Assembly (NCBI GenBank): GCA_016177845.1
Contig: JACOUO010000003.1
Coordinates: forward strand, 62,001 to 126,000
Direction of reading: 5' to 3'
Origin: Deltaproteobacteria bacterium
GTDB taxonomy: Bacteria; Desulfobacterota; GWC2-55-46
DNA length: 64,000 nucleotides
Part shown: one piece after another, positions 1 to 64,000 of the stretch
How the letters are laid out: the number at the start of each line of letters is the position of its first letter
How positions within the stretch are numbered: the first letter of the stretch is position 1
Position numbers and translations under genes: made by a program
The notes under the pieces: generated by a model
Databases searched by the model: none
What the model was told of the DNA's origin: nothing
What the model saw: only the letters and a program-made list of their open reading frames with translations

Positions 1-981
1 CTTAACCTGATTAAGGCTCACGCGCAGGCAGACCCTGCTTACATGAACGCATCTGTTGAGTTTGATGAGAAGACCTTAAAGCCTCTTTACAGGCTTCATT
101 ACGGAGTGCCGGGCCCAAGCCTCGGGCTTTCAATTGCTCAGAGCCTTGGCATACCCTCTGATGTAATAGACAAGGCCCGGACCTATCTTAAAGACAGTGA
201 GGGGGCATTTATCGAATCAGTCAGGGTGCTTGAGGCTGAAAAGGAAGAGATAAGAAAGCTAAGGGAGACGCTCTTCTCACTCAAGAACGCAAGGGAAAAG
301 GCAGTTGAGAAGTTAAGGGCTGAAAGAAGCGCCATTGTCGAGAAGGTCAAAAAGAGGATTGAGGCTGAGGTAAACAGGGCAAAGGAAGAGATAAGGGAAA
401 CCATAGAGAAGTTCCGGGAAGAGAGGGCAAGGGGGGGGATGTCTGCCTCAGGCGGCAAGGCTGCTTCCAATGTTGATGAGATAAGCGCTAAGCTTCTTTC
501 AAAGCTTGTTCCTGAAAGGACTATTGAGAAATATATTCCCGCCGTAGGCGACAAAGTGGCAATGACAGGCTCAAATACAAAGGGTGTTGTCGTCGCCGTT
601 GATGAGGCCGCGAAAAAGGCTGAGCTTATGGTCGGCAAATTAAAGGTCTGGGTAGCATGGGATAAGCTCATCAGAAGGGGCGGGAGCGAGAGGAAGGTAC
701 AGGCTTCACAGGCTGTAACCATAGAGGCTGATATGGAAACAGCGCAGGGCATTAATATCATCGGAATGAGGGTAGAGGACGCGCTGCCCCTTGTCACGAA
801 ATTTCTGGATAACGCACATGCTAACGGCCTTAATACGGTTGAGATAATTCACGGCATGGGCACAGGCAGGCTTTCAAAGGCAGTTGCGGAATTTTTAAGC
901 AAAAGCAGTATCGTAAAAGGCTTTGCTCACGGGGACCCGCAAATGGGCGGGGCAGGGGTAACCATAGTGGAACTTAAATAG
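1..981 (+). CDS. mutS2: MutS2 family endonuclease, C-terminal part (5' end outside window)
   Basis: The reading frame is open from base 1, so the gene starts upstream; about 326 codons are visible. MutS2 proteins are MutS-like ATPases that act on recombination intermediates or stalled/collided ribosomes rather than in mismatch repair. Seen here are the end of the ATPase module (YGVPGPSLGLSIAQSLGIP), a long charged coiled coil, a small beta-rich linker region and a C-terminal Smr domain (roughly the last 75 residues) with the motif HGMGTGRL and a terminal GVTIVELK typical of Smr nucleases. The stop lies 2 nt before the dnaG start, implying cotranscription. The identity is secure; only the N-terminal half cannot be judged. 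Confidence 0.95.
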   Translation, partial: LNLIKAHAQADPAYMNASVEFDEKTLKPLYRLHYGVPGPSLGLSIAQSLGIPSDVIDKARTYLKDSEGAFIESVRVLEAEKEEIRKLRETLFSLKNAREKAVEKLRAERSAIVEKVKKRIEAEVNRAKEEIRETIEKFREERARGGMSASGGKAASNVDEISAKLLSKLVPERTIEKYIPAVGDKVAMTGSNTKGVVVAVDEAAKKAELMVGKLKVWVAWDKLIRRGGSERKVQASQAVTIEADMETAQGINIIGMRVEDALPLVTKFLDNAHANGLNTVEIIHGMGTGRLSKAVAEFLSKSSIVKGFAHGDPQMGGAGVTIVELK

Positions 982-983
982 CC

Positions 984-2723
984 ATGATGATACCCAAGGA
1001 AAAAATAGAGGAAGTCAAAGACCGCGCAAGCATTGTGCAGGTCATATCCGAATATATCCCGCTTACCAAAAGAGGGCAGAACCATATCGGCCTTTGCCCT
1101 TTCCATTCAGAAAAGAGCCCGTCATTTACAGTAAGCGAAGAGAAGAGGATATTTTACTGTTTCGGCTGCAATGCCACAGGCAATGTCATTACCTTTATAA
1201 TGAAGAAAGAGGGCATTGAGTTCCCTGAGGCAGTTCGCTCGCTCGCAAGAAAATACGGCATAACAATAGCTGAACAAAGGTCCGGGGAAAATGACCCGAG
1301 GGAGCAGCTTTATAATGCCCTGAAAATCTCTTCAGAATATTTTTATAATGAGCTGAGGGTGTCTGACGGTAAGACGGCAAGGATTTATCTTAAGGACAGA
1401 GGGCTTGAGAAGGAAATAGCCCAGAAGTTCGGGGTAGGTTACGCTCCTGATAAGTGGTCGGGGCTTGCGGACTATCTCAAGAAAAAAGGTATATCTCTTG
1501 ACCTTGCCGATAAGGCGGGCCTGATTAAAAAGAAGGAAAAGGGCTACTACGACAGGTTCAGGGCAAGGATAATATTCCCAATAACGGATGCAAGGGGCAG
1601 GACCATAGGCTTTGGCGGCAGGAGCATTGACAATAAAGACCCAAAGTACCTGAATTCCCCTGAATCTCCTGTTTTTAAAAAAGGTGAGACCCTCTACGGA
1701 TTTTTTCAGGCAAAAGATAGTATAATGAAAGAAGGCTCGGCAATCATAGTCGAAGGATATTTTGACCTGATTGCCCTCCATAAGAACGGGTTTACAAACA
1801 GCGTTGCCACCATGGGCACTGCTCTGACCCCGGAGCACATCAAAGCCCTTAAAGGCTATGCTAAGGTCATCTACGCGCTCTTTGACTCTGATGAGGCCGG
1901 AAGGAATGCGGCCCTCAGGGGATTGAACCTCTTTCTTAATGAGGAGATGCCCTGCAGGGCGGTAATACTGCCAAGCGGCAAGGACCCTGATGAATTCCTT
2001 AAGAACTCGGGGCCTGATGCGCTCAGAGAGGTATTGAACAAGGCTGAGCCGCTGCTTGAGTTCTATCTCAAAGACCTTCAGAAGAAGTTCGACCTTACTA
2101 GCCCTGAGGGCAAGAGGAGCTTTTTCAATACTGCTGTCTCGTTGATATTAAAGGTAAGGAACATCGCTGAAAGGGACCATTATGCCGCTTTTCTGGCATC
2201 TTTTCTGAGGATTCCGGTCACTTCAGTCTATGAGGCCATAAAAACCCCTTCAAAAGAAGGCGAAAGCGCCGGTAATTCGATACGGAATCCTGTAAATACT
2301 AATAATTCAAGCCTTAAAGAGCTTACAATCCTTAAAGTTATCCTGAAACATGCCGAACTATATGATGATAGGGTCGGTGCCGCGATTGAGGCTTTCAGCG
2401 ACACAGCGCTTAAAGAGGCAGGCAGGATAATATCTGAATTCTGCAGGCAAGGTAAGATGCTTAACGCCTCTACCCTCATCGAAGGAATAAAGGATGATGG
2501 CATAAAAGCGCGTCTTGCCGAGCTTCTTTTCAAAGAGGAAGAGGGCTTTATAGAGGACCCGCAGAAGATGCTTGAAGATTGTTTGAAAAGGGTCCTGAAT
2601 AGAGGTAAAATTAAGCCAACAACTCAGGAAATAATTAACAGGCTTGAGGAATTAGGAAAAGCCGATATCGCATCGGATATAAAGAAGAGGATTGGGAAAG
2701 ATTCTGGGAGAGGCAGGCATTAA
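984..2723 (+). CDS. dnaG: DNA primase
   Basis: DnaG synthesises RNA primers for lagging-strand replication. The 579-residue product is of normal length. It has the N-terminal CHC2 zinc finger (C38, H41, C59, C62), the central RNA polymerase domain, a Toprim region ([13 protein letters not shown], then [13 protein letters not shown] with the acidic metal ligands) and a helical C-terminal region that would bind the DnaB helicase. The start is ATG-ATG two bases after mutS2; either ATG is possible. The gene overlaps the longest possible rpoD frame and sits directly before rpoD, the classic dnaG-rpoD arrangement, but rpsU is 4 kb further on rather than first in the operon. Confidence 0.97.
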
Positions 2724-2751
2724 GTCTCCCGCTTTCAGGAATGAGGGCGTA

Positions 2752-4302
2752 ATGGAAGACCTAAAGGAAATAGAAGAGAACGGGGCAGATATCGATTTCG
2801 ATGAGATCGGGACGGAGAGCGACGCCGAACTCGAAAAAGGGGGAGTTGGTAACGGCACTGTTGAGGAACAGCCGGTTTTAAACCTGTCCGTTCCCGCTGA
2901 CCCTGTAAAGGCCTATCTCAAGGAGATGGGAGCGGTATTCCTCCTTTCAAAAGAGGAAGAGGTCGCGCTCGCAAAAAAGATAGAGGACAGCAAGATTGCC
3001 ATCACCGCTGAATTTCTCAAGACCCCGATGATCTTTGATGAGCTTGAGGAATTGAAGCAGCGCCTCATTGAAAGAAAAAATGCCCTGGAAGTCCTTGAGT
3101 TCGATGACGATGAGGGCTTTATCAGCGAAGATGAGCAGGACTTAAGGGACGCCATTGAGAAGATTGAGCTTGCAGTAAAGGAGCTTAAAAAATATTTCGC
3201 AAGGTCAAAAGAAAATCATAAGAAAAAAGAGGAGCTGATAGAACTCCTCATAGACATAGAAAAAAAGGCCAACATCTATGAAAAAATAATAGAGAGGCTT
3301 TGCACGCTGGAGCAGGATTTAAGAAAGCTCAGGAAGAAAAAGGCATCCATTGAAAAACAGATAGGCCTTCCCGAGAAAGAGATAGAAAAGATCGGGGCTG
3401 AATTTGAGAAGGGCAAGGTTGCCACTCTCAGGCTGAAAAGCGAAGACCTTGGGGTCCATCTTGAAGACCTTAAATCAATTGACAGCGACATAAAGGCCAT
3501 AACCGCTGCCGCGGGCCTCAACTATCATGAAGTAGCCGCACTGGTTAAGTCCATCAAAAAAGGCAATTCTGAAGCAGAGCATGCCAAGGAGAGGCTTATA
3601 AAGGCAAACCTGAGGCTTGTGGTGAGCATTGCCCGCAGGTACAATAACCGGGGCCTTCAGTTCCTTGACCTTATTCAGGAAGGCAACATCGGGCTAATGC
3701 GCGCTGTTGAGAAGTTCGAATACAGGAGGGGCTATAAGTTCTCCACATACGCGACATGGTGGATAAGACAGGCGATATCAAGGTCTATCGCAGACCAGGC
3801 GCGCACGATAAGAATACCTGTGCACATGATAGAGACCATCAATAAGATAGTGCGTACTTCACACTATATTGTGCAGGAGACCGGAAAAGAGCCGACCCCG
3901 GAAGAATTGGCTGAAAGGCTGAATCTTCCCGTTGAAAAGATAAAAAAGATAACAAAGATAGCTAAAGAGCCTATTTCATTGGATACACCTGTTGGTGAAG
4001 ACGGCGACAGCATGCTCGGGGATTTCATCGAGGACAAGGACGCTGCCGTACCGCACGATGAGATAATGATAAACGATCTTATGGGCCATATGGATGAGGT
4101 GCTTTCAACCCTTTCTCCGAGGGAAGAGAAGGTCTTGAGGATGAGGTTCGGGATAGGCGAGAGCAAGGACCACACCCTTGAGGAAGTAGGCGCTTACTTC
4201 AATGTGACCCGTGAGAGGATACGCCAGATTGAGGCAAAAGCCCTTAGAAAACTGCGTCATCCGAAGCGCTGCAAGAAGCTTAAGACATTTTCTGAGAGAT
4301 GA
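2752..4302 (+). CDS. rpoD: RNA polymerase primary sigma factor (sigma-70)
   Basis: This is the housekeeping sigma factor. Region 1.2 ([20 protein letters not shown]), a long charged non-conserved segment, region 2 ([52 protein letters not shown]), region 3 and region 4 ([15 protein letters not shown] and the helix-turn-helix [18 protein letters not shown]) occur in order. I place the start at the ATG at 2752, with GAGGG just upstream, giving about 516 residues; a TTG at 2692 would add 20 residues and overlap dnaG by 32 bp. Sigma region 1.1 is short and acidic. Several promoters in this window match the TTGACA/TATAAT consensus expected for such a sigma factor. Confidence 0.97.
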
Positions 4303-4484
4303 TGTCGAGTCATTTATTTGTCTCGAAAGATTAAAAAAAGAATAATTTTTACAAAATTTTAGAAATTATTGTTAATTTTTTTGACGCGATTAGATTGAGC
4401 CAAACTGCTTGAAATTCTTTCAGATTTCTCCTTAATGGTTAGTTTCAATAACCGTATCATTGTTAAATTTTTCTTAATTTCAGC

Positions 4485-4512
4485 TTGACTTTTCAATTTA
4501 GGAAAGTATAAT
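4485..4512 (+). promoter_or_regulatory. Sigma-70 promoter of the cytochrome gene
   Basis: TTGACT at 4485-4490 and a perfect TATAAT at 4507-4512 are separated by 16 bp. The surrounding DNA is A/T-rich. Transcription would start near 4519, about 138 nt before the cytochrome start codon, leaving room for the regulatory leader described next. Confidence 0.75.
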
Positions 4513-4518
4513 CATACT

Positions 4519-4616
4519 AAATTAACGAACCTTTGTGGCTCATGATGGGTCATGCGGGTTAAGGCGATGGGTGCCACCGGTACAACAATCTTGTTGTATT
4601 GATGGCATTTTTTTTT
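4519..4616 (+). promoter_or_regulatory. Structured 5' leader ending in an intrinsic terminator (candidate attenuator or riboswitch)
   Basis: Downstream of the promoter and before the coding region is a near-perfect hairpin: TGCCA (4572-4576) and ACAACAA (4582-4588) pair with TTGTTGT (4591-4597) and TGGCA (4603-4607), with only one mismatch and two G-U pairs between, followed by nine T residues (4608-4616). Upstream in the leader CATGA/TCATG and CCTT/AAGG can pair. A full terminator between a promoter and its gene implies conditional readthrough. The segment GGCGATGG...TGATGG recalls the fluoride (crcB) aptamer, but the expected first stem has a C-A mismatch and the terminal UACU is absent. 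It does not match the c-di-GMP-I aptamer either. Class is therefore unknown. Confidence 0.6.
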
Positions 4617-4656
4617 GAGTTAAATATATTTTGCATTTTTGGAGCGAGGTGCTCAA

Positions 4657-5637
4657 ATGAAGAGAATAATAAGCCTGTTCGCCTTAACAGCATTGACTTT
4701 CGCGGGAGCCGAAATAGGGTCCGCGGCAACAGTTGCAGACTATCCTGCCGGTACAACGGCAAACGGAATAGCAGGCTCGAGGCACAATCTTGGTTCTTTA
4801 GGCAAAGTCATTACAACAAACAATACAACAGAGATTTGTGTTTTCTGTCATACCCCGCATCATACTAATACTTCCAATAATCTGAAACCGTTGTGGAACA
4901 GAGGCACTGCTGCTCCATCAGCCTATACTGCTTACGGAACAACACTTGGCGGCACAACGATAGTCTCTTCTGATATCGGCTCTACAACGCTGGCCTGCTT
5001 AAGCTGCCATGACGGCGTAACGACATTTGACAACATCATAAACACACCCGGTAAGGGCGGCACAACAGCCACAAACCTCAGCTGGAATTTCAATATGCCC
5101 GGTATCGGTTCATGGTATCCGGGAAGTCCGGCGCTTGACCACTTCAATACAGACGCAATGGGCCCTTGCGCAACATGTCACGGGGCGGCTAATCCTGCTA
5201 CAAGGCTTTCACTTCAGCAGAACCTGACAAATGACCACCCTGTATCAGTGGCTTACAACCCTTCTGTTGCTGGCTTAAGGGCTACAAGCACTGTAATAAA
5301 TTCAATCGACCTGACTGCTGAACTTGCAGCCTCAGCAGCCTCCTATAATAATTCAAACCTCGCTCAGAACCGTTGGGCTGTCAAAGGTTATATCTCCGAT
5401 ACTGCGACAATTGGAGATCTGCTCAGGAATAACAAGGTAGAGTGCAGTTCTTGCCATGACCCCCACTTCAAGAACTTAAGCTGGGATGAAGTCGAGAGCT
5501 CCTGGGCGATTAATCCTCAGACAGGAAATCCCTGGAATTACTGCGCAGGCCCTGAGGACTGCTCGGACGGCCAGTTCTTAAGAAGGGTCGGCGGCAACAC
5601 AGGCTCCGGCGTCTGCAGGACATGCCACAATAAGTAA
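4657..5637 (+). CDS. Secreted pentaheme c-type cytochrome
   Basis: The product (about 326 residues) has an N-terminal signal peptide (MKRIISLFALTALTFAGAEI, cleavage likely near SAA) and five CxxCH heme-attachment motifs: CVFCH, CLSCH, CATCH, CSSCH and CRTCH. CVFCHTPHH and CSSCHDPH resemble the CxxCHxPH pattern of multiheme families in metal- or nitrogen-respiring bacteria. It should be periplasmic or extracellular and carry electrons; donor and acceptor cannot be told from sequence. The start chosen is ATG 4657, with GAGGT at 4646-4650; a TTG at 4639 would lie before the ribosome binding site. The gene stands alone between its own promoter/leader and a strong terminator, so it is a monocistronic, regulated unit. 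Confidence 0.88.
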   Translation: MKRIISLFALTALTFAGAEIGSAATVADYPAGTTANGIAGSRHNLGSLGKVITTNNTTEICVFCHTPHHTNTSNNLKPLWNRGTAAPSAYTAYGTTLGGTTIVSSDIGSTTLACLSCHDGVTTFDNIINTPGKGGTTATNLSWNFNMPGIGSWYPGSPALDHFNTDAMGPCATCHGAANPATRLSLQQNLTNDHPVSVAYNPSVAGLRATSTVINSIDLTAELAASAASYNNSNLAQNRWAVKGYISDTATIGDLLRNNKVECSSCHDPHFKNLSWDEVESSWAINPQTGNPWNYCAGPEDCSDGQFLRRVGGNTGSGVCRTCHNK

Positions 5638-5660
5638 GTAAAAACCAAATACAAAATCTG

Positions 5661-5696
5661 AAGCAGGCAATGATAGTTCATTGCCTGCTTTTTTTT
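5661..5696 (+). terminator. Intrinsic terminator after the cytochrome gene
   Basis: AAGCAGGCAATGA pairs with TCATTGCCTGCTT around a very short loop and is followed by a run of eight T. It closes the cytochrome transcript. The 198 bp from here to the next gene show nothing else recognisable. Confidence 0.85.
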
Positions 5697-5894
5697 ATTG
5701 CCCCAAGGTCTTTTATTTGTTTTGGGCGAAAATAAATTTTTAGGAATAGGACCTGTAAGGATCTTTTAAGGGCTGTCCAAAGCCGAGCTATATAAAATGA
5801 AAGTATCCTACGGATAATTTGTGTCGTTTCTGGCAGGGTAGTTGAACTTCGTTTCGGCGGATTTGAACAATATGAAAAGGTTCCCGGAAAATAG

Positions 5895-6332
5895 TTACTG
5901 GGGTAGGCCGGTCTCTCGGTTTTTTTCCTTTTCAAGCAGAATCTGTATCCTGTTTTGCATGTCTATAAGCTTTATCATCATCTCATTGGCTTCGCTGCCT
6001 TTTACATTTGTGAATATGACGAGCTTTAGCTCAGCTACATCCTTTTGTAATGCCTCAAGGTCGCCTCTGAGTCCGCCGAGTTTGATCTGTGCCTGAACAT
6101 TATCTTCCTGAAGCGACATGTACCTTGTGGTAAGCTCATTCAAAGACCTGCCCCTTTCTTGAATTTTTGATTCAAGGGCCCTGACCTCAAGCGCATGGTC
6201 TGTCTTTAATTTTTGGATTTTTGCAAGCAGAGTGCCCACATCCCTGTCATAGGCGCTTTTTGAGACGCAGCCGGGCAGCAGCAAGGCTGTAATGATTATT
6301 GCGGAGACATTTAGGCGGGAGGAATTTTTCAT
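5895..6332 (-). CDS. Coiled-coil lipoprotein of unknown function
   Basis: The 145-residue product begins with a lipoprotein signal peptide (lipobox LLPGC, Cys at about residue 22) and is otherwise almost entirely helical and charged, with heptad-like spacing (for example LLAKIQKLKTDHALEVRALE). No catalytic motif is visible. Such small outer-membrane or inner-membrane lipoproteins with coiled coils are commonly envelope scaffold proteins; no specific role is claimed. It is divergent from both neighbours and has its own untranslated region. Confidence 0.7.
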   Translation of the reverse strand: MKNSSRLNVSAIIITALLLPGCVSKSAYDRDVGTLLAKIQKLKTDHALEVRALESKIQERGRSLNELTTRYMSLQEDNVQAQIKLGGLRGDLEALQKDVAELKLVIFTNVKGSEANEMMIKLIDMQNRIQILLEKEKNRETGLPQ

Positions 6333-6538
6333 GGTTCCCTTCCTTGATGAACTGACAGGAATATACCATATTCATATCGGAATTTGAAGCTAATCATTAT
6401 GAAAAAAAGGCAATGCAGCCCTATCTGTGTTATAATCAATCAATCTTGATACTGCACTCTTAGCCGGGCTAAGCCCTCGTAAATTCTTTGATGCCCGAGT
6501 AGGCAGGGAGCTCAGAGGGTGCGGATACCTAAAATGTT
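6333..6538. other. Intergenic segment with possible RNA structure, no gene
   Basis: There is no credible reading frame. GCACTCTT (about 6454-6461) can pair with AGAGGGTGC (about 6511-6519), and CTCG/CGAG lies inside, so a folded RNA or a protein-binding palindrome is possible. An isolated TATAAT occurs near 6431 but without a good -35 box. I could not match it to 6S, SRP, RNase P, tmRNA or any riboswitch consensus. Confidence 0.3.
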
Positions 6539-6566
6539 TTGACTTATTCCCTGTTTCTGGTATAAT
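6539..6566 (+). promoter_or_regulatory. Sigma-70 promoter upstream of rpsU / candidate small RNA
   Basis: TTGACT (6539-6544) and TATAAT (6561-6566) are 16 bp apart, the same arrangement as the cytochrome promoter. Predicted start is near 6573, which is 230 nt before the rpsU start codon. Confidence 0.7.
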
Positions 6567-6572
6567 CCTGTA

Positions 6573-6715
6573 GCTTAAGGCAGGTAAATCCTTTTCCTTA
6601 TCCGCAAAAATGTTAAGGAATTTCTTTATTTGCTTGTAAACCCGACCGTAATACTTTTCCGGCCATTGAGCAGACCAGCGATAAAAAACGGCATAAAATG
6701 CCTGTTTTATTTTTT
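6573..6715 (+). ncRNA. Candidate small RNA or rpsU leader with terminator-like hairpin
   Basis: From the promoter at 6539-6566 a transcript of about 140 nt would run to the hairpin GGCAT-AAA-ATGCC (6690-6702), which is followed by TGTTTTATTTTTT. The stem is only 5 bp, extended weakly by A-tract/T-tract pairing, so termination may be partial. No open reading frame fits. It is either a free small RNA or the attenuated leader of rpsU. I see no match to a known RNA family. Confidence 0.4.
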
Positions 6716-6802
6716 GGTTTATAAGGGTTTTCAGGGAAAGAGCAGCAGTGTCAGGGCTTAAATTGAATTATTTCTTTTTATATAGATGGGGGGTGTGAGA
6801 GT

Positions 6803-7009
6803 TTGTCCGAGGTTAAAGTTTATGACGACCAGCTTGAGAAGGCGCTAAAGATTCTAAAGCGTAAGCTCGCTCAGGACGGAACCTTCAAGGAAATAAAGAA
6901 GAGAAGGTTTTACGAAAAACCGAGCGTAAAGAAGAAGAGGAAGCGCCAGGAGGCGGCAAAGCGTCGCGCAAAGGCTTCCAAGAAGAGCGCCAGAAGAGTT
7001 CAGGAATAA
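6803..7009 (+). CDS. rpsU: 30S ribosomal protein S21
   Basis: The 68-residue, very basic product has the S21 signature: MSEVKV N-terminus, a central FKEIKKRRFYEKPSVKKK and a Lys/Arg/Ala tail. S21 binds near the anti-Shine-Dalgarso end of 16S rRNA on the 30S platform and helps initiation. The start is TTG at 6803; no in-frame ATG exists nearby and a G-rich stretch (6788-6797) supplies the ribosome binding site. In many bacteria rpsU heads the rpsU-dnaG-rpoD operon; here it is a separate unit 2.5 kb past rpoD, with its own promoter. Confidence 0.95.
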   Translation: MSEVKVYDDQLEKALKILKRKLAQDGTFKEIKKRRFYEKPSVKKKRKRQEAAKRRAKASKKSARRVQE

Positions 7010-7046
7010 GGAAAACAAGGGACCAAAAGTTCCCTGGAATCCAAAC

Positions 7047-9029
7047 CTAAACCTTATCCTTTACAAGGGTATCGACAATACCGGGGTCCGCAAGAGTAGA
7101 TGTATCTCCAAGATCTTCGGTCTGTCCGTTAGCGATCTTCCTTAAGATCCTTCGCATTATCTTACCGCTTCTAGTTTTAGGCAGCCCCATTGTAAACTGG
7201 ATTTTATCCGGCTTTGCAATGGGGCTTATTTCTTTCTTCACATGCTCTTCGACTTCCTTTATAAGCGTCTCATCAGGGTGTATGCCTTCTTTAAGCACTA
7301 CAAAGGCATAGATGCCTTCTCCCTTGACTTCGTGCGGGTATCCTACTACCGCTGCCTCAGCTACGAACTCATCTGAAACAAGCGCGCTCTCTATCTCAGC
7401 TGTGCCAAGCCTGTGGCCTGAAACATTGAGCACATCATCAATACGGCCCATAAGCCAAAAGTCGCCGTCCTCATCTATCCTTGCCCCGTCCCCGCTCAAA
7501 TAATATCCGGGGAAACGGCTGAAGTAGACCTCTTTTATCCTTCTGTTCTCAGGGTCTCCGTATGTGCCTCTGAGTATTGCGGGCCATGGTTTTTCTATTA
7601 CAAGATATCCGCCCTCATTGGCCTTTGCCTCTGTGCCGTCTTCTTTTAAAATTTTTGGAGATATCCCGAAAAAGGGCCTTGTGGCTGAACCGGGCTTTAG
7701 TGTCATTGCTCCGGGCAGGGCTGATATGAGGATGCCTCCGGTCTCGGTCTGCCACCATGTGTCAACAATCGGGAGCTTTCCTTTTCCTACTACCGTGTGA
7801 TACCACATCCACGCTTCAGGGTTTATGGGTTCGCCTACGGAGCCAAGGAGCCTTAAGCTGCTTAAGTCGTGTTTTTCAACCCATTCTGTGCCGCTTCTCA
7901 TAAGCGCGCGGATGGCGGTAGGCGCGGTATAGATGGTATTGACCTTGTGTTTTTCAACTATCTCCCAGAACCTGCCCGGGTCAGGATAAGTCGGCACTCC
8001 CTCAAACATCAGAGTGGTTGCCCCGCAGGCAAGCGGGCCGTAGAGGATATAGCTGTGGCCTGTTACCCAGCCGATGTCAGCCGTGCAGAAATATATATCT
8101 TCATCTTTATAATCGAAGATCCATTTGAATGTAAGAGCTGAATAGACGAGATAGCCGCCAGTAGTATGAAGCACTCCCTTCGGTTTTCCTGTTGAGCCGC
8201 TTGTGTATAAGATGAAGAGCGGGTCCTCCGAGTCCATCTCCACCGGGTCGCATCTGTCAGTTATATCGGGAGCGTCAACTTCATCGTGCCACCAGGTGTC
8301 TCTGCCCTCTTTGAACGCGACATTGTTCCCAGTCCTCTTTACTACTATGACTTTTTCAATTGTCGGGCAGTCGGCAATGGCCCCGTCGCAATTCTCTTTC
8401 ATGGGAATGGGCCTGCCACCGCGCACTCCCTCATCTGAGGTTATGATAATTTTAGAGGAAGAGTCCAGTATCCTGTCGCGCAGGGAAGTCGGGCTGAACC
8501 CGCCGAATACAACACTGTGTATGGCGCCGATGCGGGCGCAGGCAAGCAGGGAAATCGCAAGCTCAGGTATCATCGGAAGGTATATAGTGACCCTGTCGCC
8601 TTTTGTGATGCCGTTTTTCTTAAGCACATTGGCAAAGCGGTTTACTTCATAGGAGAGCTGTGTGTATGTGTATGTCCTGTATGAGCCGTCATCTCCTTCC
8701 CAGATTATGGCGGCCTTGTTCCTCCTCCATGTGCTGAGGTGGCGGTCAATGCAGTTGTATGAGGCATTGAGCTTGCCCCCGAGATACCATTTGATTGAGG
8801 GCTTATGGAAGTCCCATTCAGAGACCTTATCCCATTTTTTGCTCCAGTGGATAATGTCTGCCATCTTTGACCAGAACGCGTCAGGGTCTTCAATGGATTG
8901 TTTGTAGAGCCTTTCGTATTCTTCAATCCCTTTTATATGTGCATTTGCCTTAAGTTCCGCTGTGGGCGGAAAGACCCTTTCTTCATTGAGCAGTACTTTA
9001 ATGGTCTCTTCGAGCCGTTCTTTTTCCAA
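7047..9029 (-). CDS. acs: Acetyl-CoA synthetase (AMP-forming)
   Basis: The enzyme activates acetate to acetyl-CoA through acetyl-AMP. The 660-residue length is standard. Visible are the P-loop-like adenylation motif [14 protein letters not shown], the core motif WWQTETGG, the hinge region ([20 protein letters not shown]) and the C-terminal [14 protein letters not shown] containing the lysine that is acetylated to switch the enzyme off in other bacteria. The start codon is TTG (9029), with an excellent AGGAGG six bases upstream. It is convergent with rpsU and is not in an operon. It allows growth on, or scavenging of, acetate. Confidence 0.95.
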
Positions 9030-9230
9030 GGAGCGCCTCCTGGCAGAATAATGTTTTCTTTTAAAATAAAAAAACCTAAGTTATGGGAAGTGTTATGGAA
9101 ATTCGTGAGTATATCTTCAAAGATAACCTAACACGCCGATTGTGTCAAGGCGAAGGGCGGCAAAGCCATGTTCTTGCATAAATATGCGGGATATGTTAAA
9201 AAATTTCAGATGAGGTTGTAAAAAACGCCC

Positions 9231-9482
9231 ATGATTCTTGGTTTTAATCAAAATGTGAATTATAATGGAGAGGTATATCATATCCAGACTGAAGACGGCG
9301 GATTGAATAACCCGGTTATAACCACTCTCATTTTCAAGGGCGGAGTGATACTCGCCTCAAAGCGTACAGCCTACTCGGATATAATTAAATCAGACAAGCT
9401 TCAAATCGTGGTAAAAGATATAATGCGCGAACAGCACTCCTCTATTATTGCGGAGCTTAAGAGCGGGCGTTTTGAAAAGTAA
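9231..9482 (+). CDS. Conserved small protein of unknown function
   Basis: The 83-residue product starts MILGFNQNVNYNGEVYHIQT and contains EDGGLNNPVITTLIFKGGVI and a helical C-terminus with RTAYSDIIKSDK. I recall similar short proteins with the GFN-x-N-x-Y-x-G-x-x-(Y/F)H(I/V)QTED pattern in Nitrospirota and deltaproteobacterial genomes, always uncharacterised. It has no signal peptide or membrane segment and is likely a soluble alpha/beta protein. It lies 36 bp ahead of hisS on the same strand and may share its transcript. No function is claimed. Confidence 0.7.
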   Translation: MILGFNQNVNYNGEVYHIQTEDGGLNNPVITTLIFKGGVILASKRTAYSDIIKSDKLQIVVKDIMREQHSSIIAELKSGRFEK

Positions 9483-9518
9483 GTCTAAAAAAGTCGGAAG
9501 GATAGAATTTCAGAGAAG

Positions 9519-10757
9519 ATGATAACAGCTATCAGAGGTTTTAATGATATTTTGCCGGGAGATTCTGAGATATGGAGGCATATAGAAGAGTCGGCTTACC
9601 GGATATTTTCAACTTACGGGTTCTCTGAAATTAAACTGCCGATAGTGGAGAAGACCGAGCTTTTCTTAAGGTCCATCGGTGAGACCACTGATATAGTCGA
9701 AAAAGAGATGTACACCTTCCCTGACAGGCATGGGGACCTTCTTACATTAAGGCCTGAGGGAACGGCATCCGCAGTTAGGGCGTATATCGAGCATAAGCTT
9801 TATACCGCGCCTGTCACAAAGCTCTACTACACAGGCCCCATGTTCAGGTACGAACGCCCGCAGAAGGGCAGGTACCGCCAGTTCTATCAGATAGGCGCTG
9901 AGGTGCTTGGGGATGATAGCCCGAGGGCGGACGCAGAGGCCCTTGAGATGCTCATGAGGCTCTTTGGCAGGATAAACCTGAAAGGAGTCACTCTTCAGAT
10001 AAACTCTTTGGGATGCCCTGACTGCAGGCCTGTATATAAAGAGAAGCTGCTGAATTTTTTAAAGGATAAGACAGGCGAGCTTTGCGAAAATTGCGTAAGG
10101 AGGATCGATACAAATCCGCTTCGCGCGCTTGACTGCAAAAGCCCTGGCTGCATAGAGGCAACAAAGAACGCACCCTCGATAATCGAGAGCCTGTGCGAAA
10201 ACTGTAAAACCCATTTTGAAAAGGTGCAATACTATCTCAAGCTCTCAGGCCTTACACCCGCGCTTAACCCAAGGATGGTAAGGGGGCTTGATTATTATAC
10301 CAAAACGACTTTTGAGATAACCGCAGAAGGGCTTGGCTCGCAAAATACTGTGGCAGCAGGCGGCAGATATGACGGGCTTGTAAGCGAGCTTGGCGGGCCA
10401 AAGACGCCTTGCTTCGGCTTCGCTATCGGGATTGAAAGGGTAGCGCTCATTTTAAAAGAGGAAGGCATCGAGAGCAGGCCGCTTAGCGTTTTCATCTCCC
10501 TTGGAACAGAGGCAGAGGCTAAAGGTGTTGAGCTTGTAAGCGGATGGAGAGAGAAGGGCATAAGGGTAGTCGAAGAGTTCTCTGAAGGCCCTCTTAAGAA
10601 CAGGATGAAAAGGGCTGACAGGCTTGGCGCAAGATATGTCATAATACTCGGTGAGAATGAACTTAACTCAGGTGTTGTAGCGATAAAGGACATGGTGGCA
10701 GCAACCCAGGAAACTCTGCCATGGGATAAGATAGCGCAGAGGATCTCCGCGCAATGA
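9519..10757 (+). CDS. hisS: Histidyl-tRNA synthetase
   Basis: This class II synthetase charges tRNA-His. The 412-residue product has motif 2 (TGPMFRYERPQKGRYRQFYQ), the HisRS-specific RGLDYYTKTTFEI and AAGGRYDGL motifs, motif 3 (CFGFAIGIERVAL) and a C-terminal anticodon-binding domain. Four cysteines in a Cys-rich insertion (CPDCR, CENCV, CENCK, around residues 165-230) look like a zinc site of the kind found in some bacterial HisRS. It is followed after 17 bp by a small membrane protein. Confidence 0.96.
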   Translation: MITAIRGFNDILPGDSEIWRHIEESAYRIFSTYGFSEIKLPIVEKTELFLRSIGETTDIVEKEMYTFPDRHGDLLTLRPEGTASAVRAYIEHKLYTAPVTKLYYTGPMFRYERPQKGRYRQFYQIGAEVLGDDSPRADAEALEMLMRLFGRINLKGVTLQINSLGCPDCRPVYKEKLLNFLKDKTGELCENCVRRIDTNPLRALDCKSPGCIEATKNAPSIIESLCENCKTHFEKVQYYLKLSGLTPALNPRMVRGLDYYTKTTFEITAEGLGSQNTVAAGGRYDGLVSELGGPKTPCFGFAIGIERVALILKEEGIESRPLSVFISLGTEAEAKGVELVSGWREKGIRVVEEFSEGPLKNRMKRADRLGARYVIILGENELNSGVVAIKDMVAATQETLPWDKIAQRISAQ

Positions 10758-10774
10758 TTTTATAACAGGAACCA

Positions 10775-11032
10775 ATGGCTTTTTTCATGGAATCCCCATT
10801 TTTCATATTAGGCGCCTTCATTATCTTCTTTCTTGCCTCGCTCGGGGCAATCCTTGTGCTATGGATTGCAATGCCGTTCTCTATCTTCGGCACAAAGGAC
10901 CTATTGAGGAAGATGATTTCCGAGCAGGAGAAGACCAATAAGCTCCTTGAGTCCATAAGTGAGAAGATTGGCAGGGAAAATATCTATAAAGCCCCGGAGG
11001 ATTCCTCCGAAAAGAGAGATAGCTCCTTTTAG
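10775..11032 (+). CDS. Small single-pass membrane protein, unknown
   Basis: The 85-residue product has one long hydrophobic segment (about residues 7-38, including FILGAFIIFFLASLGAILVL), then an amphipathic helix (KDLLRKMISEQEKTNKLLES) that could be a coiled coil, and a charged tail. An AGGA box precedes ATG 10775; ATG 10787 is an alternative. It follows hisS closely. I do not recognise a family. Confidence 0.55.
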   Translation: MAFFMESPFFILGAFIIFFLASLGAILVLWIAMPFSIFGTKDLLRKMISEQEKTNKLLESISEKIGRENIYKAPEDSSEKRDSSF

Positions 11033-11093
11033 TTTTTTTTATGGTTCTTCCGGCCTTTTTGCTTTTTCACCTTAATTGTTTTGCCGCTTGCAC

Positions 11094-12890
11094 ATGACGA
11101 CTGATAAAAAAGCCCTTACAATCGAATATGTGGCTACACTCCTTAAAAAGAGAAGGCTCCTTACCGATATTCAGGAACGGGAGATTCAGATAAAGGGAGA
11201 GGCGCAGCGTGCGCGCCTTCGCAAGACCTCTGATTCGTTCTACTCATCAAAGAGGATGCATACGATAGCTGAGTCGGTCTCTCCGGCAGAGGTCATCGCC
11301 TCATTTAACTTTCCCCTTGCGGGAGATGATAAAAAGCTACTTACAGAAGATGTCATCACAGAGGCAATAGCCGATGAGGTCGGACTTCCGTACAGGAAGA
11401 TAGACCCGCTGAAACTAAACCTCGATATCGTCACCTCCCATATACCAAGGCCGTTTGCCCAGAGATACCTTGTCGTCCCGATAGAGGAAAAGGATAAGGT
11501 GGTAACGCTCGCCGTTGCAGACCCCTTTAATCTTGAAGGTGTAGAGAACCTCAAGGCAACGCGGAGGATGAAGATAAACCTTGTCCTCAGTTCCAAGACC
11601 GATATTTTAAAGATAGTAAGAGAGTTCTACGGCTTCCGCTACTCGGTAGGGGCCGCAGAAAAAGAGTTCTCGCCGACAAGCGAATTCGGCAACCTTGAGC
11701 AGTATGTAAGGCTTAAGGGAGGCGCGGTCGAGCTTGAGGCAACTGACCAGCACATAGTAAACGCTGTTGAGTACCTGCTGCACTATGCCTATGACCAGAG
11801 GGCGAGCGATATACATATAGAGCCAAAGAGGGACAGGTCGCTTGTAAGGCTCCGCATAGACGGCATCCTGCATTACATCCACACAATACCAAAGGTAGTG
11901 CACCCATCCATTGTCTCAAGGATAAAGATGCTCTCAAGGATGGATATTGCCGAGAAGAGGAAACCGCAGGACGGCAGGATAAAGACAGCTTTCAGGGACA
12001 AGGAGATTGAGTTAAGGGTATCTACCCTCCCGACTGTATTTGGCGAGAAGATCGTAATAAGGATATTCGACCCTGAGATATTATTCCAGAATTTAAGCGG
12101 GCTTGGATTTCCGCCAAGGGAACTTGAGCTTTTTAACATATTCCTAAAAAAACCAAACGGCATTGTCCTTGTCACAGGCCCCACGGGAAGCGGTAAGACT
12201 ACAACCCTATATTCGGCGCTGAAATCCCTTTCAACGCCTGAGGTAAATATAGTCACCATAGAAGACCCGATAGAAATGGTAGTTGAGGAATTCAATCAGG
12301 TCGGAGTGCAATCGCAGATAGGTGTGGATTTTGCGGGCAGCCTGAGGACAATACTCAGGCAGGACCCCGATATAATAATGGTGGGAGAAATAAGGGACAA
12401 GGAGACCGCTGACAACGCGGTGCAGGCAGCCCTCACGGGACATCTTGTCTTCTCCACGCTTCATACGAATGACGCGCCTTCTTCGGTTACAAGGCTCATG
12501 GACCTCGGAGTGCCGGCGTTCCTTATCAATTCAACTGTCGTGGGCATCGTAGCCCAGAGGCTCCTGAGAAGGATATGTCTGAACTGCAAAAAGGAAAGGC
12601 TCCTTGCTTCAGAAGAAATAGAGTACCTGAGGCTTAAGCCCAACGAATATAAGGTGTATTACGGAGAGGGCTGCACCGAGTGCAGGGGCACAGGCTACAA
12701 AGGAAGGGTAGGCATCTTTGAGATACTTGATTTTTCGGAGAAGGTAAAGGCGATTGTAGCAAGGACATCAGACACAACCCTTATTGAGAAGACAGCGAGG
12801 GCAGAGGGCATGTCCACCCTGAGGGAGTCCGCCATCAGAAGGATGCTTCAGGGCGTTACGACATATGAAGAAATAGTTTCACTGACATGA
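11094..12890 (+). CDS. PilB/GspE-type secretion or pilus assembly ATPase
   Basis: The product (about 598 residues) is a hexameric AAA-like ATPase that powers type IV pilus extension or type II secretion. An N-terminal MshEN-like domain is followed by the ATPase core: Walker A GPTGSGKTTTLYSAL (near residue 362), the Asp box IEDPIE, Walker B RQDPDIIMVGEIRD, the His box GHLVFSTLHTNDA, and a four-cysteine zinc element (CLNCKKE...CTECRGTG). The ATG at 11094 is used; a TTG at 11076 is an alternative, and neither has a clear ribosome binding site. No pilin, PilC, PilQ or PilT gene is adjacent, so it is an orphan here and PilB versus GspE cannot be settled. Confidence 0.9.
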   Translation: MTTDKKALTIEYVATLLKKRRLLTDIQEREIQIKGEAQRARLRKTSDSFYSSKRMHTIAESVSPAEVIASFNFPLAGDDKKLLTEDVITEAIADEVGLPYRKIDPLKLNLDIVTSHIPRPFAQRYLVVPIEEKDKVVTLAVADPFNLEGVENLKATRRMKINLVLSSKTDILKIVREFYGFRYSVGAAEKEFSPTSEFGNLEQYVRLKGGAVELEATDQHIVNAVEYLLHYAYDQRASDIHIEPKRDRSLVRLRIDGILHYIHTIPKVVHPSIVSRIKMLSRMDIAEKRKPQDGRIKTAFRDKEIELRVSTLPTVFGEKIVIRIFDPEILFQNLSGLGFPPRELELFNIFLKKPNGIVLVTGPTGSGKTTTLYSALKSLSTPEVNIVTIEDPIEMVVEEFNQVGVQSQIGVDFAGSLRTILRQDPDIIMVGEIRDKETADNAVQAALTGHLVFSTLHTNDAPSSVTRLMDLGVPAFLINSTVVGIVAQRLLRRICLNCKKERLLASEEIEYLRLKPNEYKVYYGEGCTECRGTGYKGRVGIFEILDFSEKVKAIVARTSDTTLIEKTARAEGMSTLRESAIRRMLQGVTTYEEIVSLT

Positions 12891-12900
12891 TTGGAGAAAA

Positions 12901-13509
12901 ATGAAAGTCACTTCCGCAGATTTTGTAACAAGCGCCGTAAAGACAAATCAATACCCGTCAGACAATCTCCCCGAAATTGCCTTGATAGGCAAAAGCAATG
13001 TAGGGAAATCCTCTCTTATAAATACCTTTGTTAACAGGAAAGGGCTGGCAAAGACAAGCTCTCAGCCGGGTAAGACCAGGACAATAAACTTCTACCGCAT
13101 CAATAAAGGCTTCTACCTGGTTGACCTTCCGGGTTTCGGCTACGCGAAGGTATCCCGTGAAGAGAGAAAGTCGTGGGAGCAGATGATGGGCGACTACCTT
13201 GAGAACAGGCCGCCGCTTAAAGGCGCAATCATCATATTCGACCCGAGGAGGGACGCGGGCGAAGAAGAGATAATGCTCCTTGAATGGATAGAGAGGTTCA
13301 ATATCCCTTACGCGATAGTATTTACCAAGACAGATAAGCTCTCAAGAAACCAGCTCTCCTCAAGGGTAGCCGCTTTCAAGAGGGTCATCAGGATAGACCA
13401 GCCTGTACTTTTCTCTTCCCTTTCAGGAGACGGCAAACTTCAGCTTGGGAAAAAGATTGCCGAGATGCTTTCTTTGGATGTTGATGAGGCTGTGCCTGTG
13501 TGGGAATAA
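12901..13509 (+). CDS. engB: Ribosome biogenesis GTP-binding protein YihA/YsxC (EngB)
   Basis: This small TRAFAC GTPase is needed for assembly of the 50S subunit. The 202-residue product has G1 (GKSNVGKSSLI), G2 region (KTSSQPGKTRTINFY), G3 (DLPGFGYA), G4 (TKTDK) and G5 (SSLSGDG). The start ATG has GGAGA six bases upstream, and it lies 10 bp after the secretion ATPase gene, so the two are probably cotranscribed without functional link. Confidence 0.95.
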   Translation: MKVTSADFVTSAVKTNQYPSDNLPEIALIGKSNVGKSSLINTFVNRKGLAKTSSQPGKTRTINFYRINKGFYLVDLPGFGYAKVSREERKSWEQMMGDYLENRPPLKGAIIIFDPRRDAGEEEIMLLEWIERFNIPYAIVFTKTDKLSRNQLSSRVAAFKRVIRIDQPVLFSSLSGDGKLQLGKKIAEMLSLDVDEAVPVWE

Positions 13510-13660
13510 AGAGCGCCGGAAAAGTGACAAGCGTCACTGACTAACAGCTCCGCAAAAGGGTAAAAATACAATGAGGTAATTTTAAAGGCTTCAGGTTGTA
13601 TTTAACCGGAATTTTAAATTCCTCTTGACAAAATAACCCAAAGGAGATTACTTTTCAAAA

Positions 13661-14431
13661 GTGATTAAATCGGCCCTTTTATATTCAGTAATAGCTCTTT
13701 CTCTCGTCGGCTGCGCAGGCTTAAGCGAAAAGGATAAGGCGATTGACCAGCTTAACCGCCAGGTCCATGACCTCAAGATGTCTCTCGATGACTCCAACTC
13801 CAAGCTCTCTGACCTGAACAATAAGTTCATCCTCCTCCACGAAAAGGTCGAAACCTCACGGGTCAATATTGATAAGCTCTCTGCCGTTCCGGCAACCCCT
13901 CCAGAGGGCTTAAGGATAGTATCCCTGGGAGAGGAAGCGGCAGATATTAAAAAGACGGACGATGTAAAAAAAAAGTCCGATAAAGCTGATAAGGCATTAT
14001 CAATAACAAAAGAAGAGCCGCAGGCAATAAAGGCAAGCGGGCCTGAGGCGATATATAACCGGGGGCAGGACCAGTTTATCTCAGGTAAATACAATGAGGC
14101 TCGCAGCACTTTCCTGAGCCTTGTCAAATCCGCCCCGAATCACGAACTTGCGGATAATGCCCTTTACTGGGTTGGAGAATCTTATTATTCTGAAAAGGAT
14201 TTTGAAAAAGCCCTGTTAAGATTTAAGGATGTTGCCGATAAGTATCCTGAGGGCAACAAGGCCCCTGACGCGCTTCTTAAGGTTGGGTTCAGCTATCTTG
14301 AGCTGGAAAAGGCAGAGCAGGCGAAAGAGGCCTTTGAGAATCTTGTGAGCCGCTACCCTGACTCAGGAGCGGCGGATAAGGCCAAAAAGGCGCTTGAGAG
14401 CTCAGGCGTTAAAAAGGAAGGGTCGAAATGA
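13661..14431 (+). CDS. CpoB/YbgF-like lipoprotein with coiled coil and TPR repeats
   Basis: The 256-residue product starts with a lipoprotein signal (LSLVGC, Cys at about 19), followed by a coiled coil (for example DLKMSLDDSNSKLSDLNNKF), a polar linker, and a C-terminal TPR region (AIYNRGQDQFISGKYNEAR, ALYWVGESYYSEKDFEKA, ALLKVGFSYLELEKAEQA). This is the layout of CpoB/YbgF, which coordinates outer-membrane constriction with peptidoglycan synthesis through the Tol-Pal system. The Tol-Pal genes themselves are not here. The start is GTG 13661; the AAGGAG at 13641 is rather far (14 nt). It overlaps the next gene by 4 bp. Confidence 0.82.
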   Translation: MIKSALLYSVIALSLVGCAGLSEKDKAIDQLNRQVHDLKMSLDDSNSKLSDLNNKFILLHEKVETSRVNIDKLSAVPATPPEGLRIVSLGEEAADIKKTDDVKKKSDKADKALSITKEEPQAIKASGPEAIYNRGQDQFISGKYNEARSTFLSLVKSAPNHELADNALYWVGESYYSEKDFEKALLRFKDVADKYPEGNKAPDALLKVGFSYLELEKAEQAKEAFENLVSRYPDSGAADKAKKALESSGVKKEGSK

Positions 14432-15552
14432 AGAGAAAAATTTTAGCAGCAGCTTTGATATCCATGTTTCTGGCTTCATCTGCCGTAAAGGCTGACGAGG
14501 TGCAGGTCCCCCTGAATAGTGATGAAGCACAGCCAAAGACAGAAAAGGCGGTTGAAGATACATTCACCTATACTATCGTGCCTCGCGACACGCTCTGGGA
14601 CATATCGGGCAAATTCCTTAAGAACCCCTTCAAATGGCCTAAGATATGGAAGCTGAACCCCTACATAAAAAACCCTGACCTTATCTATCCTGGCAATATA
14701 GTGAGAATAACGCCCAATGGGATAGAGGTCATATCGAAGAAGCAGGCAGACATTGAAAAGCTCCCTGTGGTAAACCTTGAAGCCCAGGATGAGAAGGTTA
14801 CAGTGCTTGAGCCTGAGATAGAAGAAGTGGCGAAAGAGCCGATACCTGCCGCCTCCCCTTCACCAAAAGTAACTTCCTCAGCCATGGCAAGGAGAGGTTT
14901 TATTACCGATAAGGAGCTTAAGATAGCAGGCGCTATAATAAAGCCAAAAGAAGAAAATATTCTCCTGATGAACGCGGGGGATGATGTCTTTATCTCATTC
15001 AAGGACAGAAAAGACATAAATGTGGGAGACCGCTTCACAATATTCGTTGTCGCGGATAAGATAGTGCATCCTGTGACCGAAGCGAAGCTCGGCAATACCA
15101 TAGATATACTCGGCAGCCTTGAGATCACCCGCACAGGCAATGTAATAGAGGGAAAGATAAATAAATCCTTCAAGGAAATATACGCTGGCGCAAAGCTCAG
15201 GTCCTACAAGGAGCCTGCAATGGAAGTTGAGATAACAGAGCCTGATTCAGTGGTAGAGGGCTATGTGGTAGCTTCCCTTGAGGCAAAGGAAAACCTGTCT
15301 GAGGGCGACATCGCCTACATTGATAAAGGCATAAAGGACGGGATTAAAAAAGGCAATATCATGCGCGTCTACAGGGAAGTTGAAAGCGCGCGCGACCCTT
15401 TGAACCAGAAGCAGAAGATTAAGCTTCCGCCCATGGAACTTGGCACGCTCGTGGTGCTTGAGGCTGATGATAATACCTCTTCATGCATAGTGCTTAAAAG
15501 TGTCAGGGTTATAAACTGGGGCGATAAGGTCAGCACAGTAATGGCAGATTGA
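14428..15552 (+). CDS. LysM-domain secreted protein
   Basis: The 374-residue product has a Sec signal peptide (ILAAALISMFLASSAVKA) and a LysM-type module at about residues 50-95 (YTIVPRDTLWDISGKFLKNP ... PDLIYPGNIVRI), which binds peptidoglycan glycan chains. The rest is beta-rich with acidic and Pro-containing linkers and two similar segments (GDRFTIF, GDIAYIDKG). Translation is coupled to the upstream CpoB-like gene by an ATGA overlap, so the two likely form a cell-envelope pair. A strong terminator follows. Confidence 0.85.
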   Translation: MKRKILAAALISMFLASSAVKADEVQVPLNSDEAQPKTEKAVEDTFTYTIVPRDTLWDISGKFLKNPFKWPKIWKLNPYIKNPDLIYPGNIVRITPNGIEVISKKQADIEKLPVVNLEAQDEKVTVLEPEIEEVAKEPIPAASPSPKVTSSAMARRGFITDKELKIAGAIIKPKEENILLMNAGDDVFISFKDRKDINVGDRFTIFVVADKIVHPVTEAKLGNTIDILGSLEITRTGNVIEGKINKSFKEIYAGAKLRSYKEPAMEVEITEPDSVVEGYVVASLEAKENLSEGDIAYIDKGIKDGIKKGNIMRVYREVESARDPLNQKQKIKLPPMELGTLVVLEADDNTSSCIVLKSVRVINWGDKVSTVMAD

Positions 15553-15556
15553 ATTT

Positions 15557-15595
15557 ATTGCGGGGACTCGGAGGAGTCCCCGCAATAGTCTTTTT
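15557..15595 (+). terminator. Intrinsic terminator after the LysM gene
   Basis: A perfect 13-bp stem, ATTGCGGGGACTC with GAGTCCCCGCAAT around GGAG, is followed by AGTCTTTTT. The 150 bp to dprA contain a further small GGCT/AGCC hairpin with a T-run (about 15693-15713). Confidence 0.85.
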
Positions 15596-15747
15596 GTAAA
15601 ATCGTCTCATCAGCCCTTTACGCTTTTTTTCATCTTATAAATTGTAGTAGTCATTTTCAGGCTGCGGGATAAGCCTTCTCTGCGTTTGTAAATAGGCTCC
15701 GAAGCCTTTTTTATTGCTCTCGAATCTTTGGAAGGACGCTCAATCGG

Positions 15748-16842
15748 GTGGATAAAAACCTGAAATATTGGCTTGCCTTAAGCAGGCTCAGAGGGCTTGA
15801 ACGCTATGACTTAAGCGGAGTTCTCCTGAGGTTTGGAGGGCCTGAAGGCATTTTCAAGGAAGGCAGGGCAGGGCTTGAGGCCTTCTCAGCCGCTTTTGCC
15901 GAAACAGTATGCGAATTTAAGGACTGGGGCTGGGTTGATAAGGAAATAGCCTTGATAGAAAAGCACGGGGTTAGAGTGCTGACCCTTGATGATGCTCTCT
16001 ATCCGCGTCTCCTTAAGCATATCTATGACCCTCCGTGCATTCTTTATACAAAAGGCAGTCTCTACGATTATAATCTCCCGGCGGTTGCCATAGTAGGAAC
16101 GAGGCATCCCTCGCATTACGGGCTGTCCATGTCAGAGACAATGGCGAGAGACCTGGCGGCAATGGGTGTTGTCATTGTAAGCGGCATGGCGCGCGGGTGC
16201 GATATGGCCGCCCATAAAGGCGCGCTTTCATCCGGCGGGTTTACGGTAGCAGTGCTCGGCACGGGTATCAATGTCCCGTACCCGAGGGAGAATACAAAGC
16301 TCCACGGTGAGATAATGGAGAAGGGCCTTGTAGTTACGGAGATGCCTATTTCCACCCCTCCTCTGCCTGAGAACTTTCCGAGGAGGAACAGGATAATCAG
16401 CGGGCTTTCAAAAGGGGTGCTTGTGATTGAAGCGCCTTTACGGAGCGGCTCTCTTATGACGGCAAGGCTTGCGCTTGATTACAACAGGGAAGTCATGGCT
16501 ATACCCGGCCACGCGAATTCGCCCAAGAGCATGGGGACGAATAAGTTATTAAAGGACGGGGCCATTTTTGTCGAAAATGCAGTGGATGTGATGCAGGCGC
16601 TCTCTTTCTCGTTCTCAATCCCTGAAGAAAAAAGCGGGGAAGAAGATACAGAGCACGGTATTGGGCTTGGAGGAGAGGAAAGGCTTGTGTGGGAGGCGCT
16701 TGAGGAGGGGCCGGCGCACATTGACAGCATCATGGAGCACACCGGGCTGAGCGTGGCAAGGGCGTCAACAGTGCTCCTTGACATGGAACTTAAGGGCATT
16801 ATCGAGCAGAAGCCAGGTAAATGCTTTTTAAGGAGAGTCTGA
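15748..16842 (+). CDS. dprA: DNA-processing protein DprA
   Basis: DprA loads RecA on incoming single strands during natural transformation. The 364-residue product has the Rossmann-like core with VAIVGTRHPSHYGLS, VSGMARGCDMAAHKGAL, VLGTGINVPYPRENTKLH and RRNRIISGLSKGVLVIEA, plus a C-terminal winged-helix (about residues 305-362). The start is GTG with GGAAGGA upstream. Presence of dprA plus a PilB-like ATPase hints at DNA uptake capacity, but other competence genes are not in the window. Confidence 0.94.
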   Translation: MDKNLKYWLALSRLRGLERYDLSGVLLRFGGPEGIFKEGRAGLEAFSAAFAETVCEFKDWGWVDKEIALIEKHGVRVLTLDDALYPRLLKHIYDPPCILYTKGSLYDYNLPAVAIVGTRHPSHYGLSMSETMARDLAAMGVVIVSGMARGCDMAAHKGALSSGGFTVAVLGTGINVPYPRENTKLHGEIMEKGLVVTEMPISTPPLPENFPRRNRIISGLSKGVLVIEAPLRSGSLMTARLALDYNREVMAIPGHANSPKSMGTNKLLKDGAIFVENAVDVMQALSFSFSIPEEKSGEEDTEHGIGLGGEERLVWEALEEGPAHIDSIMEHTGLSVARASTVLLDMELKGIIEQKPGKCFLRRV

Positions 16843-16970
16843 CCGATTTTCAGGCCTTCTGAAAAAAAATTTGAACTTGTGCTATAATATTTTTTTGTTA
16901 AGCTGTAAAATCGCTGAACACACTAACTTTTGATTCAATCTTTATAAGATCGGAGATTTGAAATAGTTTT

Positions 16971-19109
16971 ATGGGAAAATCACTTGTAATCGTTGAGTCG
17001 CCCGCAAAGGCAAAGACCATAAATAAATTCCTTGGAAAAGATTTTACCGTCCTTGCGTCAGTCGGGCATATAAAAGACCTGCCTAAAAATAAGCTTGGGA
17101 TAGAGATTGAAAATGATTTCGAGCCCCATTACGAGATTATAAAAGGCAAGGCAAATACGATAAAAGAGCTCAAGAAGGCCGGAAAGAGCGCTGAAAAAAT
17201 ATACCTCGCACCTGACCCTGACAGGGAGGGAGAGGCTATAGCGTGGCATATTGCCGAAGAGATAGACAAGAAAAAGGAAAAAACGCTCAGGGTCCTTTTT
17301 AACGAGATAACGGAAAAAGCCGTAAGGGAAGCCATAGAAAACCCCACTACGCTTGATGAGCATAAGTTTGAGGCGCAGCAGGCCAGACGGGTCCTTGACC
17401 GCCTTGTGGGCTATCAGGTAAGCCCTATTCTTTGGGATAAGGTCAGGAGGGGGCTTAGCGCGGGAAGGGTGCAGTCAGTAGCTGTGCGCCTTATCTGCGA
17501 CCGTGAAAGGCAGATACAGGCGTTCGTGCCAAAGGAGTACTGGTCTGTCGAAGCGGAGTTTGAGACCGAGAGGAATGAAAGGTTCATAGCGAAGCTCGCC
17601 AAAAAAGATAACAAAAAGGTCGAGCTTACCAATGAACAGGAAGCGGGAGTTGTACTAAAAGACCTCAAGGGCTCGCAGTTCCATGTAGCTGAAGTAGAGA
17701 CAAAAGAGACAAAGAGAAACCCGACTGCCCCGTTCACTACCAGCAAGCTCCAGCAGGAATCGTCCCGCAAGCTCGGCTTTACAGCCAAAAAGACGATGAT
17801 GCTCGCCCAGCAGTTATACGAAGGCATCGACATAGGAGAGGACGGTCCGGTTGGCCTTATCTCCTACATGAGGACAGACTCAACAAGGATATCAAATGAG
17901 GCAATAGAAGCGGCAAGAGGATACATAGGCTCAAAGTACGGGGCTGAGTATGTTCCGGCAAAGCCTAATGTCTATAAGAGCAAAAAGAAATCACAGGACG
18001 CCCACGAGGCTATCAGGCCGACATACTTTCAGTACACGCCTGACTCGATAAAGAAGCACCTTTCGCGTGACCAGTACAAGCTCTATCAGCTCATATGGAA
18101 CAGGTTTATCGCCTGCCAGATGACGCCTGCCCTCATTGACCAGACAAGGGCTCAGATAGCGGCAAATAACTACATTTTCTCGGCCTCAGGCTCAAGCGTT
18201 AAATTCCCCGGCTTCATGGCTGTCTATATCGAAGGACAGGATGTCGAGGAGGAAAAGGAAGAGAAGCTGCCGCCGCTTAAAAAGAACGAAGCCCTTAAGC
18301 TCATAGAGCTTAAGCCGGAGCAGCATTTCACCCAGCCGCCCCCGAGGTTTACGGAGGCTTCTCTTGTAAAAGAGCTTGAAGAGCTTGGCATAGGCAGGCC
18401 TTCCACGTATGCCTCCATCATTTCCACTATACAGGACAGGGAATATGTGCTTAAGGATAAGACCCAGCTTAAGCCTACGGAGCTTGGCTTTCTTGTAACA
18501 GACATGCTCATTGAGAGCTTCCCTGAGATACTCAATGTCGAGTTTACCGCCCATATGGAGGAGGAACTCGATATGATAGCCGAAGGCACTTTGCAGTGGC
18601 GCAAGACCATGCAGGAGTTCTACGGCCCGTTCAAGGAAAGCCTTGAGAAGGCGAAGAAAGACATGAAGAATGTCAAGGCAGAGGAAGTGCCGACCGACAT
18701 CAGCTGTGAAAAATGCGGAAAGATGATGGTCATAAAATGGGGCAGAAAAGGCAAGTTCCTTGCCTGCTCAGGGTATCCTGAATGCAAGAGCACAAAGGAC
18801 TTTAAGACCGATGAAGAAGGCAGGATAGTAGCCGTAGAAAGAGCTGAGGAGACAACGGACCAGGCTTGTCCCAATTGCGGCAAGCCGATGGTAGTAAAGA
18901 GCGGAAGGTTCGGCAAATTCCTTGCGTGCTCAGCATATCCTGAGTGCAAGACCACTCAGCCGTACTCGACCGGCATACCATGTCCCAATGATGACGGCGG
19001 AATGCTTGTAGAGCGCCGCTCGAAAAAAGGCAGGACATTTTTCAGCTGTTCCAAATACCCGAAGTGCACATATGCCACATGGGAGCTTCCCAAAAAAGAG
19101 GAAGCCTGA
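16971..19109 (+). CDS. topA: DNA topoisomerase I
   Basis: This type IA topoisomerase relaxes negative supercoils. The 712-residue product has the N-terminal Toprim (LVIVESPAKAKTINKFLG, APDPDREGEAIAWH), the active-site region SYMRTDSTRIS containing the tyrosine nucleophile, and three C-terminal zinc-ribbon repeats. The first two are intact (CEKCGKMM...CSGYPEC and CPNCGKPM...CSAYPEC); in the third the CxxC knuckle reads CPND, with CSKYPKC retained, so it has lost one zinc ligand. It is downstream of dprA, a common neighbour in bacteria. Confidence 0.97.
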   Translation: MGKSLVIVESPAKAKTINKFLGKDFTVLASVGHIKDLPKNKLGIEIENDFEPHYEIIKGKANTIKELKKAGKSAEKIYLAPDPDREGEAIAWHIAEEIDKKKEKTLRVLFNEITEKAVREAIENPTTLDEHKFEAQQARRVLDRLVGYQVSPILWDKVRRGLSAGRVQSVAVRLICDRERQIQAFVPKEYWSVEAEFETERNERFIAKLAKKDNKKVELTNEQEAGVVLKDLKGSQFHVAEVETKETKRNPTAPFTTSKLQQESSRKLGFTAKKTMMLAQQLYEGIDIGEDGPVGLISYMRTDSTRISNEAIEAARGYIGSKYGAEYVPAKPNVYKSKKKSQDAHEAIRPTYFQYTPDSIKKHLSRDQYKLYQLIWNRFIACQMTPALIDQTRAQIAANNYIFSASGSSVKFPGFMAVYIEGQDVEEEKEEKLPPLKKNEALKLIELKPEQHFTQPPPRFTEASLVKELEELGIGRPSTYASIISTIQDREYVLKDKTQLKPTELGFLVTDMLIESFPEILNVEFTAHMEEELDMIAEGTLQWRKTMQEFYGPFKESLEKAKKDMKNVKAEEVPTDISCEKCGKMMVIKWGRKGKFLACSGYPECKSTKDFKTDEEGRIVAVERAEETTDQACPNCGKPMVVKSGRFGKFLACSAYPECKTTQPYSTGIPCPNDDGGMLVERRSKKGRTFFSCSKYPKCTYATWELPKKEEA

Positions 19110-19334
19110 CGAGCTGTTATTATGAGGATTTGGCCGAATTTCAGTTGTCTTTTCCCCGATTACAAACCTCTGTTCTTTTTTCTCCGGCGGTTGTATAATA
19201 TTTCCGGCGCATACACCTGTCATTTTTTCTTCTTGAAGCTGAAAAATTACTCCTTGAATTTCCTTGAGAACTGATTCACCCTTTTCCGCGCCTTTGGATA
19301 GAATTAAATATGTTTATCTGAAAGGACTGTCTTT

Positions 19335-20099
19335 ATGATCACAAAAGATTCCAAAAGCATCCTTATAGCCGATGACAGCATTTTTTTCAGGACAAAGCTC
19401 AGTGACATCCTGATAGAAGCTGGGCATAAGGTTAGATTTGCCAAGGACGGCAGGGAAGTCTTAAATGAAATCAAGATAGACTCAAGCGGGATAGACCTTC
19501 TGGTGCTTGACCTGCAGATGCCTGACATAGACGGTTTCGGGGTGCTCAAATGGCTTGAGGATAACGGCTATAAAGAAAAATTTCCGGTGCTGGTCATAAC
19601 GGGAGTTTACGAGCCGAGCAATGTCATGGAGAACTTAAGAAAGCTTGGCGCAGCCGGCCTGATGACAAAGGGCGCAACCCCTGAACAGATAATCTTCCGC
19701 GTTAACAGAATCCTTTTTCCTGATAAAGCATCAAAGGGAATAAGCCCAAGAGACAGGGTGCCGGTTTCATTACCGGTGGATTTTTCAATCGGTGACAATA
19801 AGCAGACAGGATTTCTTCTGAACCTGAGCGAGACTGGGACATTCCTTCATACAAAAGCCGACATACTTGTCGGGGCTATGGTGCATCTTAAGTTCAGTCT
19901 TCCGGGCATGAACAAATTTCTGGAGAACAGCATGCTTGACCTCAAAGGCATCGTTAAGTGGTCAACAGCGGAAGTTGCTACCAAGACACTCTTCGGAGGT
20001 TATGGCATAATGTTCACATCCCTGTCTGAAGCGGACCAGGAAGCCATAAGGAATTTTGTTGAAACCGAACTGATAAGGATAGGCGCAGATATCGAGTGA
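19335..20099 (+). CDS. Response regulator receiver with C-terminal PilZ domain
   Basis: The 254-residue product has a CheY-like receiver (about residues 8-130) with the acidic pair in IADDS, phospho-acceptor Asp in LLVLDLQMPD, the Thr in VLVITG and the Lys in LMTKG. The second half is a PilZ domain (about 140-250) with RDRVPVSLPVDF and NLSETGTFL, resembling the RxxxR and (D/N)xSxxG c-di-GMP motifs; the Arg motif is incomplete, so binding is not assured. The protein probably couples a phosphorelay to second-messenger output such as motility, pili or exopolysaccharide. No cognate kinase is adjacent. Confidence 0.88.
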   Translation: MITKDSKSILIADDSIFFRTKLSDILIEAGHKVRFAKDGREVLNEIKIDSSGIDLLVLDLQMPDIDGFGVLKWLEDNGYKEKFPVLVITGVYEPSNVMENLRKLGAAGLMTKGATPEQIIFRVNRILFPDKASKGISPRDRVPVSLPVDFSIGDNKQTGFLLNLSETGTFLHTKADILVGAMVHLKFSLPGMNKFLENSMLDLKGIVKWSTAEVATKTLFGGYGIMFTSLSEADQEAIRNFVETELIRIGADIE

Positions 20100-20153
20100 C
20101 CTCTACTGGTGCCGGTGGTGAGCCTTTCCTCAGACAATATTTTTTCTTCTTTT

Positions 20154-20555
20154 TCAGGCAGCTTCCCTTCTGACCAATTTCAAAGCCGCGGAATTTATGC
20201 AGTACCTCTTGCCGGTGGGCGCAGGCCCGTCATCAAAGATGTGGCCAAGGTGCGCATCGCAACTGCCGCAGAGCACCTCAGTACGGGTCCTGAAAAAGCT
20301 CCTGTCTTCTTGAGTCCTTACGCTGTCCCGCGATATGGGAGCGGTAAAGCTGGGCCAGCCTGTTCCTGAGTCGAACTTCTGGTCAGAACTGAAAAGCTCA
20401 TTCCCGCAGCATACGCACCTGTATATTCCGGGCTCTTTGGTAAAGGTATATTCACCGGTGAATGCCCGTTCAGTGCCTTTCCGGCGCGTGACATTGAACT
20501 GCTCGGGCGTAAGCTGTTTTTTCCATTCTTCTTCTGATTTCATGATCTTTGCCAT
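20154..20555 (-). CDS. msrB: Peptide-methionine (R)-S-oxide reductase
   Basis: MsrB repairs the R epimer of oxidised methionine. The product (about 133 residues) has the structural zinc pairs (CVCCG and CGSC), [10 protein letters not shown], and the catalytic Cys in RYCINSAAL. The position that is Cys in FDSGCGWPSF forms is Thr here, so the enzyme must use another resolving Cys or external reductant. The ATG at 20555 is chosen because GAGG is 7 bp upstream; a TTG two codons earlier is possible. It is convergent with the REC-PilZ gene. Confidence 0.94.
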
Positions 20556-20614
20556 AATCAAACCTCTATAAAGATTGTTTGCCTTTTTTTTAATAGTGTC
20601 AAGGGGCTGGCAAA

Positions 20615-20650
20615 AATAAAAAGGGGGGCAGCTTTTAGCTGCCCCCCCTT
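20615..20650 (-). terminator. Intrinsic terminator (minus strand)
   Basis: AAGGGGGGCAGCT and AGCTGCCCCCCCTT pair around AAA on the minus strand and are followed there by TTTTTATTTTTG. It ends the minus-strand transcript of the secreted protein at 20664-21170. Confidence 0.85.
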
Positions 20651-20663
20651 CGATAATCCATAA

Positions 20664-21170
20664 TCAATCTTCGTGTTTCCCTTTGCCTTTCCCCCTGTGC
20701 TCCTTGTGGTCCCTGTAATCCCTGCTGTCCTCATTCTGCCATTTTCTCTCGTGCGATTCCCAGTGTTTTTCTTCTTCCCACTTCTTCCAGTTCTTTTTGA
20801 CCTGTCCGTAGGGGATATGTTCATGTCCGCGGGCGACCCTCCTGTAGTCGGGAGGCAGTTCTATCAATGCGGAAGGCACCCTTGAGGTGACTATCCATGA
20901 GCCGTTATAATCGGAGGCCCTGTACCAGCGTCCTTTATGGGGGCGGTACCAGTAGCCTCTAAAGAAAAAGATATCTTCATCAAGGTCAGGGGCGATGTAG
21001 ACATATGTTCCCGGTATTACTACGACCGCGGGAGGCGAGGATATGACGATGGAAGGAAGAGGCGCGTTTATTCCGATGTTAATATTTATTTCTGCCTGTG
21101 AGGCTTGCGGAAGGATTGAAAGGCCAAGTGCGGCGGCAAATGCCAGTTCCAAAATAAGTTTTTTCTTCAT
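20664..21170 (-). CDS. Secreted basic protein of unknown function
   Basis: The 168-residue product has a clear signal peptide (LILELAFAAALGLSILPQAS, cleavage near QAE). The mature part has a hydrophobic Pro/Val stretch (APLPSIVISSPPAVVVIPG), an aromatic YVYIAPDLDEDIFFFRGYWY segment with RGYWYRPHKGRWYRA, and a highly charged tail rich in His, Lys, Glu and Asp. Similar RGYWYRPHRGRWYR proteins are seen in Nitrospirota, Geobacter and relatives, without known role. The start has AGGAG spaced correctly. Probably periplasmic. Confidence 0.75.
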   Translation of the reverse strand: MKKKLILELAFAAALGLSILPQASQAEININIGINAPLPSIVISSPPAVVVIPGTYVYIAPDLDEDIFFFRGYWYRPHKGRWYRASDYNGSWIVTSRVPSALIELPPDYRRVARGHEHIPYGQVKKNWKKWEEEKHWESHERKWQNEDSRDYRDHKEHRGKGKGKHED

Positions 21171-21289
21171 GCCGGTTCTCCTGATTTAGTTAACCGCCAT
21201 TATAAGAACGGGTTCAGGAGAAATCTGTGAGAAAAGCTACAAAATTTATGGGCATGTCCGGAAAATAGGGGAATCAGGCCGGAAAGGGC

Positions 21290-21994
21290 TCACTTTTCTC
21301 CGACAATAGCTTTGAGACGCTGTATTTCTTTTCTGAGTTCCTCCATCTTTATCTCCCTGCCTATCATCATTTTATTAAGACTTTGCACATCATCGAGCTT
21401 TTCCTGAAGCATCTCAGAGGTCTTTTTGTGCTCGCTTATCTCTTTCTCAAGTAGAATTGCCTTTTCCTTTGCCTTTTCATAGAGCCTGATATTTTCATAG
21501 ACAAGGGGGTTTGCCTCGCCCTGTTTGGGGATGGGCATAAGCGTAAGCTCTTCCAGGGATTCGGCTGTTCTTGAGGCCATATCGAAGCTGACATCGTTCA
21601 GTTTGACAGTGTACCCGAACGGTTCTATGCAGGCCATTATAACCATGGTAAGCGGGCAGCTTATGAAGGGAGAGCCTGTCTCGTCAAATAGTTTTTTGTA
21701 AGCTTCTATACCGACAAGGTTGCACCATTTCCCGTAGACCCCCTTATCGGTATTCGTTACCTCGATGCGGTCAACAAACCCTTTTTCAACGAAAGTGCTT
21801 ATGACATTGGCTACTGTCTCTTCGGCGGTGCTGCCTGATTTGAATTCTATTCCGTAATCTTTCAGGTAATCTATTATATTCCTGCCGACATCCCTTAGAA
21901 GCATCTCCTGTGAAAATGCGTCATACTTTGAAAGAGCCATGCCAAAGCCATAGATGATGGCGTTGTATAATGTATTCTCGAATTCCTTTATCAT
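21290..21994 (-). CDS. Unknown protein with C-terminal coiled coil
   Basis: The product (about 234 residues) starts MIKEFENTLYNAIIYGFGMA; the ATG at 21994 has an ideal AAGGAG box. The N-terminal 160 residues look globular (VGRNIIDYLKDYGIEF, VYGKWCNLVGIEAYKKLFDE, CPLTMVIMACIEPFGYTVKL), somewhat like the sensor or 4-vinyl-reductase-type domains of signalling proteins. The last 70 residues are a coiled coil (EISEHKKTSEMLQEKLDD, MMIGREIKMEELRKEIQRLK) of the kind that normally leads into a histidine kinase, but no kinase domain follows. I infer a signalling-derived sensor stub; no function is claimed. Confidence 0.6.
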   Translation of the reverse strand: MIKEFENTLYNAIIYGFGMALSKYDAFSQEMLLRDVGRNIIDYLKDYGIEFKSGSTAEETVANVISTFVEKGFVDRIEVTNTDKGVYGKWCNLVGIEAYKKLFDETGSPFISCPLTMVIMACIEPFGYTVKLNDVSFDMASRTAESLEELTLMPIPKQGEANPLVYENIRLYEKAKEKAILLEKEISEHKKTSEMLQEKLDDVQSLNKMMIGREIKMEELRKEIQRLKAIVGEK

Positions 21995-22105
21995 AATAAT
22001 CTCCTTTTTAAAGGATGCAGAATTCGCTTTGTTATTTCTAATTTTAACATATTCGGGTCGCAAAGTGAGGGGTAAAAATAGAGGCGGAAAAAAGGCTTTG
22101 GAATG

Positions 22106-22591
22106 CTATTTTTCCTGGCGGAAATAGGAGAGTATGGCAAGGCCGACCCCTATTGATATGGCCATATCAGCCACATTGAAGGCAGGCCAATGAGTATTGC
22201 CGATATAAAAATCAAGAAAGTCCGTTACCTCGCCGAACCTTACCCTGTCGATGAGGTTGCCGATTGCGCCGCCTGCGATGAGCGAGAGCGCAACAGGCAT
22301 GAGTATGCCCGCGGCCTGTCTGATAAGTACGCCTATTATAACGAGAGCGGCGGTTGAGGTGCCGATGAGGAAGAGCTTGCTTAGAAGCGCGCCGTCATTG
22401 AATATGCCGAAGGCAGCCCCGGGGTTTTTGAAATGAACCACATTGAAAAAACCCGGAACTATCTCGATAATGCTGTTCTCGTACATCCCGCGGATTATGA
22501 GGACTTTGGTAAGCTGGTCGAAAAAGATAACCGCAGTTGCGATAACCAGAAGTATTTTAAATTTGGTACTTATTTTAAAGCCTCCCGGCAC
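22106..22591 (-). CDS. lspA: Lipoprotein signal peptidase (signal peptidase II)
   Basis: LspA cleaves prolipoproteins in the inner membrane. The 161-residue product has four membrane helices and the two catalytic-Asp regions [17 protein letters not shown] and FNVADMAIS, plus [11 protein letters not shown]. The start is GTG, overlapping the 3' end of ileS by 22 bp, so translation is probably coupled. The ileS-lspA order is typical. It serves the several lipoproteins encoded in this window. Confidence 0.95.
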
Positions 22592-25383
22592 CTTTCACAT
22601 ACTGTGGGGTGTTCCTTGCTCTCGCCTACAAATGGGCTGTAATGCCAGCACCTTTCGCATTTGCCGCCTTTGGCGGCCTCAACAGTAATCCTTAAGCCCG
22701 GAATGTCCTTTGATTCGAAATAGGCCCTTGTCTCTGTTTCCAGAGGCGCGTCCTGACTCTCCGCGACCTTGAACTCTGATACTATAAGCACCTCTTCAAG
22801 GGCATGCTCCTCATTCTCAAGGAGCTTTTTAAGCTCTTCGGTCGGATATACTTCCACGCTTGCGTCAAGCGGATGCCCGATTATCTTTCTCTGCCTTGCT
22901 GCCTCAAGAGCCTTTGACGCCTCTGCCTTGATTGCGAAGAGTTTTTCCCACTTCTCTTCAAGGGCGTTGTCCAGCCACTCCTGCTTGACCTCAGGGAATG
23001 AAGCAAGGTGGACGCTCTGTGCCTTTTGGCCCGGCATGAAAGCCCATGCCTCTTCAGATGTAAAGACCAGTACCGGAGCCGTAAGCCTTACAAGGCTGTC
23101 GAGCACGGTAAAGATGGTCGTCTGGGCGGCGCGCCTGCCCTGTGAGTCAGCCCTGCAGGTATAAAGCCTGTCCTTTACCACATCAAGGTAAGATGCGCTC
23201 AGGTCGACCGTACAGAAGTTATGCACGGAATGATATATTACATGGAAATCGAATGAGTCATAAGAGTTCCTGATGCGCTCCGTTAATTTTGTAAGCTTAT
23301 GGAGCGTGAGCCTGTCGAGTTCTTCAAGCTCATTGTACGGTACAGTGTCCTTTGCAGGGTCAAAGTCGTAAAGATTTCCGAGTATGAACCTGAAGGTATT
23401 CCTTATCCTTCTGTACGCCTCTGAAAGGCGTTTTAAGATCTCCTCAGAGATGCGGACATCCTCACGGTAGTCCTCGCCCGAGACCCACAGCCTTAAGACC
23501 TCTGCGCCGTATTTATTGATAACTTCCTGAGGCGCGATTACATTGCCGATGGATTTGCTCATCTTCTTGCCGGAGCCGTCAACTACAAAGCCGTGCGTAA
23601 GCACAGACTTGTATGGCGGGGTAGAGCGCGTGCCTTCAGAGGCAAGCAGAGATGAGTGGAACCAACCCCTGTGCTGGTCGCTGCCCTCAAGATAGAGGTC
23701 AGCCGGGAATTTAAGGTTTGGCCTTCTCTCAAGCACAGCCGCGAAGCTTACGCCGGAATCAAACCAGACATCCAGGATGTCCTCTTCCTTTTCAAAGCTG
23801 CCGTGCCCGCACTTCGGGCATTTGACGCCTTCGGGCAAAAGGTCTTTAAGCTCCTTTTCAAACCATATATCAGCCCCCTGCTTTTCAAACTCATTGGCGA
23901 GGCTTTCAATCAGCTTTCCGTCAAGGAATGAGTTGCCGCACTCTTTGCACTTAAGAGCGGGGATCGGCACGCCCCAGGCCCTCTGCCTTGAGAGGCACCA
24001 GTCAGGCCTGTTGACTATCATGTTATATATGCGGTCTTTTCCCCATGCGGGAATCCACTGTATCTTATTGTTGATGGCGTCAAGCGCCTTGTGCCTGAGA
24101 TCCCCTGCCTTCATTGAGGCGAACCACTGCTCGGTCGCCCTGAAGATTATGGGAGATTTGCACCTCCAGCAGTGCGGGTATGAGTGCCTGATGTCCTCTT
24201 TAACGATAAGGGCATTATTTGTTTTTAAAAGCTCGATTACATTCTCATTGGCCTTGAACACGAACTGGCCTTCGAACATGGGCACATCTTTGGTGAACTT
24301 GCCTGAGTTGTCAACGGGGTTATATATGTCAAGCCCGTACTTAAGCCCTATCTCGTAGTCTTCCTGTCCGTGCCCCGGGGCGATATGGACGCAGCCTGTT
24401 CCGGCCTCAAGGGTTACATGTTCACCGGGCAGCACCGCAGATTCCCTGTCAATGAATGGATGGCGGGCTTTTAACCCCTCGATATTCCTGTAATGGAAAT
24501 TTTTCAGTATCTTGAGCTTGTCCTTATCCCATCCGAATTTGGGGGCGATTGTCTCAAGCAGGCCCTTGGCAACTACATAGCCTGCGCCATCCACCGATAC
24601 AAGCACATATTCAAGCTCAGGATGGAGCGCGATGGCAAGGTTTGCCGGAAGCGTCCACGGTGTAGTTGTCCAGATGACGATAAAGGTTTTTTCATCGGTT
24701 GATTCAACCCCAAGTTTCTTTGCAAGGTCTTGAGGATTTACCTCGAATTTTACATATATCGAAGGAGAGGTCTTGTCAGCATACTCAACCTCTGCCTCCG
24801 CAAGCGCGGTCCTGCATGACGAGCACCAGTGGACAGGCTTCTTTCCTTTGTACACGAGCCCATTCTCTGCAAATTTGCCAAGCTCCCTTAATATGGAAGC
24901 CTGATAGCCGTAATTCATGGTAAGGTAAGGGTTGTCCCACTCACCGAAAACGCCAAGCCTTTTGAAGTCCTCTTTCTGAATGTTTACGAACTTCTCTGCG
25001 TAGGCCCTGCACTTCTTCCTTATCTCGGCCTTTGTTAATTCTCCCTTTTTCTGGCCAAGCTCTTTTTCCACCTGTAGTTCGATTGGAAGCCCGTGGCAGT
25101 CCCAGCCCGGCACATAATCGGTTGAATACCCGCTCATGTACCTGCTCTTTACAACGAAGTCCTTGAGTATCTTATTTAACGCATGGCCGATGTGGATGTT
25201 GCCGTTGGCATAGGGCGGGCCGTCATGGAGCGTGTACTTTGGCCTGTCCTTGCCGGCCTCTTCTATCTTTTTATAAAGCCCTGAGGCCTCCCAGCTCTTC
25301 AGAGTTTCAGGTTCCTTTTTTGGAAGTTCGGCCTTCATCTGAAAATCTGTCTTGGGCAGGTTCAGGGTAGTTTTATAGTCCAT
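22570..25383 (-). CDS. ileS: Isoleucyl-tRNA synthetase
   Basis: This class I synthetase charges tRNA-Ile and edits valine. The 937-residue product has the HIGH motif ([20 protein letters not shown]), the class I KMSKS motif ([16 protein letters not shown]), the CP1 editing domain between them, and a C-terminal zinc ribbon (CERCWHYS...CERC). No T-box-like leader is visible in the 265 bp upstream (25384-25648), which I could not otherwise interpret. Confidence 0.97.
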
Positions 25384-25648
25384 TTTTATTACTTACTCCT
25401 TTTTGATAAAGAGCGCGTCAGTTTTTTAGCTAAACTATATCTAATAACATAAGGCGGCTTGAAATTCAATTACTCCGCCATAAATGACATGGATTTCGGC
25501 AAGTATTTTACTTTTATATGCCCGATTCAATTTTTTTTGGGACTTTCGGCCAACAAGCCTTGAAATTTTATCAATTATATCCGCATTCTGCGGCAATGCG
25601 CGCCGGTTTACAGTTCGCTCGATTCGTGGTATTTTAAAAGATTAGGGT

Positions 25649-27661
25649 ATGCCAATGGAAAAGAAGAACGCACAGTTTAAAATAAATACGGAATTCAAGC
25701 CCAAGGGCGACCAGCCTGAGGCCATAGAGTCGCTTGTAAAGGGCATACTCGAAGGGCAAAAACACCAGATACTCCTTGGCGTGACAGGTTCAGGCAAGAC
25801 ATTTACCGCGGCAAAGGTAATAGAGCGGCTTGGCAGGCCATCCCTTGTAATCGCTCCGAACAAGACTTTGGCGGCACAGCTCTATGCCGAGTTCAAGGAC
25901 CTGTTCCCGGAGAATGCGGTAGAGTATTTTGTCTCTTATTATGATTATTACCAGCCTGAGGCCTATGTGCCTACGACAGACACCTTCATTGAGAAAGACG
26001 CCTCAATCAATGACGAGATAGACAAGCTCCGCCATTCCGCTACGCATTCGCTCCTTACAAGGCGAGATGTCATAATAGTGGCCTCAGTCTCCTGCATCTA
26101 CGGAATCGGCTCCCCTGATGATTACGGCTCAATGCATGTCTATGCTGAAAGGGGCATGGAGGCAGACAGGGGTACGGTTCTCAAGCGGCTTGTTGAGATG
26201 CAGTATGCAAGGAACGACTTTGACTTCCACAGGGGCACATTCAGGGTAAGGGGCGATGTAGTCGATATCTTCCCTGCCTATGAGGCTGAGACAGCTTTAA
26301 GGTTTGAGTTCTTTGGCGACACTATCGAGACCATCTCGGAAATAGACCCGCTGAGGGGAAAGCCCATAAGGAAAGTGGAAAGGGCATTGATACATCCTGC
26401 AAGCCATTTTGTCACAACAAGGGATAAGCTCAAAGGCGCGATAGACCTGATAAGGGAAGAGCTTCGTGAAAGGCTTACGGAGCTTAAAAGGCAGAATAAA
26501 CTTTTGGAGATGCAGAGGCTTGAGCAGAGGACCTTATTTGATATCGAGCTTCTTGAGGAGATGGGATACTGCCCCGGTATTGAGAATTACTCAAGGCATA
26601 TCTCAGGAAGGCTTCCTGGAGAGTCCCCGTTTACGCTTATAGATTATTTCCCCGAAGATTTTCTCCTTTTCATAGATGAGAGCCATATCACGATACCGCA
26701 GATAAACGGCATGTACCACGGTGACAGGTCAAGGAAGCAGACGCTTATCGAGTACGGCTTCAGGCTGCCGTCGGCGCTTGATAACAGGCCTTTGAGATTT
26801 GAGGAGTTCGAAAAAAGGGTGAACCAGGCTGTTTTTGTCTCGGCTACTCCCGGAGATTACGAGCACAAGGTTGCTGACGGCAATATTGTCGAGCAGATAA
26901 TCCGCCCCACCGGGCTTATGGACCCTGAGATAGAGGTGAGGCCGGCGACCTCGCAGGTTGACGATCTCCTCGGCGAAATAAGAAAAGGGGTGAGGAAAGG
27001 CGAAAGGGTGCTTGTCACTACCCTTACAAAGAGGATGGCAGAGGACCTGACGCAGTATTATTCCGAGCTTGGGATAAAGGTCAAATACCTGCATTCGGAC
27101 ATAGAGACGCTTGAGAGGATAGAGATAATAAGGGATTTAAGGCTCGGCAAATTCGATGTGCTCGTAGGCATTAACCTCTTAAGGGAAGGCCTTGATATAC
27201 CTGAAGTGTCGCTTGTGGCGATACTGGATGCTGACAAGGAAGGCTTTCTGCGCTCAGAACGCTCGCTCATTCAGACCTGCGGAAGGGCGGCAAGGAACTT
27301 AAACGGCAGGGTCATTCTCTACGCTGACACTGTCACGAAGTCCATGCGCGCGGCTATCAGTGAGACAAAGCGAAGGAGGAAGATACAGCAGGAGTATAAC
27401 GAGGAGAACGGGATAACGCCTTCGACCATCAAGAGCAAGATCAAGGATATCTTAAGCTCCATCTACGAAGTAGATTATTATACCGTGCCTGTAGCGGCTG
27501 AAAAAAAAGAGGAATACATACCGCCGCATGAGATTCCGAATATACTTAAATCGCTCAGGAAAGAGATGGAGAAGGCCGCAAAGAAACTCGATTTCGAAAA
27601 GGCGGCTGAGCTGAGGGACAGGATAAAGGAGCTTGAGGACCTTGAGCTGAAAATGGGTTGA
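25649..27661 (+). CDS. uvrB: Excinuclease ABC subunit B
   Basis: UvrB is the damage-verifying helicase-like subunit of nucleotide excision repair. The 670-residue product has Walker A ([14 protein letters not shown]), the beta-hairpin region [11 protein letters not shown], motif II-type DESH ([12 protein letters not shown]), helicase motifs V/VI ([25 protein letters not shown]) and the C-terminal UVR domain ([20 protein letters not shown]) that contacts UvrC. Its stop abuts that of the convergent PilZ gene. Confidence 0.97.
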
Positions 27662-28336
27662 TCAGTGGCCGATATCAGCGATTAAAGCTATGAAGCTGTC
27701 AAGCCTCTTCTGAGCCTCTGCCTTTATCTCATCGAATAATATCCCGAAAACTACCCTGTCCTCGTCCTTGTTGATGTTTCGCACAGCGCCTTTTACGCTT
27801 ATCTTATCTTCTATGCTCGGCAGCTGTATCTTAACCTCTATCTGTCTGTTTATGTCGATGCTCTCATAAAGCGCGGCCACATTATCTACAGCGTTGGTCT
27901 TTATTACGCACCTGCAGCCCTGCCTGCTTATATCAACTATGACTGTTTCCACAAGATTCTCATTCAATTTGGCGTGCGCCGGCAGTATGCACTCGTACCT
28001 TGGGCTTGTGCGTACATTTACGCCTTCTATCTTTGTGGGATATGTAATGAAGAATAATTTTGAGGGGACTGAGATTATATTAAGGATGCTGCTCTTGAAG
28101 CCGTAAACAGAGCCTTTGTAAAGGTATCGTATTATTACGGGACTTTCTTTGACCGCGTCGCTCCTGAAGTTCCCTATCAGGTCGTGGTTCGAGAGCTTTA
28201 TTATCAGGTATGAGCTGTTCTCCATGCCTATGAGAGTGCCTTTGGTCCGCAGGTTCAGGTCTGATATCTCGACGAGTATTTCAGTGCCAAGAGTGATATG
28301 CAGGTGGACATGTTGTGCGGCGGCGTTTACGGTCAT
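27662..28336 (-). CDS. YcgR-like c-di-GMP binding PilZ protein
   Basis: The 224-residue product has an N-terminal YcgR-type beta barrel (about residues 10-105) followed by a PilZ domain (about 110-215). The complete c-di-GMP signature is present: RTSPRYE gives RxxxR and DISRQG gives DxSxxG. YcgR proteins act as c-di-GMP-dependent brakes on motility or as general c-di-GMP effectors. With the REC-PilZ protein at 19.3 kb, this is the second PilZ protein in the window and the one with the intact motif. Confidence 0.88.
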   Translation of the reverse strand: MTVNAAAQHVHLHITLGTEILVEISDLNLRTKGTLIGMENSSYLIIKLSNHDLIGNFRSDAVKESPVIIRYLYKGSVYGFKSSILNIISVPSKLFFITYPTKIEGVNVRTSPRYECILPAHAKLNENLVETVIVDISRQGCRCVIKTNAVDNVAALYESIDINRQIEVKIQLPSIEDKISVKGAVRNINKDEDRVVFGILFDEIKAEAQKRLDSFIALIADIGH

Positions 28337-28434
28337 ATTCCCCTCGGTGCGGCAGAATTTGGGTAAATGTTGGAATTTTCAAAAAAGATACACCAAGGGG
28401 GTATCAAAGTAAAGATGGAATTTCGGGAACTCCC

Positions 28435-28776
28435 TTATCTCCTGTGGCATGGGTCGCAGGGGGTCTGGGTGTAGGTCTCATTCCTCGTGATTGCCTTGCT
28501 ATCCTTATCGATTACGGTAAATCTCGCGCTGTCTATCGGGCATGTTCCGTATATCATGTTCTTATTATCGAACTGCCCTTTTGTGACATACTCAAAATCA
28601 ACGACATAGGTGAACCAGTCGTCCTCATATTCGAGCCTTTTTTCTCCGCGGTCCTTGAACTGGAGTATCTTCCAGAGAGGCATCTCCTTTTTTACTTCGG
28701 GGGTAGGCTTTTCTATCAGGTTCTGCGATGAGCAGGCTGTAAGCATTACAAGCAGTATTATAATAAAATATTTCAT
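28435..28776 (-). CDS. Small lipoprotein with a C-terminal CxxCH motif
   Basis: The 113-residue product has a lipoprotein signal (IIILLVMLTACSS). The mature part is acidic and beta-rich with aromatic residues (YEDDWFTYVVDFEYVTKG) and ends PCDPCHRR, so a CxxCH heme-attachment motif occupies the last residues. Whether heme is attached is unclear, because a distal ligand and a folded heme pocket are not evident. No family recognised. Confidence 0.65.
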   Translation of the reverse strand: MKYFIIILLVMLTACSSQNLIEKPTPEVKKEMPLWKILQFKDRGEKRLEYEDDWFTYVVDFEYVTKGQFDNKNMIYGTCPIDSARFTVIDKDSKAITRNETYTQTPCDPCHRR

Positions 28777-28853
28777 CAGGCCTCCGTTTTACGCTCTTTT
28801 CAGAGGATGGTTTTTGATATGAAACCGTGCAGTAATAAATTTGCAAACACAGC

Positions 28854-28882
28854 TTGCTACTCTTAATATAAAAAGATACAAT
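28854..28882 (+). promoter_or_regulatory. Probable promoter of metH
   Basis: TTGCTA (28854-28859) and TACAAT (28877-28882) are 17 bp apart. The start of transcription would be near 28889, which agrees with translation from ATG 28922 rather than from the more upstream in-frame ATG at 28841. No cobalamin or SAM riboswitch is seen. Confidence 0.5.
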
Positions 28883-28921
28883 TGTCTATTAAATAAACCT
28901 AAAAAGGGAGAGACTATTTAC

Positions 28922-31336
28922 ATGCCGGGTGATTTTCTTTCAGCGCTAAAGCAAAGGCCGTTACTTTTTGACGGGGCTACAGGCACAATGCTTCAGAGGC
29001 TTGGTTTAAAGCCTGGCGGATGCCCTGATGAATTAAGCCTTAAGAATCCGGAGCTTGTGAAAAAGGTCCACAGCTTATACATTGAAATAGGCTCTGACAT
29101 AGTCACTACCAATACCTTCGGCGCGAACAGGTTGAAACTTAAGGAATATGCCCTTGAAGGCCGCCTTAACGAGATAAACATTGCCGCTGCAAAGTGCGCG
29201 CGCCAAGCTGCGGGGAATAAGTTCGTAGCAGGCGGATTAGGGCCAACAGGAAGTTTCATAGAGCCTGTAGGGGACATGGAGTTCGATGCCATCCTTGAGG
29301 TCTATACCGAACAGGCCAATGCCTTGAAACAAGGTGGCGCCGACCTATTCATCATTGAGACGATGATGGACATAAAAGAGATGAAGGCGGCCATAATCGC
29401 CTGTAAATCCACTGGCCTTCCCGTGGTAGCCACAATGACATTCGATGAGACCATGAGGACAGTGCTCGGCACGCCTCCTGAGTCATTTGCCATAATGGCA
29501 GAATCTTTGGGCGCTGACTGCATAGGCGCAAACTGCTCCCTTGGCATAGAAGGCATATACAAAGCCCTTTCAGCCATGAGCAGGGTAGTTGATATCCCAC
29601 TGATAGCCCAGCCAAACGCAGGACTGCCCGTACTTAAAGGAACTGAGACTGTATTCCCGGCCTCCCCTGAGGACATGGCAGCCTATGTGCCGAAGCTTGT
29701 CGAGATAGGCGTTAAGATACTCGGCGGCTGCTGCGGCACAACCCCTGACCATATCAAAAAGATGGGAGATGTCTTTAAATCACTGAAGCCTGCTGAAAGA
29801 AAACCGCACGGATTTACCGCGCTCTCTGGCAGGACATCTTACACCCTGTTCGGCGCAGGCCTACCTGCCATAGTCATAGGCGAGAGGATAAACCCGACAG
29901 GCAGAAAGGTGCTTGCGCAGGAGATAAAAGAAGGCAAGACAACAGGCATAAGGAATGAGGCAAGACAGCAGACAGAGGCAGGGGCGCACGCCCTTGATGT
30001 CAATGTCGGAGTCCCGGGAATAGATGAAGTGGAGGCGATGAGAAAGGCGGTATTTGCGGTAAATGAGAATACGAGCCTGCCCATAGTCATAGATTCTTCA
30101 AGCCCTGAGGCTGTTATAGCCGGGCTTAAGGCCTGCGACGGCAAGCCCCTTATAAACTCAATAAGCGGCGAGGAGAAAAAACTCTCTACGATTATGCCGC
30201 TTGCAAAGGAATACGGAGCTGCCCTGCTTGGCCTTACACTCGATGATGACGGCATACCTGAGACAGCTGAAGGAAGGCTTAAGGTAGCGGAGAAGATTTT
30301 AAACCGCGCAACAAAGATAGGCATAAGAAAGGAAGACCTTGTAATAGACTGCCTTGCGATGACGGTAAGCGCAGCTCCGTTAAGCGCAATTGAAACGCTT
30401 AAGGCGATAAGGCTTATCAAAGAGGAGTTGGGGCTTGCCACTGTCCTTGGCGTAAGCAACATCTCTTTTGGCCTGCCCGCAAGGGAGGTCATAAATTCAA
30501 ACTTCCTTACAATGGCATTGGCGGCAGGGCTTGACTGCTCGATTATAAACCCGAACAACAAGGCCATGATGGACGCTTATCACGCCTCTCTCGTGCTTCT
30601 GAACAAGGACATAAGGGCAGAGAGGTATATAAAGAGGCATCAGGCAATGGCGGCTCAATCAGCTCCGCAGGAAGCCGCACAGGTGCAGGCCGCTCCCGCG
30701 GGAATTGCCGATAAGCTTAAAAGGGCGGTCATTCAGGGCGATGAGGAGAATATCACCTCCCTTGTCGATGAAGCCCTTAAAGAGGGCTGGGACCCAATAA
30801 AGGTCAGTAATGACGCCCTTGTGCCGGGCCTTGAGGAAGTAGGCAGGCTCTTTGCCGCAAATAAGTATTATCTTCCTCAGGTAATGCTCTCAGCCGAGAC
30901 AATGAAAAAGGCGTTCGCAAGGCTTAAATCAGAGTTCGGCGAAAGAAAAGGCCCTGCCATAGCAAAGGTGCTTCTCGCTACTGTTGAGGGCGATATCCAC
31001 GATATAGGCAAGAACATTGTTTCAACCCTGCTTGAGAACCACGGCTTTGATGTAATCGACCTTGGAAAGAATGTGCCCTCAAGTAAAATAATCGAAGAAG
31101 CTGTAAAGCATAATGTAGATATAGTAGGGCTTTCAGCCCTTATGACAACCACTGTGCTTGAGATGGACAAGGTCATAAAGGAGCTTAAAGAGCGCGGCAT
31201 AAAGACCATGACCATTGTCGGAGGGGCCGTAGTCACAAAGGAATTCTCAGAAAAGATAGGCGCTGACGAATACGGCGGAGATGCGCTTTCCGCCATAGAG
31301 AAGATGAAGAAGATGGTAAAGGCTGTAAAAGCTTAA
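28922..31336 (+). CDS. metH: Cobalamin-dependent methionine synthase, short form
   Basis: MetH methylates homocysteine from methyltetrahydrofolate through cobalamin. The product (about 804 residues) has the homocysteine domain (LFDGATGTMLQRLG, zinc cysteines in GANCSLG and GGCCGTTPDH), the pterin-binding domain (VIGERINPTGRKVLAQEIKE), an Ala/Pro/Gln linker near residue 580, the cobalamin cap and the B12-binding fold with DIHDIGKNIV (near residue 691). It ends there: the roughly 330-residue SAM-dependent reactivation domain of E. coli MetH is missing, as in Thermotoga and many anaerobes. A separate reactivation protein is then needed; none is nearby. Start chosen for GGGAG at 28906-28910. Confidence 0.95.
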   Translation: MPGDFLSALKQRPLLFDGATGTMLQRLGLKPGGCPDELSLKNPELVKKVHSLYIEIGSDIVTTNTFGANRLKLKEYALEGRLNEINIAAAKCARQAAGNKFVAGGLGPTGSFIEPVGDMEFDAILEVYTEQANALKQGGADLFIIETMMDIKEMKAAIIACKSTGLPVVATMTFDETMRTVLGTPPESFAIMAESLGADCIGANCSLGIEGIYKALSAMSRVVDIPLIAQPNAGLPVLKGTETVFPASPEDMAAYVPKLVEIGVKILGGCCGTTPDHIKKMGDVFKSLKPAERKPHGFTALSGRTSYTLFGAGLPAIVIGERINPTGRKVLAQEIKEGKTTGIRNEARQQTEAGAHALDVNVGVPGIDEVEAMRKAVFAVNENTSLPIVIDSSSPEAVIAGLKACDGKPLINSISGEEKKLSTIMPLAKEYGAALLGLTLDDDGIPETAEGRLKVAEKILNRATKIGIRKEDLVIDCLAMTVSAAPLSAIETLKAIRLIKEELGLATVLGVSNISFGLPAREVINSNFLTMALAAGLDCSIINPNNKAMMDAYHASLVLLNKDIRAERYIKRHQAMAAQSAPQEAAQVQAAPAGIADKLKRAVIQGDEENITSLVDEALKEGWDPIKVSNDALVPGLEEVGRLFAANKYYLPQVMLSAETMKKAFARLKSEFGERKGPAIAKVLLATVEGDIHDIGKNIVSTLLENHGFDVIDLGKNVPSSKIIEEAVKHNVDIVGLSALMTTTVLEMDKVIKELKERGIKTMTIVGGAVVTKEFSEKIGADEYGGDALSAIEKMKKMVKAVKA

Positions 31337-31410
31337 ACCGTTTTAGTTATGGTATAATTGGATTATGAGCCATGCCAGGCGGCATGGCTCAGTCATTTAA
31401 AAGGAAGAAC

Positions 31411-32706
31411 ATGCAGAAAAAAGTTGAGATAACCTCTATTGCGTTTGGGGGAAAAGGGATAGGAAGGATAGACGGCAAAGTGGTCTTTGTCCCGTTTACA
31501 GCCCCCGGTGATGAGGTGACAGTTGAGATTACCTCTGATAAGAAAGGCTTTTCAGAAGGCAATCTTATCGAGGTCATCAAACCTTCGGGCATCAGGCAGG
31601 CCCCGCCGTGTAAGTATTACGGTGTTTGCGGAGGGTGCAGTTTTCAGCACATCGATTATAAAAGCCAGCTTGAATGGAAGCAGAAGATATTTGAAGAGAC
31701 CCTGAAAAGGATAGGCAAGGTAGAAGATGTAGCGTTTGATGAGCCTGCGGCCTCTCCCAGGATACTCAATTACCGTTCAAGGGCGCGTTTCCATATCGAG
31801 GGCATGAGATGGGGCTTTAACGAGGCAAGAAGCCATAATATAATCGATATAGACGAGTGCCCGATACTCGACCCGCTGATAAACAAGGCATTCATTTATC
31901 TGAAAAATATATTCCTTGAGAACAGGCTTGAGGCAAAGAGGCCTGCGGGGCTCTTTGCCCTGGAACTGGGCATTGCAGATGATGACAGGGTAGTAGCCTC
32001 TTTCCATGTTGAAAAGGATTCAGGCTTTCCCTGGGGCAAGCTTCTGGCAGATGAGGAACCGGTCTTAAAGGGGTTTGAGGTAAGGGTATCTCCTTTAAAA
32101 AAGGATAAAGGAAAGCGGATTTTTGCCGAAGGAGATAGAAACCTATCGTATGAAGCCTTTGGCATTGATTACAGCGCGGACATAAGCGTTTTCTCACAGG
32201 TGAACAGGTATCAGAACCGGACGCTCATAAGCAAGGTCATGGAATACGCAGGATTGTCAGGCACGGAAAGGGTAGCGGACCTTTTTTGCGGGGTTGGCAA
32301 TCTTACACTGCCGCTTGCCGGAAAAGCTAAAAAAGTGACAGGCATAGAAGCAAGCGCGTCAGCCGTTGCTGACGGAGTTGAGAACGCTAAAAGGAATTCA
32401 ATAAAAAACGCGGAATTTATGGCAGAGGACGCCCACGCCTGGCTTAAACGGAATATGAAAAACCTTGAAAAACAAGGCATTGATGTGGTAGTATTAGACC
32501 CGCCTCGGGGTGGAGACCCTGATGTTGCCGTGGCGCTTTCAGGGATCAGACCTGAGAAGATAATCTATGTCTCGTGCAGTCCTCCCACCCTTTCAAGGGA
32601 TATTTCCGTTCTTACCGGGTGCGGATATAAGGTTTTCAGAGCCGGCCTTTTCGATATGTTCCCCCAGACATTTCACATTGAGAGCATAGTCGGGCTTAAA
32701 TTATGA
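31411..32706 (+). CDS. RNA (uracil-C5)-methyltransferase, RlmD/RumA family
   Basis: The product (about 431 residues) has an N-terminal TRAM domain (ITSIAFGGKGIGRIDGKVVF), a 4Fe-4S cysteine set (CKYYGVCGGCSFQH with a fourth Cys in IDIDECPILD), a SAM-binding core (DLFCGVGNLTLPLAG), the FSQVNRYQN motif, DPPRGG, and the catalytic region VSCSPPTLSRD. These methylate U in 23S rRNA or tRNA; which uridine cannot be told. ATG 31411 is preferred because AAGGAAG lies just upstream. The family assignment is firm. Confidence 0.92.
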   Translation: MQKKVEITSIAFGGKGIGRIDGKVVFVPFTAPGDEVTVEITSDKKGFSEGNLIEVIKPSGIRQAPPCKYYGVCGGCSFQHIDYKSQLEWKQKIFEETLKRIGKVEDVAFDEPAASPRILNYRSRARFHIEGMRWGFNEARSHNIIDIDECPILDPLINKAFIYLKNIFLENRLEAKRPAGLFALELGIADDDRVVASFHVEKDSGFPWGKLLADEEPVLKGFEVRVSPLKKDKGKRIFAEGDRNLSYEAFGIDYSADISVFSQVNRYQNRTLISKVMEYAGLSGTERVADLFCGVGNLTLPLAGKAKKVTGIEASASAVADGVENAKRNSIKNAEFMAEDAHAWLKRNMKNLEKQGIDVVVLDPPRGGDPDVAVALSGIRPEKIIYVSCSPPTLSRDISVLTGCGYKVFRAGLFDMFPQTFHIESIVGLKL

Positions 32707-32758
32707 TTCTGTAGAATCGCTTTTATGGCGCATTCTGTAATATTTCGGGAGAAATTCA

Positions 32759-33250
32759 ATGCACGAATTACCAATAGTAAAACAGCTCAAGGATGAGCTT
32801 CAGAAAGTCGAGAAGGAACTGAGGGTAGATGTTCCCAAGGAACTCCAGAAGGCGGCGGCGCACGGCGACCTGCGTGAGAACGCGGAGTACGAAGCGGCAA
32901 AGCACAGGCAGTCTTTTCTTCAGGCAAGGGCAGCGCACCTGACATCAAGGATAAATACGCTTTCTTCCCTAAAGCTTGAGAACATCCCTAAAGATGCCAT
33001 AGGCTTTGGGTCAAAGGTTCATCTTGAGGACCTCAATACCGGCGATGAAGTCGTCTATGAGATAGTGACACCCGAAGAGGTTGACCCGAGGAACGGCAAG
33101 ATATCCGTAAACTCGCCTATCGGAAAGGCGCTCCTTAATAAGGCCGCAGGCGATGAGATAACCATCCATCTGCCCGCAGGCGTTAAGGAATACGCGGTAA
33201 CTGCGGTCTATACCTTACATGAGCTTTTTTTCAGGAAACCTGACAGGTAA
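32759..33250 (+). CDS. greA: Transcription elongation factor GreA
   Basis: GreA rescues backtracked RNA polymerase by stimulating transcript cleavage. The 163-residue product has the N-terminal coiled coil with the acidic tip (HGDLRENAEYEAAKHRQ) and the FKBP-like C-terminal domain (GSKVHLEDLNTGDEVVYEIV, ISVNSPIGKALLNKAAGDEI). GGGAGAAATTCA precedes ATG. It is followed by lemA after 11 bp. Confidence 0.95.
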   Translation: MHELPIVKQLKDELQKVEKELRVDVPKELQKAAAHGDLRENAEYEAAKHRQSFLQARAAHLTSRINTLSSLKLENIPKDAIGFGSKVHLEDLNTGDEVVYEIVTPEEVDPRNGKISVNSPIGKALLNKAAGDEITIHLPAGVKEYAVTAVYTLHELFFRKPDR

Positions 33251-33261
33251 AGGAGGGGCCT

Positions 33262-33819
33262 TTGTACGCTATAATTGCGCTTGTAGTAATAATTCTGATA
33301 ATCCTCTGGGCGGTCTTTTCCTACAACGGGCTTGTCACTCTCAAGAATCAGGTTGAGAATGCCTGGAGACAGATAGATGTGCAGCTTAAAAGACGCCACG
33401 ACCTTATACCGAACCTTGTAAACACGGTAAAAGGCGCGATGGAGTTTGAGAAAGAGACTTTGACAAAGGTCATAGAGGCGCGCGCAAAGGCAGTGGGGGC
33501 GGCTTCTATCGGAGAGAAGGGCGCGGCAGAGAGCTTTCTTACTCAGGCGCTTGGAAGCCTTTTCGCGGTTGTAGAAAATTATCCTGAGCTTAAGAGCAAC
33601 AGGAACATACTTCAGCTTCAGGAAGAGTTGACCTCTACAGAGAACAGGATAGGCTTTGCCCGCCAGTTCTACAACGATATTGTCGCCCAGTTCAACATAA
33701 AGCAGGCTGTGTTCCCTACCATGATAATAGCCTCGATGTTCGGGTTTAAAAAGTCTGAGTACTTCCAGGCTGAAGAGGGTGCAAGGGAAGTCCCCAGAGT
33801 AGACCTTAAGCTTAAGTAA
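33262..33819 (+). CDS. lemA: LemA family protein
   Basis: The 185-residue product has one N-terminal membrane helix (YAIIALVVIILIILWAVF) and the LemA helical bundle (YNGLVTLKNQVENAWRQIDV, QLKRRHDLIPNLVNTVKG, ENRIGFARQFYNDIVAQFN). LemA proteins are anchored helical bundles of unclear function that often lie next to HtpX-type or TPM-domain genes. The start is TTG 33262, supported by AAAGGAGGGGCC immediately upstream. It is in a tight run with htpX and a zinc-ribbon gene. Confidence 0.92.
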   Translation: MYAIIALVVIILIILWAVFSYNGLVTLKNQVENAWRQIDVQLKRRHDLIPNLVNTVKGAMEFEKETLTKVIEARAKAVGAASIGEKGAAESFLTQALGSLFAVVENYPELKSNRNILQLQEELTSTENRIGFARQFYNDIVAQFNIKQAVFPTMIIASMFGFKKSEYFQAEEGAREVPRVDLKLK

Positions 33820-33835
33820 TACAACACTGACCATT

Positions 33836-34801
33836 ATGAATGACATCTATTCCCAGCAAAGGAGAAACAGACGGATAACGGTTCTCCTTATGCTGGGTTT
33901 TTTTATATTTGTAATACTCCTTGGCTTATCCGTTGATGTGTATACCTACGGGACAATTGATTTTACCCGTATCCCGGTAGCTACCCTCATAGCCGTATCC
34001 TTTGCTTCGGTCAACAGCCTCACTTCATATTTCTACGGCAGCAGTCTTGTATTGCGTTCGCTCGGGGCAACAGAACTTCGCTTCGATGATCTTTCACATA
34101 AGAAATTCCATAATGTGGTCACTGAAATGGCCCTTGCCTCAGGCCTGCCCATGCCAAAGATATATGTGATACCCGACCCCTCGCCAAATGCCTTTGCTAC
34201 AGGCAGAAACCCTGCAAATGCCGTAGTTGTCGCTACACAGGGCCTGCTTGATACAATGAACAGGGAAGAGCTTCAGGCAGTTGTGGCGCATGAGATGGGC
34301 CACATCAAGACCTATGACATACTTACAATGACGGTTGTGTCTGTGCTTGTCGGCACGGTGTCGCTCCTTTCAGACTGGGCAGTAAGGACATGGAGATACG
34401 GCGGCATAAGGCCAAGGCGTAATCTTAAGGAAAAGGGCGGAATCCATCCCATAGCGCTCTTATTCATCGCCCTTTTCGTGCTCCTTTCCCCTATACTGTC
34501 AAGGATAATAGCAATGTCTGTATCGAGGAACCGTGAATATCAGGCAGACGCGAGCGCGGCTGAGTTTACCAGAAACCCGATTGCCCTTGCAAACGCCCTT
34601 GAGAAGATAAACGCAAGCACCTCCCCTCTAAGGACAGCGCACAGGGGAACGGCGCATTTTTTCATATGCGACCCGCTTAAAAGAAAGCTTGATAATAAAG
34701 AAGGTTTAATGGCGGATGTGTTCTCAACCCACCCGCCGATAGAGAAGAGGATAGAACGGCTTAAGCAGATGGCTTATGTAAGGACAGGGCAGAAGGGCTA
34801 A
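33836..34801 (+). CDS. htpX: HtpX-like membrane zinc metalloprotease (M48)
   Basis: HtpX degrades damaged membrane proteins. The 321-residue product has two N-terminal membrane helices, the active site VVAHEMGHIKTYD (HExxH), two further membrane helices, and SVSRNREYQADASAAEF with the third zinc ligand Glu. It ends with STHPPIEKRIERL, a typical HtpX C-terminal motif. It lies 16 bp after lemA and 2 bp before the zinc-ribbon gene. Confidence 0.93.
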   Translation: MNDIYSQQRRNRRITVLLMLGFFIFVILLGLSVDVYTYGTIDFTRIPVATLIAVSFASVNSLTSYFYGSSLVLRSLGATELRFDDLSHKKFHNVVTEMALASGLPMPKIYVIPDPSPNAFATGRNPANAVVVATQGLLDTMNREELQAVVAHEMGHIKTYDILTMTVVSVLVGTVSLLSDWAVRTWRYGGIRPRRNLKEKGGIHPIALLFIALFVLLSPILSRIIAMSVSRNREYQADASAAEFTRNPIALANALEKINASTSPLRTAHRGTAHFFICDPLKRKLDNKEGLMADVFSTHPPIEKRIERLKQMAYVRTGQKG

Positions 34802-34803
34802 AG

Positions 34804-35394
34804 ATGGCGGAAGAGAAGAAATTGAGATGCCCGGGGTGCGGCAACGGATTGGAAGATGCCTATGCTGAGGCAAATTACGGCAGGGTGCTTCTTCTGGACC
34901 AGTGCGCCGGGTGCGGCGGCGTCTGGTTTGACAAGTGGGAGTTGTATTTTGTAAAGGAACATTCGCTTGAGGCCCTACACGCAATAGACTTAAAGACCTT
35001 CTCAGCCCCTAACCCTGAGAGTAAAGGAAATAACCACTGCCCGAGGTGCGAGAGGGAGCTTAAGGACTTTACTGACCCGATGCTGCCCCCGGATGCCTCC
35101 ATCAAAAGGTGCGACGCATGCAGCGGATTGTGGCTCAACAGGGGAGAGCTTTCAAAATACGCAAACCATAAGAAAAAGATCAGGGGCAGTATAAGCCAGA
35201 TGCCTCCTGCGGCAAAGATAGAGACCTTGAGGCACCTTCAGGATGAACTTAAGATAGGCGATATTGCCACACCTACGACAACAGAGCTTGCAATGAAGCT
35301 TGAGAACGACACCCCGGTAACCACTAAAGAAGTGGCAAAAGACATGGGTTTTCTTATCCTACAGTCGCTTTTAAGGCTTGTATTTAAATTTTAG
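34804..35394 (+). CDS. Protein with two TFIIB-like zinc ribbons
   Basis: The 196-residue product carries two copies of a zinc ribbon of the zf-TFIIB type: CPGCGNGL...CAGCGGVWFDKWEL and CPRCEREL...CDACSGLWLNRGEL, about 70 residues apart, then an amphipathic C-terminal region ending in hydrophobic LILQSLLRLVFKF. Proteins of this type are uncharacterised but recur beside LemA and HtpX genes, suggesting a membrane-quality-control module. Confidence 0.8.
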   Translation: MAEEKKLRCPGCGNGLEDAYAEANYGRVLLLDQCAGCGGVWFDKWELYFVKEHSLEALHAIDLKTFSAPNPESKGNNHCPRCERELKDFTDPMLPPDASIKRCDACSGLWLNRGELSKYANHKKKIRGSISQMPPAAKIETLRHLQDELKIGDIATPTTTELAMKLENDTPVTTKEVAKDMGFLILQSLLRLVFKF

Positions 35395-35440
35395 AAAAAT
35401 TATGGTATATAATTCCGGCAAAGGCAAAGGCGCTCTTTTT

Positions 35441-35800
35441 ATGGATATATTATTGATCCTTTTACTGGGGCTTGCCGCAGGAGTATTAAGCGGGCTCGTG
35501 GGCATCGGAGGCGGCATACTGATTGTGCCCGCCCTTGTGTTCCTCTTCGGGTTTTCACAGCATCAGGCGCAGGGCACAACCCTTGCCATGATGGTCCCTC
35601 CCATCGGGATACTTGCTGCGTGGACTTATTATAGCAATGGATATGTAGATCTTAAGACCGCAGGGATTCTTTGCTTAGGCTTTTTCTTTGGCGGGCTCTT
35701 CGGCGCGCGTATGGCTGCAAACATCTCCAATCCCGCGCTTACAAAGATATTCGGCTTCGCCCTTTTGATAGTTTCCATAAAGATGATATTTACGAAGTAG
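35441..35800 (+). CDS. TauE/SafE-family membrane protein, half-size
   Basis: The product (about 119 residues) has four hydrophobic segments and the TauE/SafE signature GVLSGLVGIGGGILIVPALV followed by QHQAQGTTLAMMVPPIG. Full-length members (sulfite/anion exporters) are about 250 residues with two such halves, so this is a single-half form that must dimerise or is a truncated gene. The frame is intact, and ATG 35441 is taken as start; ATG 35402 is an alternative. Substrate unknown. Confidence 0.78.
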   Translation: MDILLILLLGLAAGVLSGLVGIGGGILIVPALVFLFGFSQHQAQGTTLAMMVPPIGILAAWTYYSNGYVDLKTAGILCLGFFFGGLFGARMAANISNPALTKIFGFALLIVSIKMIFTK

Positions 35801-35848
35801 ATCCAAAATAAAAACAACGCCTTTGGGCGGCACGAAAGGAGCAATCGG

Positions 35849-36628
35849 ATGAAAAGGAAAATAGCAAAGTCATTACTTGCAGTTGCTTTTACAATGGGGA
35901 TGAGCATGTTCGCTTACAACGCGACAGCGAGCGAAAAGGCATCACACCCGCACTGGGCCTATGATGGAGAACACGGCCCCGCGCATTGGGGACATATGTC
36001 AGAAGAGTTTGCCGCATGTTCACAGGGCAAAACCCAGTCACCCATCGATATCTCAGGCGCTTCAGAGGAAGATACAGCCGATATTGCATTCAGCTACAAG
36101 CCTTCAAAGCTCAATATCCTCAATAACGGCCACACCGTACAGGTCAACTATGACAAGGGCAGCTCAATAAAGGTAGACGGGGTTGATTTTCAGCTTGTGC
36201 AGTTCCACTTCCACACACCCAGCGAACATACGGTGGGCGGGAAATCATTCGGCCAGGAACTCCATCTTGTACATAAGAACGACAAGGGCGAGCTTGCTGT
36301 TGTAGGCGTGTTAATTGAGAAGGGCAAGGAGAACGCAGCTTACAAGAAGATATGGTCAAACCTTCCCAGGAAGGCAGATGAAAAGAAGGAAGTAAATGCA
36401 GAGATAAACGCAGAAGAGCTTCTTCCCAAGACAAGGGCGGCATTCAGGTATACAGGCTCGCTCACAACACCTCCGTGCTCAGAGGGCGTAAACTGGATAG
36501 TGCTTAAATCCCCCATCCAGATGTCAGCAAAGCAGATAGATTCAATCCAGAAGATCATGCACAGGAACAACAGGCCTGTTCAGCCCATCCAGGGCCGTAA
36601 GGTCACTTCAGATACAGTAAGCCATTAA
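35849..36628 (+). CDS. Periplasmic alpha-type carbonic anhydrase
   Basis: The 259-residue product has a signal peptide (KSLLAVAFTMGMSMFAYNAT) and the alpha-CA fold: HWGHMSEEFAACSQGKTQSP, zinc ligands in FHFHTPSEH and ELHLVH, TGSLTTPPCSEGVNW, and a partner Cys for a disulfide (AACSQG with PPCSEG). It interconverts CO2 and bicarbonate in the periplasm. A good terminator follows; the gene is likely monocistronic or cotranscribed with the TauE-like gene. Confidence 0.94.
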   Translation: MKRKIAKSLLAVAFTMGMSMFAYNATASEKASHPHWAYDGEHGPAHWGHMSEEFAACSQGKTQSPIDISGASEEDTADIAFSYKPSKLNILNNGHTVQVNYDKGSSIKVDGVDFQLVQFHFHTPSEHTVGGKSFGQELHLVHKNDKGELAVVGVLIEKGKENAAYKKIWSNLPRKADEKKEVNAEINAEELLPKTRAAFRYTGSLTTPPCSEGVNWIVLKSPIQMSAKQIDSIQKIMHRNNRPVQPIQGRKVTSDTVSH

Positions 36629-36647
36629 TCGCTTAGGCTATCAACTT

Positions 36648-36680
36648 AAAAAGCCCTCCGTTTTTTACGGAGGGCTTTTT
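36648..36680 (+). terminator. Intrinsic terminator after carbonic anhydrase
   Basis: AAAAAGCCCTCCGT pairs with ACGGAGGGCTTTTT around TTTT, then TTTTTGTATTTT follows. Confidence 0.85.
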
Positions 36681-36744
36681 GTATTTTAAAACCTTTGTAT
36701 TTAAGTTAAAATTGGAATTGTGCCGTTCAAAGGAGGATGTCTGT

Positions 36745-37167
36745 ATGAATAAGCCGTTCTTTTTCGCAGTGCTTGCCGCCATTATCTGGGGCTGCGCGCC
36801 TGTATTTGAAAAGCTCGGCCTTGACAGTAAGATAGACCCTTACCTTGGAGTTGTAATAAGATCTATCCCCATAGCAGTCATCGGCATAGCAGGGCTTGCG
36901 TTTATGGGCAGGCTTAATTCAATTGCGTCAGTAGACGCTAAAAGCGCAATATTGGTAGCCGTAGGCGGGCTGATCGCGGGCCTTATGGGCCAGATTGCAT
37001 TCTACTCGGCCTTAAAGACAGGCGAGGCTTCGGTTGTTGTGCCTGTTGCCGCCACTTATCCCCTTGTCGCGCTTCTTGTCTCCGTAGTATTCCTCGGAGA
37101 GGCCTTCACAATACACAAGCTCATCGGCATAGGCCTTGTAGTAGGCGGCGTGATGCTTCTCAGATAA
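36745..37167 (+). CDS. EamA/DMT-type transporter, half-size
   Basis: The 140-residue product has four to five membrane helices (FFFAVLAAIIWGCAPVFEKL, GGLIAGLMGQIAFYSALKTG, VVVPVAATYPLVALLVSVVF, GIGLVVGGVMLLR). This is one EamA unit of the drug/metabolite transporter superfamily; most have two, so this form probably works as a dimer. ATG 36745 follows AAAGGAGGATGTCTGT. Substrate unknown. Confidence 0.85.
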   Translation: MNKPFFFAVLAAIIWGCAPVFEKLGLDSKIDPYLGVVIRSIPIAVIGIAGLAFMGRLNSIASVDAKSAILVAVGGLIAGLMGQIAFYSALKTGEASVVVPVAATYPLVALLVSVVFLGEAFTIHKLIGIGLVVGGVMLLR

Positions 37168-37172
37168 AAAAC

Positions 37173-38294
37173 TTATCTTTCGAGCCCTGCCTTCATCTCC
37201 AGCGCCTTTATGATGTCTCTCTTTGAGAGTATGCCTACAAGCCTTCCATTCTCTATCACAGGGTACCTTCCAGCACCGTCGCTTGCCATCTTTGAAAGCG
37301 CTTCCATTGCGCTGTCATTGGGATTCAGGGTGTCCTGAGGCCCGAGCCTGTACATCACATCCCTTACAAGGGTATTGCCCCACTTTTCCTTTTCAACGGA
37401 CCTGACGCCGTTAAGCGTTATAAGACCTTCTACATGGCCGTCTGAGGTGACAGGAAAACTTACATAGTGGTACTTGAAAAAGTAGTTGTCAACAAGCTCG
37501 GAGAGCCTTTTGCCTTCTTCAACCGTGACAACCCCTTTGCTCATAAGGTCTCCTACCTTGACCCCTTCAAGGGCGTGCTTCATCAGTACCTGCTGATAGC
37601 CGCTCTCAGCCGCCTGCTGCACGAATACGCCTATGAGCACTGACCACAGGCCGCCCGTAAAATTGCCTACCATAATCTGCAGGAATCCCGTTATGATGAG
37701 AAAAAGGGCAAAGCCTTTGCCGATACTGCTGGCAACCTTTGTAGCCCTGTTCAGATCGCCTGTCCTTGCCCACCACAGAGCCCTGAATACCCTTCCCCCA
37801 TCAAGAGGAAAGCCCGGTATCATGTTAAAGATAAGCAGTATCATGTTGATGAAGGCAAGGTACGCTACGATGGCTGAGAGGACGGGGAAGGCTGAGGCAT
37901 CGATAAAACCGAACGCTACCCAGAATACAATAGCAAGGACTGCGCTTGCGGCGGGGCCGGCTATGGCTATTTTAAGTTCTGTTATCGCGTCCTCAGGCTC
38001 TTTGGTGAGCTGCGCCACGCCTCCGAATATGAAAAGGGTTATCTCTTTTATGTCAAGCCCGAGCCTGTTGGCTGTATACGAATGCGAAAGCTCGTGTATC
38101 AATACGCACGCAAAAAGAAAGAAGGCTGAAATGACGCCCATGAAAAGGTAGGTGCCTTGTGTGAACCCGGGGTTCCTGAATGGAAAATACCCGTAAGAAA
38201 GGCTCCATGCAAAGAGCACAAAAACAATAAACCATGTATAATCTATGGATATCTGGATTCCCAGAACCTTGAAAAGCTTTATGCCTCTTCCCAT
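37173..38294 (-). CDS. Site-2 protease family metalloprotease with paired CBS domains
   Basis: The 373-residue product has an M50 membrane protease core: active-site VLIHELSHSYTANRLG (HExxH), FIFGGVAQL, and the third ligand region NMIPGFPLDGGRVFRAL, with about six membrane helices. Two CBS domains follow (about residues 245-370), with sequences such as VGDLMSKGVVTVEEGKRL and RYPVIENGRLVGILSKRDI, which usually sense adenine nucleotides. S2P-CBS enzymes release membrane-tethered regulators or process proteins in response to energy state. It is transcribed alone. Confidence 0.92.
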   Translation of the reverse strand: MGRGIKLFKVLGIQISIDYTWFIVFVLFAWSLSYGYFPFRNPGFTQGTYLFMGVISAFFLFACVLIHELSHSYTANRLGLDIKEITLFIFGGVAQLTKEPEDAITELKIAIAGPAASAVLAIVFWVAFGFIDASAFPVLSAIVAYLAFINMILLIFNMIPGFPLDGGRVFRALWWARTGDLNRATKVASSIGKGFALFLIITGFLQIMVGNFTGGLWSVLIGVFVQQAAESGYQQVLMKHALEGVKVGDLMSKGVVTVEEGKRLSELVDNYFFKYHYVSFPVTSDGHVEGLITLNGVRSVEKEKWGNTLVRDVMYRLGPQDTLNPNDSAMEALSKMASDGAGRYPVIENGRLVGILSKRDIIKALEMKAGLER

Positions 38295-38468
38295 AAGAAA
38301 CCTCTTGATTTTAAAGGGTTCGATAACAACCCTATTTAAAGTCTATCAGAAGCCCCAATCTACCGCAACCTGAGGCGGGGTAAACTGAATTCGCTGAAAT
38401 TTGATAAATTTCAACTCCGCTGATAAATTGATAATAGGCGGATACAAAAAATACGCGAGCTTAATACC

Positions 38469-39191
38469 ATGAATAAAATCGTAGAGGTAAAGGATCTGAC
38501 AAAGGTCTTTAACGGCTATAGGGCTGTTGATTCGATATCGTTCGACCTGTTCGAAGGCGAGATACTCGGGCTTATCGGCCCGAATGGGGCGGGCAAGACC
38601 ACTACCCTGCAGATGCTCCTTGACCTGACGACCCCTACAAGCGGCGAGATAAAGATATTCGGCCTTGAGCTTAAGGCTAACAGGGGCGAGATCCTTCAGC
38701 GGGTAAATTTTTCATCTTCCTATATCTCCCTTCCCCTTTCGCTTACAGTCGAGGAGAACCTTACTGTATTCGCAAGGCTTTATAATGTGAGTAAGCCAAA
38801 GGGCAGGATTGAGGAACTTTTAAAAGTCTTTGAGATATACAATATCAAAGACACTCCCACAAGGAGGCTTTCTTCAGGGCAGATAACAAGGGTATGTCTG
38901 TGCAAGGCGCTCCTTAACAACCCGAGCATACTTTTCCTTGATGAGCCTACCGCAAGCCTTGACCCGGATATAGCGGATAAAACCCGCACGCTGCTGAAAA
39001 AGATAAAAGATGAGAACGGGATATCAATGCTCTATACCTCCCATAACATGAAAGAGATGGAGGAGATGAGCGACAGGGTGATAATCATAAATAAAGGAAA
39101 AATAATAGCGGAAGGCAAACCTGACGCGCTTATAGCGCAGTATAAGGGAGAAAGCCTTGAAGATGTTTTCCTTAAGATAGCAAGACAATGA
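38469..39191 (+). CDS. ABC transporter ATP-binding protein (ABC-2 type exporter)
   Basis: The 240-residue product has Walker A (GPNGAGKTTTLQMLL), the signature motif LSSGQITRVCLCKALL (canonical LSGGQ altered to LSSGQ), Walker B (ILFLDEPTASLDP) and the H-loop (LYTSHNMKEME). It overlaps the permease start by 4 bp, so the two are translationally coupled and form one exporter. Confidence 0.93.
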   Translation: MNKIVEVKDLTKVFNGYRAVDSISFDLFEGEILGLIGPNGAGKTTTLQMLLDLTTPTSGEIKIFGLELKANRGEILQRVNFSSSYISLPLSLTVEENLTVFARLYNVSKPKGRIEELLKVFEIYNIKDTPTRRLSSGQITRVCLCKALLNNPSILFLDEPTASLDPDIADKTRTLLKKIKDENGISMLYTSHNMKEMEEMSDRVIIINKGKIIAEGKPDALIAQYKGESLEDVFLKIARQ

Positions 39192-39982
39192 AATATAAGA
39201 TAAAAAGAATACTGGCCTATACGATACGCAATCTCTATCTTTACAAGAGGAGCCTCCCGAGGCTCATGGAGGTATTCTATTGGCCTGTCCTTGACCTTGT
39301 TGTCTGGGGCTTTGTAAGCGTCTACCTCTCAAGGCAGGAGGGGCTGCCCGACTTCGTGACATTTTTTATAGGCGCGCTCATCCTCTGGGACATACTGTTC
39401 AGAAGCCAGCAGGGCATCTCAGTCTCGTTTCTTGAGGACGTGTGGTCAAGGAACCTGCTCAATATCTTTGTCAGCCCCCTGAGCCCATCCGAATATGTAG
39501 CGTCCCTTCTGCTGATAAGCATAATCAAGCTCATACTCACTTCAACAGTAATGGCCGCGCTTGCGTGGGTCTTCTATTCATTCAATATCCTCACATTCGG
39601 CTTTACCCTTATACCTCTGATACTGAACCTTATTATCATGGGGTGGGCAGTGGGGATAGTAACAACCGCGCTTATCATGCGCTTCGGGCAGGAGGCGGAA
39701 GTGCTTGCCTGGGGCATAGCCCTGCTTTTCCAGCCTGTATCCGCTGTATTTTATCCTGTAGCCGTGCTTCCGCGCAGTTTGCAGACTGTCGCGCTTTTTA
39801 TCCCTTCGGCCCATGTATTTGAGGGGATGAGGCTTGTAATCACAACAGGGGCTTTCCCTGCAGAAGAGCTTATCTGGGCAGGTTTTTTGAACATTGCCTA
39901 TATAGTGGTATCAATACTTTTCTTTTCGTGGAATTTCAGCGTAGTCAAAAACAAAGGACTTCTTGCAAAGGTAGGAGAGTAG
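39188..39982 (+). CDS. ABC-2 type transporter permease
   Basis: The 264-residue product has six membrane helices and ABC-2 features (IRNLYLYKRSLPRLMEVFYW at the N-terminus, GIALLFQPVSAVFYPVAVLP and QTVALFIPSAHVFEGMRLVI in the second half). Together with the ATPase it makes a NodJ/DrrB-like exporter; the substrate (lipid, drug or polysaccharide) is not evident. Confidence 0.9.
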   Translation: MKYKIKRILAYTIRNLYLYKRSLPRLMEVFYWPVLDLVVWGFVSVYLSRQEGLPDFVTFFIGALILWDILFRSQQGISVSFLEDVWSRNLLNIFVSPLSPSEYVASLLLISIIKLILTSTVMAALAWVFYSFNILTFGFTLIPLILNLIIMGWAVGIVTTALIMRFGQEAEVLAWGIALLFQPVSAVFYPVAVLPRSLQTVALFIPSAHVFEGMRLVITTGAFPAEELIWAGFLNIAYIVVSILFFSWNFSVVKNKGLLAKVGE

Positions 39983-40099
39983 GGATAAAGAATGAAATAA
40001 GAAAAGGCGCCACCATGCCCCGCAGCCGCCGGGACATTCCAACGCCTTTCCTCAGGTGATGGGCACGCGCCTAAAAGGCTAAGCATGCCCATGCTTATA

Positions 40100-40444
40100 T
40101 CAAGCGGCAAATCTCCTGTAAAGATTGCCTTCAAGGCAGAACCCCGAGTTTTTCCACTCCTCTATTCCGCCCTCGTATTTTCTTATATCCTTAAAGCCAA
40201 GGTTTTCCAGCCTGTCCGCTGCAGTTGAACTTGCCTTGCAGGCAGGGCCTGAACAATGGATAACGATAGTCTCATCCTTGCTGATAAGGTTTGCCGCGTC
40301 CTCAATATTCGGCAAAGGAATATTAATTGAGCCGCAAATCCGTTCGTTCTCAAAAGAGTCCCTGTCAAGCACATTGACCAGGACAAATTCCTGACCGGTG
40401 TCCATCATGTCCTTAAGCTCGTCAGTTTCAATATTGCGTATCAT
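40100..40444 (-). CDS. Rhodanese-like sulfurtransferase
   Basis: The 114-residue single-domain product begins MIRNIETDELKDMMDTGQEF and has the active-site Cys loop IVIHCSGPACKASS and the C-terminal YEGGIEEWKNSGFCLEG. It should transfer sulfane sulfur as a persulfide. ATG 40444 is chosen because GGAGG lies just upstream; longer forms lack a box. It is the intact member of a tandem pair with the gene at 40611-41069. Confidence 0.85.
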   Translation of the reverse strand: MIRNIETDELKDMMDTGQEFVLVNVLDRDSFENERICGSINIPLPNIEDAANLISKDETIVIHCSGPACKASSTAADRLENLGFKDIRKYEGGIEEWKNSGFCLEGNLYRRFAA

Positions 40445-40551
40445 ACACGCCTCCACGGAGATGGAACTCTGATAATGAAACTCATTATCAAAATCTATCT
40501 TAAGTATAGCCTCCGCTATTTTTAGAGTCAAGTCACTGCTCTTAAGGTAAA

Positions 40552-40584
40552 AATAAAAAAGCCGCCTCTTATTTTGAGCGGCTT
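40552..40584 (-). terminator. Intrinsic terminator (minus strand) between the rhodanese genes
   Basis: AAGCCGC(T)C and GAG(G)CGGCTT pair around a loop of A/T; on the minus strand TTTTTTATTTTTACC follows. It ends the transcript of the upstream rhodanese-like gene, so the two paralogues are separately expressed. Confidence 0.75.
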
Positions 40585-40610
40585 AGCTGTGTTGGGGGAG
40601 TGATAAAAAA

Positions 40611-41069
40611 TCAGGCGGCTTCTTTGAAGCCTTCCATTCTGCCTTCGACGCAATACCCTGAGTCCTTCCAGGCAGCGATGCCTCCTATGAATCGAAGAAC
40701 ATTGCCGAAGGAGAGGGTTGTAAGCTTGTCAGCCGCAACAGCGCTCTCAAGGGACTCGGCAGAGCTGCCGTAAACAATTATAAGGTCGCTTTGGTTGAGC
40801 TTTTTTATCCCTTCGCGTTCAATAAAAGAAACTGGGATATTAATGGAGTTGCAGATATGCTCAAAATCATATGAGGCGTTGTCACGCACATCAAGGAGAA
40901 CGAACTCCTCCCCTCTTTCCATCAGTATCTTAAGCTCTTTCGCGGTTATGTCGGTATAAAGGTTAAGTATCGCGCCCATGAATAACGCCACATCGTTTGT
41001 CCTGTTGAAGTCGTCATGCTCAACAGCCCTGTCCTCTATCCATCTGTCTGTCTCGCTCTGTTTTTCCAT
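40611..41069 (-). CDS. Rhodanese-like protein lacking the catalytic cysteine
   Basis: The 152-residue product has an N-terminal extension (about 35 residues) and a rhodanese fold related to the neighbour (TAKELKILMERGEEFVLLDV, HICNSINIPVSF, FIGGIAAWKDSGYCVEG). The active-site loop reads IVYGSSAESLES where the paralogue has IVIHCSGPACKAS, so the persulfide-forming Cys is missing. It is presumably a binding or regulatory domain. It carries a nearby Cys (GYCVEG) in a conserved position that is not the catalytic one. Confidence 0.8.
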   Translation of the reverse strand: MEKQSETDRWIEDRAVEHDDFNRTNDVALFMGAILNLYTDITAKELKILMERGEEFVLLDVRDNASYDFEHICNSINIPVSFIEREGIKKLNQSDLIIVYGSSAESLESAVAADKLTTLSFGNVLRFIGGIAAWKDSGYCVEGRMEGFKEAA

Positions 41070-41153
41070 ACAAGCCTCCTTGCATGAAATTGAAAGTCAC
41101 TTTCACCTATTTAAATTATAGTTCCGCTTGAAAGGGGTGTCAAGACAGGTGGA

Positions 41154-41708
41154 TCAGGCGGTTTTTCGGGCTGTTTTTAAGAGCTTTTTCAGGCTTTCCG
41201 AGTAGGTGTTGTAGTCTTGGTCGGAGAAGAGCACAAAGCGTATGAGCTCAAGCTTCCCGGGGTTTGCTTTTGTGAATTCAAGGATGGTTTTTAAGGCTAT
41301 AATTGATGCGTCATTGGCAGGATAGCCGTACGCGCCTGTGCTTATCGATGGGAATGAGATGCTTTTAAGCCCCTTTTCAAGGGCGAGCTCAAGGCTTGAC
41401 CTGTAGGCGCTCTCAAGCAGTTCAGGTTCATTATGTCTGCCGTCTTTATAGATGGGGCCTACGGTATGGATCACATAACGGGCATTCAGGAGGCCTGCCG
41501 TGGTTATCACGGCCTTTCCAGTGGGGCAGCCGCCTATACTGCGGCACTCCTCCATTATCTGGGCCCCTCCGGCCATGTGTATCGCTCCGTCAACTCCGCC
41601 GCCTCCCGCAAGCCGTGAATTGGCCGCATTTACAATGGCGTCAGTTGATTCAAGCGTTATGTCTCCCCGTATGAGGGAAATGGTCGTGCCGTTCTCTTTT
41701 ATATCCAT
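41154..41708 (-). CDS. Macro domain protein (O-acetyl-ADP-ribose deacetylase type)
   Basis: The 184-residue product is a single macrodomain of the YmdB/MacroD class: DAIVNAANSRLAGGGGVDGA, CPTGKAVITTAG, YVIHTVGPIYKDG and the phosphate-binding SISTGAYGYP loop. Such enzymes remove ADP-ribose adducts or deacetylate O-acetyl-ADP-ribose. No ADP-ribosyltransferase or sirtuin is visible beside it. Confidence 0.93.
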   Translation of the reverse strand: MDIKENGTTISLIRGDITLESTDAIVNAANSRLAGGGGVDGAIHMAGGAQIMEECRSIGGCPTGKAVITTAGLLNARYVIHTVGPIYKDGRHNEPELLESAYRSSLELALEKGLKSISFPSISTGAYGYPANDASIIALKTILEFTKANPGKLELIRFVLFSDQDYNTYSESLKKLLKTARKTA

Positions 41709-41787
41709 TAAGGACCTCGCCTGTTTCCGCTATCTCAATTATACTACTTTTTTGAGATTTTATAAGTGCGGCTCAGGTAACGGCGCG

Positions 41788-42357
41788 TCAGCCTTTGGAG
41801 GCGATGATCTTATAATGAGAATTATTGAGGGAGGCCTGCTCAAAGTCTTTAAACCCTGCCTCTTTGAGAAGCTCTGTTACCTGTGCTTCAGTAAGGCGTT
41901 CTTCTTCAGGAGGGCCGTGCTCTTCCTTCTGCTTTTTCCAGTCAACTATCAGAAGCGTGCCGCCCGGATTGAGTATCCTGAAGACTTCCTTAAGGAACTT
42001 TACCTTGTCCTCTGTCTCGTGGAGCATGAAGGCAAGAAGGGCGAGGTCAGCCTCATAATCCCCGATAGGTATATTATCTTCATCAGATTTAAGGAGGACA
42101 ATATTTTGCGGCGGGTCCATCTTATCCCTGAGATATAAGAGCATCTCTGTCTGGGTATCAACGGCAAATACGATGCCGTGCATGCCGACTATCTTTGCCG
42201 CAGGCAGGGTGAAGAAGCCCGGCCCGCATCCGATATCGGCAAATACCATATTTTCAGCAAGCCCAGCTTCACGAAGGACTTTTTCAGGGGAGAGCTCAGT
42301 GTGCCGCTCCTGCCTTAGAAGCCTCTCTATATGTTCAGGATTGAATTTATGGCTCAT
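41788..42357 (-). CDS. SAM-dependent methyltransferase, class I
   Basis: The 189-residue product has the SAM-binding motif I (VFADIGCGPGFFTLPAAK), motif II acidic region (GIVFAVDTQTEML) and motif post-II (EADLALLAFMLHETEDKVKF). The closest resemblance is to UbiE/arsenite-methyltransferase-like enzymes, but substrate cannot be assigned. Its ATG directly follows the stop of the CopD-like gene, so they are cotranscribed. Confidence 0.88.
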   Translation of the reverse strand: MSHKFNPEHIERLLRQERHTELSPEKVLREAGLAENMVFADIGCGPGFFTLPAAKIVGMHGIVFAVDTQTEMLLYLRDKMDPPQNIVLLKSDEDNIPIGDYEADLALLAFMLHETEDKVKFLKEVFRILNPGGTLLIVDWKKQKEEHGPPEEERLTEAQVTELLKEAGFKDFEQASLNNSHYKIIASKG

Positions 42358-42831
42358 TTATATGCCTCCTGCCCTGAGCATTACGGCAAATATCACGATA
42401 AGGAGCGCGAGGATGAGATTACCCCTTCCGAATATCCTTGCTATCTTTGAGAAGTTGGCTGAGCCTCTTGCCTTCGGCCCAAGCCAGAAGTCATGCACAA
42501 GGCTGCTTATGACAATGATGGTGACAAACGTAAGCTTCATCTCAAGGGCCTTGCCAAAGCCTGACGCGTGCAGGCCGGGGTCAAAGATGCCCAATGGCGG
42601 TATGCCGTAGAGCTTGTAAAGGATAATGGGGCCTGTCACAAGCAGGGTGATTATGGCAACCCATCCCCACCTCCTGTACTGCTTTCCCACGACCTGATAT
42701 ATCTGGGATTTTGCCTTGGGGTCCTGGATTGTTTTAAGATACGGCGCTACGACGACCACCAGAAATAGCATCCCGCCTATCCAGAATATTGCTGAGATGA
42801 TGTGAAGAAATAGGGCTAATTTTAACAGCAT
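42358..42831 (-). CDS. CopD-like integral membrane protein
   Basis: The 157-residue product has four membrane helices, with LFLHIISAIFWIGGMLFLVV, WVAIITLLVTGPIILYKL and VTIIVISSLVHDFWLGP. The HIxxAxxWIGG start and the second His resemble the CopD family and related heme or copper membrane proteins. AAAGGAGGT precedes ATG 42831. Coupled to the methyltransferase gene downstream. Confidence 0.75.
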   Translation of the reverse strand: MLLKLALFLHIISAIFWIGGMLFLVVVVAPYLKTIQDPKAKSQIYQVVGKQYRRWGWVAIITLLVTGPIILYKLYGIPPLGIFDPGLHASGFGKALEMKLTFVTIIVISSLVHDFWLGPKARGSANFSKIARIFGRGNLILALLIVIFAVMLRAGGI

Positions 42832-42964
42832 TAATGTACCTCCTTTAAAAATGCGTATAAGTCCTTACCTGCCAAACAGTATACATCCGCCGGTATTTGG
42901 TTTCCATGATGTAAATCAGTAAATGTTTCAAAGTTAAACAGGGCGGCATTATATGATATTTCTG

Positions 42965-43555
42965 CTAAGTGAGCAAGCCCTCAAGCCCTCTTCTTATCAT
43001 CATTACCGCAATAGCCGCCAGAAGGAGCGAGATAACCTTTGATATGCCGAGAGCGCCCTTATCACCAATGTAGTAGACTATCCTCTCAGAGACGCGCAGC
43101 GACAGCCAGATAATGGCGAGGTTTGCCAGAAGCGCGGCAAGGGTCACTGTAAACCCGTAAAGGTCGCTGAGCATCAGAAGAGTAGTAAGGGCGGCAGGCC
43201 CGGCTATGAGGGGAGTGCCTATTGGGACTATGCCTACCCCTGCGGTCGGCGGCACCTCAGGCAGTCCGCGCGCGGTATTTACAATGTCGCCAATGGCGAT
43301 TGAAAGGAGTATCAGGCCTCCTGCTATCTGGAAATCAGAGATAGTGATGCCAAGGAAAACGAACATTGCCCTGCCAAGGATAAGAAAGGCGAGGGTGATG
43401 GCGGTTGCAGTGAGAATGGAGTAGAAAAGCACCTTTCTTTTTTCATGGTGTTCTAATTGTCTTGTAAGGTTGACATAGATAGGCATTATGCCGATAGGCT
43501 CCATGGCAACGAAAAGAGGCAGGAACGCAAGCATGAAAGGCTGAAGAAAATTCAT
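42965..43555 (-). CDS. MarC family integral membrane protein
   Basis: The product (about 196 residues) has six membrane helices with MarC-family features: AFLPLFVAMEPIGIMPIYVN, ISDFQIAGGLILLSIAI, VGIVPIGTPLIAGPAAL and TTLLML. Despite the name the family is not a proven antibiotic-resistance factor. Start is uncertain: ATG 43555 (MNFLQPF) fits the family, ATG 43576 adds seven residues. Confidence 0.88.
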   Translation of the reverse strand: MNFLQPFMLAFLPLFVAMEPIGIMPIYVNLTRQLEHHEKRKVLFYSILTATAITLAFLILGRAMFVFLGITISDFQIAGGLILLSIAIGDIVNTARGLPEVPPTAGVGIVPIGTPLIAGPAALTTLLMLSDLYGFTVTLAALLANLAIIWLSLRVSERIVYYIGDKGALGISKVISLLLAAIAVMMIRRGLEGLLT

Positions 43556-43683
43556 AATAAAACCCGTAGTTTCCATAATATTAGTGTGCCTTGGAAAGAG
43601 CTGGCAAGTCAATAAAAATTCAGAGTGGAAGGGGGGGAGGGGAATACCCCTTATCCCGCTATTCTCTCTCTAATCAAGCCGTT

Positions 43684-43708
43684 ATTCCCAAATGTCTCTA
43701 TCGGGAAT
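43684..43708. repeat. ATTCCC...GGGAAT palindromic repeat
   Basis: ATTCCC and GGGAAT flank a 13-bp spacer and continue into CCAGT, the usual 3' end (GGGAATCCAG) of a dispersed palindromic unit seen in many bacterial genomes. Confidence 0.55.
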
Positions 43709-43965
43709 CCAGTATTTAGAGTAGTGTAGGGCGGGCTATGCCTGTCACTGTGCTTATTTACTTCTGCGCGCTGGGCTTGCTCCTCGGGGCATTGGACTCC
43801 GTTCGCTGTCGAGTCCGTTCGCTAATGAATACCAATGCCCGCTCTCTTCCTCTCCTTTATGTTCTCTGCGCAATGCCCCTTGGTGTGGTGTTTTAAAAAA
43901 CAAGACAAATAAAAACGTCCCCTTCCTTGATGGGAGGAGATAAAGGGGAGGTGAAAAGTGAAAAT

Positions 43966-44005
43966 CACCCCTCACCCCAGCCCTCTCCCACAAGGGGAGA
44001 GGGAG
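43966..44005. repeat. CCCTCTCCC/GGGGAGAGGG palindromic repeat
   Basis: ACCCCTCACCCCAGCCCTCT leads into CCCACAAGGGGAGAGGGAG; CCCTCTCCC pairs with GGGGAGAGGG. This is a very common dispersed repeat in proteobacterial and related genomes. Confidence 0.7.
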
Positions 44006-44014
44006 AAAATCGCT

Positions 44015-44047
44015 GTCATTGCGAGGAGCGAAGCGACGAGGCAATCT
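44015..44047. repeat. GTCATTGCGAGGAGCGAAGCG repeat
   Basis: The unit GTCATTGCGAGGAGC-GAAGCGACGAGGCAATCT has ATTGC and GCAAT as outer arms. It is a familiar widely dispersed intergenic repeat. Only one copy occurs in this window. Confidence 0.7.
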
Positions 44048-44251
44048 TTCTTGAGTTTTGTCTTTACAAAAACCCCGAGGGCGCAAATGGCGAAGCATCC
44101 CCTAAGGGAGGAAGGGTGAGCGAGCCGGGGCTGCAGGAGCGCAGCGACTTAAGCTTTGAGGCGAGCGGGTTGGGGAGGAGCGGGGTGGCGAGCCATGCGC
44201 CCGAAAGAGCCCGGCAGGGCGTTAAAGTTAAAACAGCACTGACCTGAAATT

Positions 44252-44289
44252 AAAAAAGGCTGCGCCTGATTGGTTCAGGCACAGCCTTT
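44252..44289 (-). terminator. Intrinsic terminator (minus strand) after the DUF77 gene
   Basis: AAAGGCTGTGCCTGA pairs with TCAGGCGCAGCCTTT on the minus strand and is followed by TTTTAATTT. Confidence 0.8.
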
Positions 44290-44306
44290 GAAGATTATCT
44301 TCCGGC

Positions 44307-44615
44307 CTACTTTTTCACTTCTTTCCCAAGCCTCTTCTCTACGCTCCTGAGCTTTTCTGTCAGGCGGTCAAGCGGCTTACTCGGCCTTAAGTCGATCTGA
44401 ATGTGGGTGATTATCCGCGGGGCACTTTTCATAACCTCTTCATGGCATCTTTTGATGAGGTTCATTACATCATCCCAGCCGCCCTCTACAACGGTAGCCA
44501 TGGCGTTTGCCTTGTACGGCAGTCCGCTGTCGTCAACGATCTTCAGAACGCTCGCTATAGCGTCCCCCATGCTTTCGCCTTTTCCTACGGGAACAATATT
44601 GAATTCAGCAAGCAT
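44307..44615 (-). CDS. Thiamine-binding/DUF77 (MTH1187-YqgV) family protein
   Basis: The 102-residue product begins MLAEFNIVPVGKGESMGDAI and has TVVEGGWDDVMNLIKRCHE and RIITHIQIDLRPSKP, the hallmarks of the small ferredoxin-like MTH1187/YqgV family. Structures of members show tetramers, and some bind thiamine or its analogues, so a role as a thiamine-binding carrier is plausible. AAAGGAGG precedes the ATG. Confidence 0.9.
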   Translation of the reverse strand: MLAEFNIVPVGKGESMGDAIASVLKIVDDSGLPYKANAMATVVEGGWDDVMNLIKRCHEEVMKSAPRIITHIQIDLRPSKPLDRLTEKLRSVEKRLGKEVKK

Positions 44616-44654
44616 TGTATCCTCCTTTCGGTCCGGCTATTTTGAATTTAAATG

Positions 44655-45665
44655 CTACAGGTCAAAACCGTCAATTAAAGAGCTGCACCTCGGGCATTTT
44701 GAATGCGCTATCACATTTTTCCTTACGGTAAAACCGTGCCTCTCTATCAGAAGCTCCTTGCAGTTATAGCAGTATGTGTTCTCACCTTTTAGGCCGGGCA
44801 CATTGCCTGTATAAACATACCTTAACCCTTCTTCAAGCCCTATCTCTCTCGCCCGCTCGATGATGCTGGCCGGGGTAGGCGGCAGGTCGCGGAGTTTGTA
44901 GGTGGGGTGGAACGCGCTTATGTGCCACGGCATTGTCTTATCTGTCCTGTATATCCACCTTGCGATATTTCTCAGTTCTTCCTCGCTGTCATTGAGCGTG
45001 GGTATTATGAGAGTAGTGACCTCTACCCATATGCCCATTGCTCTCATCTGCTCAATGCTGTCGAGAACCGGGGCGAGCTTTGCCCCGCATACCTTTTTAT
45101 AGAAGCTTTCGGTAAAGGATTTTACATCTACATTGGCCGCGTCCAGAACGCCGTTCATCTCACCCAGGCATTCCTTTGTCATGTAGCCGTTTGTCACGAA
45201 GATGTTACTCAGCCCCTTTTGTTTTGCGAGCACGCCTACATCATAGGCAAACTCAAAGAAGATGGTCGGTTCGGTATATGTGTATGAGATGCTTGAGCAG
45301 CCTGTCTCATACGCCTGGTTTACAATCTCCTCAGGCTCGACCTCATCGCCGAGTATCCTCCTTTGGTCTCTGGGCATCTGAGATATCTCAGAGTTCTGGC
45401 AATGCAGGCACCTGAAGTTGCACCCCACAGTTGCTATGGAGTAAGAGCTTGTGGAGGGCTGAAAATGGAACAAAGGCTTTTTTTCAATGGGGTCTATATT
45501 CTCAGCTATAACCCGTCCATAGATGTTGGAAAACAGAACGCCTTCTATATTTTCCCTTACTCCGCATACTCCGTGCTTTCCGTCAGGTATATGGCAACGG
45601 AACTCGCAAAGATAACAATCCACATGTCCGTCCGGGGACTTCCTGTACAGTCTCGCCTCTTTCAT
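44655..45665 (-). CDS. AmmeMemoRadiSam-type radical SAM enzyme
   Basis: The 336-residue product has Cys-rich N-terminal HVDCYLCEFRCHIPDGKHGV, a radical SAM cluster motif GCNFRCLHCQN (CxxxCxxC), and a C-terminal zinc ribbon (TYCYNCKELLIERHGF with SKCPRC). This is the layout of the AmrS/AmmeMemoRadiSam radical SAM protein, normally encoded with AMMECR1 and Memo proteins and possibly involved in an uncharacterised modification. Neither partner is beside it here; the next genes upstream are an NMD3-like zinc-ribbon protein and an AIR-synthase-like protein. Confidence 0.88.
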   Translation of the reverse strand: MKEARLYRKSPDGHVDCYLCEFRCHIPDGKHGVCGVRENIEGVLFSNIYGRVIAENIDPIEKKPLFHFQPSTSSYSIATVGCNFRCLHCQNSEISQMPRDQRRILGDEVEPEEIVNQAYETGCSSISYTYTEPTIFFEFAYDVGVLAKQKGLSNIFVTNGYMTKECLGEMNGVLDAANVDVKSFTESFYKKVCGAKLAPVLDSIEQMRAMGIWVEVTTLIIPTLNDSEEELRNIARWIYRTDKTMPWHISAFHPTYKLRDLPPTPASIIERAREIGLEEGLRYVYTGNVPGLKGENTYCYNCKELLIERHGFTVRKNVIAHSKCPRCSSLIDGFDL

Positions 45666-45690
45666 CTGTTTGCTACCGCCATAAACTTAT

Positions 45691-46209
45691 TCATCCTGCT
45701 TCTTCATCCTCTCTGACCCAGATAATCCTGGCTATTTTAGTATCATCGGTCCACTTGTATTCTATCTTACCGTTAAATGCCTTGGTAAGTATCTTGCCTA
45801 TCCTCTGCGCGAATTTTTCAGTTGTCGTGCTTATCTCTATCCTGCCCTCATGCTCTTTAACCTCGACTATCTGTTCAAGAGGATTTATGGACATTGCCCT
45901 GCTTTTTTTATTTCCGAGAAGGCGCATCAGTTCTTCCCTGTGCTCTGTGGGGAAATTCCCCTCGATTATAACAAATCCCCCGGGGTATTTGTCTCTGATT
46001 TTCTGGCAAGCGGGGCAAAAAACCTCGCCTCCGATCTTGCTCCTGAGATGTTCCGGAAGCTCGTCATTTCTGTACCATCTCTTTTCATGATAGACCGAAC
46101 GGCACTTCCTGCATATGGACATGTCTTTCGGAGCTTCTTTTGAGAGGTACGGGTCATGCTCGCTGTTTATCGCTTTTCTTGTATGAAATCCTCTTGCACC
46201 TCTGCTCAT
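45691..46209 (-). CDS. NMD3-related zinc-ribbon protein (BCAM0308-like)
   Basis: The 172-residue product has one zinc ribbon (ICRKCRSVYHEKRWYR with VFCPACQKIRD), a FVIIEGNFPTEHREELMRLL segment and a C-terminal alpha/beta part (RIEISTTTEKFAQRIGKIL and IARIIWVREDEE). I associate this with the bacterial BCAM0308 family, whose ribbon resembles that of the 60S export factor NMD3. Function is not known; RNA or ribosome binding is inference from the ribbon. Good AGGAGG box. Confidence 0.7.
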   Translation of the reverse strand: MSRGARGFHTRKAINSEHDPYLSKEAPKDMSICRKCRSVYHEKRWYRNDELPEHLRSKIGGEVFCPACQKIRDKYPGGFVIIEGNFPTEHREELMRLLGNKKSRAMSINPLEQIVEVKEHEGRIEISTTTEKFAQRIGKILTKAFNGKIEYKWTDDTKIARIIWVREDEEAG

Positions 46210-46255
46210 AATATACCTCCTGTTTTGAAACGAGGCCTAATCTAATTATATAGCA

Positions 46256-47284
46256 TTAAAATATTTTCGTGATTTCATCTGTTTTAAAAGGCTTTAAGGG
46301 CTGAATCTTGCCGCTATCCATTATTTTTACACCTTTTTTTCTGTCGGTTATTTTCCCTATGCGGCAGGCCTTTATCCCTGCTTCTTTAAGCTTGCCTATA
46401 ACCTTGACCGTATCTTCAGGGTTAATTGAGATTATCAATGCGCCTGAGGCAATGGCGCCCATTATATCCAGCCCGTAATGGTCGCATAAGGCCTTTGATT
46501 CAGGCAGTATGGGAATTGCGGATTTTTCCGCCAAAATCCCGCATTTTGAGGCAATCGCAAGCTCATGGAGGCCTGTGGAGAGCCCTCCTTCGGTGGGGTC
46601 GTGCATGGCATGCACCCTTCCGTTCTGAACAGCTATGAGGGCCTCTTTCAAAATGCTCAGTCCGGGCCGCCTCAGAAAATTTTTACACCTTGTAATGAAC
46701 TTTGGGTTAAAGTTCTTTACAAGTTCATCTCTCTTTTCTCTGGCAATGATGCTTACCGCCTCAATCGCTATCCCTTTTGTGAGCAGGATGTCGTCCCCTG
46801 CCTGTGCTCCGCCTCCGGTGATTAACTTATGGTCCTGAATTTCTCCGAGCATATGGCCGACCACTATAGGCCTGTCTATGTCTGGGGTAATCTCGGTATG
46901 GCCTCCGCAAAGCGTAATATCGAGTTGTTTGCACGCCTTATTTATCTGGGCAAAGATGGACTGAGCCATTTGGGCGGTTGCCTTTCCTTCAGGCAACAGG
47001 ATTGTGGCAAGGACCCATCTGGGAACCGCTCCCATTACGGCTATGTCATTTGAGTTTACGAAGATTGCGTAGGCGCCTATATCATCGGCAACGAATGTGA
47101 TGGGGTCTGTTTTGGCTACCAGGTATTTGCCGTGGAAGTCAATTACCGCGGAGTCGATTCCAATGGAAGGGCCGACTATTACGCTTGGGTCTTTGCGCGC
47201 GTACTTGTTCAGAAGCCTTCTCAGCAGTTCCAAAGGGAGTTTGCCTGCCGGAAGTAATTTTGTGCCTCTTTTGCGCTCTCGCAT
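46256..47284 (-). CDS. AIR synthase-related protein (PurM/HypE superfamily)
   Basis: The 342-residue product has the PurM-superfamily signature blocks: GPSIGIDSAVIDFHGKYLVA, NSNDIAVMGAVPRWVLATIL, GGHTEITPDIDRPIV and HDPTEGGLSTGLHELAIASK. HypE (hydrogenase cyano-group synthesis) is a close relative but ends in PRIC; this protein ends EITKIF, so it cannot carry the HypE thiocarbamate. It is better called an AIR synthase-related protein with ATP-dependent activity of unknown substrate. It begins 16 bp after the FBPase stop. Confidence 0.83.
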   Translation of the reverse strand: MRERKRGTKLLPAGKLPLELLRRLLNKYARKDPSVIVGPSIGIDSAVIDFHGKYLVAKTDPITFVADDIGAYAIFVNSNDIAVMGAVPRWVLATILLPEGKATAQMAQSIFAQINKACKQLDITLCGGHTEITPDIDRPIVVGHMLGEIQDHKLITGGGAQAGDDILLTKGIAIEAVSIIAREKRDELVKNFNPKFITRCKNFLRRPGLSILKEALIAVQNGRVHAMHDPTEGGLSTGLHELAIASKCGILAEKSAIPILPESKALCDHYGLDIMGAIASGALIISINPEDTVKVIGKLKEAGIKACRIGKITDRKKGVKIMDSGKIQPLKPFKTDEITKIF

Positions 47285-47300
47285 TACAAGGCCCTGCTCT

Positions 47301-48407
47301 TTATTTTTTCCTGAACCTGTCCTTTAATTTATCCATTACCATGGGCAGAGAGGAGTATTCAAGCTCGCTTTGGGCCATGCGGTGCGGCTGAAAGGCGCCA
47401 TGCCGCCTCATGTACTCAGTGGCCTTATTTGCTGTCTTTCTCGCCTCATCAAAGCTCGGGTCGTCAAACATATCGTGCGGGCCGATGAGCTTGCCGTTGG
47501 AAATCTGAAACCCTGCCCCGATAAGTCTCGGTGGGCCCTCAAACCTTGTAGGGTTTGCCTCATAGAAAGGCACGGGCATAAGCGGCCCGATATGTGAGCC
47601 CCTCATCCACCCCGATACGAGGTGCGGGAACGAGAATGCCTCCATTACTTCGCCTATTGCGGGAAAGCCTGCTTGACACCTGAATATTACCGAGGATTCC
47701 GATTTTGACATGACTCTTCCGGCCATAAGATTGTATTTGTGGACGGCTGTTACGGCGGCTACTTCCCTGTCAGAATTCCTTGATACGGATATGACTATAT
47801 ACCTGCATGTAGAGCCGATCAGGGCAAGCAGATGGTACAGTTCCGTTGGCGTTGATATCTGGACCTCTCTATTCTCCTGAAGGTCATAGATGGTAAAAGA
47901 GAAGCCTTCAAGCATCGTAGGCTCCATGAAAAGGCCCGGAGTGTTTGAAGGGTCCGCGAAGACCTTATACAAAGGCATGTTCCATGCGCCTACTCCTGCC
48001 TTATTAGCCATGAGCACAATGACAGGCTCGCTTGACCTCTCAAGAAATTCCATCTCTGCGATACCCGGCCCCTTGCACCTGATGTCGCCCATAAAACCTT
48101 CCATGTCAAGGCCGCGGCCTGTGGCATAGAGCTTAAGTTCATCAGCCACTTCCTTGCAGGCAGTAAAGATATTCCATGCAAGCTCATGTATTTTTCTGTC
48201 GTTCGGGCCGTTGCCGTGCGTTATGATAAGCTCAAGGTCGTCCCCGCACCTGAGGACATGGAAATCAATTATGATCTTTTTTTCCCTTGCGGCAAATAAT
48301 CTTTCTTTTGCGGTATCAAGTACATCAGGATGGCTGCTTACATGGCCGATAAACCCGCCAATGTCCGCTGTTATTACGCTTAGCGTTATTTTAGGCTCTC
48401 CTGCCAT
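47301..48407 (-). CDS. Class V fructose-1,6-bisphosphatase (archaeal-type FBP aldolase/phosphatase)
   Basis: The product (about 368 residues) matches the archaeal bifunctional FBP aldolase/phosphatase: ITLSVITADIGGFIGHVSSH, HVLRCGDDLELIITHG, GPGIAEMEFLERSSEPVIV, MPLYKVFADPSNTPGLF, GCQ-like GFPAIGEVMEAFSFPHLVSG and GSHIGPLMPV. These conserved Asp/Gly/Lys segments bind Mg and the sugar bisphosphate. The enzyme drives gluconeogenesis in one step from triose phosphates and is common in archaea and deep-branching or anaerobic bacteria. ATG 48407 is used; a TTG two codons upstream has better spacing from AAGGAG. Confidence 0.93.
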   Translation of the reverse strand: MAGEPKITLSVITADIGGFIGHVSSHPDVLDTAKERLFAAREKKIIIDFHVLRCGDDLELIITHGNGPNDRKIHELAWNIFTACKEVADELKLYATGRGLDMEGFMGDIRCKGPGIAEMEFLERSSEPVIVLMANKAGVGAWNMPLYKVFADPSNTPGLFMEPTMLEGFSFTIYDLQENREVQISTPTELYHLLALIGSTCRYIVISVSRNSDREVAAVTAVHKYNLMAGRVMSKSESSVIFRCQAGFPAIGEVMEAFSFPHLVSGWMRGSHIGPLMPVPFYEANPTRFEGPPRLIGAGFQISNGKLIGPHDMFDDPSFDEARKTANKATEYMRRHGAFQPHRMAQSELEYSSLPMVMDKLKDRFRKK

Positions 48408-48416
48408 CTTCAACAC

Positions 48417-48747
48417 ATCTCCTTAAATTTAATCGGGTGCCCGGGGAAGTTTCCGCTCTCTGCAGGGCGGGTCAAAGTCGAGTTGAAAAAAGAAAAAAAT
48501 TTGCAAAAACCCCTGACATTTGAGGCAAGGTAGTTGAATTCCTCTTCCACAGGCAGGCCATGAATCAGTTTGCCGCTCTTTTGGTGCGCAAGGAGATTGT
48601 GATGGGCCGGTCAGAAGGGTATTCTTATCCGTTCGCTCTCGATGAGGAGGAAAGCAAGAAGTCCCGATGCCGAAAGCGCATAAATAAACAAAGTGCGGCC
48701 ATGCGTTATCGACCGCACCTTTGCCTATATAATTCTACTGATCAGGA
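48417..48747. other. Intergenic region without a supported gene
   Basis: A short forward frame (48560-48751) has no ribosome binding site logic, no family resemblance and odd composition, so I do not call it. The only structure I see is the terminator at 48686-48722. Confidence 0.5.
48686..48722 (-). terminator. Probable terminator (minus strand) after the YtxH gene
   Basis: AAGGTGCGG pairs with CCGCACTTT around a 13-nt loop; TTGTTTATTT follows on the minus strand. The loop is large, so efficiency is uncertain. Confidence 0.55.
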
Positions 48748-49047
48748 TTAAGACTCTTTTGAAAGCCTTTCCCTGCCTTTATAATAAGCTTCTTTGCCTG
48801 CTTCGTAGGCTGCTGAAATATCCTCTTTTTTATCGGTTACCATCTGTTTGACTTTTCCTGTGCCTTCGGCAACCCTGTATCTTGTATCCTGATATTTGTC
48901 TTTTGCCCAGTCTCCGGCATCTTCAAAGCCTTCTTTGATTCTCCTTCTTGTCTCATTGCCTGCCTGCGGCGCGAAAAGCAGCGCAAGGCCGGCCCCAATC
49001 AATCCGCCAACAAAGAACGCGAGAAAGGTGCTCCTATTGTTTTCCAT
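48748..49047 (-). CDS. YtxH-domain small membrane protein
   Basis: The product (about 99 residues) starts MENNRSTFLAFFVGGLIGAG, with one glycine-rich membrane helix and LLFAPQAGNETRRRIKEGF, the YtxH signature, and a helical tail. YtxH proteins are small stress-linked membrane proteins of unknown role. AAGGAGG supports the ATG at 49047, which overlaps the end of the DUF948-type gene upstream by 14 bp. The two form an operon. Confidence 0.85.
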   Translation of the reverse strand: MENNRSTFLAFFVGGLIGAGLALLFAPQAGNETRRRIKEGFEDAGDWAKDKYQDTRYRVAEGTGKVKQMVTDKKEDISAAYEAGKEAYYKGRERLSKES

Positions 49048-49420
49048 CTTCGCCACCTCCTTTTTTTTCTCTGCTAAAGAATCGTTTGAACCCCTGTTCA
49101 GCTCCAAAAAGAAAACTAATGCCGCTGATTATCGGGCCTTTTACATTTTCAACAACCATATCCGCTATTCCGGCAACCTTCATCCCAAGGTCTTTTGCCT
49201 TTTTTACAAGTTCCTCGACATCCTCTACCTGGTCTCCGGCTTTTCTTACAATAAAGTTTACGCCCTCAACCGTTCTTTTTCCTTCAATTGTCAAGTCTTC
49301 AACTGCTTTTATCGTTCTTTTAAGCTGGAGCAGGGCCGGCACCAATGCCAATACAAAAATCAGTACCGCCAGCGCGATAAGCAGTACGGCGATCTCGTAC
49401 AAATTTGCGGATATTGTCAT
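49034..49420 (-). CDS. DUF948-like membrane protein
   Basis: The product (about 128 residues) begins MTISANLYEIAVLLIALAVL with one membrane helix (residues 7-30), followed by a coiled-coil (LKRTIKAVEDLTIEGKRTVE, KAGDQVEDVEELVKKAKD) and ends with a polar tail. This matches DUF948 proteins, which are often encoded just before a YtxH gene, as here. AGGAGGGG lies directly before ATG 49420. Confidence 0.8.
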   Translation of the reverse strand: MTISANLYEIAVLLIALAVLIFVLALVPALLQLKRTIKAVEDLTIEGKRTVEGVNFIVRKAGDQVEDVEELVKKAKDLGMKVAGIADMVVENVKGPIISGISFLFGAEQGFKRFFSREKKGGGEDGKQ

Positions 49421-49782
49421 CTCCCCTCCTGTTCTCAAGTATATCTTGGAATATAGCTCTGTCAAGTTAGCGCAAAGAAAAGTTCCTGAAAAAAGCTTTG
49501 AAAAACAAATAGTTATAGCTGAATAGGTTTTGTAGCCCCCGTTTTTTAAGAACGGTTTAAGCCCCCTTGGGCCGACCACCTTGAAGAAGTTAAATCTTTC
49601 TAATCTTCCTTTAAGATTGGAAGGAGTATAATATTGGGGATTGCTTGATTGTGTTACCTTGAAAGTATATCGGAAAATAAAGAGTTTAGTATCAATTATA
49701 CTTGACATTTATCATATTTTTAGAGTAGTATGTACCTCAGCGAGTTTATGGCTCTCTAACCTTAAACCCGGAGACGAACCGC
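49421..49782. other. Divergent intergenic region
   Basis: This separates the minus-strand DUF948-YtxH pair from the plus-strand gene at 49783. It holds a CCGTT/AACGG hairpin near 49547-49563 and a TTGACA at 49702-49707 without a good -10 box. No gene is seen. Confidence 0.45.
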
Positions 49783-50184
49783 ATGAAAGTCACAAAAAAA
49801 CTATCCGTAATCCTCCTTATCTTCGCAGTGCTGACATTTTCAATCCGTTCAACAGCCAATGCTGAAGATACAATGCAAAAGGCGTTGACTGATTCACTTT
49901 ACGGCGGTCTTGTTGGAGCGCTGTTAGGTTCAGCCCTCCTCTTGCTTACTGATAATCCCGATGAGCATTTAAGCTACATTCCCACAGGAGCCGCAGTCGG
50001 TATCCTTGCGGGTGCCGCATACGGAGTGGCTACAAGCGGTATTGTCCGCACAAGCGCGGCAGAGGTTGAGAATGGCAAGGTTACATTCAATATGCCTACA
50101 ATCCAGAGGGAAGAAATTTACGACAGGAATGTGGATGATAAAGAAGTAATAAACAGGGTAGAGCTGGTAAAACTTAAATTCTAA
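49783..50184 (+). CDS. Secreted or membrane protein with glycine-zipper helices, unknown
   Basis: The 133-residue product has a signal peptide (KLSVILLIFAVLTFSIRSTA, cleavage near NAED). Two hydrophobic, Gly/Ala-rich segments follow (GGLVGALLGSALLLL and AAVGILAGAAYGVAT), then a polar C-terminal part. It may be an outer-membrane-associated or periplasmic glycine-zipper protein. No family recognised. GGAG precedes ATG, and a strong terminator follows. Confidence 0.7.
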   Translation: MKVTKKLSVILLIFAVLTFSIRSTANAEDTMQKALTDSLYGGLVGALLGSALLLLTDNPDEHLSYIPTGAAVGILAGAAYGVATSGIVRTSAAEVENGKVTFNMPTIQREEIYDRNVDDKEVINRVELVKLKF

Positions 50185-50206
50185 ATCCCATTAAAAGATA
50201 AATTTG

Positions 50207-50243
50207 AAAAACCCTGCGGCTGAGAGGCCGCAGGGTTTTTTTA
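50207..50243 (+). terminator. Intrinsic terminator
   Basis: AAAAACCCTGCGGC pairs with GCCGCAGGGTTTTT around TGAGAG, then T-rich sequence follows. Ends the transcript of the gene at 49783. Confidence 0.85.
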
Positions 50244-50316
50244 TTTCTGTTCTTTAATCATCTGGGGTTTTTAGCTCAAAAGGTCTGAAAAAAGCCGTGC
50301 CGAAGCCCTTGGTGGT

Positions 50317-50493
50317 TCATTTGACAACCTTTTTGAAGATGGTGTAGCCAAGGACAAGGAAGGTGATAAAAAGTAAGAGTGAAAGTGCGAAAAGTACCTT
50401 GGCTATTGTTGCGGCGACCCCGGCAACCATTGAAAATCCCAGTACACCCGAAACAATGGCGATGATCAGAAATGTAAGCGCCCAGGAAATCAT
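50317..50493 (-). CDS. DUF1328-type small membrane protein (YtjA-like)
   Basis: The product is 58 residues, almost wholly two membrane helices ([20 protein letters not shown] and [20 protein letters not shown]). This matches the DUF1328/YtjA family of tiny stress-associated inner-membrane proteins. AAGGAGG stands seven bases before ATG 50493. A longer reading exists upstream but would start without a ribosome binding site. Confidence 0.85.
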
Positions 50494-50754
50494 ATCTGCC
50501 TCCTTTCTTAACGCTGAAACGGCCTGCGATCTATATTTGAGTCTTTGCCTGATTCTGAAGTTTGTCAATCGGGGGTAAACGCTCTGGAGAGGGAAGTGCC
50601 TAGGGATATTGTCCTTTTTCAGGCGTTTAGCTGAAAAAAAGCTTCCTGCGCTAGTGTTTGAAGGACTAAATGAAAAAAATGCAGGGCTGGCTGAAATCGT
50701 AATGGGAGTGGGAGAGAAATTCCTGAGCAGAATGTTTTTTCTGTTCTAAAAATA

Positions 50755-50800
50755 AAAAACTCCGGCCCTTTCCCTTTTCGGGGAGGAGACGGAGTTTTTG
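50755..50800 (-). terminator. Intrinsic terminator (minus strand) after argC
   Basis: On the minus strand AAAAACTCCGTCTCCTCCCC pairs with the GGAAAGGGCCGGAGTTTTTT arm (outer stem AAAAACTCCG/CGGAGTTTTT) and is followed by a T-run. Confidence 0.7.
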
Positions 50801-50822
50801 AGTTCTTGATTGTGAAAGCCCC

Positions 50823-51860
50823 TTAAATTGCTAACGGAGGAGCTGAGAGCGCCATATCTTCCTTGAGCCAGAACATTATATTCATGTTCTGCACAGCCTG
50901 GCCTGAAGCGCCTTTCACAAGGTTGTCTATTGCGGATACAGCTATGACCTGCTTTCTTTTTTCATCTGTAAAGATGCCGATGTCGCAGTAGTTCGACCCG
51001 CGCACATTGCTGATATTGGGGAATGTGCCCTCAGGCAATACTCTTACAAAAGGCTCACTCCTGTATGTTTCACGGTAAAGCTCGTAGACCTCTTTGGCAG
51101 AGACGGATTTAGTAAGTTTTGCGTAGGTCGTTGTCAGTATTCCCCTCGATACTGGGATAAGGTGAGGGGTAAAGGTGATGTTGATGTCTGAACCGGCAAC
51201 CCCGGTTAATTCCTGTTCGATTTCAGGCGTGTGCCTGTGCGAGCCTATTTTATAGGCCTTAAATCCGCTTGAGACCTCTACATAGGAAGTGTCAATGTTT
51301 GCGCCCCTGCCTGCGCCTGATACACCGCTCTTTGAGTCGACTATGATTGATTCCTTATCGGCAAGCCCTGCCCTCAGCAGCGGCGAAAGTGCAAGGATTG
51401 CGCTTGTCGGGTAGCAGCCCGGGTTTGCCACGAGATGGGCGTCCTTTATGGCAGCCCTGTGCAGTTCCGGAAGCCCATAGACTGCCTCAGGCAGTAAAAA
51501 ATCCGCCTTATGCTCGCCGTACCATGTCTTGTAGGTCTCTAAGCTGTGCAGGCGGAAATCTGCGCTGAGGTCAATGACCCTATTGTCAGCCTCAAGCAGC
51601 GCAGGCACCACCTCCTGCGAGGCGCCGTGGGGCAGGGCGCTGAATACGACATCAACACTCAGCCTCTTGAAGTCCTCAGGCTCTGAAAATATAAGGTCAT
51701 CGTAATAACCCTTTAAAGAAGGGAAGACCTCGGATACGGGCTTGCCCTTGTACTGCCTTGAAGTGGCCTCAACCACCTTTGCTGTAGGATGTTGGGTCAA
51801 TATCCTTAAAAGCTCAAAACCTGTATAACCGCTTCCGCCGACAATGGCTACATTAAGCAT
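50823..51860 (-). CDS. argC: N-acetyl-gamma-glutamyl-phosphate reductase
   Basis: ArgC makes N-acetylglutamate semialdehyde for arginine biosynthesis. The 345-residue product has the NAD(P) binding motif VGGSGYTGFELLRIL, the catalytic Cys in ANPGCYPTSAIL, the active His region HRHTPEIEQE and the C-terminal region typical of type 1 ArgC. GAGGTCGG lies before ATG. The gene is followed by its own terminator and is separated from rpsI by another terminator, so it is a single-gene unit here. Confidence 0.96.
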   Translation of the reverse strand: MLNVAIVGGSGYTGFELLRILTQHPTAKVVEATSRQYKGKPVSEVFPSLKGYYDDLIFSEPEDFKRLSVDVVFSALPHGASQEVVPALLEADNRVIDLSADFRLHSLETYKTWYGEHKADFLLPEAVYGLPELHRAAIKDAHLVANPGCYPTSAILALSPLLRAGLADKESIIVDSKSGVSGAGRGANIDTSYVEVSSGFKAYKIGSHRHTPEIEQELTGVAGSDINITFTPHLIPVSRGILTTTYAKLTKSVSAKEVYELYRETYRSEPFVRVLPEGTFPNISNVRGSNYCDIGIFTDEKRKQVIAVSAIDNLVKGASGQAVQNMNIMFWLKEDMALSAPPLAI

Positions 51861-51925
51861 TCCGACCTCTTAAAATTAGTTTTCAGCAATTTTAAAATAT
51901 TCCTGATTAAATGGCTACAAAATAA

Positions 51926-51957
51926 AAAAGGGGAAGGCTTGTAAGCCTTCCCCTTTG
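51926..51957 (-). terminator. Intrinsic terminator (minus strand) after rpsI
   Basis: AAAGGGGAAGGCTT and AAGCCTTCCCCTTT pair around AC; on the minus strand TTTTTTATTTTG follows. It closes the rplM-rpsI operon. Confidence 0.85.
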
Positions 51958-51976
51958 GATTGATACAGTAGAGAGA

Positions 51977-52366
51977 TTACCTCTTTGAGAACTGGAATCT
52001 CTTTCTTGCGCCCTTCTGACCGTACTTCTTTCTTTCCTTCATCCTCGGGTCCCTTGTAAGAAGGCCTGCTTTCTTTAAGACTCCCCTGAGGGTTGCGTCT
52101 GATATTATAAGGGCCCTTGCGATTCCGTGCCTGACAGCTCCTGCCTGGCCGCTTTCGCCGCCGCCGTCGACATTGGCTATTACATTGAACTTGCCTGTTG
52201 TGCTTGTAAGTTCAAGAGGCTGTCTTACGATACCTTTTAAGGTCTCGCGGCTGAAGAAGTCTGCCATTGCCTTGTTGTTTACTGTTATATCACCGGCGCC
52301 GGGAAGAAGCCTTACCCTTGCTACCGAAGTTTTGCGTCTTCCGACTGCGCTGAATACGTCTGCCAT
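51977..52366 (-). CDS. rpsI: 30S ribosomal protein S9
   Basis: The 129-residue product has the S9 signature [49 protein letters not shown] and the terminal KRFQFSKR, whose Arg reaches the P-site. It is cotranscribed with rplM (34 bp upstream), the universal order. Confidence 0.97.
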
Positions 52367-52400
52367 TTTGAGTTTCCCCCGTAAATTCTTTCTTCAATAA

Positions 52401-52829
52401 TTAATCGGCCATACCCACAGGCATCTGCGCCGCGTGGGGATGTGAACTGCCGGTATAGACTTTTAACTTCTTGAACATATCCCTTCCGAGAGGGCCCTTG
52501 GGGAGCATGCCCCAGACTGCCTTCTTTAAAACCTCTTCGGGGTTTTCAGCCAGCATCTTCTCGAGCGGTATTGATTTAAGACCGTTCGGATACATCGTGT
52601 GGTGGTAGTATATCTTGTCGGTAAGCTTGTTGCCTGTTACTGCCACCTTCTCGGCGTTGATGACGACTACGAAGTCGCCTGCGTCAAGGCTGGGTGTGTA
52701 TGTGGGCTTGTGCTTACCTCTTAAAACGGTCGCTATCTTTGCAGCAAGCCTTCCAAGGGTCTTGCCTTCAGCGTCCACCAGGTACCATTTTTTTGTGTTT
52801 GCGTCTACTTTCGGAAGAAATGTCTTCAT
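52401..52829 (-). CDS. rplM: 50S ribosomal protein L13
   Basis: The 142-residue product has L13 hallmarks: [50 protein letters not shown] and [19 protein letters not shown]. First gene of the rplM-rpsI operon, with AGGATTTAAAG before ATG. Confidence 0.97.
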
Positions 52830-52861
52830 CTTTAAATCCTCAACATTAATTTGAATTCTAA

Positions 52862-52890
52862 AATTTAAACTATTTCTTGCCTTCTGTCAA
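52862..52890 (-). promoter_or_regulatory. Promoter of the rplM-rpsI operon
   Basis: On the minus strand TTGACA (52890-52885) and TAAATT (52867-52862) are 17 bp apart. The start of transcription would be near 52855, about 26 nt before the rplM ATG, leaving a short leader. No L13 autoregulatory RNA motif was identified. The rest of the gap to ligA holds nothing I recognise. Confidence 0.55.
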
Positions 52891-53121
52891 GAGATTTTCT
52901 TGAGACTAAAAGACAATAATACCCGTTCCTGATTCCGGACTTGAACAAGGGATATTCTTTATACCTGAAAAACTATCGTAAATCAATACATTTATTTGCT
53001 TCGGCCTGAAAAGGCTTTGGCCTCTCAGCCGCAGGGCTCGTTCAGGCAAGGCCTTTTTGCCCCTGAATACAGCTAAAACCGCTTAGAATTTGACCTCTTA
53101 ATCCCTCTGTGCTACAAGTAG

Positions 53122-55146
<2,025 letters not shown>

Positions 55147-55147
55147 G

Positions 55148-55354
55148 ATGGAAGTACCGTTCAGGATGCTCAGTGAGGATGCCCTTAACGGCCTTATTGA
55201 AGAGTTCGTCACTCGTGAGGGCACGGATTACGGTCAGACCGAATATTCGCTTGAGAAAAAAGCTCTGGTCGTAAGACGCCAGCTTGAGACGGGCAAAGCC
55301 GTAATCGTATTCGATGAGGAGACCGGCACATGCAACATAATCCCGAAGGAGTAG
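55148..55354 (+). CDS. YheU/UPF0270 family protein
   Basis: The 68-residue product aligns by eye with the YheU family: P-x-x-x-LS-x-x-x-L-x-x-LI-EEFVTREGTDYG, then EYSLEKKALVVRRQLETGKA and VIVFDEETGTCNIIPKE. The family is uncharacterised. The gene begins 2 nt after ligA and overlaps the next gene, so it is in a ligA operon. Confidence 0.85.
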   Translation: MEVPFRMLSEDALNGLIEEFVTREGTDYGQTEYSLEKKALVVRRQLETGKAVIVFDEETGTCNIIPKE

Positions 55355-55608
55355 CGGGCTGGGAGGTCTATATAATAAAGACTGAATCAGGCGCTCTTTA
55401 CACAGGGATCACAACGGACCTGGACAGAAGATTCAGCGAGCATTCGGAAGGCAGAAAGGGTGCAAGGTTTTTCAGGACATCAAGGCCTGTTGAGATAGTC
55501 TTCAGGGAGCGGCATAATACCCGATCAGAGGCAACCGTCCGCGAGATGGAGATAAAAAAGATGAAGAGGCAGGAGAAGCTTCATCTGGTTGAAATTGCGT
55601 CTAAATGA
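55330..55608 (+). CDS. GIY-YIG domain protein (UPF0213/YhbQ-like)
   Basis: The 92-residue product is a stand-alone GIY-YIG domain: VYIIKTESGALYTGITTDLD (GIY...YTG), RRFSEHSEGRKGARFFRTSR with the Arg/His region, and EATVREMEIKKMKRQEKL with the metal-binding Glu. Such YhbQ-type proteins resemble nucleases, although activity of the single-domain forms is uncertain. It overlaps the YheU-like gene by 25 bp. Confidence 0.9.
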   Translation: MQHNPEGVAGWEVYIIKTESGALYTGITTDLDRRFSEHSEGRKGARFFRTSRPVEIVFRERHNTRSEATVREMEIKKMKRQEKLHLVEIASK

Positions 55609-55609
55609 T

Positions 55610-56083
55610 TTATTTGTAGAAGGTATCCCTCTCATAGATAAGGGGCTTTCCTTCCTTTACCACTCCCCCGTCAAGCACTTCGCCGACAAAGATCGTATGG
55701 TCGCCAGCGTCAACCCAGGAAGCCACCTTGCAGTCCATCCATGAGATGCAGTCCTTGAGTATCGGAGAGCCTGTTACTTTCGTGTTGTATTCAATATTTT
55801 CAAATTTATTGGTCTTGGCGCCTGTCTTAAGCCCGAAGTGCTTGCCTGTCTCAATGTGCTCCGGGCCGAGAACATTTACGGCAAATACCCCTGACTCCAT
55901 TATCATATGATGGGAATACCTTGCCTTGCCTATCGAGACTGTTATGAGAGGAGGGACAAAAGACGCCCTTGTGACCCATGCCGCCGTAAGCGCGTTTACC
56001 TTGCCGTTGTGCGCCGTGCTTATAACAAAAACGCCTTGCAGGATATACTTCTGCGCAAGGGATATTTCAGGCTTTATTGGCAT
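55610..56083 (-). CDS. Flavin reductase-like FMN-binding split-barrel protein
   Basis: The 157-residue product has the flavin reductase-like domain: GVFVISTAHNGKVNALTAAW, ASFVPPLITVSIGKARYSHH, ESGVFAVNVLGPEHI and DHTIFVGEVLDGGVVKEGKP. Such proteins bind FMN and act as flavin reductases or in small redox chains with rubredoxin and similar proteins. It is convergent with the GIY-YIG gene with a 1-bp gap. Confidence 0.9.
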   Translation of the reverse strand: MPIKPEISLAQKYILQGVFVISTAHNGKVNALTAAWVTRASFVPPLITVSIGKARYSHHMIMESGVFAVNVLGPEHIETGKHFGLKTGAKTNKFENIEYNTKVTGSPILKDCISWMDCKVASWVDAGDHTIFVGEVLDGGVVKEGKPLIYERDTFYK

Positions 56084-56120
56084 TGGCTCTGCCCTCCGTA
56101 ATAAAGGTTTAAGGATTCGG

Positions 56121-56954
56121 TCAGTACAGGTTCTTGGGGGAGGAAATTGAAACGGATTCCGCCCTTGCAGCAGGATGCTTCCTGAAACTTATATCATCGT
56201 AATAAGCCGTGACCTTCTCTTTGGTGTTGTCGGTATCTGTCATGAGTATTATTCCGGTTACCTTCGGAGGCTCATCCCTGAATAATTTTTTGTAGTCATC
56301 ATAGATGTTCCTCTCCTCATCTATCCATTTGCCTGCGTTCTCAGTCCCGCTCTCTATTGCAATCATCATCACTTTTTCGGTAAATGGGTTGTTGACTGTC
56401 TCATCCTTTGGGAGCTTGTTTGCCCAGATGTAGTTTATCGCGTTGCCGGGCGGCTTCATCCCGTAGACTGTTTCAAGGAATCTGTATTTGATTTTTTCCA
56501 GAGAGGGGGTCTTCTCAGGCTCGTACTCAAAGACCACATAGACCCTTGCGGCGTAGTCATCCCCTTCTTTTTTCCTCTCATCGCCTTTTTTTAGAACGCC
56601 TTCCACCTTCCAGCGCCACTTAAGTATGGGGAATTCCTTCAGGTCCCATTTGACCTCTTTGTAAACGGCTGAAGCAGCTTCATTGCTTTCAGCTTTCAGA
56701 AAGTAGTTGTCGCCTTCCTTCTGGATTGTATATTCGGTGTGCTTGGGTTTTTTAGGGAACTCAAATGGCTTCCAGCCTTTCGGCAGGCCGCTCTTTTCAG
56801 TATCGTTTGAGAACTTCTCAAGGATTATCTCATCCTTCTGGGCAGGCTGCTGGCCATTGGCAAATAATGGAACGGCAATAAAAAAGGCAATCGCTGTCAG
56901 GATTATCTTTTTTAAATGCCTGGAAAGCGCTTCAGGAGATTTTTTCAGGTCCAT
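56121..56954 (-). CDS. DUF3047 family secreted protein
   Basis: The 277-residue product has a signal sequence (KKIILTAIAFFIAVPLFANG) and the DUF3047 pattern: SGLPKGWKPFEFPKKPKHTE, FPILKWRWKVEGVLKKGDER, DDYAARVYVVFEYEPEK, AINYIWANKLPKDETVNNPF and GIILMTDTDNTKEKVTAYYD. DUF3047 proteins are predicted extracytoplasmic jelly-roll-like proteins without known function. Confidence 0.85.
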   Translation of the reverse strand: MDLKKSPEALSRHLKKIILTAIAFFIAVPLFANGQQPAQKDEIILEKFSNDTEKSGLPKGWKPFEFPKKPKHTEYTIQKEGDNYFLKAESNEAASAVYKEVKWDLKEFPILKWRWKVEGVLKKGDERKKEGDDYAARVYVVFEYEPEKTPSLEKIKYRFLETVYGMKPPGNAINYIWANKLPKDETVNNPFTEKVMMIAIESGTENAGKWIDEERNIYDDYKKLFRDEPPKVTGIILMTDTDNTKEKVTAYYDDISFRKHPAARAESVSISSPKNLY

Positions 56955-57104
56955 TTTTACCCAGGGACATTATTCAGAGATTTTGAATAAGTATGGCAGA
57001 AAATATTTAAGCCATCAAGTGCATCTTGAATAAATTCCTGAAATTGGAAGAAAATGTTTTATGGTTCAGGCCTGAATGAATGAATTAAGCCGTCGGCGGA
57101 GGGT

Positions 57105-57602
57105 TTATTTAGAGTGTCTGTCAGCGACCTTGCTTGCTCCAAAGGAGTCCGGCTTGGTGACAGCGGCATAGCCTGAGCCTGTTACCATTCCGATGACTTC
57201 TTTTATTATTTCCTTTGTATTGCCGTTGGTGCCTACATCGAGGTGTATTTCTATGGGAAGCTCTTTAAGACCGTTATCATTGAGGCGTTCCATAAGGATT
57301 GAGGCCAACTCTATGGACATTGTCGCCTCGTAGAATATGCGCTGTCTCAGGTTGTCCATCTTTCGCCGATGGAGCTTGTTGTAGAAGTATCTGCCGCCGT
57401 GTCCTATCTTATGGATTATTATCGCGCTGACAAAAAGGGTCTCGGAGTTGAGGAAGGAATCTGTCCCGATGATGAGGTTGTATTTCTGGCCATGGTTCTC
57501 CCTGATGTATTCGAGTAATCTCCCGAACATCTCATTAAATGAGAGGCGGCCCCAGGTCGGGCTGACAAATTCCTGGAAGTTATGGCTCGCAGGCTCTTTC
57601 AT
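57105..57602 (-). CDS. DUF458/YkuK family RNase H-like protein
   Basis: The 165-residue product contains NLIIGTDSFLNSETLFVSAI, GGRYFYNKLHRRKMDNLRQR, LPIEIHLDVGTNGNTKEIIK and IGMVTGSGYAAVTKPDSFGA, diagnostic of DUF458 (YkuK), which has an RNase H-like fold with Asp residues at TDS and LDVG. Biochemical role unknown; sporulation associations exist only in Firmicutes. Confidence 0.85.
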   Translation of the reverse strand: MKEPASHNFQEFVSPTWGRLSFNEMFGRLLEYIRENHGQKYNLIIGTDSFLNSETLFVSAIIIHKIGHGGRYFYNKLHRRKMDNLRQRIFYEATMSIELASILMERLNDNGLKELPIEIHLDVGTNGNTKEIIKEVIGMVTGSGYAAVTKPDSFGASKVADRHSK

Positions 57603-57747
57603 CGGAGTAAATCATACTATAAAACTCTTTTAAAAACAAGGTGTTTTCCTTTAAGAGCTCTTGCCGGTCAAACAGGGCCGGAAAAAACCTGTAAAAAAGC
57701 AATTCTCGGCTATTATTAAAACAGGGGATAAACCGAATGGGGTGAGA

Positions 57748-59019
57748 ATGGAAAAAAAGGAAAAAAGCGGGCTGAAAAGGTTTTTAAAGGTCCTTGGCCC
57801 CGGCTTCATCAGCGGCGCGTCTGACGATGACCCCGCCTGCATCGGCACTTACGCAAAGGCCGGCGCCATCCTCGGGTACATGTTCCTTTGGGTGCCGCTC
57901 CTTATCCTTCCCCTTATGATAGTGACCCAGTTCATATGCGCCAAGATAGGTATGATAAGCGGCAGGGGTCTAGCCGGAAATATCAGGAGGCATTTCCCAA
58001 GGGCCGTGCTTTATCCGGCGGTTCTGGGGCTTGCCGCGGCCAATACAATAGAGGCCGGCGCTGACCTCGGGGCAATGGCAGCCGCTATCAATCTTGTAAT
58101 CCCTCTGCCCATTCCTGCACTTACGGTTGCCCTTGCGCTCATTATCCTTTTATTCCAGTTTGTAACCCAATACAGGCAGCTTAAAAAGGTATTTAAGTGG
58201 GCCACGCTCGCGCTCTTCGCCTACATCGGGGCAGGGCTGCTTTCAAAACCTGACCTCACAGAAGTGGTGAGGGCCACCTTTGTGCCGACAGTTAATTTTG
58301 ACATTACATTTTTCTCTTTGCTTGTGGCGCTTTTAGGCGCCAGTTTCTCCCCTTATATATTTTTCTGGCTCACATCTCAGGAGGTCGAGGAAGAAAGGGC
58401 AAAAGGGCATGACCACAGAAAGCAGTTAAACGCAAACAGGAAAGAGATGAAATATTTGAAGGTCGATGTTGGGGTTGGGATGCTTTTTGCCAACCTGATT
58501 ACATACTTTGTCCTGCTTTCTACCGCTGCCACATTATTTAAACACGGCTCTACCGATATAAGCTCGGCTGTTGAGGCCGCAAGGGCATTGGAGCCTATCG
58601 CGGGCGAATGGGCGGGCTGGCTCTGGGCTTTGGGCCTTCTGGGAGTGGGCTTTCTTGCCGTTCCCGTCCTTACAGGCTCTGCCGCCTACGCGCTATCGGA
58701 GGCGTTCAGGCTTCCTCACGGCCTGAACGAAAGGCCTGTCAACGCAAAGGGATTTTATGCATCGATTACCATTTCAACCATCATAGGAGTAGCTATAAAC
58801 TTCTTCGGGATAAACCCCATTCACGCGCTCTTTGTGGTGGAGCTTATAAACGGGATTCTTGCCCCTCCGCTGCTCCTTCTGATACTGATTATGGCTAATA
58901 ACAGAGAGGTCATGGGAAATAAGGTGAACGGGAGGTTAAGCAACATATTCGGAGGGGTCGCAACGGCAGCCATGTTCGCGGCGGCTTTTGGGATGATACT
59001 GCTGTGGTTTAAATCGTAA
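57748..59019 (+). CDS. NRAMP-family divalent metal transporter (divergent)
   Basis: The product (about 423 residues) has eleven hydrophobic segments in the NRAMP/MntH arrangement: LKVLGPGFISGASDDDPACI at helix 1, GLAAANTIEAGADLGAMAAA in helix 3 and ALLGASFSPYIFFWLTSQEV at helix 6. The metal-binding DPGN of classical NRAMP is DDDPACIG here, and helix 6 does not show the MPH motif. It belongs to the large bacterial NRAMP-like clade with unproven substrate. ATG 57748 follows GGGGTGAG; an upstream ATG lacks one. Confidence 0.87.
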   Translation: MEKKEKSGLKRFLKVLGPGFISGASDDDPACIGTYAKAGAILGYMFLWVPLLILPLMIVTQFICAKIGMISGRGLAGNIRRHFPRAVLYPAVLGLAAANTIEAGADLGAMAAAINLVIPLPIPALTVALALIILLFQFVTQYRQLKKVFKWATLALFAYIGAGLLSKPDLTEVVRATFVPTVNFDITFFSLLVALLGASFSPYIFFWLTSQEVEEERAKGHDHRKQLNANRKEMKYLKVDVGVGMLFANLITYFVLLSTAATLFKHGSTDISSAVEAARALEPIAGEWAGWLWALGLLGVGFLAVPVLTGSAAYALSEAFRLPHGLNERPVNAKGFYASITISTIIGVAINFFGINPIHALFVVELINGILAPPLLLLILIMANNREVMGNKVNGRLSNIFGGVATAAMFAAAFGMILLWFKS

Positions 59020-59024
59020 TAAGG

Positions 59025-59453
59025 TCAGAACCTGTACATTAACCCTATGAAGTTCCAGCCATCGTTATTTTTGTTGTGCCCGTTTGAGATATGCGTATAC
59101 TGGACACGGCAATGCCCTCCGATATTGAGCCCGAGCCCTGCGTTGAAATTGAAATGTGTCCCGTTTATGCCGTTTATCCGTGTCAGATAAGTCCCGCCAA
59201 AGGTCAGGTCAACCCTTTCGTCCTTGATGAAGTCATAATCAAAGCCTATTGCTGAATTATCGTGCTCCGTGCCTCCCCAGCCCATAAGAATTCCCCCTAT
59301 GTGGGCAGGCCTGTAATCATACCTCAGCACGCCGCCGTAAGAGTCCTGGTCATGGATAACATCTTTCATTATTCCCAGAGACAGCTCGGCTCGCGAAATT
59401 GCGGGCAGCAAAAAAAGGCATACGGAAATAAAAATAGCATGTAGAAGTTTCAT
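59025..59453 (-). CDS. PagL-like lipid A 3-O-deacylase / acyloxyacyl hydrolase
   Basis: The 142-residue product has a signal peptide (AIFISVCLFLLPAISRAEL) and outer-membrane beta strands ending in the PagL-type catalytic region YTHISNGHNKNNDGWNFIGL and terminal aromatic YRF. PagL trims an acyl chain from lipid A using the His/Ser of a H-x-SN motif, which is present. It is convergent with the NRAMP-like gene, 5 bp apart. Confidence 0.83.
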   Translation of the reverse strand: MKLLHAIFISVCLFLLPAISRAELSLGIMKDVIHDQDSYGGVLRYDYRPAHIGGILMGWGGTEHDNSAIGFDYDFIKDERVDLTFGGTYLTRINGINGTHFNFNAGLGLNIGGHCRVQYTHISNGHNKNNDGWNFIGLMYRF

Positions 59454-59687
59454 TATTGTTTAATTAGTAAAATGTATGAGATTTGCAGAGCGACTTTGAG
59501 GGCTGTCCGGCTGAGTCAAAGAAGAAAGATATATAGAGTATACTGGAAAATTAAAAATTGAGAAGTGAGATGGGGCTGACCATTGAAGTCGTTGATTCAG
59601 AAGAGCTTTTTTAAATTCTTCAAGCGGGGAAGGGTTAAAAGCGGACGGAGGCGTCAAAAACTGAAAGGCAAAGCTTCGACAGGGGTT

Positions 59688-60089
59688 CTAATTTGCAACG
59701 GTGATCGTTTTTGACTCCAAAGTTGTTCCGTCTGACTTTTTGAAGGTCAGGGTAAAATCCATGTTGCCTGTCCATGTGCCTGAGAGGGTCTGATTAAGGT
59801 TATAAGTGCCCCCCGTAGCTATATTTGACAGGGTCACTTCCCCGGTATTCCACATGGACGGAGAAGAAACAAAACTGTATTTGGGACTGGTAAGCTCAGT
59901 ATTGCCGGTATTGTTGAATGTAGCTGTTATCTGTATCGAGCCTGCAAGCGGAGTGACCTGAAAGTTAGTGATAGTTCCGCTGTATACAAAATTCGAGGAC
60001 CATCCTCCTGCGCTGCTGCTGCTTCCTCCGCCGCCTTTACAACCGATCAGTAAAATACATATTGCAAATATCGCTAAGAGGCGTTTCAT
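59688..60089 (-). CDS. Small beta-rich lipoprotein, unknown
   Basis: The 133-residue product has a lipoprotein signal (LLAIFAICILLIGCKGGGGS) with a Gly/Ser linker, then a Thr/Asn/Ser-rich beta domain (ITATFNNTGNTELTSPKY, MDFTLTFKKSDGTTLESKTI) resembling immunoglobulin-like folds of surface lipoproteins. No family recognised. Confidence 0.7.
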   Translation of the reverse strand: MKRLLAIFAICILLIGCKGGGGSSSSAGGWSSNFVYSGTITNFQVTPLAGSIQITATFNNTGNTELTSPKYSFVSSPSMWNTGEVTLSNIATGGTYNLNQTLSGTWTGNMDFTLTFKKSDGTTLESKTITVAN

Positions 60090-60208
60090 GATGCCTTAAC
60101 AATCCTTTAAAAGATTTTAAATTCCTATTTATAAAAACCATTAACATTTAATTTTGTTAATTTCAATAAAAAAAGGGTCAGCCTTGACGGTGTAAAAGAG
60201 AGGTGATT

Positions 60209-60865
60209 TCAGCTTGCTGAGGCTTGCCTGTGCCTGTCAACCCAGAATGCAAAAAGTACAAACAGCCACTGGGAAAGGCCTGTGAATGCCACGACACTTT
60301 CATTGGGAGGCACAGCCCCGAAGAATTGTCCCGCGTAGATCATAACGAGCAAAAGCATAAGGGATAAAAGCCCGTATCGGCCTATTTTGTCCAAGGGACA
60401 TGTTGACCTGAGATATACCCCAGCCCCGATGACAAAAATGCCACCTTCGAGCAATATGGTTCCCAGTGCGGAGTTCCATAACCCGAGCCCAATTCGCTCT
60501 TCTCCCGTAAAGGTCAGCGGCAGGTCAGGTATATGCACGATTGCATCCAGAAACCAGTGGCTTAATACAGTTATGCCTATAACGAGGGCTGAGAGGGGCG
60601 AGCGGCGGCAGATAAAATACGCCAGACCAAGGCAGGCTGACCAGATAATACCGGCTGTAAGGCTGTGTGAGAAGGGATAGTACGCGAAATCAAAGGGCGA
60701 GACGGCTGTAATACCCGGGACGATTTTCAATTGCTCTATCCCAAGCAGCAAAAGGACTGGCCATACCAGGTCAAGCCAGATCGCAGCCATAAAAAAAGTG
60801 CCCAGAGAGACCCCAGGCGCGAATCTTTTGGCTGCAAACCCAACCGCATAATGCCCTATGAACAT
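60209..60865 (-). CDS. Membrane-bound metal-dependent hydrolase-like protein
   Basis: The 218-residue product starts MFIGHYAVGFAAKRFAPGV and has about five membrane helices with conserved His/Asp: YYPFSHSLTAGIIW, VLSHWFLDAIVHIPDLP. This resembles the YdjM/DUF457 family of predicted inner-membrane metal-dependent hydrolases. Substrate unknown. GGGAGTGAG precedes the ATG. Confidence 0.72.
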   Translation of the reverse strand: MFIGHYAVGFAAKRFAPGVSLGTFFMAAIWLDLVWPVLLLLGIEQLKIVPGITAVSPFDFAYYPFSHSLTAGIIWSACLGLAYFICRRSPLSALVIGITVLSHWFLDAIVHIPDLPLTFTGEERIGLGLWNSALGTILLEGGIFVIGAGVYLRSTCPLDKIGRYGLLSLMLLLVMIYAGQFFGAVPPNESVVAFTGLSQWLFVLFAFWVDRHRQASAS

Positions 60866-61049
60866 GAATTGGACTCACTCCCTGTTGTCTACGCAATACA
60901 GATTTATTTTACAAAGGAGAAATTAAAATTCCAAGTGGTTTTTTTCTCAATACCCCTGTCTGTATCAGATGTTTGGAAAAAGATTTAAGTATACAGAATT
61001 TAATCCGAAAATATGCTTATATACATAATAAAAAATTAAGGAGAATTGT

Positions 61050-61457
61050 ATGGTGCTTTTCCAATGGAAGAACGACTACAGCGTAAATGTAAGGCAGTTT
61101 GACAACCATCATAAAAAACTTATCGACCTCATCAATTCGCTTCATGATTCCATGCTTACGGGCAAGCATCAGATTGTTATCGGCAAGATCCTCAAGGACC
61201 TGCTTGATTATACGAGATATCATTTCGGCGAAGAGGAAAAGCTTATGATAAACCATAAATTCTCTGGGTACGCTGAGCACAAATCGCAGCATGATAAATT
61301 TGTTGCAAAAGTATGCGAGTGCATACAGAGGTATGAATCAGGGGCTTTGACCATGACCATAGATTTGATGAATTTTCTCCGTGACTGGTTAAAGAGCCAT
61401 ATATTAGGCACGGACAAGAAATACTCAGAGTTTTTCAACTCTAAAAATGTCGCATAG
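61050..61457 (+). CDS. Bacteriohemerythrin
   Basis: The 135-residue product has the full hemerythrin iron-ligand set: QFDNHHKKLIDLINSLH, YHFGEEEKLM (HxxxE), EHKSQHDKF (HxxxH) and WLKSHILGTDKKY. It binds O2 at a di-iron site and acts in O2 sensing, storage or delivery, common in anaerobes and microaerophiles. AAGGAG lies before ATG. It is the last chromosomal gene before the island boundary at 61.57 kb. Confidence 0.95.
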   Translation: MVLFQWKNDYSVNVRQFDNHHKKLIDLINSLHDSMLTGKHQIVIGKILKDLLDYTRYHFGEEEKLMINHKFSGYAEHKSQHDKFVAKVCECIQRYESGALTMTIDLMNFLRDWLKSHILGTDKKYSEFFNSKNVA

Positions 61458-61518
61458 CGTATTGTGAATACAGGAAAGATATTTAAAGGGTATGGCGGAG
61501 CCTCATTGGGGCCTCAAA

Positions 61519-61556
61519 AAAAAGGGGTTAGCAATTAAGCTAACCCCTTGATTTTT
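61519..61556 (+). terminator. Intrinsic terminator after bacteriohemerythrin
   Basis: AAGGGGTTAGC pairs with GCTAACCCCTT around AATTAA and is followed by GATTTTT. Confidence 0.85.
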
Positions 61557-61568
61557 CTACTTATTTAA

Positions 61569-61598
61569 TGGTGGAGGCGGTGGGAATCGAACCCACGT
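61569..61598 (-). other. Attachment-site copy of a tmRNA (or tRNA-Ala) 3' end
   Basis: On the minus strand the T-arm GTGGG-TTCGATT-CCCAC is followed by the acceptor 3' strand CGCCTCC, A and CCA. No tRNA or tmRNA body precedes it, since no GGAGGCG-like 5' arm exists at the right distance. U70 with A73 fits the G3:U70 identity of alanine acceptors, i.e. tmRNA or tRNA-Ala; an ...ACGTGGG start and CGCCTCCACCA end recall bacterial tmRNA. A 3'-end fragment is the classic product of integrase-mediated insertion. The CCA end faces the hemerythrin gene, so the island lies to the right. Confidence 0.75.
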
Positions 61599-61633
61599 TA
61601 TAAGCCCATAACCGTTTGATTTACTGGTATATT

Positions 61634-61711
61634 TTTGTCTTCAACCCTACTCCGGGACGAGTCTGGGACGGTATCCGGAATATCCAGCCTCGTCGAACCG
61701 TTTGTCTTCAA
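61634..61711. repeat. Direct repeats beside the attachment site
   Basis: TTTGTCTTCAA occurs at 61634-61644 and again at 61701-61711, and ACCGTTTG at 61611-61618 and 61697-61704. Short repeats inside an att region are typical of integrase arm-type binding sites, but this use is inference. Confidence 0.45.
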
Positions 61712-61726
61712 GCGATAACGTTGTTC

Positions 61727-61754
61727 TTGACAAAAACCGGGAAAAGAGTAAAAT
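61727..61754 (+). promoter_or_regulatory. Sigma-70 promoter inside the island
   Basis: A perfect TTGACA (61727-61732) and TAAAAT (61749-61754) are 16 bp apart. Transcription would begin near 61761, just upstream of the structured element. Confidence 0.7.
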
Positions 61755-61760
61755 ATTTAA

Positions 61761-61874
61761 TACAAAGACCTTATACTCGAACTGTCACCGTATGGTGTGC
61801 GTTCGTGGCAATCTCACGATAGGGATAAGGTCGCCTGATTTTTCAAGGCCAAGCGATTTGCTTGGCCTTTTTTA
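61761..61874 (+). ncRNA. Candidate structured small RNA of the island
   Basis: A transcript of about 114 nt runs from the promoter to an intrinsic terminator (AAGGCCAAGC/GCTTGGCCTT at 61845-61869, then TTTTTATT). Its core closes with an 8-bp perfect stem GACCTTAT (61767-61774) with ATAAGGTC (61825-61832). Inside, CGAAC/GTTCG and CACC-GTAT-GGTG stack into one arm; GTG/CAC nearby could form a short second arm. The T-run lies on the plus strand only, so the terminator serves this RNA and not the convergent DUF3800 gene. There is no credible ORF. No known family was recognised. Confidence 0.55.
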
Positions 61875-62504
61875 TTATCGCCCGAATTTCCATTCGTCTT
61901 CTATCCTTTTCGCAATAATGCTCCTGTATAAATCCTTGTCGGTCTTGTCGACATAATACGACCGGTGAATGGCCCCGGCCACCATGTCAGCCAGTTGAAT
62001 CAAGACGTTCGTATGGGAATCGACTATCTTTAAATCTTTGAACACCCTTTTTGCCGGATTATTCAGCTCCCTGCGCAAGTAGCTTGTCATAGCCTGTTTG
62101 AACCCGCGGTCCCCGTGTCCGTCCAGTCTGACCTTGGCATCGGAGATGGTGCCGCCGTGATATTTAAGCACCGTCTTTATCGCGTATTTATAGAAAGACT
62201 CCCTCGACCGGCGCAGTTCTACGCCGTAGATATTCTTCTTGGGCATGACAATGGCCCGCACCCTGAACTTGGAATCAGCTACCGTGCTGAGAAATTTACA
62301 GCGAAAATCCTTGCTGCACTTGTTGAACTTGAATTCGTATTTTTCATGATGTCCCAGCCCCTGCCGTAGTCTCTTGATTTTTAGCGCGGTTTCTTCGGCG
62401 TCCAGAGGGTCGTCAAAGATAATCAGCGCAATAACAAAGACCTCGGAAGACCCCTTCCCTACCTTGAAGCCCGGATCGCCTGAATCGTCGATGAAGATAA
62501 TCAA
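61875..62504 (-). CDS. DUF3800 domain protein
   Basis: The 209-residue product has the DUF3800 signature: MIIFIDDSGDPGF at the N-terminus (metal-binding Asp pair), RLDGHGDRGFKQAMTSYLRR in the middle and LIQLADMVAGAIHRSYYVDK near the end, where ADMVAG Asp is conserved. DUF3800 is an RNase H-fold family frequent in mobile elements and suspected defence or phage regions. Its stop abuts the terminator of the convergent small RNA. Confidence 0.88.
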   Translation of the reverse strand: MIIFIDDSGDPGFKVGKGSSEVFVIALIIFDDPLDAEETALKIKRLRQGLGHHEKYEFKFNKCSKDFRCKFLSTVADSKFRVRAIVMPKKNIYGVELRRSRESFYKYAIKTVLKYHGGTISDAKVRLDGHGDRGFKQAMTSYLRRELNNPAKRVFKDLKIVDSHTNVLIQLADMVAGAIHRSYYVDKTDKDLYRSIIAKRIEDEWKFGR

Positions 62505-62628
62505 TTTAACCTCGCATATTTATTACGCCCGTCTGCAGAATGGAATAATGCCATAGGCGACTTGATATTTCAATCCGATGATGGGACGGAAGTTTACGGC
62601 CTAATCCGAAAATAATCGGTGAGTATAG

Positions 62629-62805
62629 CTAATGCTGGATTTTACAGATGAATCCCGGTAGGAATCGAGGTTTTGCGCTGGAGCGAGCCTTGGACGGCAT
62701 CCTTACAACCCTTGCCACCTGATGCTTCCTGAATCCCATCTTCTGGTTTTTCATGTCGCCGTGGGCGTACTTGAGGGTGGTGCGGATGTCAGTGTGGCCG
62801 AGGCC
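62629..62805 (-). pseudogene. Truncated tyrosine recombinase (integrase) C-terminus
   Basis: A minus-strand frame contains LGHTDIRTTLKYAHGDMKNQ, the C-terminal box of tyrosine recombinases with the active-site Tyr (KYAH) and the preceding LGH. Only about 45 residues of it remain; upstream the frame breaks into unrelated sequence, and no catalytic Arg/Lys/His boxes are seen. This is a remnant of the enzyme that presumably inserted the island. Confidence 0.72.
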
Positions 62806-62811
62806 CAGGGG

Positions 62812-63048
62812 CAGAGCTGGCTCCAGCAAAATTGGAGGCCGCTCCTGATGCTAACGATAATCATAATCGTGGCGAATAACTATATCCTCTATCCCTGTCT
62901 CTCGATATTTACCGACAAGGTCAGAGTCCTTGATCTACCCGACAGGCTCTGGCAACTCATGGAGATAGGCGTAGGTGGATATATCATGGGGAGGACGGTG
63001 GAGAAGGTGAGGGGGCGAGGTGAGGTAAAAAGAAAACGGTGCGCATAG
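62812..63048 (+). pseudogene. Truncated phage holin (3TM type)
   Basis: From 62812 the plus strand encodes SWLQQNWRPLLMLTIIIIVA followed by NNYILYP and MEIGVGGYIMGRTVEK, which is the pattern of 3TM phage/GTA holins: WRPL start, hydrophobic helix, NNY-LxP and GGY-x-GR-x-xEK. The 5' end is replaced by the integrase remnant on the opposite strand and there is no proper start codon with ribosome binding site. It is a fossil of a lysis cassette. Confidence 0.6.
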
Positions 63049-63065
63049 CGCACCCTACGGGGCTG

Positions 63066-63098
63066 TAGGTTGGCGAAGCGTAACCCAACGGTTTTTTT
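63066..63098. repeat. Palindromic repeat TTGG...TAACCCAACG, copy 1
   Basis: TAGGTTGGCGAAGCGTAACC followed by CAACGGTTTTT. It is the degenerate version of the palindrome TTGGGTTA-GCGGAGCG-TAACCCAA, preceded at 63040 by another hairpin TGCGC-ATA-GCGCA. These are well-known dispersed repeats. Confidence 0.7.
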
Positions 63099-63152
63099 TG
63101 ACAATGAAAATATTGGGGTTTCGGTCTAGGACCTCAACCCAACTTACGCCAC

Positions 63153-63737
63153 TCATCTAATATGCCAAATAGCTCTTCCAGGACCGCCCGAACCAGGAAA
63201 TTGCCAACCCATATGAGTAACCGAATTGATAATCTCGCGTATCAAGTCAACAGTGTGTCTCTGCACTTGCCTTAAAAAATCAACATCAATTGCTGTGTCA
63301 AACTGTTCCTTTTTACGATTTACGAAAAAAGGAAGTGACGCACCATTAACGTCTGGTGTGTGCCATGAACCATGGCAGAGTACGTTGCGAATTTCCGAAG
63401 CCTTACGAAGCTCTTCGAGCAATTCGTCGAGGTTGGAAATTGTTGCGGAAGGATGCTCTCGCACCGCTTTGCCATAGCCATCTATTAAGCCGCCAAGCTG
63501 ATCAGTAAGTGCACGTTCAAGTTTCTGAAGCCACTCGTCACAAGCCTTTTGAATTTCTTCTTCTCGATATGGCTTGGTTGCGGTAAACGCAAAAATCGCC
63601 CTATCTTCCAAAAAGCCAAACGTCGCAACGGTGCGCCCTAGCGCTTCCCAGAACATGGCATCATGCCGGTGGGTTGGATATAGATCGGGCAAACCCGCTT
63701 GATTAACGCTGAATCTCTCTTCCTCTTCACCAGCCAT
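63153..63737 (-). CDS. Candidate HEPN-type protein, unknown function
   Basis: The product (about 195 residues, start ATG 63737 with GGAG spaced 6 bp) is mostly helical. Near residue 117 it has EIRNVLCHGSW, i.e. R-N-x-x-x-H, the catalytic signature of HEPN RNases (R-x4-6-H). Before it are two long amphipathic helices (EALGRTVATFGFLEDRAIF and WLQKLERALTDQLGGLIDG) as in HEPN four-helix bundles, and after it a Trp/Gly-rich tail (MGWQFPGSGGPGRAIW). HEPN toxins and Abi proteins share this arrangement. The gene lies between two copies of a repeat and upstream of a truncated gene on the same strand. HEPN membership is inference from one motif. Confidence 0.6.
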   Translation of the reverse strand: MAGEEEERFSVNQAGLPDLYPTHRHDAMFWEALGRTVATFGFLEDRAIFAFTATKPYREEEIQKACDEWLQKLERALTDQLGGLIDGYGKAVREHPSATISNLDELLEELRKASEIRNVLCHGSWHTPDVNGASLPFFVNRKKEQFDTAIDVDFLRQVQRHTVDLIREIINSVTHMGWQFPGSGGPGRAIWHIR

Positions 63738-63756
63738 ATCTTTCTCCATCAGTTTT

Positions 63757-63789
63757 GTTGGGTTAGCGGAGCGTAACCCAACGGTTTTT
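63757..63789. repeat. Palindromic repeat TTGGGTTA...TAACCCAA, copy 2
   Basis: GTTGGGTTAGCGGAGCGTAA continues CCCAACGGTTTTT; TTGGGTTA pairs with TAACCCAA. It is the intact form of the copy at 63066 in the same orientation. The two bracket the HEPN-like gene. Confidence 0.75.
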
Positions 63790-63837
63790 CCAAACCGAGA
63801 AGATGTTGGGTTGACAGGCAAAACGGTATCTACGGAG

Positions 63838-64000
63838 CTATGCCATCAATTGACTTCGTGCCTTATTTAAAAGATCGTTAGCCTGTTGACCAAAACGTTT
63901 CTCAAGCACATCAGCTTCAGCTTTGCCACCGAAAAAGGGGGCAATTGACTCATAAAGAGGTAGCAGAGGATATTCCTTACCATTTTGTAGGCTGGCCAAA
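63838..64000 (-). CDS. Partial gene, C-terminus of unknown protein
   Basis: A minus-strand frame is open from the window edge to TAG at 63838-63840. The last 53 residues include GKEYPLLPLYESIAPFFGGK, VLEKRFGQQANDLLNKAR and end SQLMA. It probably belongs to the same island operon as the HEPN-like gene, with its 5' part beyond the window; no family recognised. Confidence 0.6.
   Translation of the reverse strand, partial: LASLQNGKEYPLLPLYESIAPFFGGKAEADVLEKRFGQQANDLLNKARSQLMA

Follow-up and report, generated by a model that had tools for sequence, protein, structure and literature searches.

A covarying two-hairpin leader with an intrinsic terminator, ANTAR-like in layout, precedes cytochrome and diguanylate cyclase genes in uncultured Deltaproteobacteria

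The window analyzed here, a 64,000-nucleotide stretch of a deltaproteobacterial genome, carries a structured leader between a promoter and a pentaheme c-type cytochrome gene, and about 80 distinct copies of this leader occur in one uncultured deltaproteobacterial class. Its recurrence and strong covariation place the element well beyond chance, and it is an RNA family that is missing from Rfam. We interpret it as a default-off transcription attenuator in which two hairpins, P2 and P3, are most likely bound by a dimeric protein of the ANTAR kind, a reading to which we assign a probability of about 0.6.

The element lies on the plus strand downstream of rpoD. As the sequence-only reading had proposed, it begins with a sigma-70 promoter, TTGACT-N16-TATAAT, at 4485-4512 with 11 of 12 consensus matches. 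The same hexamers and spacing occur again at 6539-6566 on the plus strand; this second promoter has an extended -10, lies ahead of an ORF resembling ribosomal protein S21, and looks ordinary. The transcript from approximately position 4519 is predicted to form an upstream hairpin followed by a terminator stem, and the region 4519-4618 folds at -35.7 kcal/mol with a z-score of -3.9 against dinucleotide shuffles, in agreement with the structured leader claimed earlier. The upstream part consists of an outer helix P1 (4528-4560), formed by AACC at 4528-4531 and GGTT at 4557-4560, which encloses the hairpin P2 (4537-4551; GGCTC-ATGAT-GGGTC) with a loop of the class ANGRN. It is followed by a putative antiterminator hairpin, P3 (4563-4575; GGCG-ATGGG-TGCC). 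The intrinsic terminator (4569-4616) has TGCCA at 4572-4576 paired with TGGCA at 4603-4607 near its base, which it has in common with the 3' arm of P3. The terminator described before as near-perfect has approximately 18 pairs with internal mismatches, and the nine T expected after it are present at 4608-4616. Neither P3, which excludes the terminator, nor the covarying P1 had been recognized previously. An attenuator of the leader-peptide type was rejected because only about 13 nt lie between the -10 box and the start of P1, too few for an ORF.

The gene behind the leader (4657-5637, plus strand) starts with ATG at 4657 and encodes five CxxCH motifs, so that the pentaheme assignment holds. 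The product is a predicted secreted c-type cytochrome of the Paired_CXXCH family (Pfam PF09699) with a signal-peptide-like start. The profile of its family matches Geobacter OmcE (PDB 7TFS) with an E-value of 5.4e-21 over profile positions 29-134 of 327, and 7TFS is a nanowire cytochrome (PMC12954529). The match covers the first third of the family profile, so that part of the protein is OmcE-like and, judged by sequence, members of the family may form extracellular cytochrome filaments.

A DNA search found the leader directly 5' of cytochrome paralogues in related genomes. About 20 leaders gathered by eye gave the architecture, and a covariance model trained on 18 of them gave about 100 hits at E-values up to 0.1, spread over 38 of the 97 related genomes searched; these counts take in paralogues, and many of the relatives are draft metagenome bins. 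Among the 95 distinct matches, 61 lie ahead of a cytochrome gene belonging to the family of the window gene and 19 ahead of a gene for a PocR-GAF-GGDEF cyclase protein, while the remaining 15 are at contig ends, weak or spurious, or unclear. In a phylum-wide sample the leader was found in 8 of 395 genomes, each of which belongs to the family or order of the window, and the sample of relatives added, at E <0.001, two genomes of a different family within the class. It was absent from the 34 sampled members of the phylum outside the class. The relatives that carry it include the uncultured deltaproteobacteria GWB2_55_19, GWA2_54_12, GWA2_55_10, H5_GWC, and UBA5799. The genome of the window has four matches, namely the window itself, a cytochrome paralogue, a cyclase operon, and a carbonic-anhydrase-like site. 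The last of these (G000:C5:227013-227095, minus strand; L098/L315) precedes an apparently broken ORF and is possibly a relic. The form ahead of the PocR-GAF-GGDEF gene is compact (L097, L101-L109) and adjoins secF-like genes; an AAA ATPase follows the cyclase gene wherever the next ORF was read, and the GGDEF site of the cyclase, GGEEF, looks canonical.

Near-consensus promoters in the same layout, mostly 12-15 nt before P1, precede 50 of the 95 distinct matches. Many of these homologous promoters contain ATTAAA(A/T) upstream and TTTTAAT within the spacer, which together resemble an operator-like inverted repeat. The arms form a perfect 12-bp repeat in leaders L038 and L072 (GATTAAAATAAG/CTTATTTTAATC) and are degenerate in the window (4430-4512). 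Judged from these repeats, a DNA-binding regulator may act at the leader promoters as well.

The homologous leaders provided the comparison that the earlier reading had called for, and covarying stems were found. The covariation score of the alignment was 0.373 versus 0.167 in shuffled alignments, a value reached by none of 500 shuffles, whereas sliding the pairing partners gave at most 0.09; since P1, P2, and the terminator were used to fit the alignment, the score leans to these elements, and P3 stands outside the model. Similarly, 87% of the cells were paired as opposed to 34-43% with the partner slid. P1 varies freely (AACC/GGTT, GACT/AGTC, GACC/GGTC, GGCC/GGCC, AAGTCT/AGACTT), with four pairs changed on both sides and 70-72% of the cells paired. 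P2 has a constant top, YUC-ANGRN-GGG, over a covarying lower stem; three of its five pairs are changed on both sides, 98.2% of the cells are paired, and the ANGRN pentaloop is present in 81 of 85 leaders. In the terminator stem, covariation extends over the whole length apart from the GCC/GGC base that it has in common with P3, and 11 of 14 pairs are changed on both sides across homologues. Two counts that do not depend on the alignment agree with this picture, as lower-stem pairing of P2 exceeded all 2000 shuffles at the first three positions and the P1 helices were longer than in all 500 shuffles. P3 follows the consensus GGY-N-ANGR(N)-U-GCC, with the ANG loop and the following GCC in 82 of 85 leaders and 92.5% of the cells paired. 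Because its pairs vary little, P3 is supported by sequence conservation and by mutual exclusion with the terminator rather than by covariation. These patterns bear on another alternative, a constitutive partial terminator that merely lowers expression and answers to no regulator. Such a device would sit comfortably behind a near-consensus promoter, but it would have no need of the loop bases of P2 and P3 and the pairing of P1, which are kept across paralogues and genera, and we regard it as very improbable.

The switch itself would depend on the UGCC segment common to P3 and the base of the terminator, which makes the two folds mutually exclusive. In 62 of 79 leaders, P3 is within the minimum-energy fold of the nascent RNA, but once the terminator arm has been made the terminator state is favored by a median of 3.6 kcal/mol. 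Given these modeled energies and the capture by P3 of the UGCC of the lowest terminator stem, a factor that holds P3 would give readthrough. We therefore infer a switch that is off by default and that an ANTAR regulator would turn on in response to its signal. In the proposed sequence of events, RNA polymerase would start from the promoter at 4485-4512, and P1 and P2 would form first, followed by P3. With no factor bound, the terminator would take over the UGCC of P3 and transcription would end at the U tract. If, instead, a dimeric RNA-binding protein (most likely an ANTAR protein) gripped the ANGRN-looped P2 and P3, the P3 held in this way would block the lowest terminator pairs beside the U tract, and the cytochrome gene would be transcribed. 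Of the two possibilities raised by the sequence-only reading, an attenuator or a riboswitch, the former gains support from the conservation, the covariation, and the mutually exclusive structures in homologous leaders; the latter is disfavored by the two like hairpins, the variable linker, and the ANTAR genes that adjoin the cytochromes in seven relatives.

ANTAR proteins bind dual hairpins with hexaloops carrying A1 and G4, the second hairpin overlapping a terminator (PMC3369931; PMC8934654), and the hairpins are separated by a linker of 2-25 nt (PMC8164766). The leader resembles such targets (EutV/eutP, NasR/nasF, AmiR/amiE) in having two small hairpins with look-alike loops, a short linker, and a second hairpin that overlaps and excludes an intrinsic terminator, as well as in the ANTAR genes that its genomes contain, which in some relatives are immediate neighbors. 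Its P2-P3 linker of 3-17 nt, variable in sequence, lies within the known range. Conservation of bases is restricted to both ANGRN loops and the pairs that close them, and two conserved loops at this spacing are what a dimeric protein binding two hairpins needs; such a layout fits antitermination by a bound protein more readily than an aptamer for a small molecule. The leader differs from ANTAR targets in its pentaloops, which take the place of A1/G4 hexaloops in both hairpins, and in the extra helix P1. Canonical A1/G4 hexaloops are not enriched, occurring in 12 of 85 leaders compared with 15.9 in shuffles. Since the loops break the hexaloop code, we call the leader ANTAR-like, meaning that by analogy it would work like an ANTAR target, and do not file it as one.

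The genomic distribution of ANTAR proteins was considered as well. Thirteen small stand-alone ANTAR-domain ORFs, about 85-110 residues long from their likely starts, were found in seven relatives, all within 2 kb of this cytochrome family. The one tested matches EutV with an E-value of 6e-11, but the proteins carry other residues at the EutV loop-contact positions Y164, M172, N173, and R175, and they have an invariant cysteine, often in CxxxC. There are two sequence types, with G or W after KAK and often neighbors (L111, L112, L114, L116), which, from their sequences, could possibly be a redox-sensing pair. Multiple ANGRN hairpins occur before cytochromes with an ANTAR gene next door (L111, L113, L114, L115). 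A profile of the small ANTARs found no stand-alone member in the window's genome, which encodes only two REC-ANTAR response regulators, and these would be its candidate regulators. Every genome with the leader at E <0.001 has an ANTAR protein, but members of the class that lack the leader have ANTAR proteins too, making this co-occurrence weak and confounded by descent. Sorting the ANTAR domains of about 60 genomes by the residues that correspond to the EutV contacts showed one REC-ANTAR type, SQKENKK, in the nearly complete leader genomes checked. Because it also occurs in leader-free genomes, this type does not identify the regulator.

The misfit between the loops and the published ANTAR code leaves room for another protein, CsrA-like or of a different kind, that would bind the dual-hairpin antiterminator, with the ANTAR neighbors being a coincidence. 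The pattern A-N-G-R-N bears a superficial likeness to the CsrA motif, ANGGA. However, position 4 of the loop can be A or G and position 5 is variable, which breaks the GGA core, and the location of all 13 stand-alone ANTAR ORFs beside these cytochromes is far beyond chance; this reading is thus distinctly unlikely. A leader regulated by CsrA itself was rejected, as GGA is not kept in the P2 loops (AAGAC, ATGAA, ACGAC, ATGGC, etc.). A guanidine-II look-alike (ACGR) was set aside as well because the leader loops vary at the decisive positions.

A new small-molecule riboswitch would be built differently, with P1, P2, and P3 forming an aptamer whose ligand, for example a cyclic dinucleotide, heme, or a redox metabolite, disables the terminator on binding. 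A nucleotide ligand would make sense with a GGDEF diguanylate cyclase as the second target set, cGAMP riboswitch signaling has been described in Geobacter (PMC8835794), and the outer helix P1 falls outside the published ANTAR motif. On the other hand, conservation is restricted to two similar hairpins joined by a linker of variable length and sequence, P1 is reduced or missing in the compact leaders before cyclase genes, and the adjoining stand-alone ANTAR genes would be left unexplained. The Rfam search recommended earlier was run with Rfam 15 on the leader and its homologues, and neither gathering nor relaxed thresholds gave a match at the leader to a riboswitch or any other family. We therefore consider an aptamer unlikely. 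The GEMM-type cGAMP riboswitches of Geobacter (PMC8835794) are likewise RNA elements in a nucleotide-signaling context of an electroactive deltaproteobacterium, but the leader has a much smaller conserved core. The fluoride riboswitch (RF01734) was rejected since it has no match at the leader at E-values up to 10, bearing out the doubt already voiced about it. The resemblance, GGCGAUGG...UGAUGG, is superficial and one of letters only; the GGCGAUG/UGCC hairpin varies in leader homologues, and the UGAUGG part is the 3' arm of the terminator. Elsewhere in the window, Rfam RF02968 (DUF3800-IX RNA) matches 61767-61836 on the plus strand with 60.9 bits.

The ANTAR-like attenuator differs from known ANTAR targets also in the genes that it would control. 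A genome-wide search in 2012 tied ANTAR regulons mostly to nitrogen metabolism (PMC3369931), whereas this leader precedes nanowire-type cytochromes and a diguanylate cyclase. A literature search for ANTAR proteins together with cytochromes found no such report, which, given its partial coverage, is weak evidence of novelty. More tentatively, the leader could represent a new class of antiterminator with a twin-ANGRN code, read by a small molecule or by divergent, perhaps cysteine-redox-sensing ANTARs, and controlling both extracellular cytochrome wires and the synthesis of c-di-GMP. If the ANTAR reading is true, this type of control would extend to extracellular electron transfer and to the production of a second messenger, and the code by which the RNA is recognized would have changed. 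The leader also opens a testable route to the question of when nanowire-type cytochromes are produced by uncultured deltaproteobacteria.
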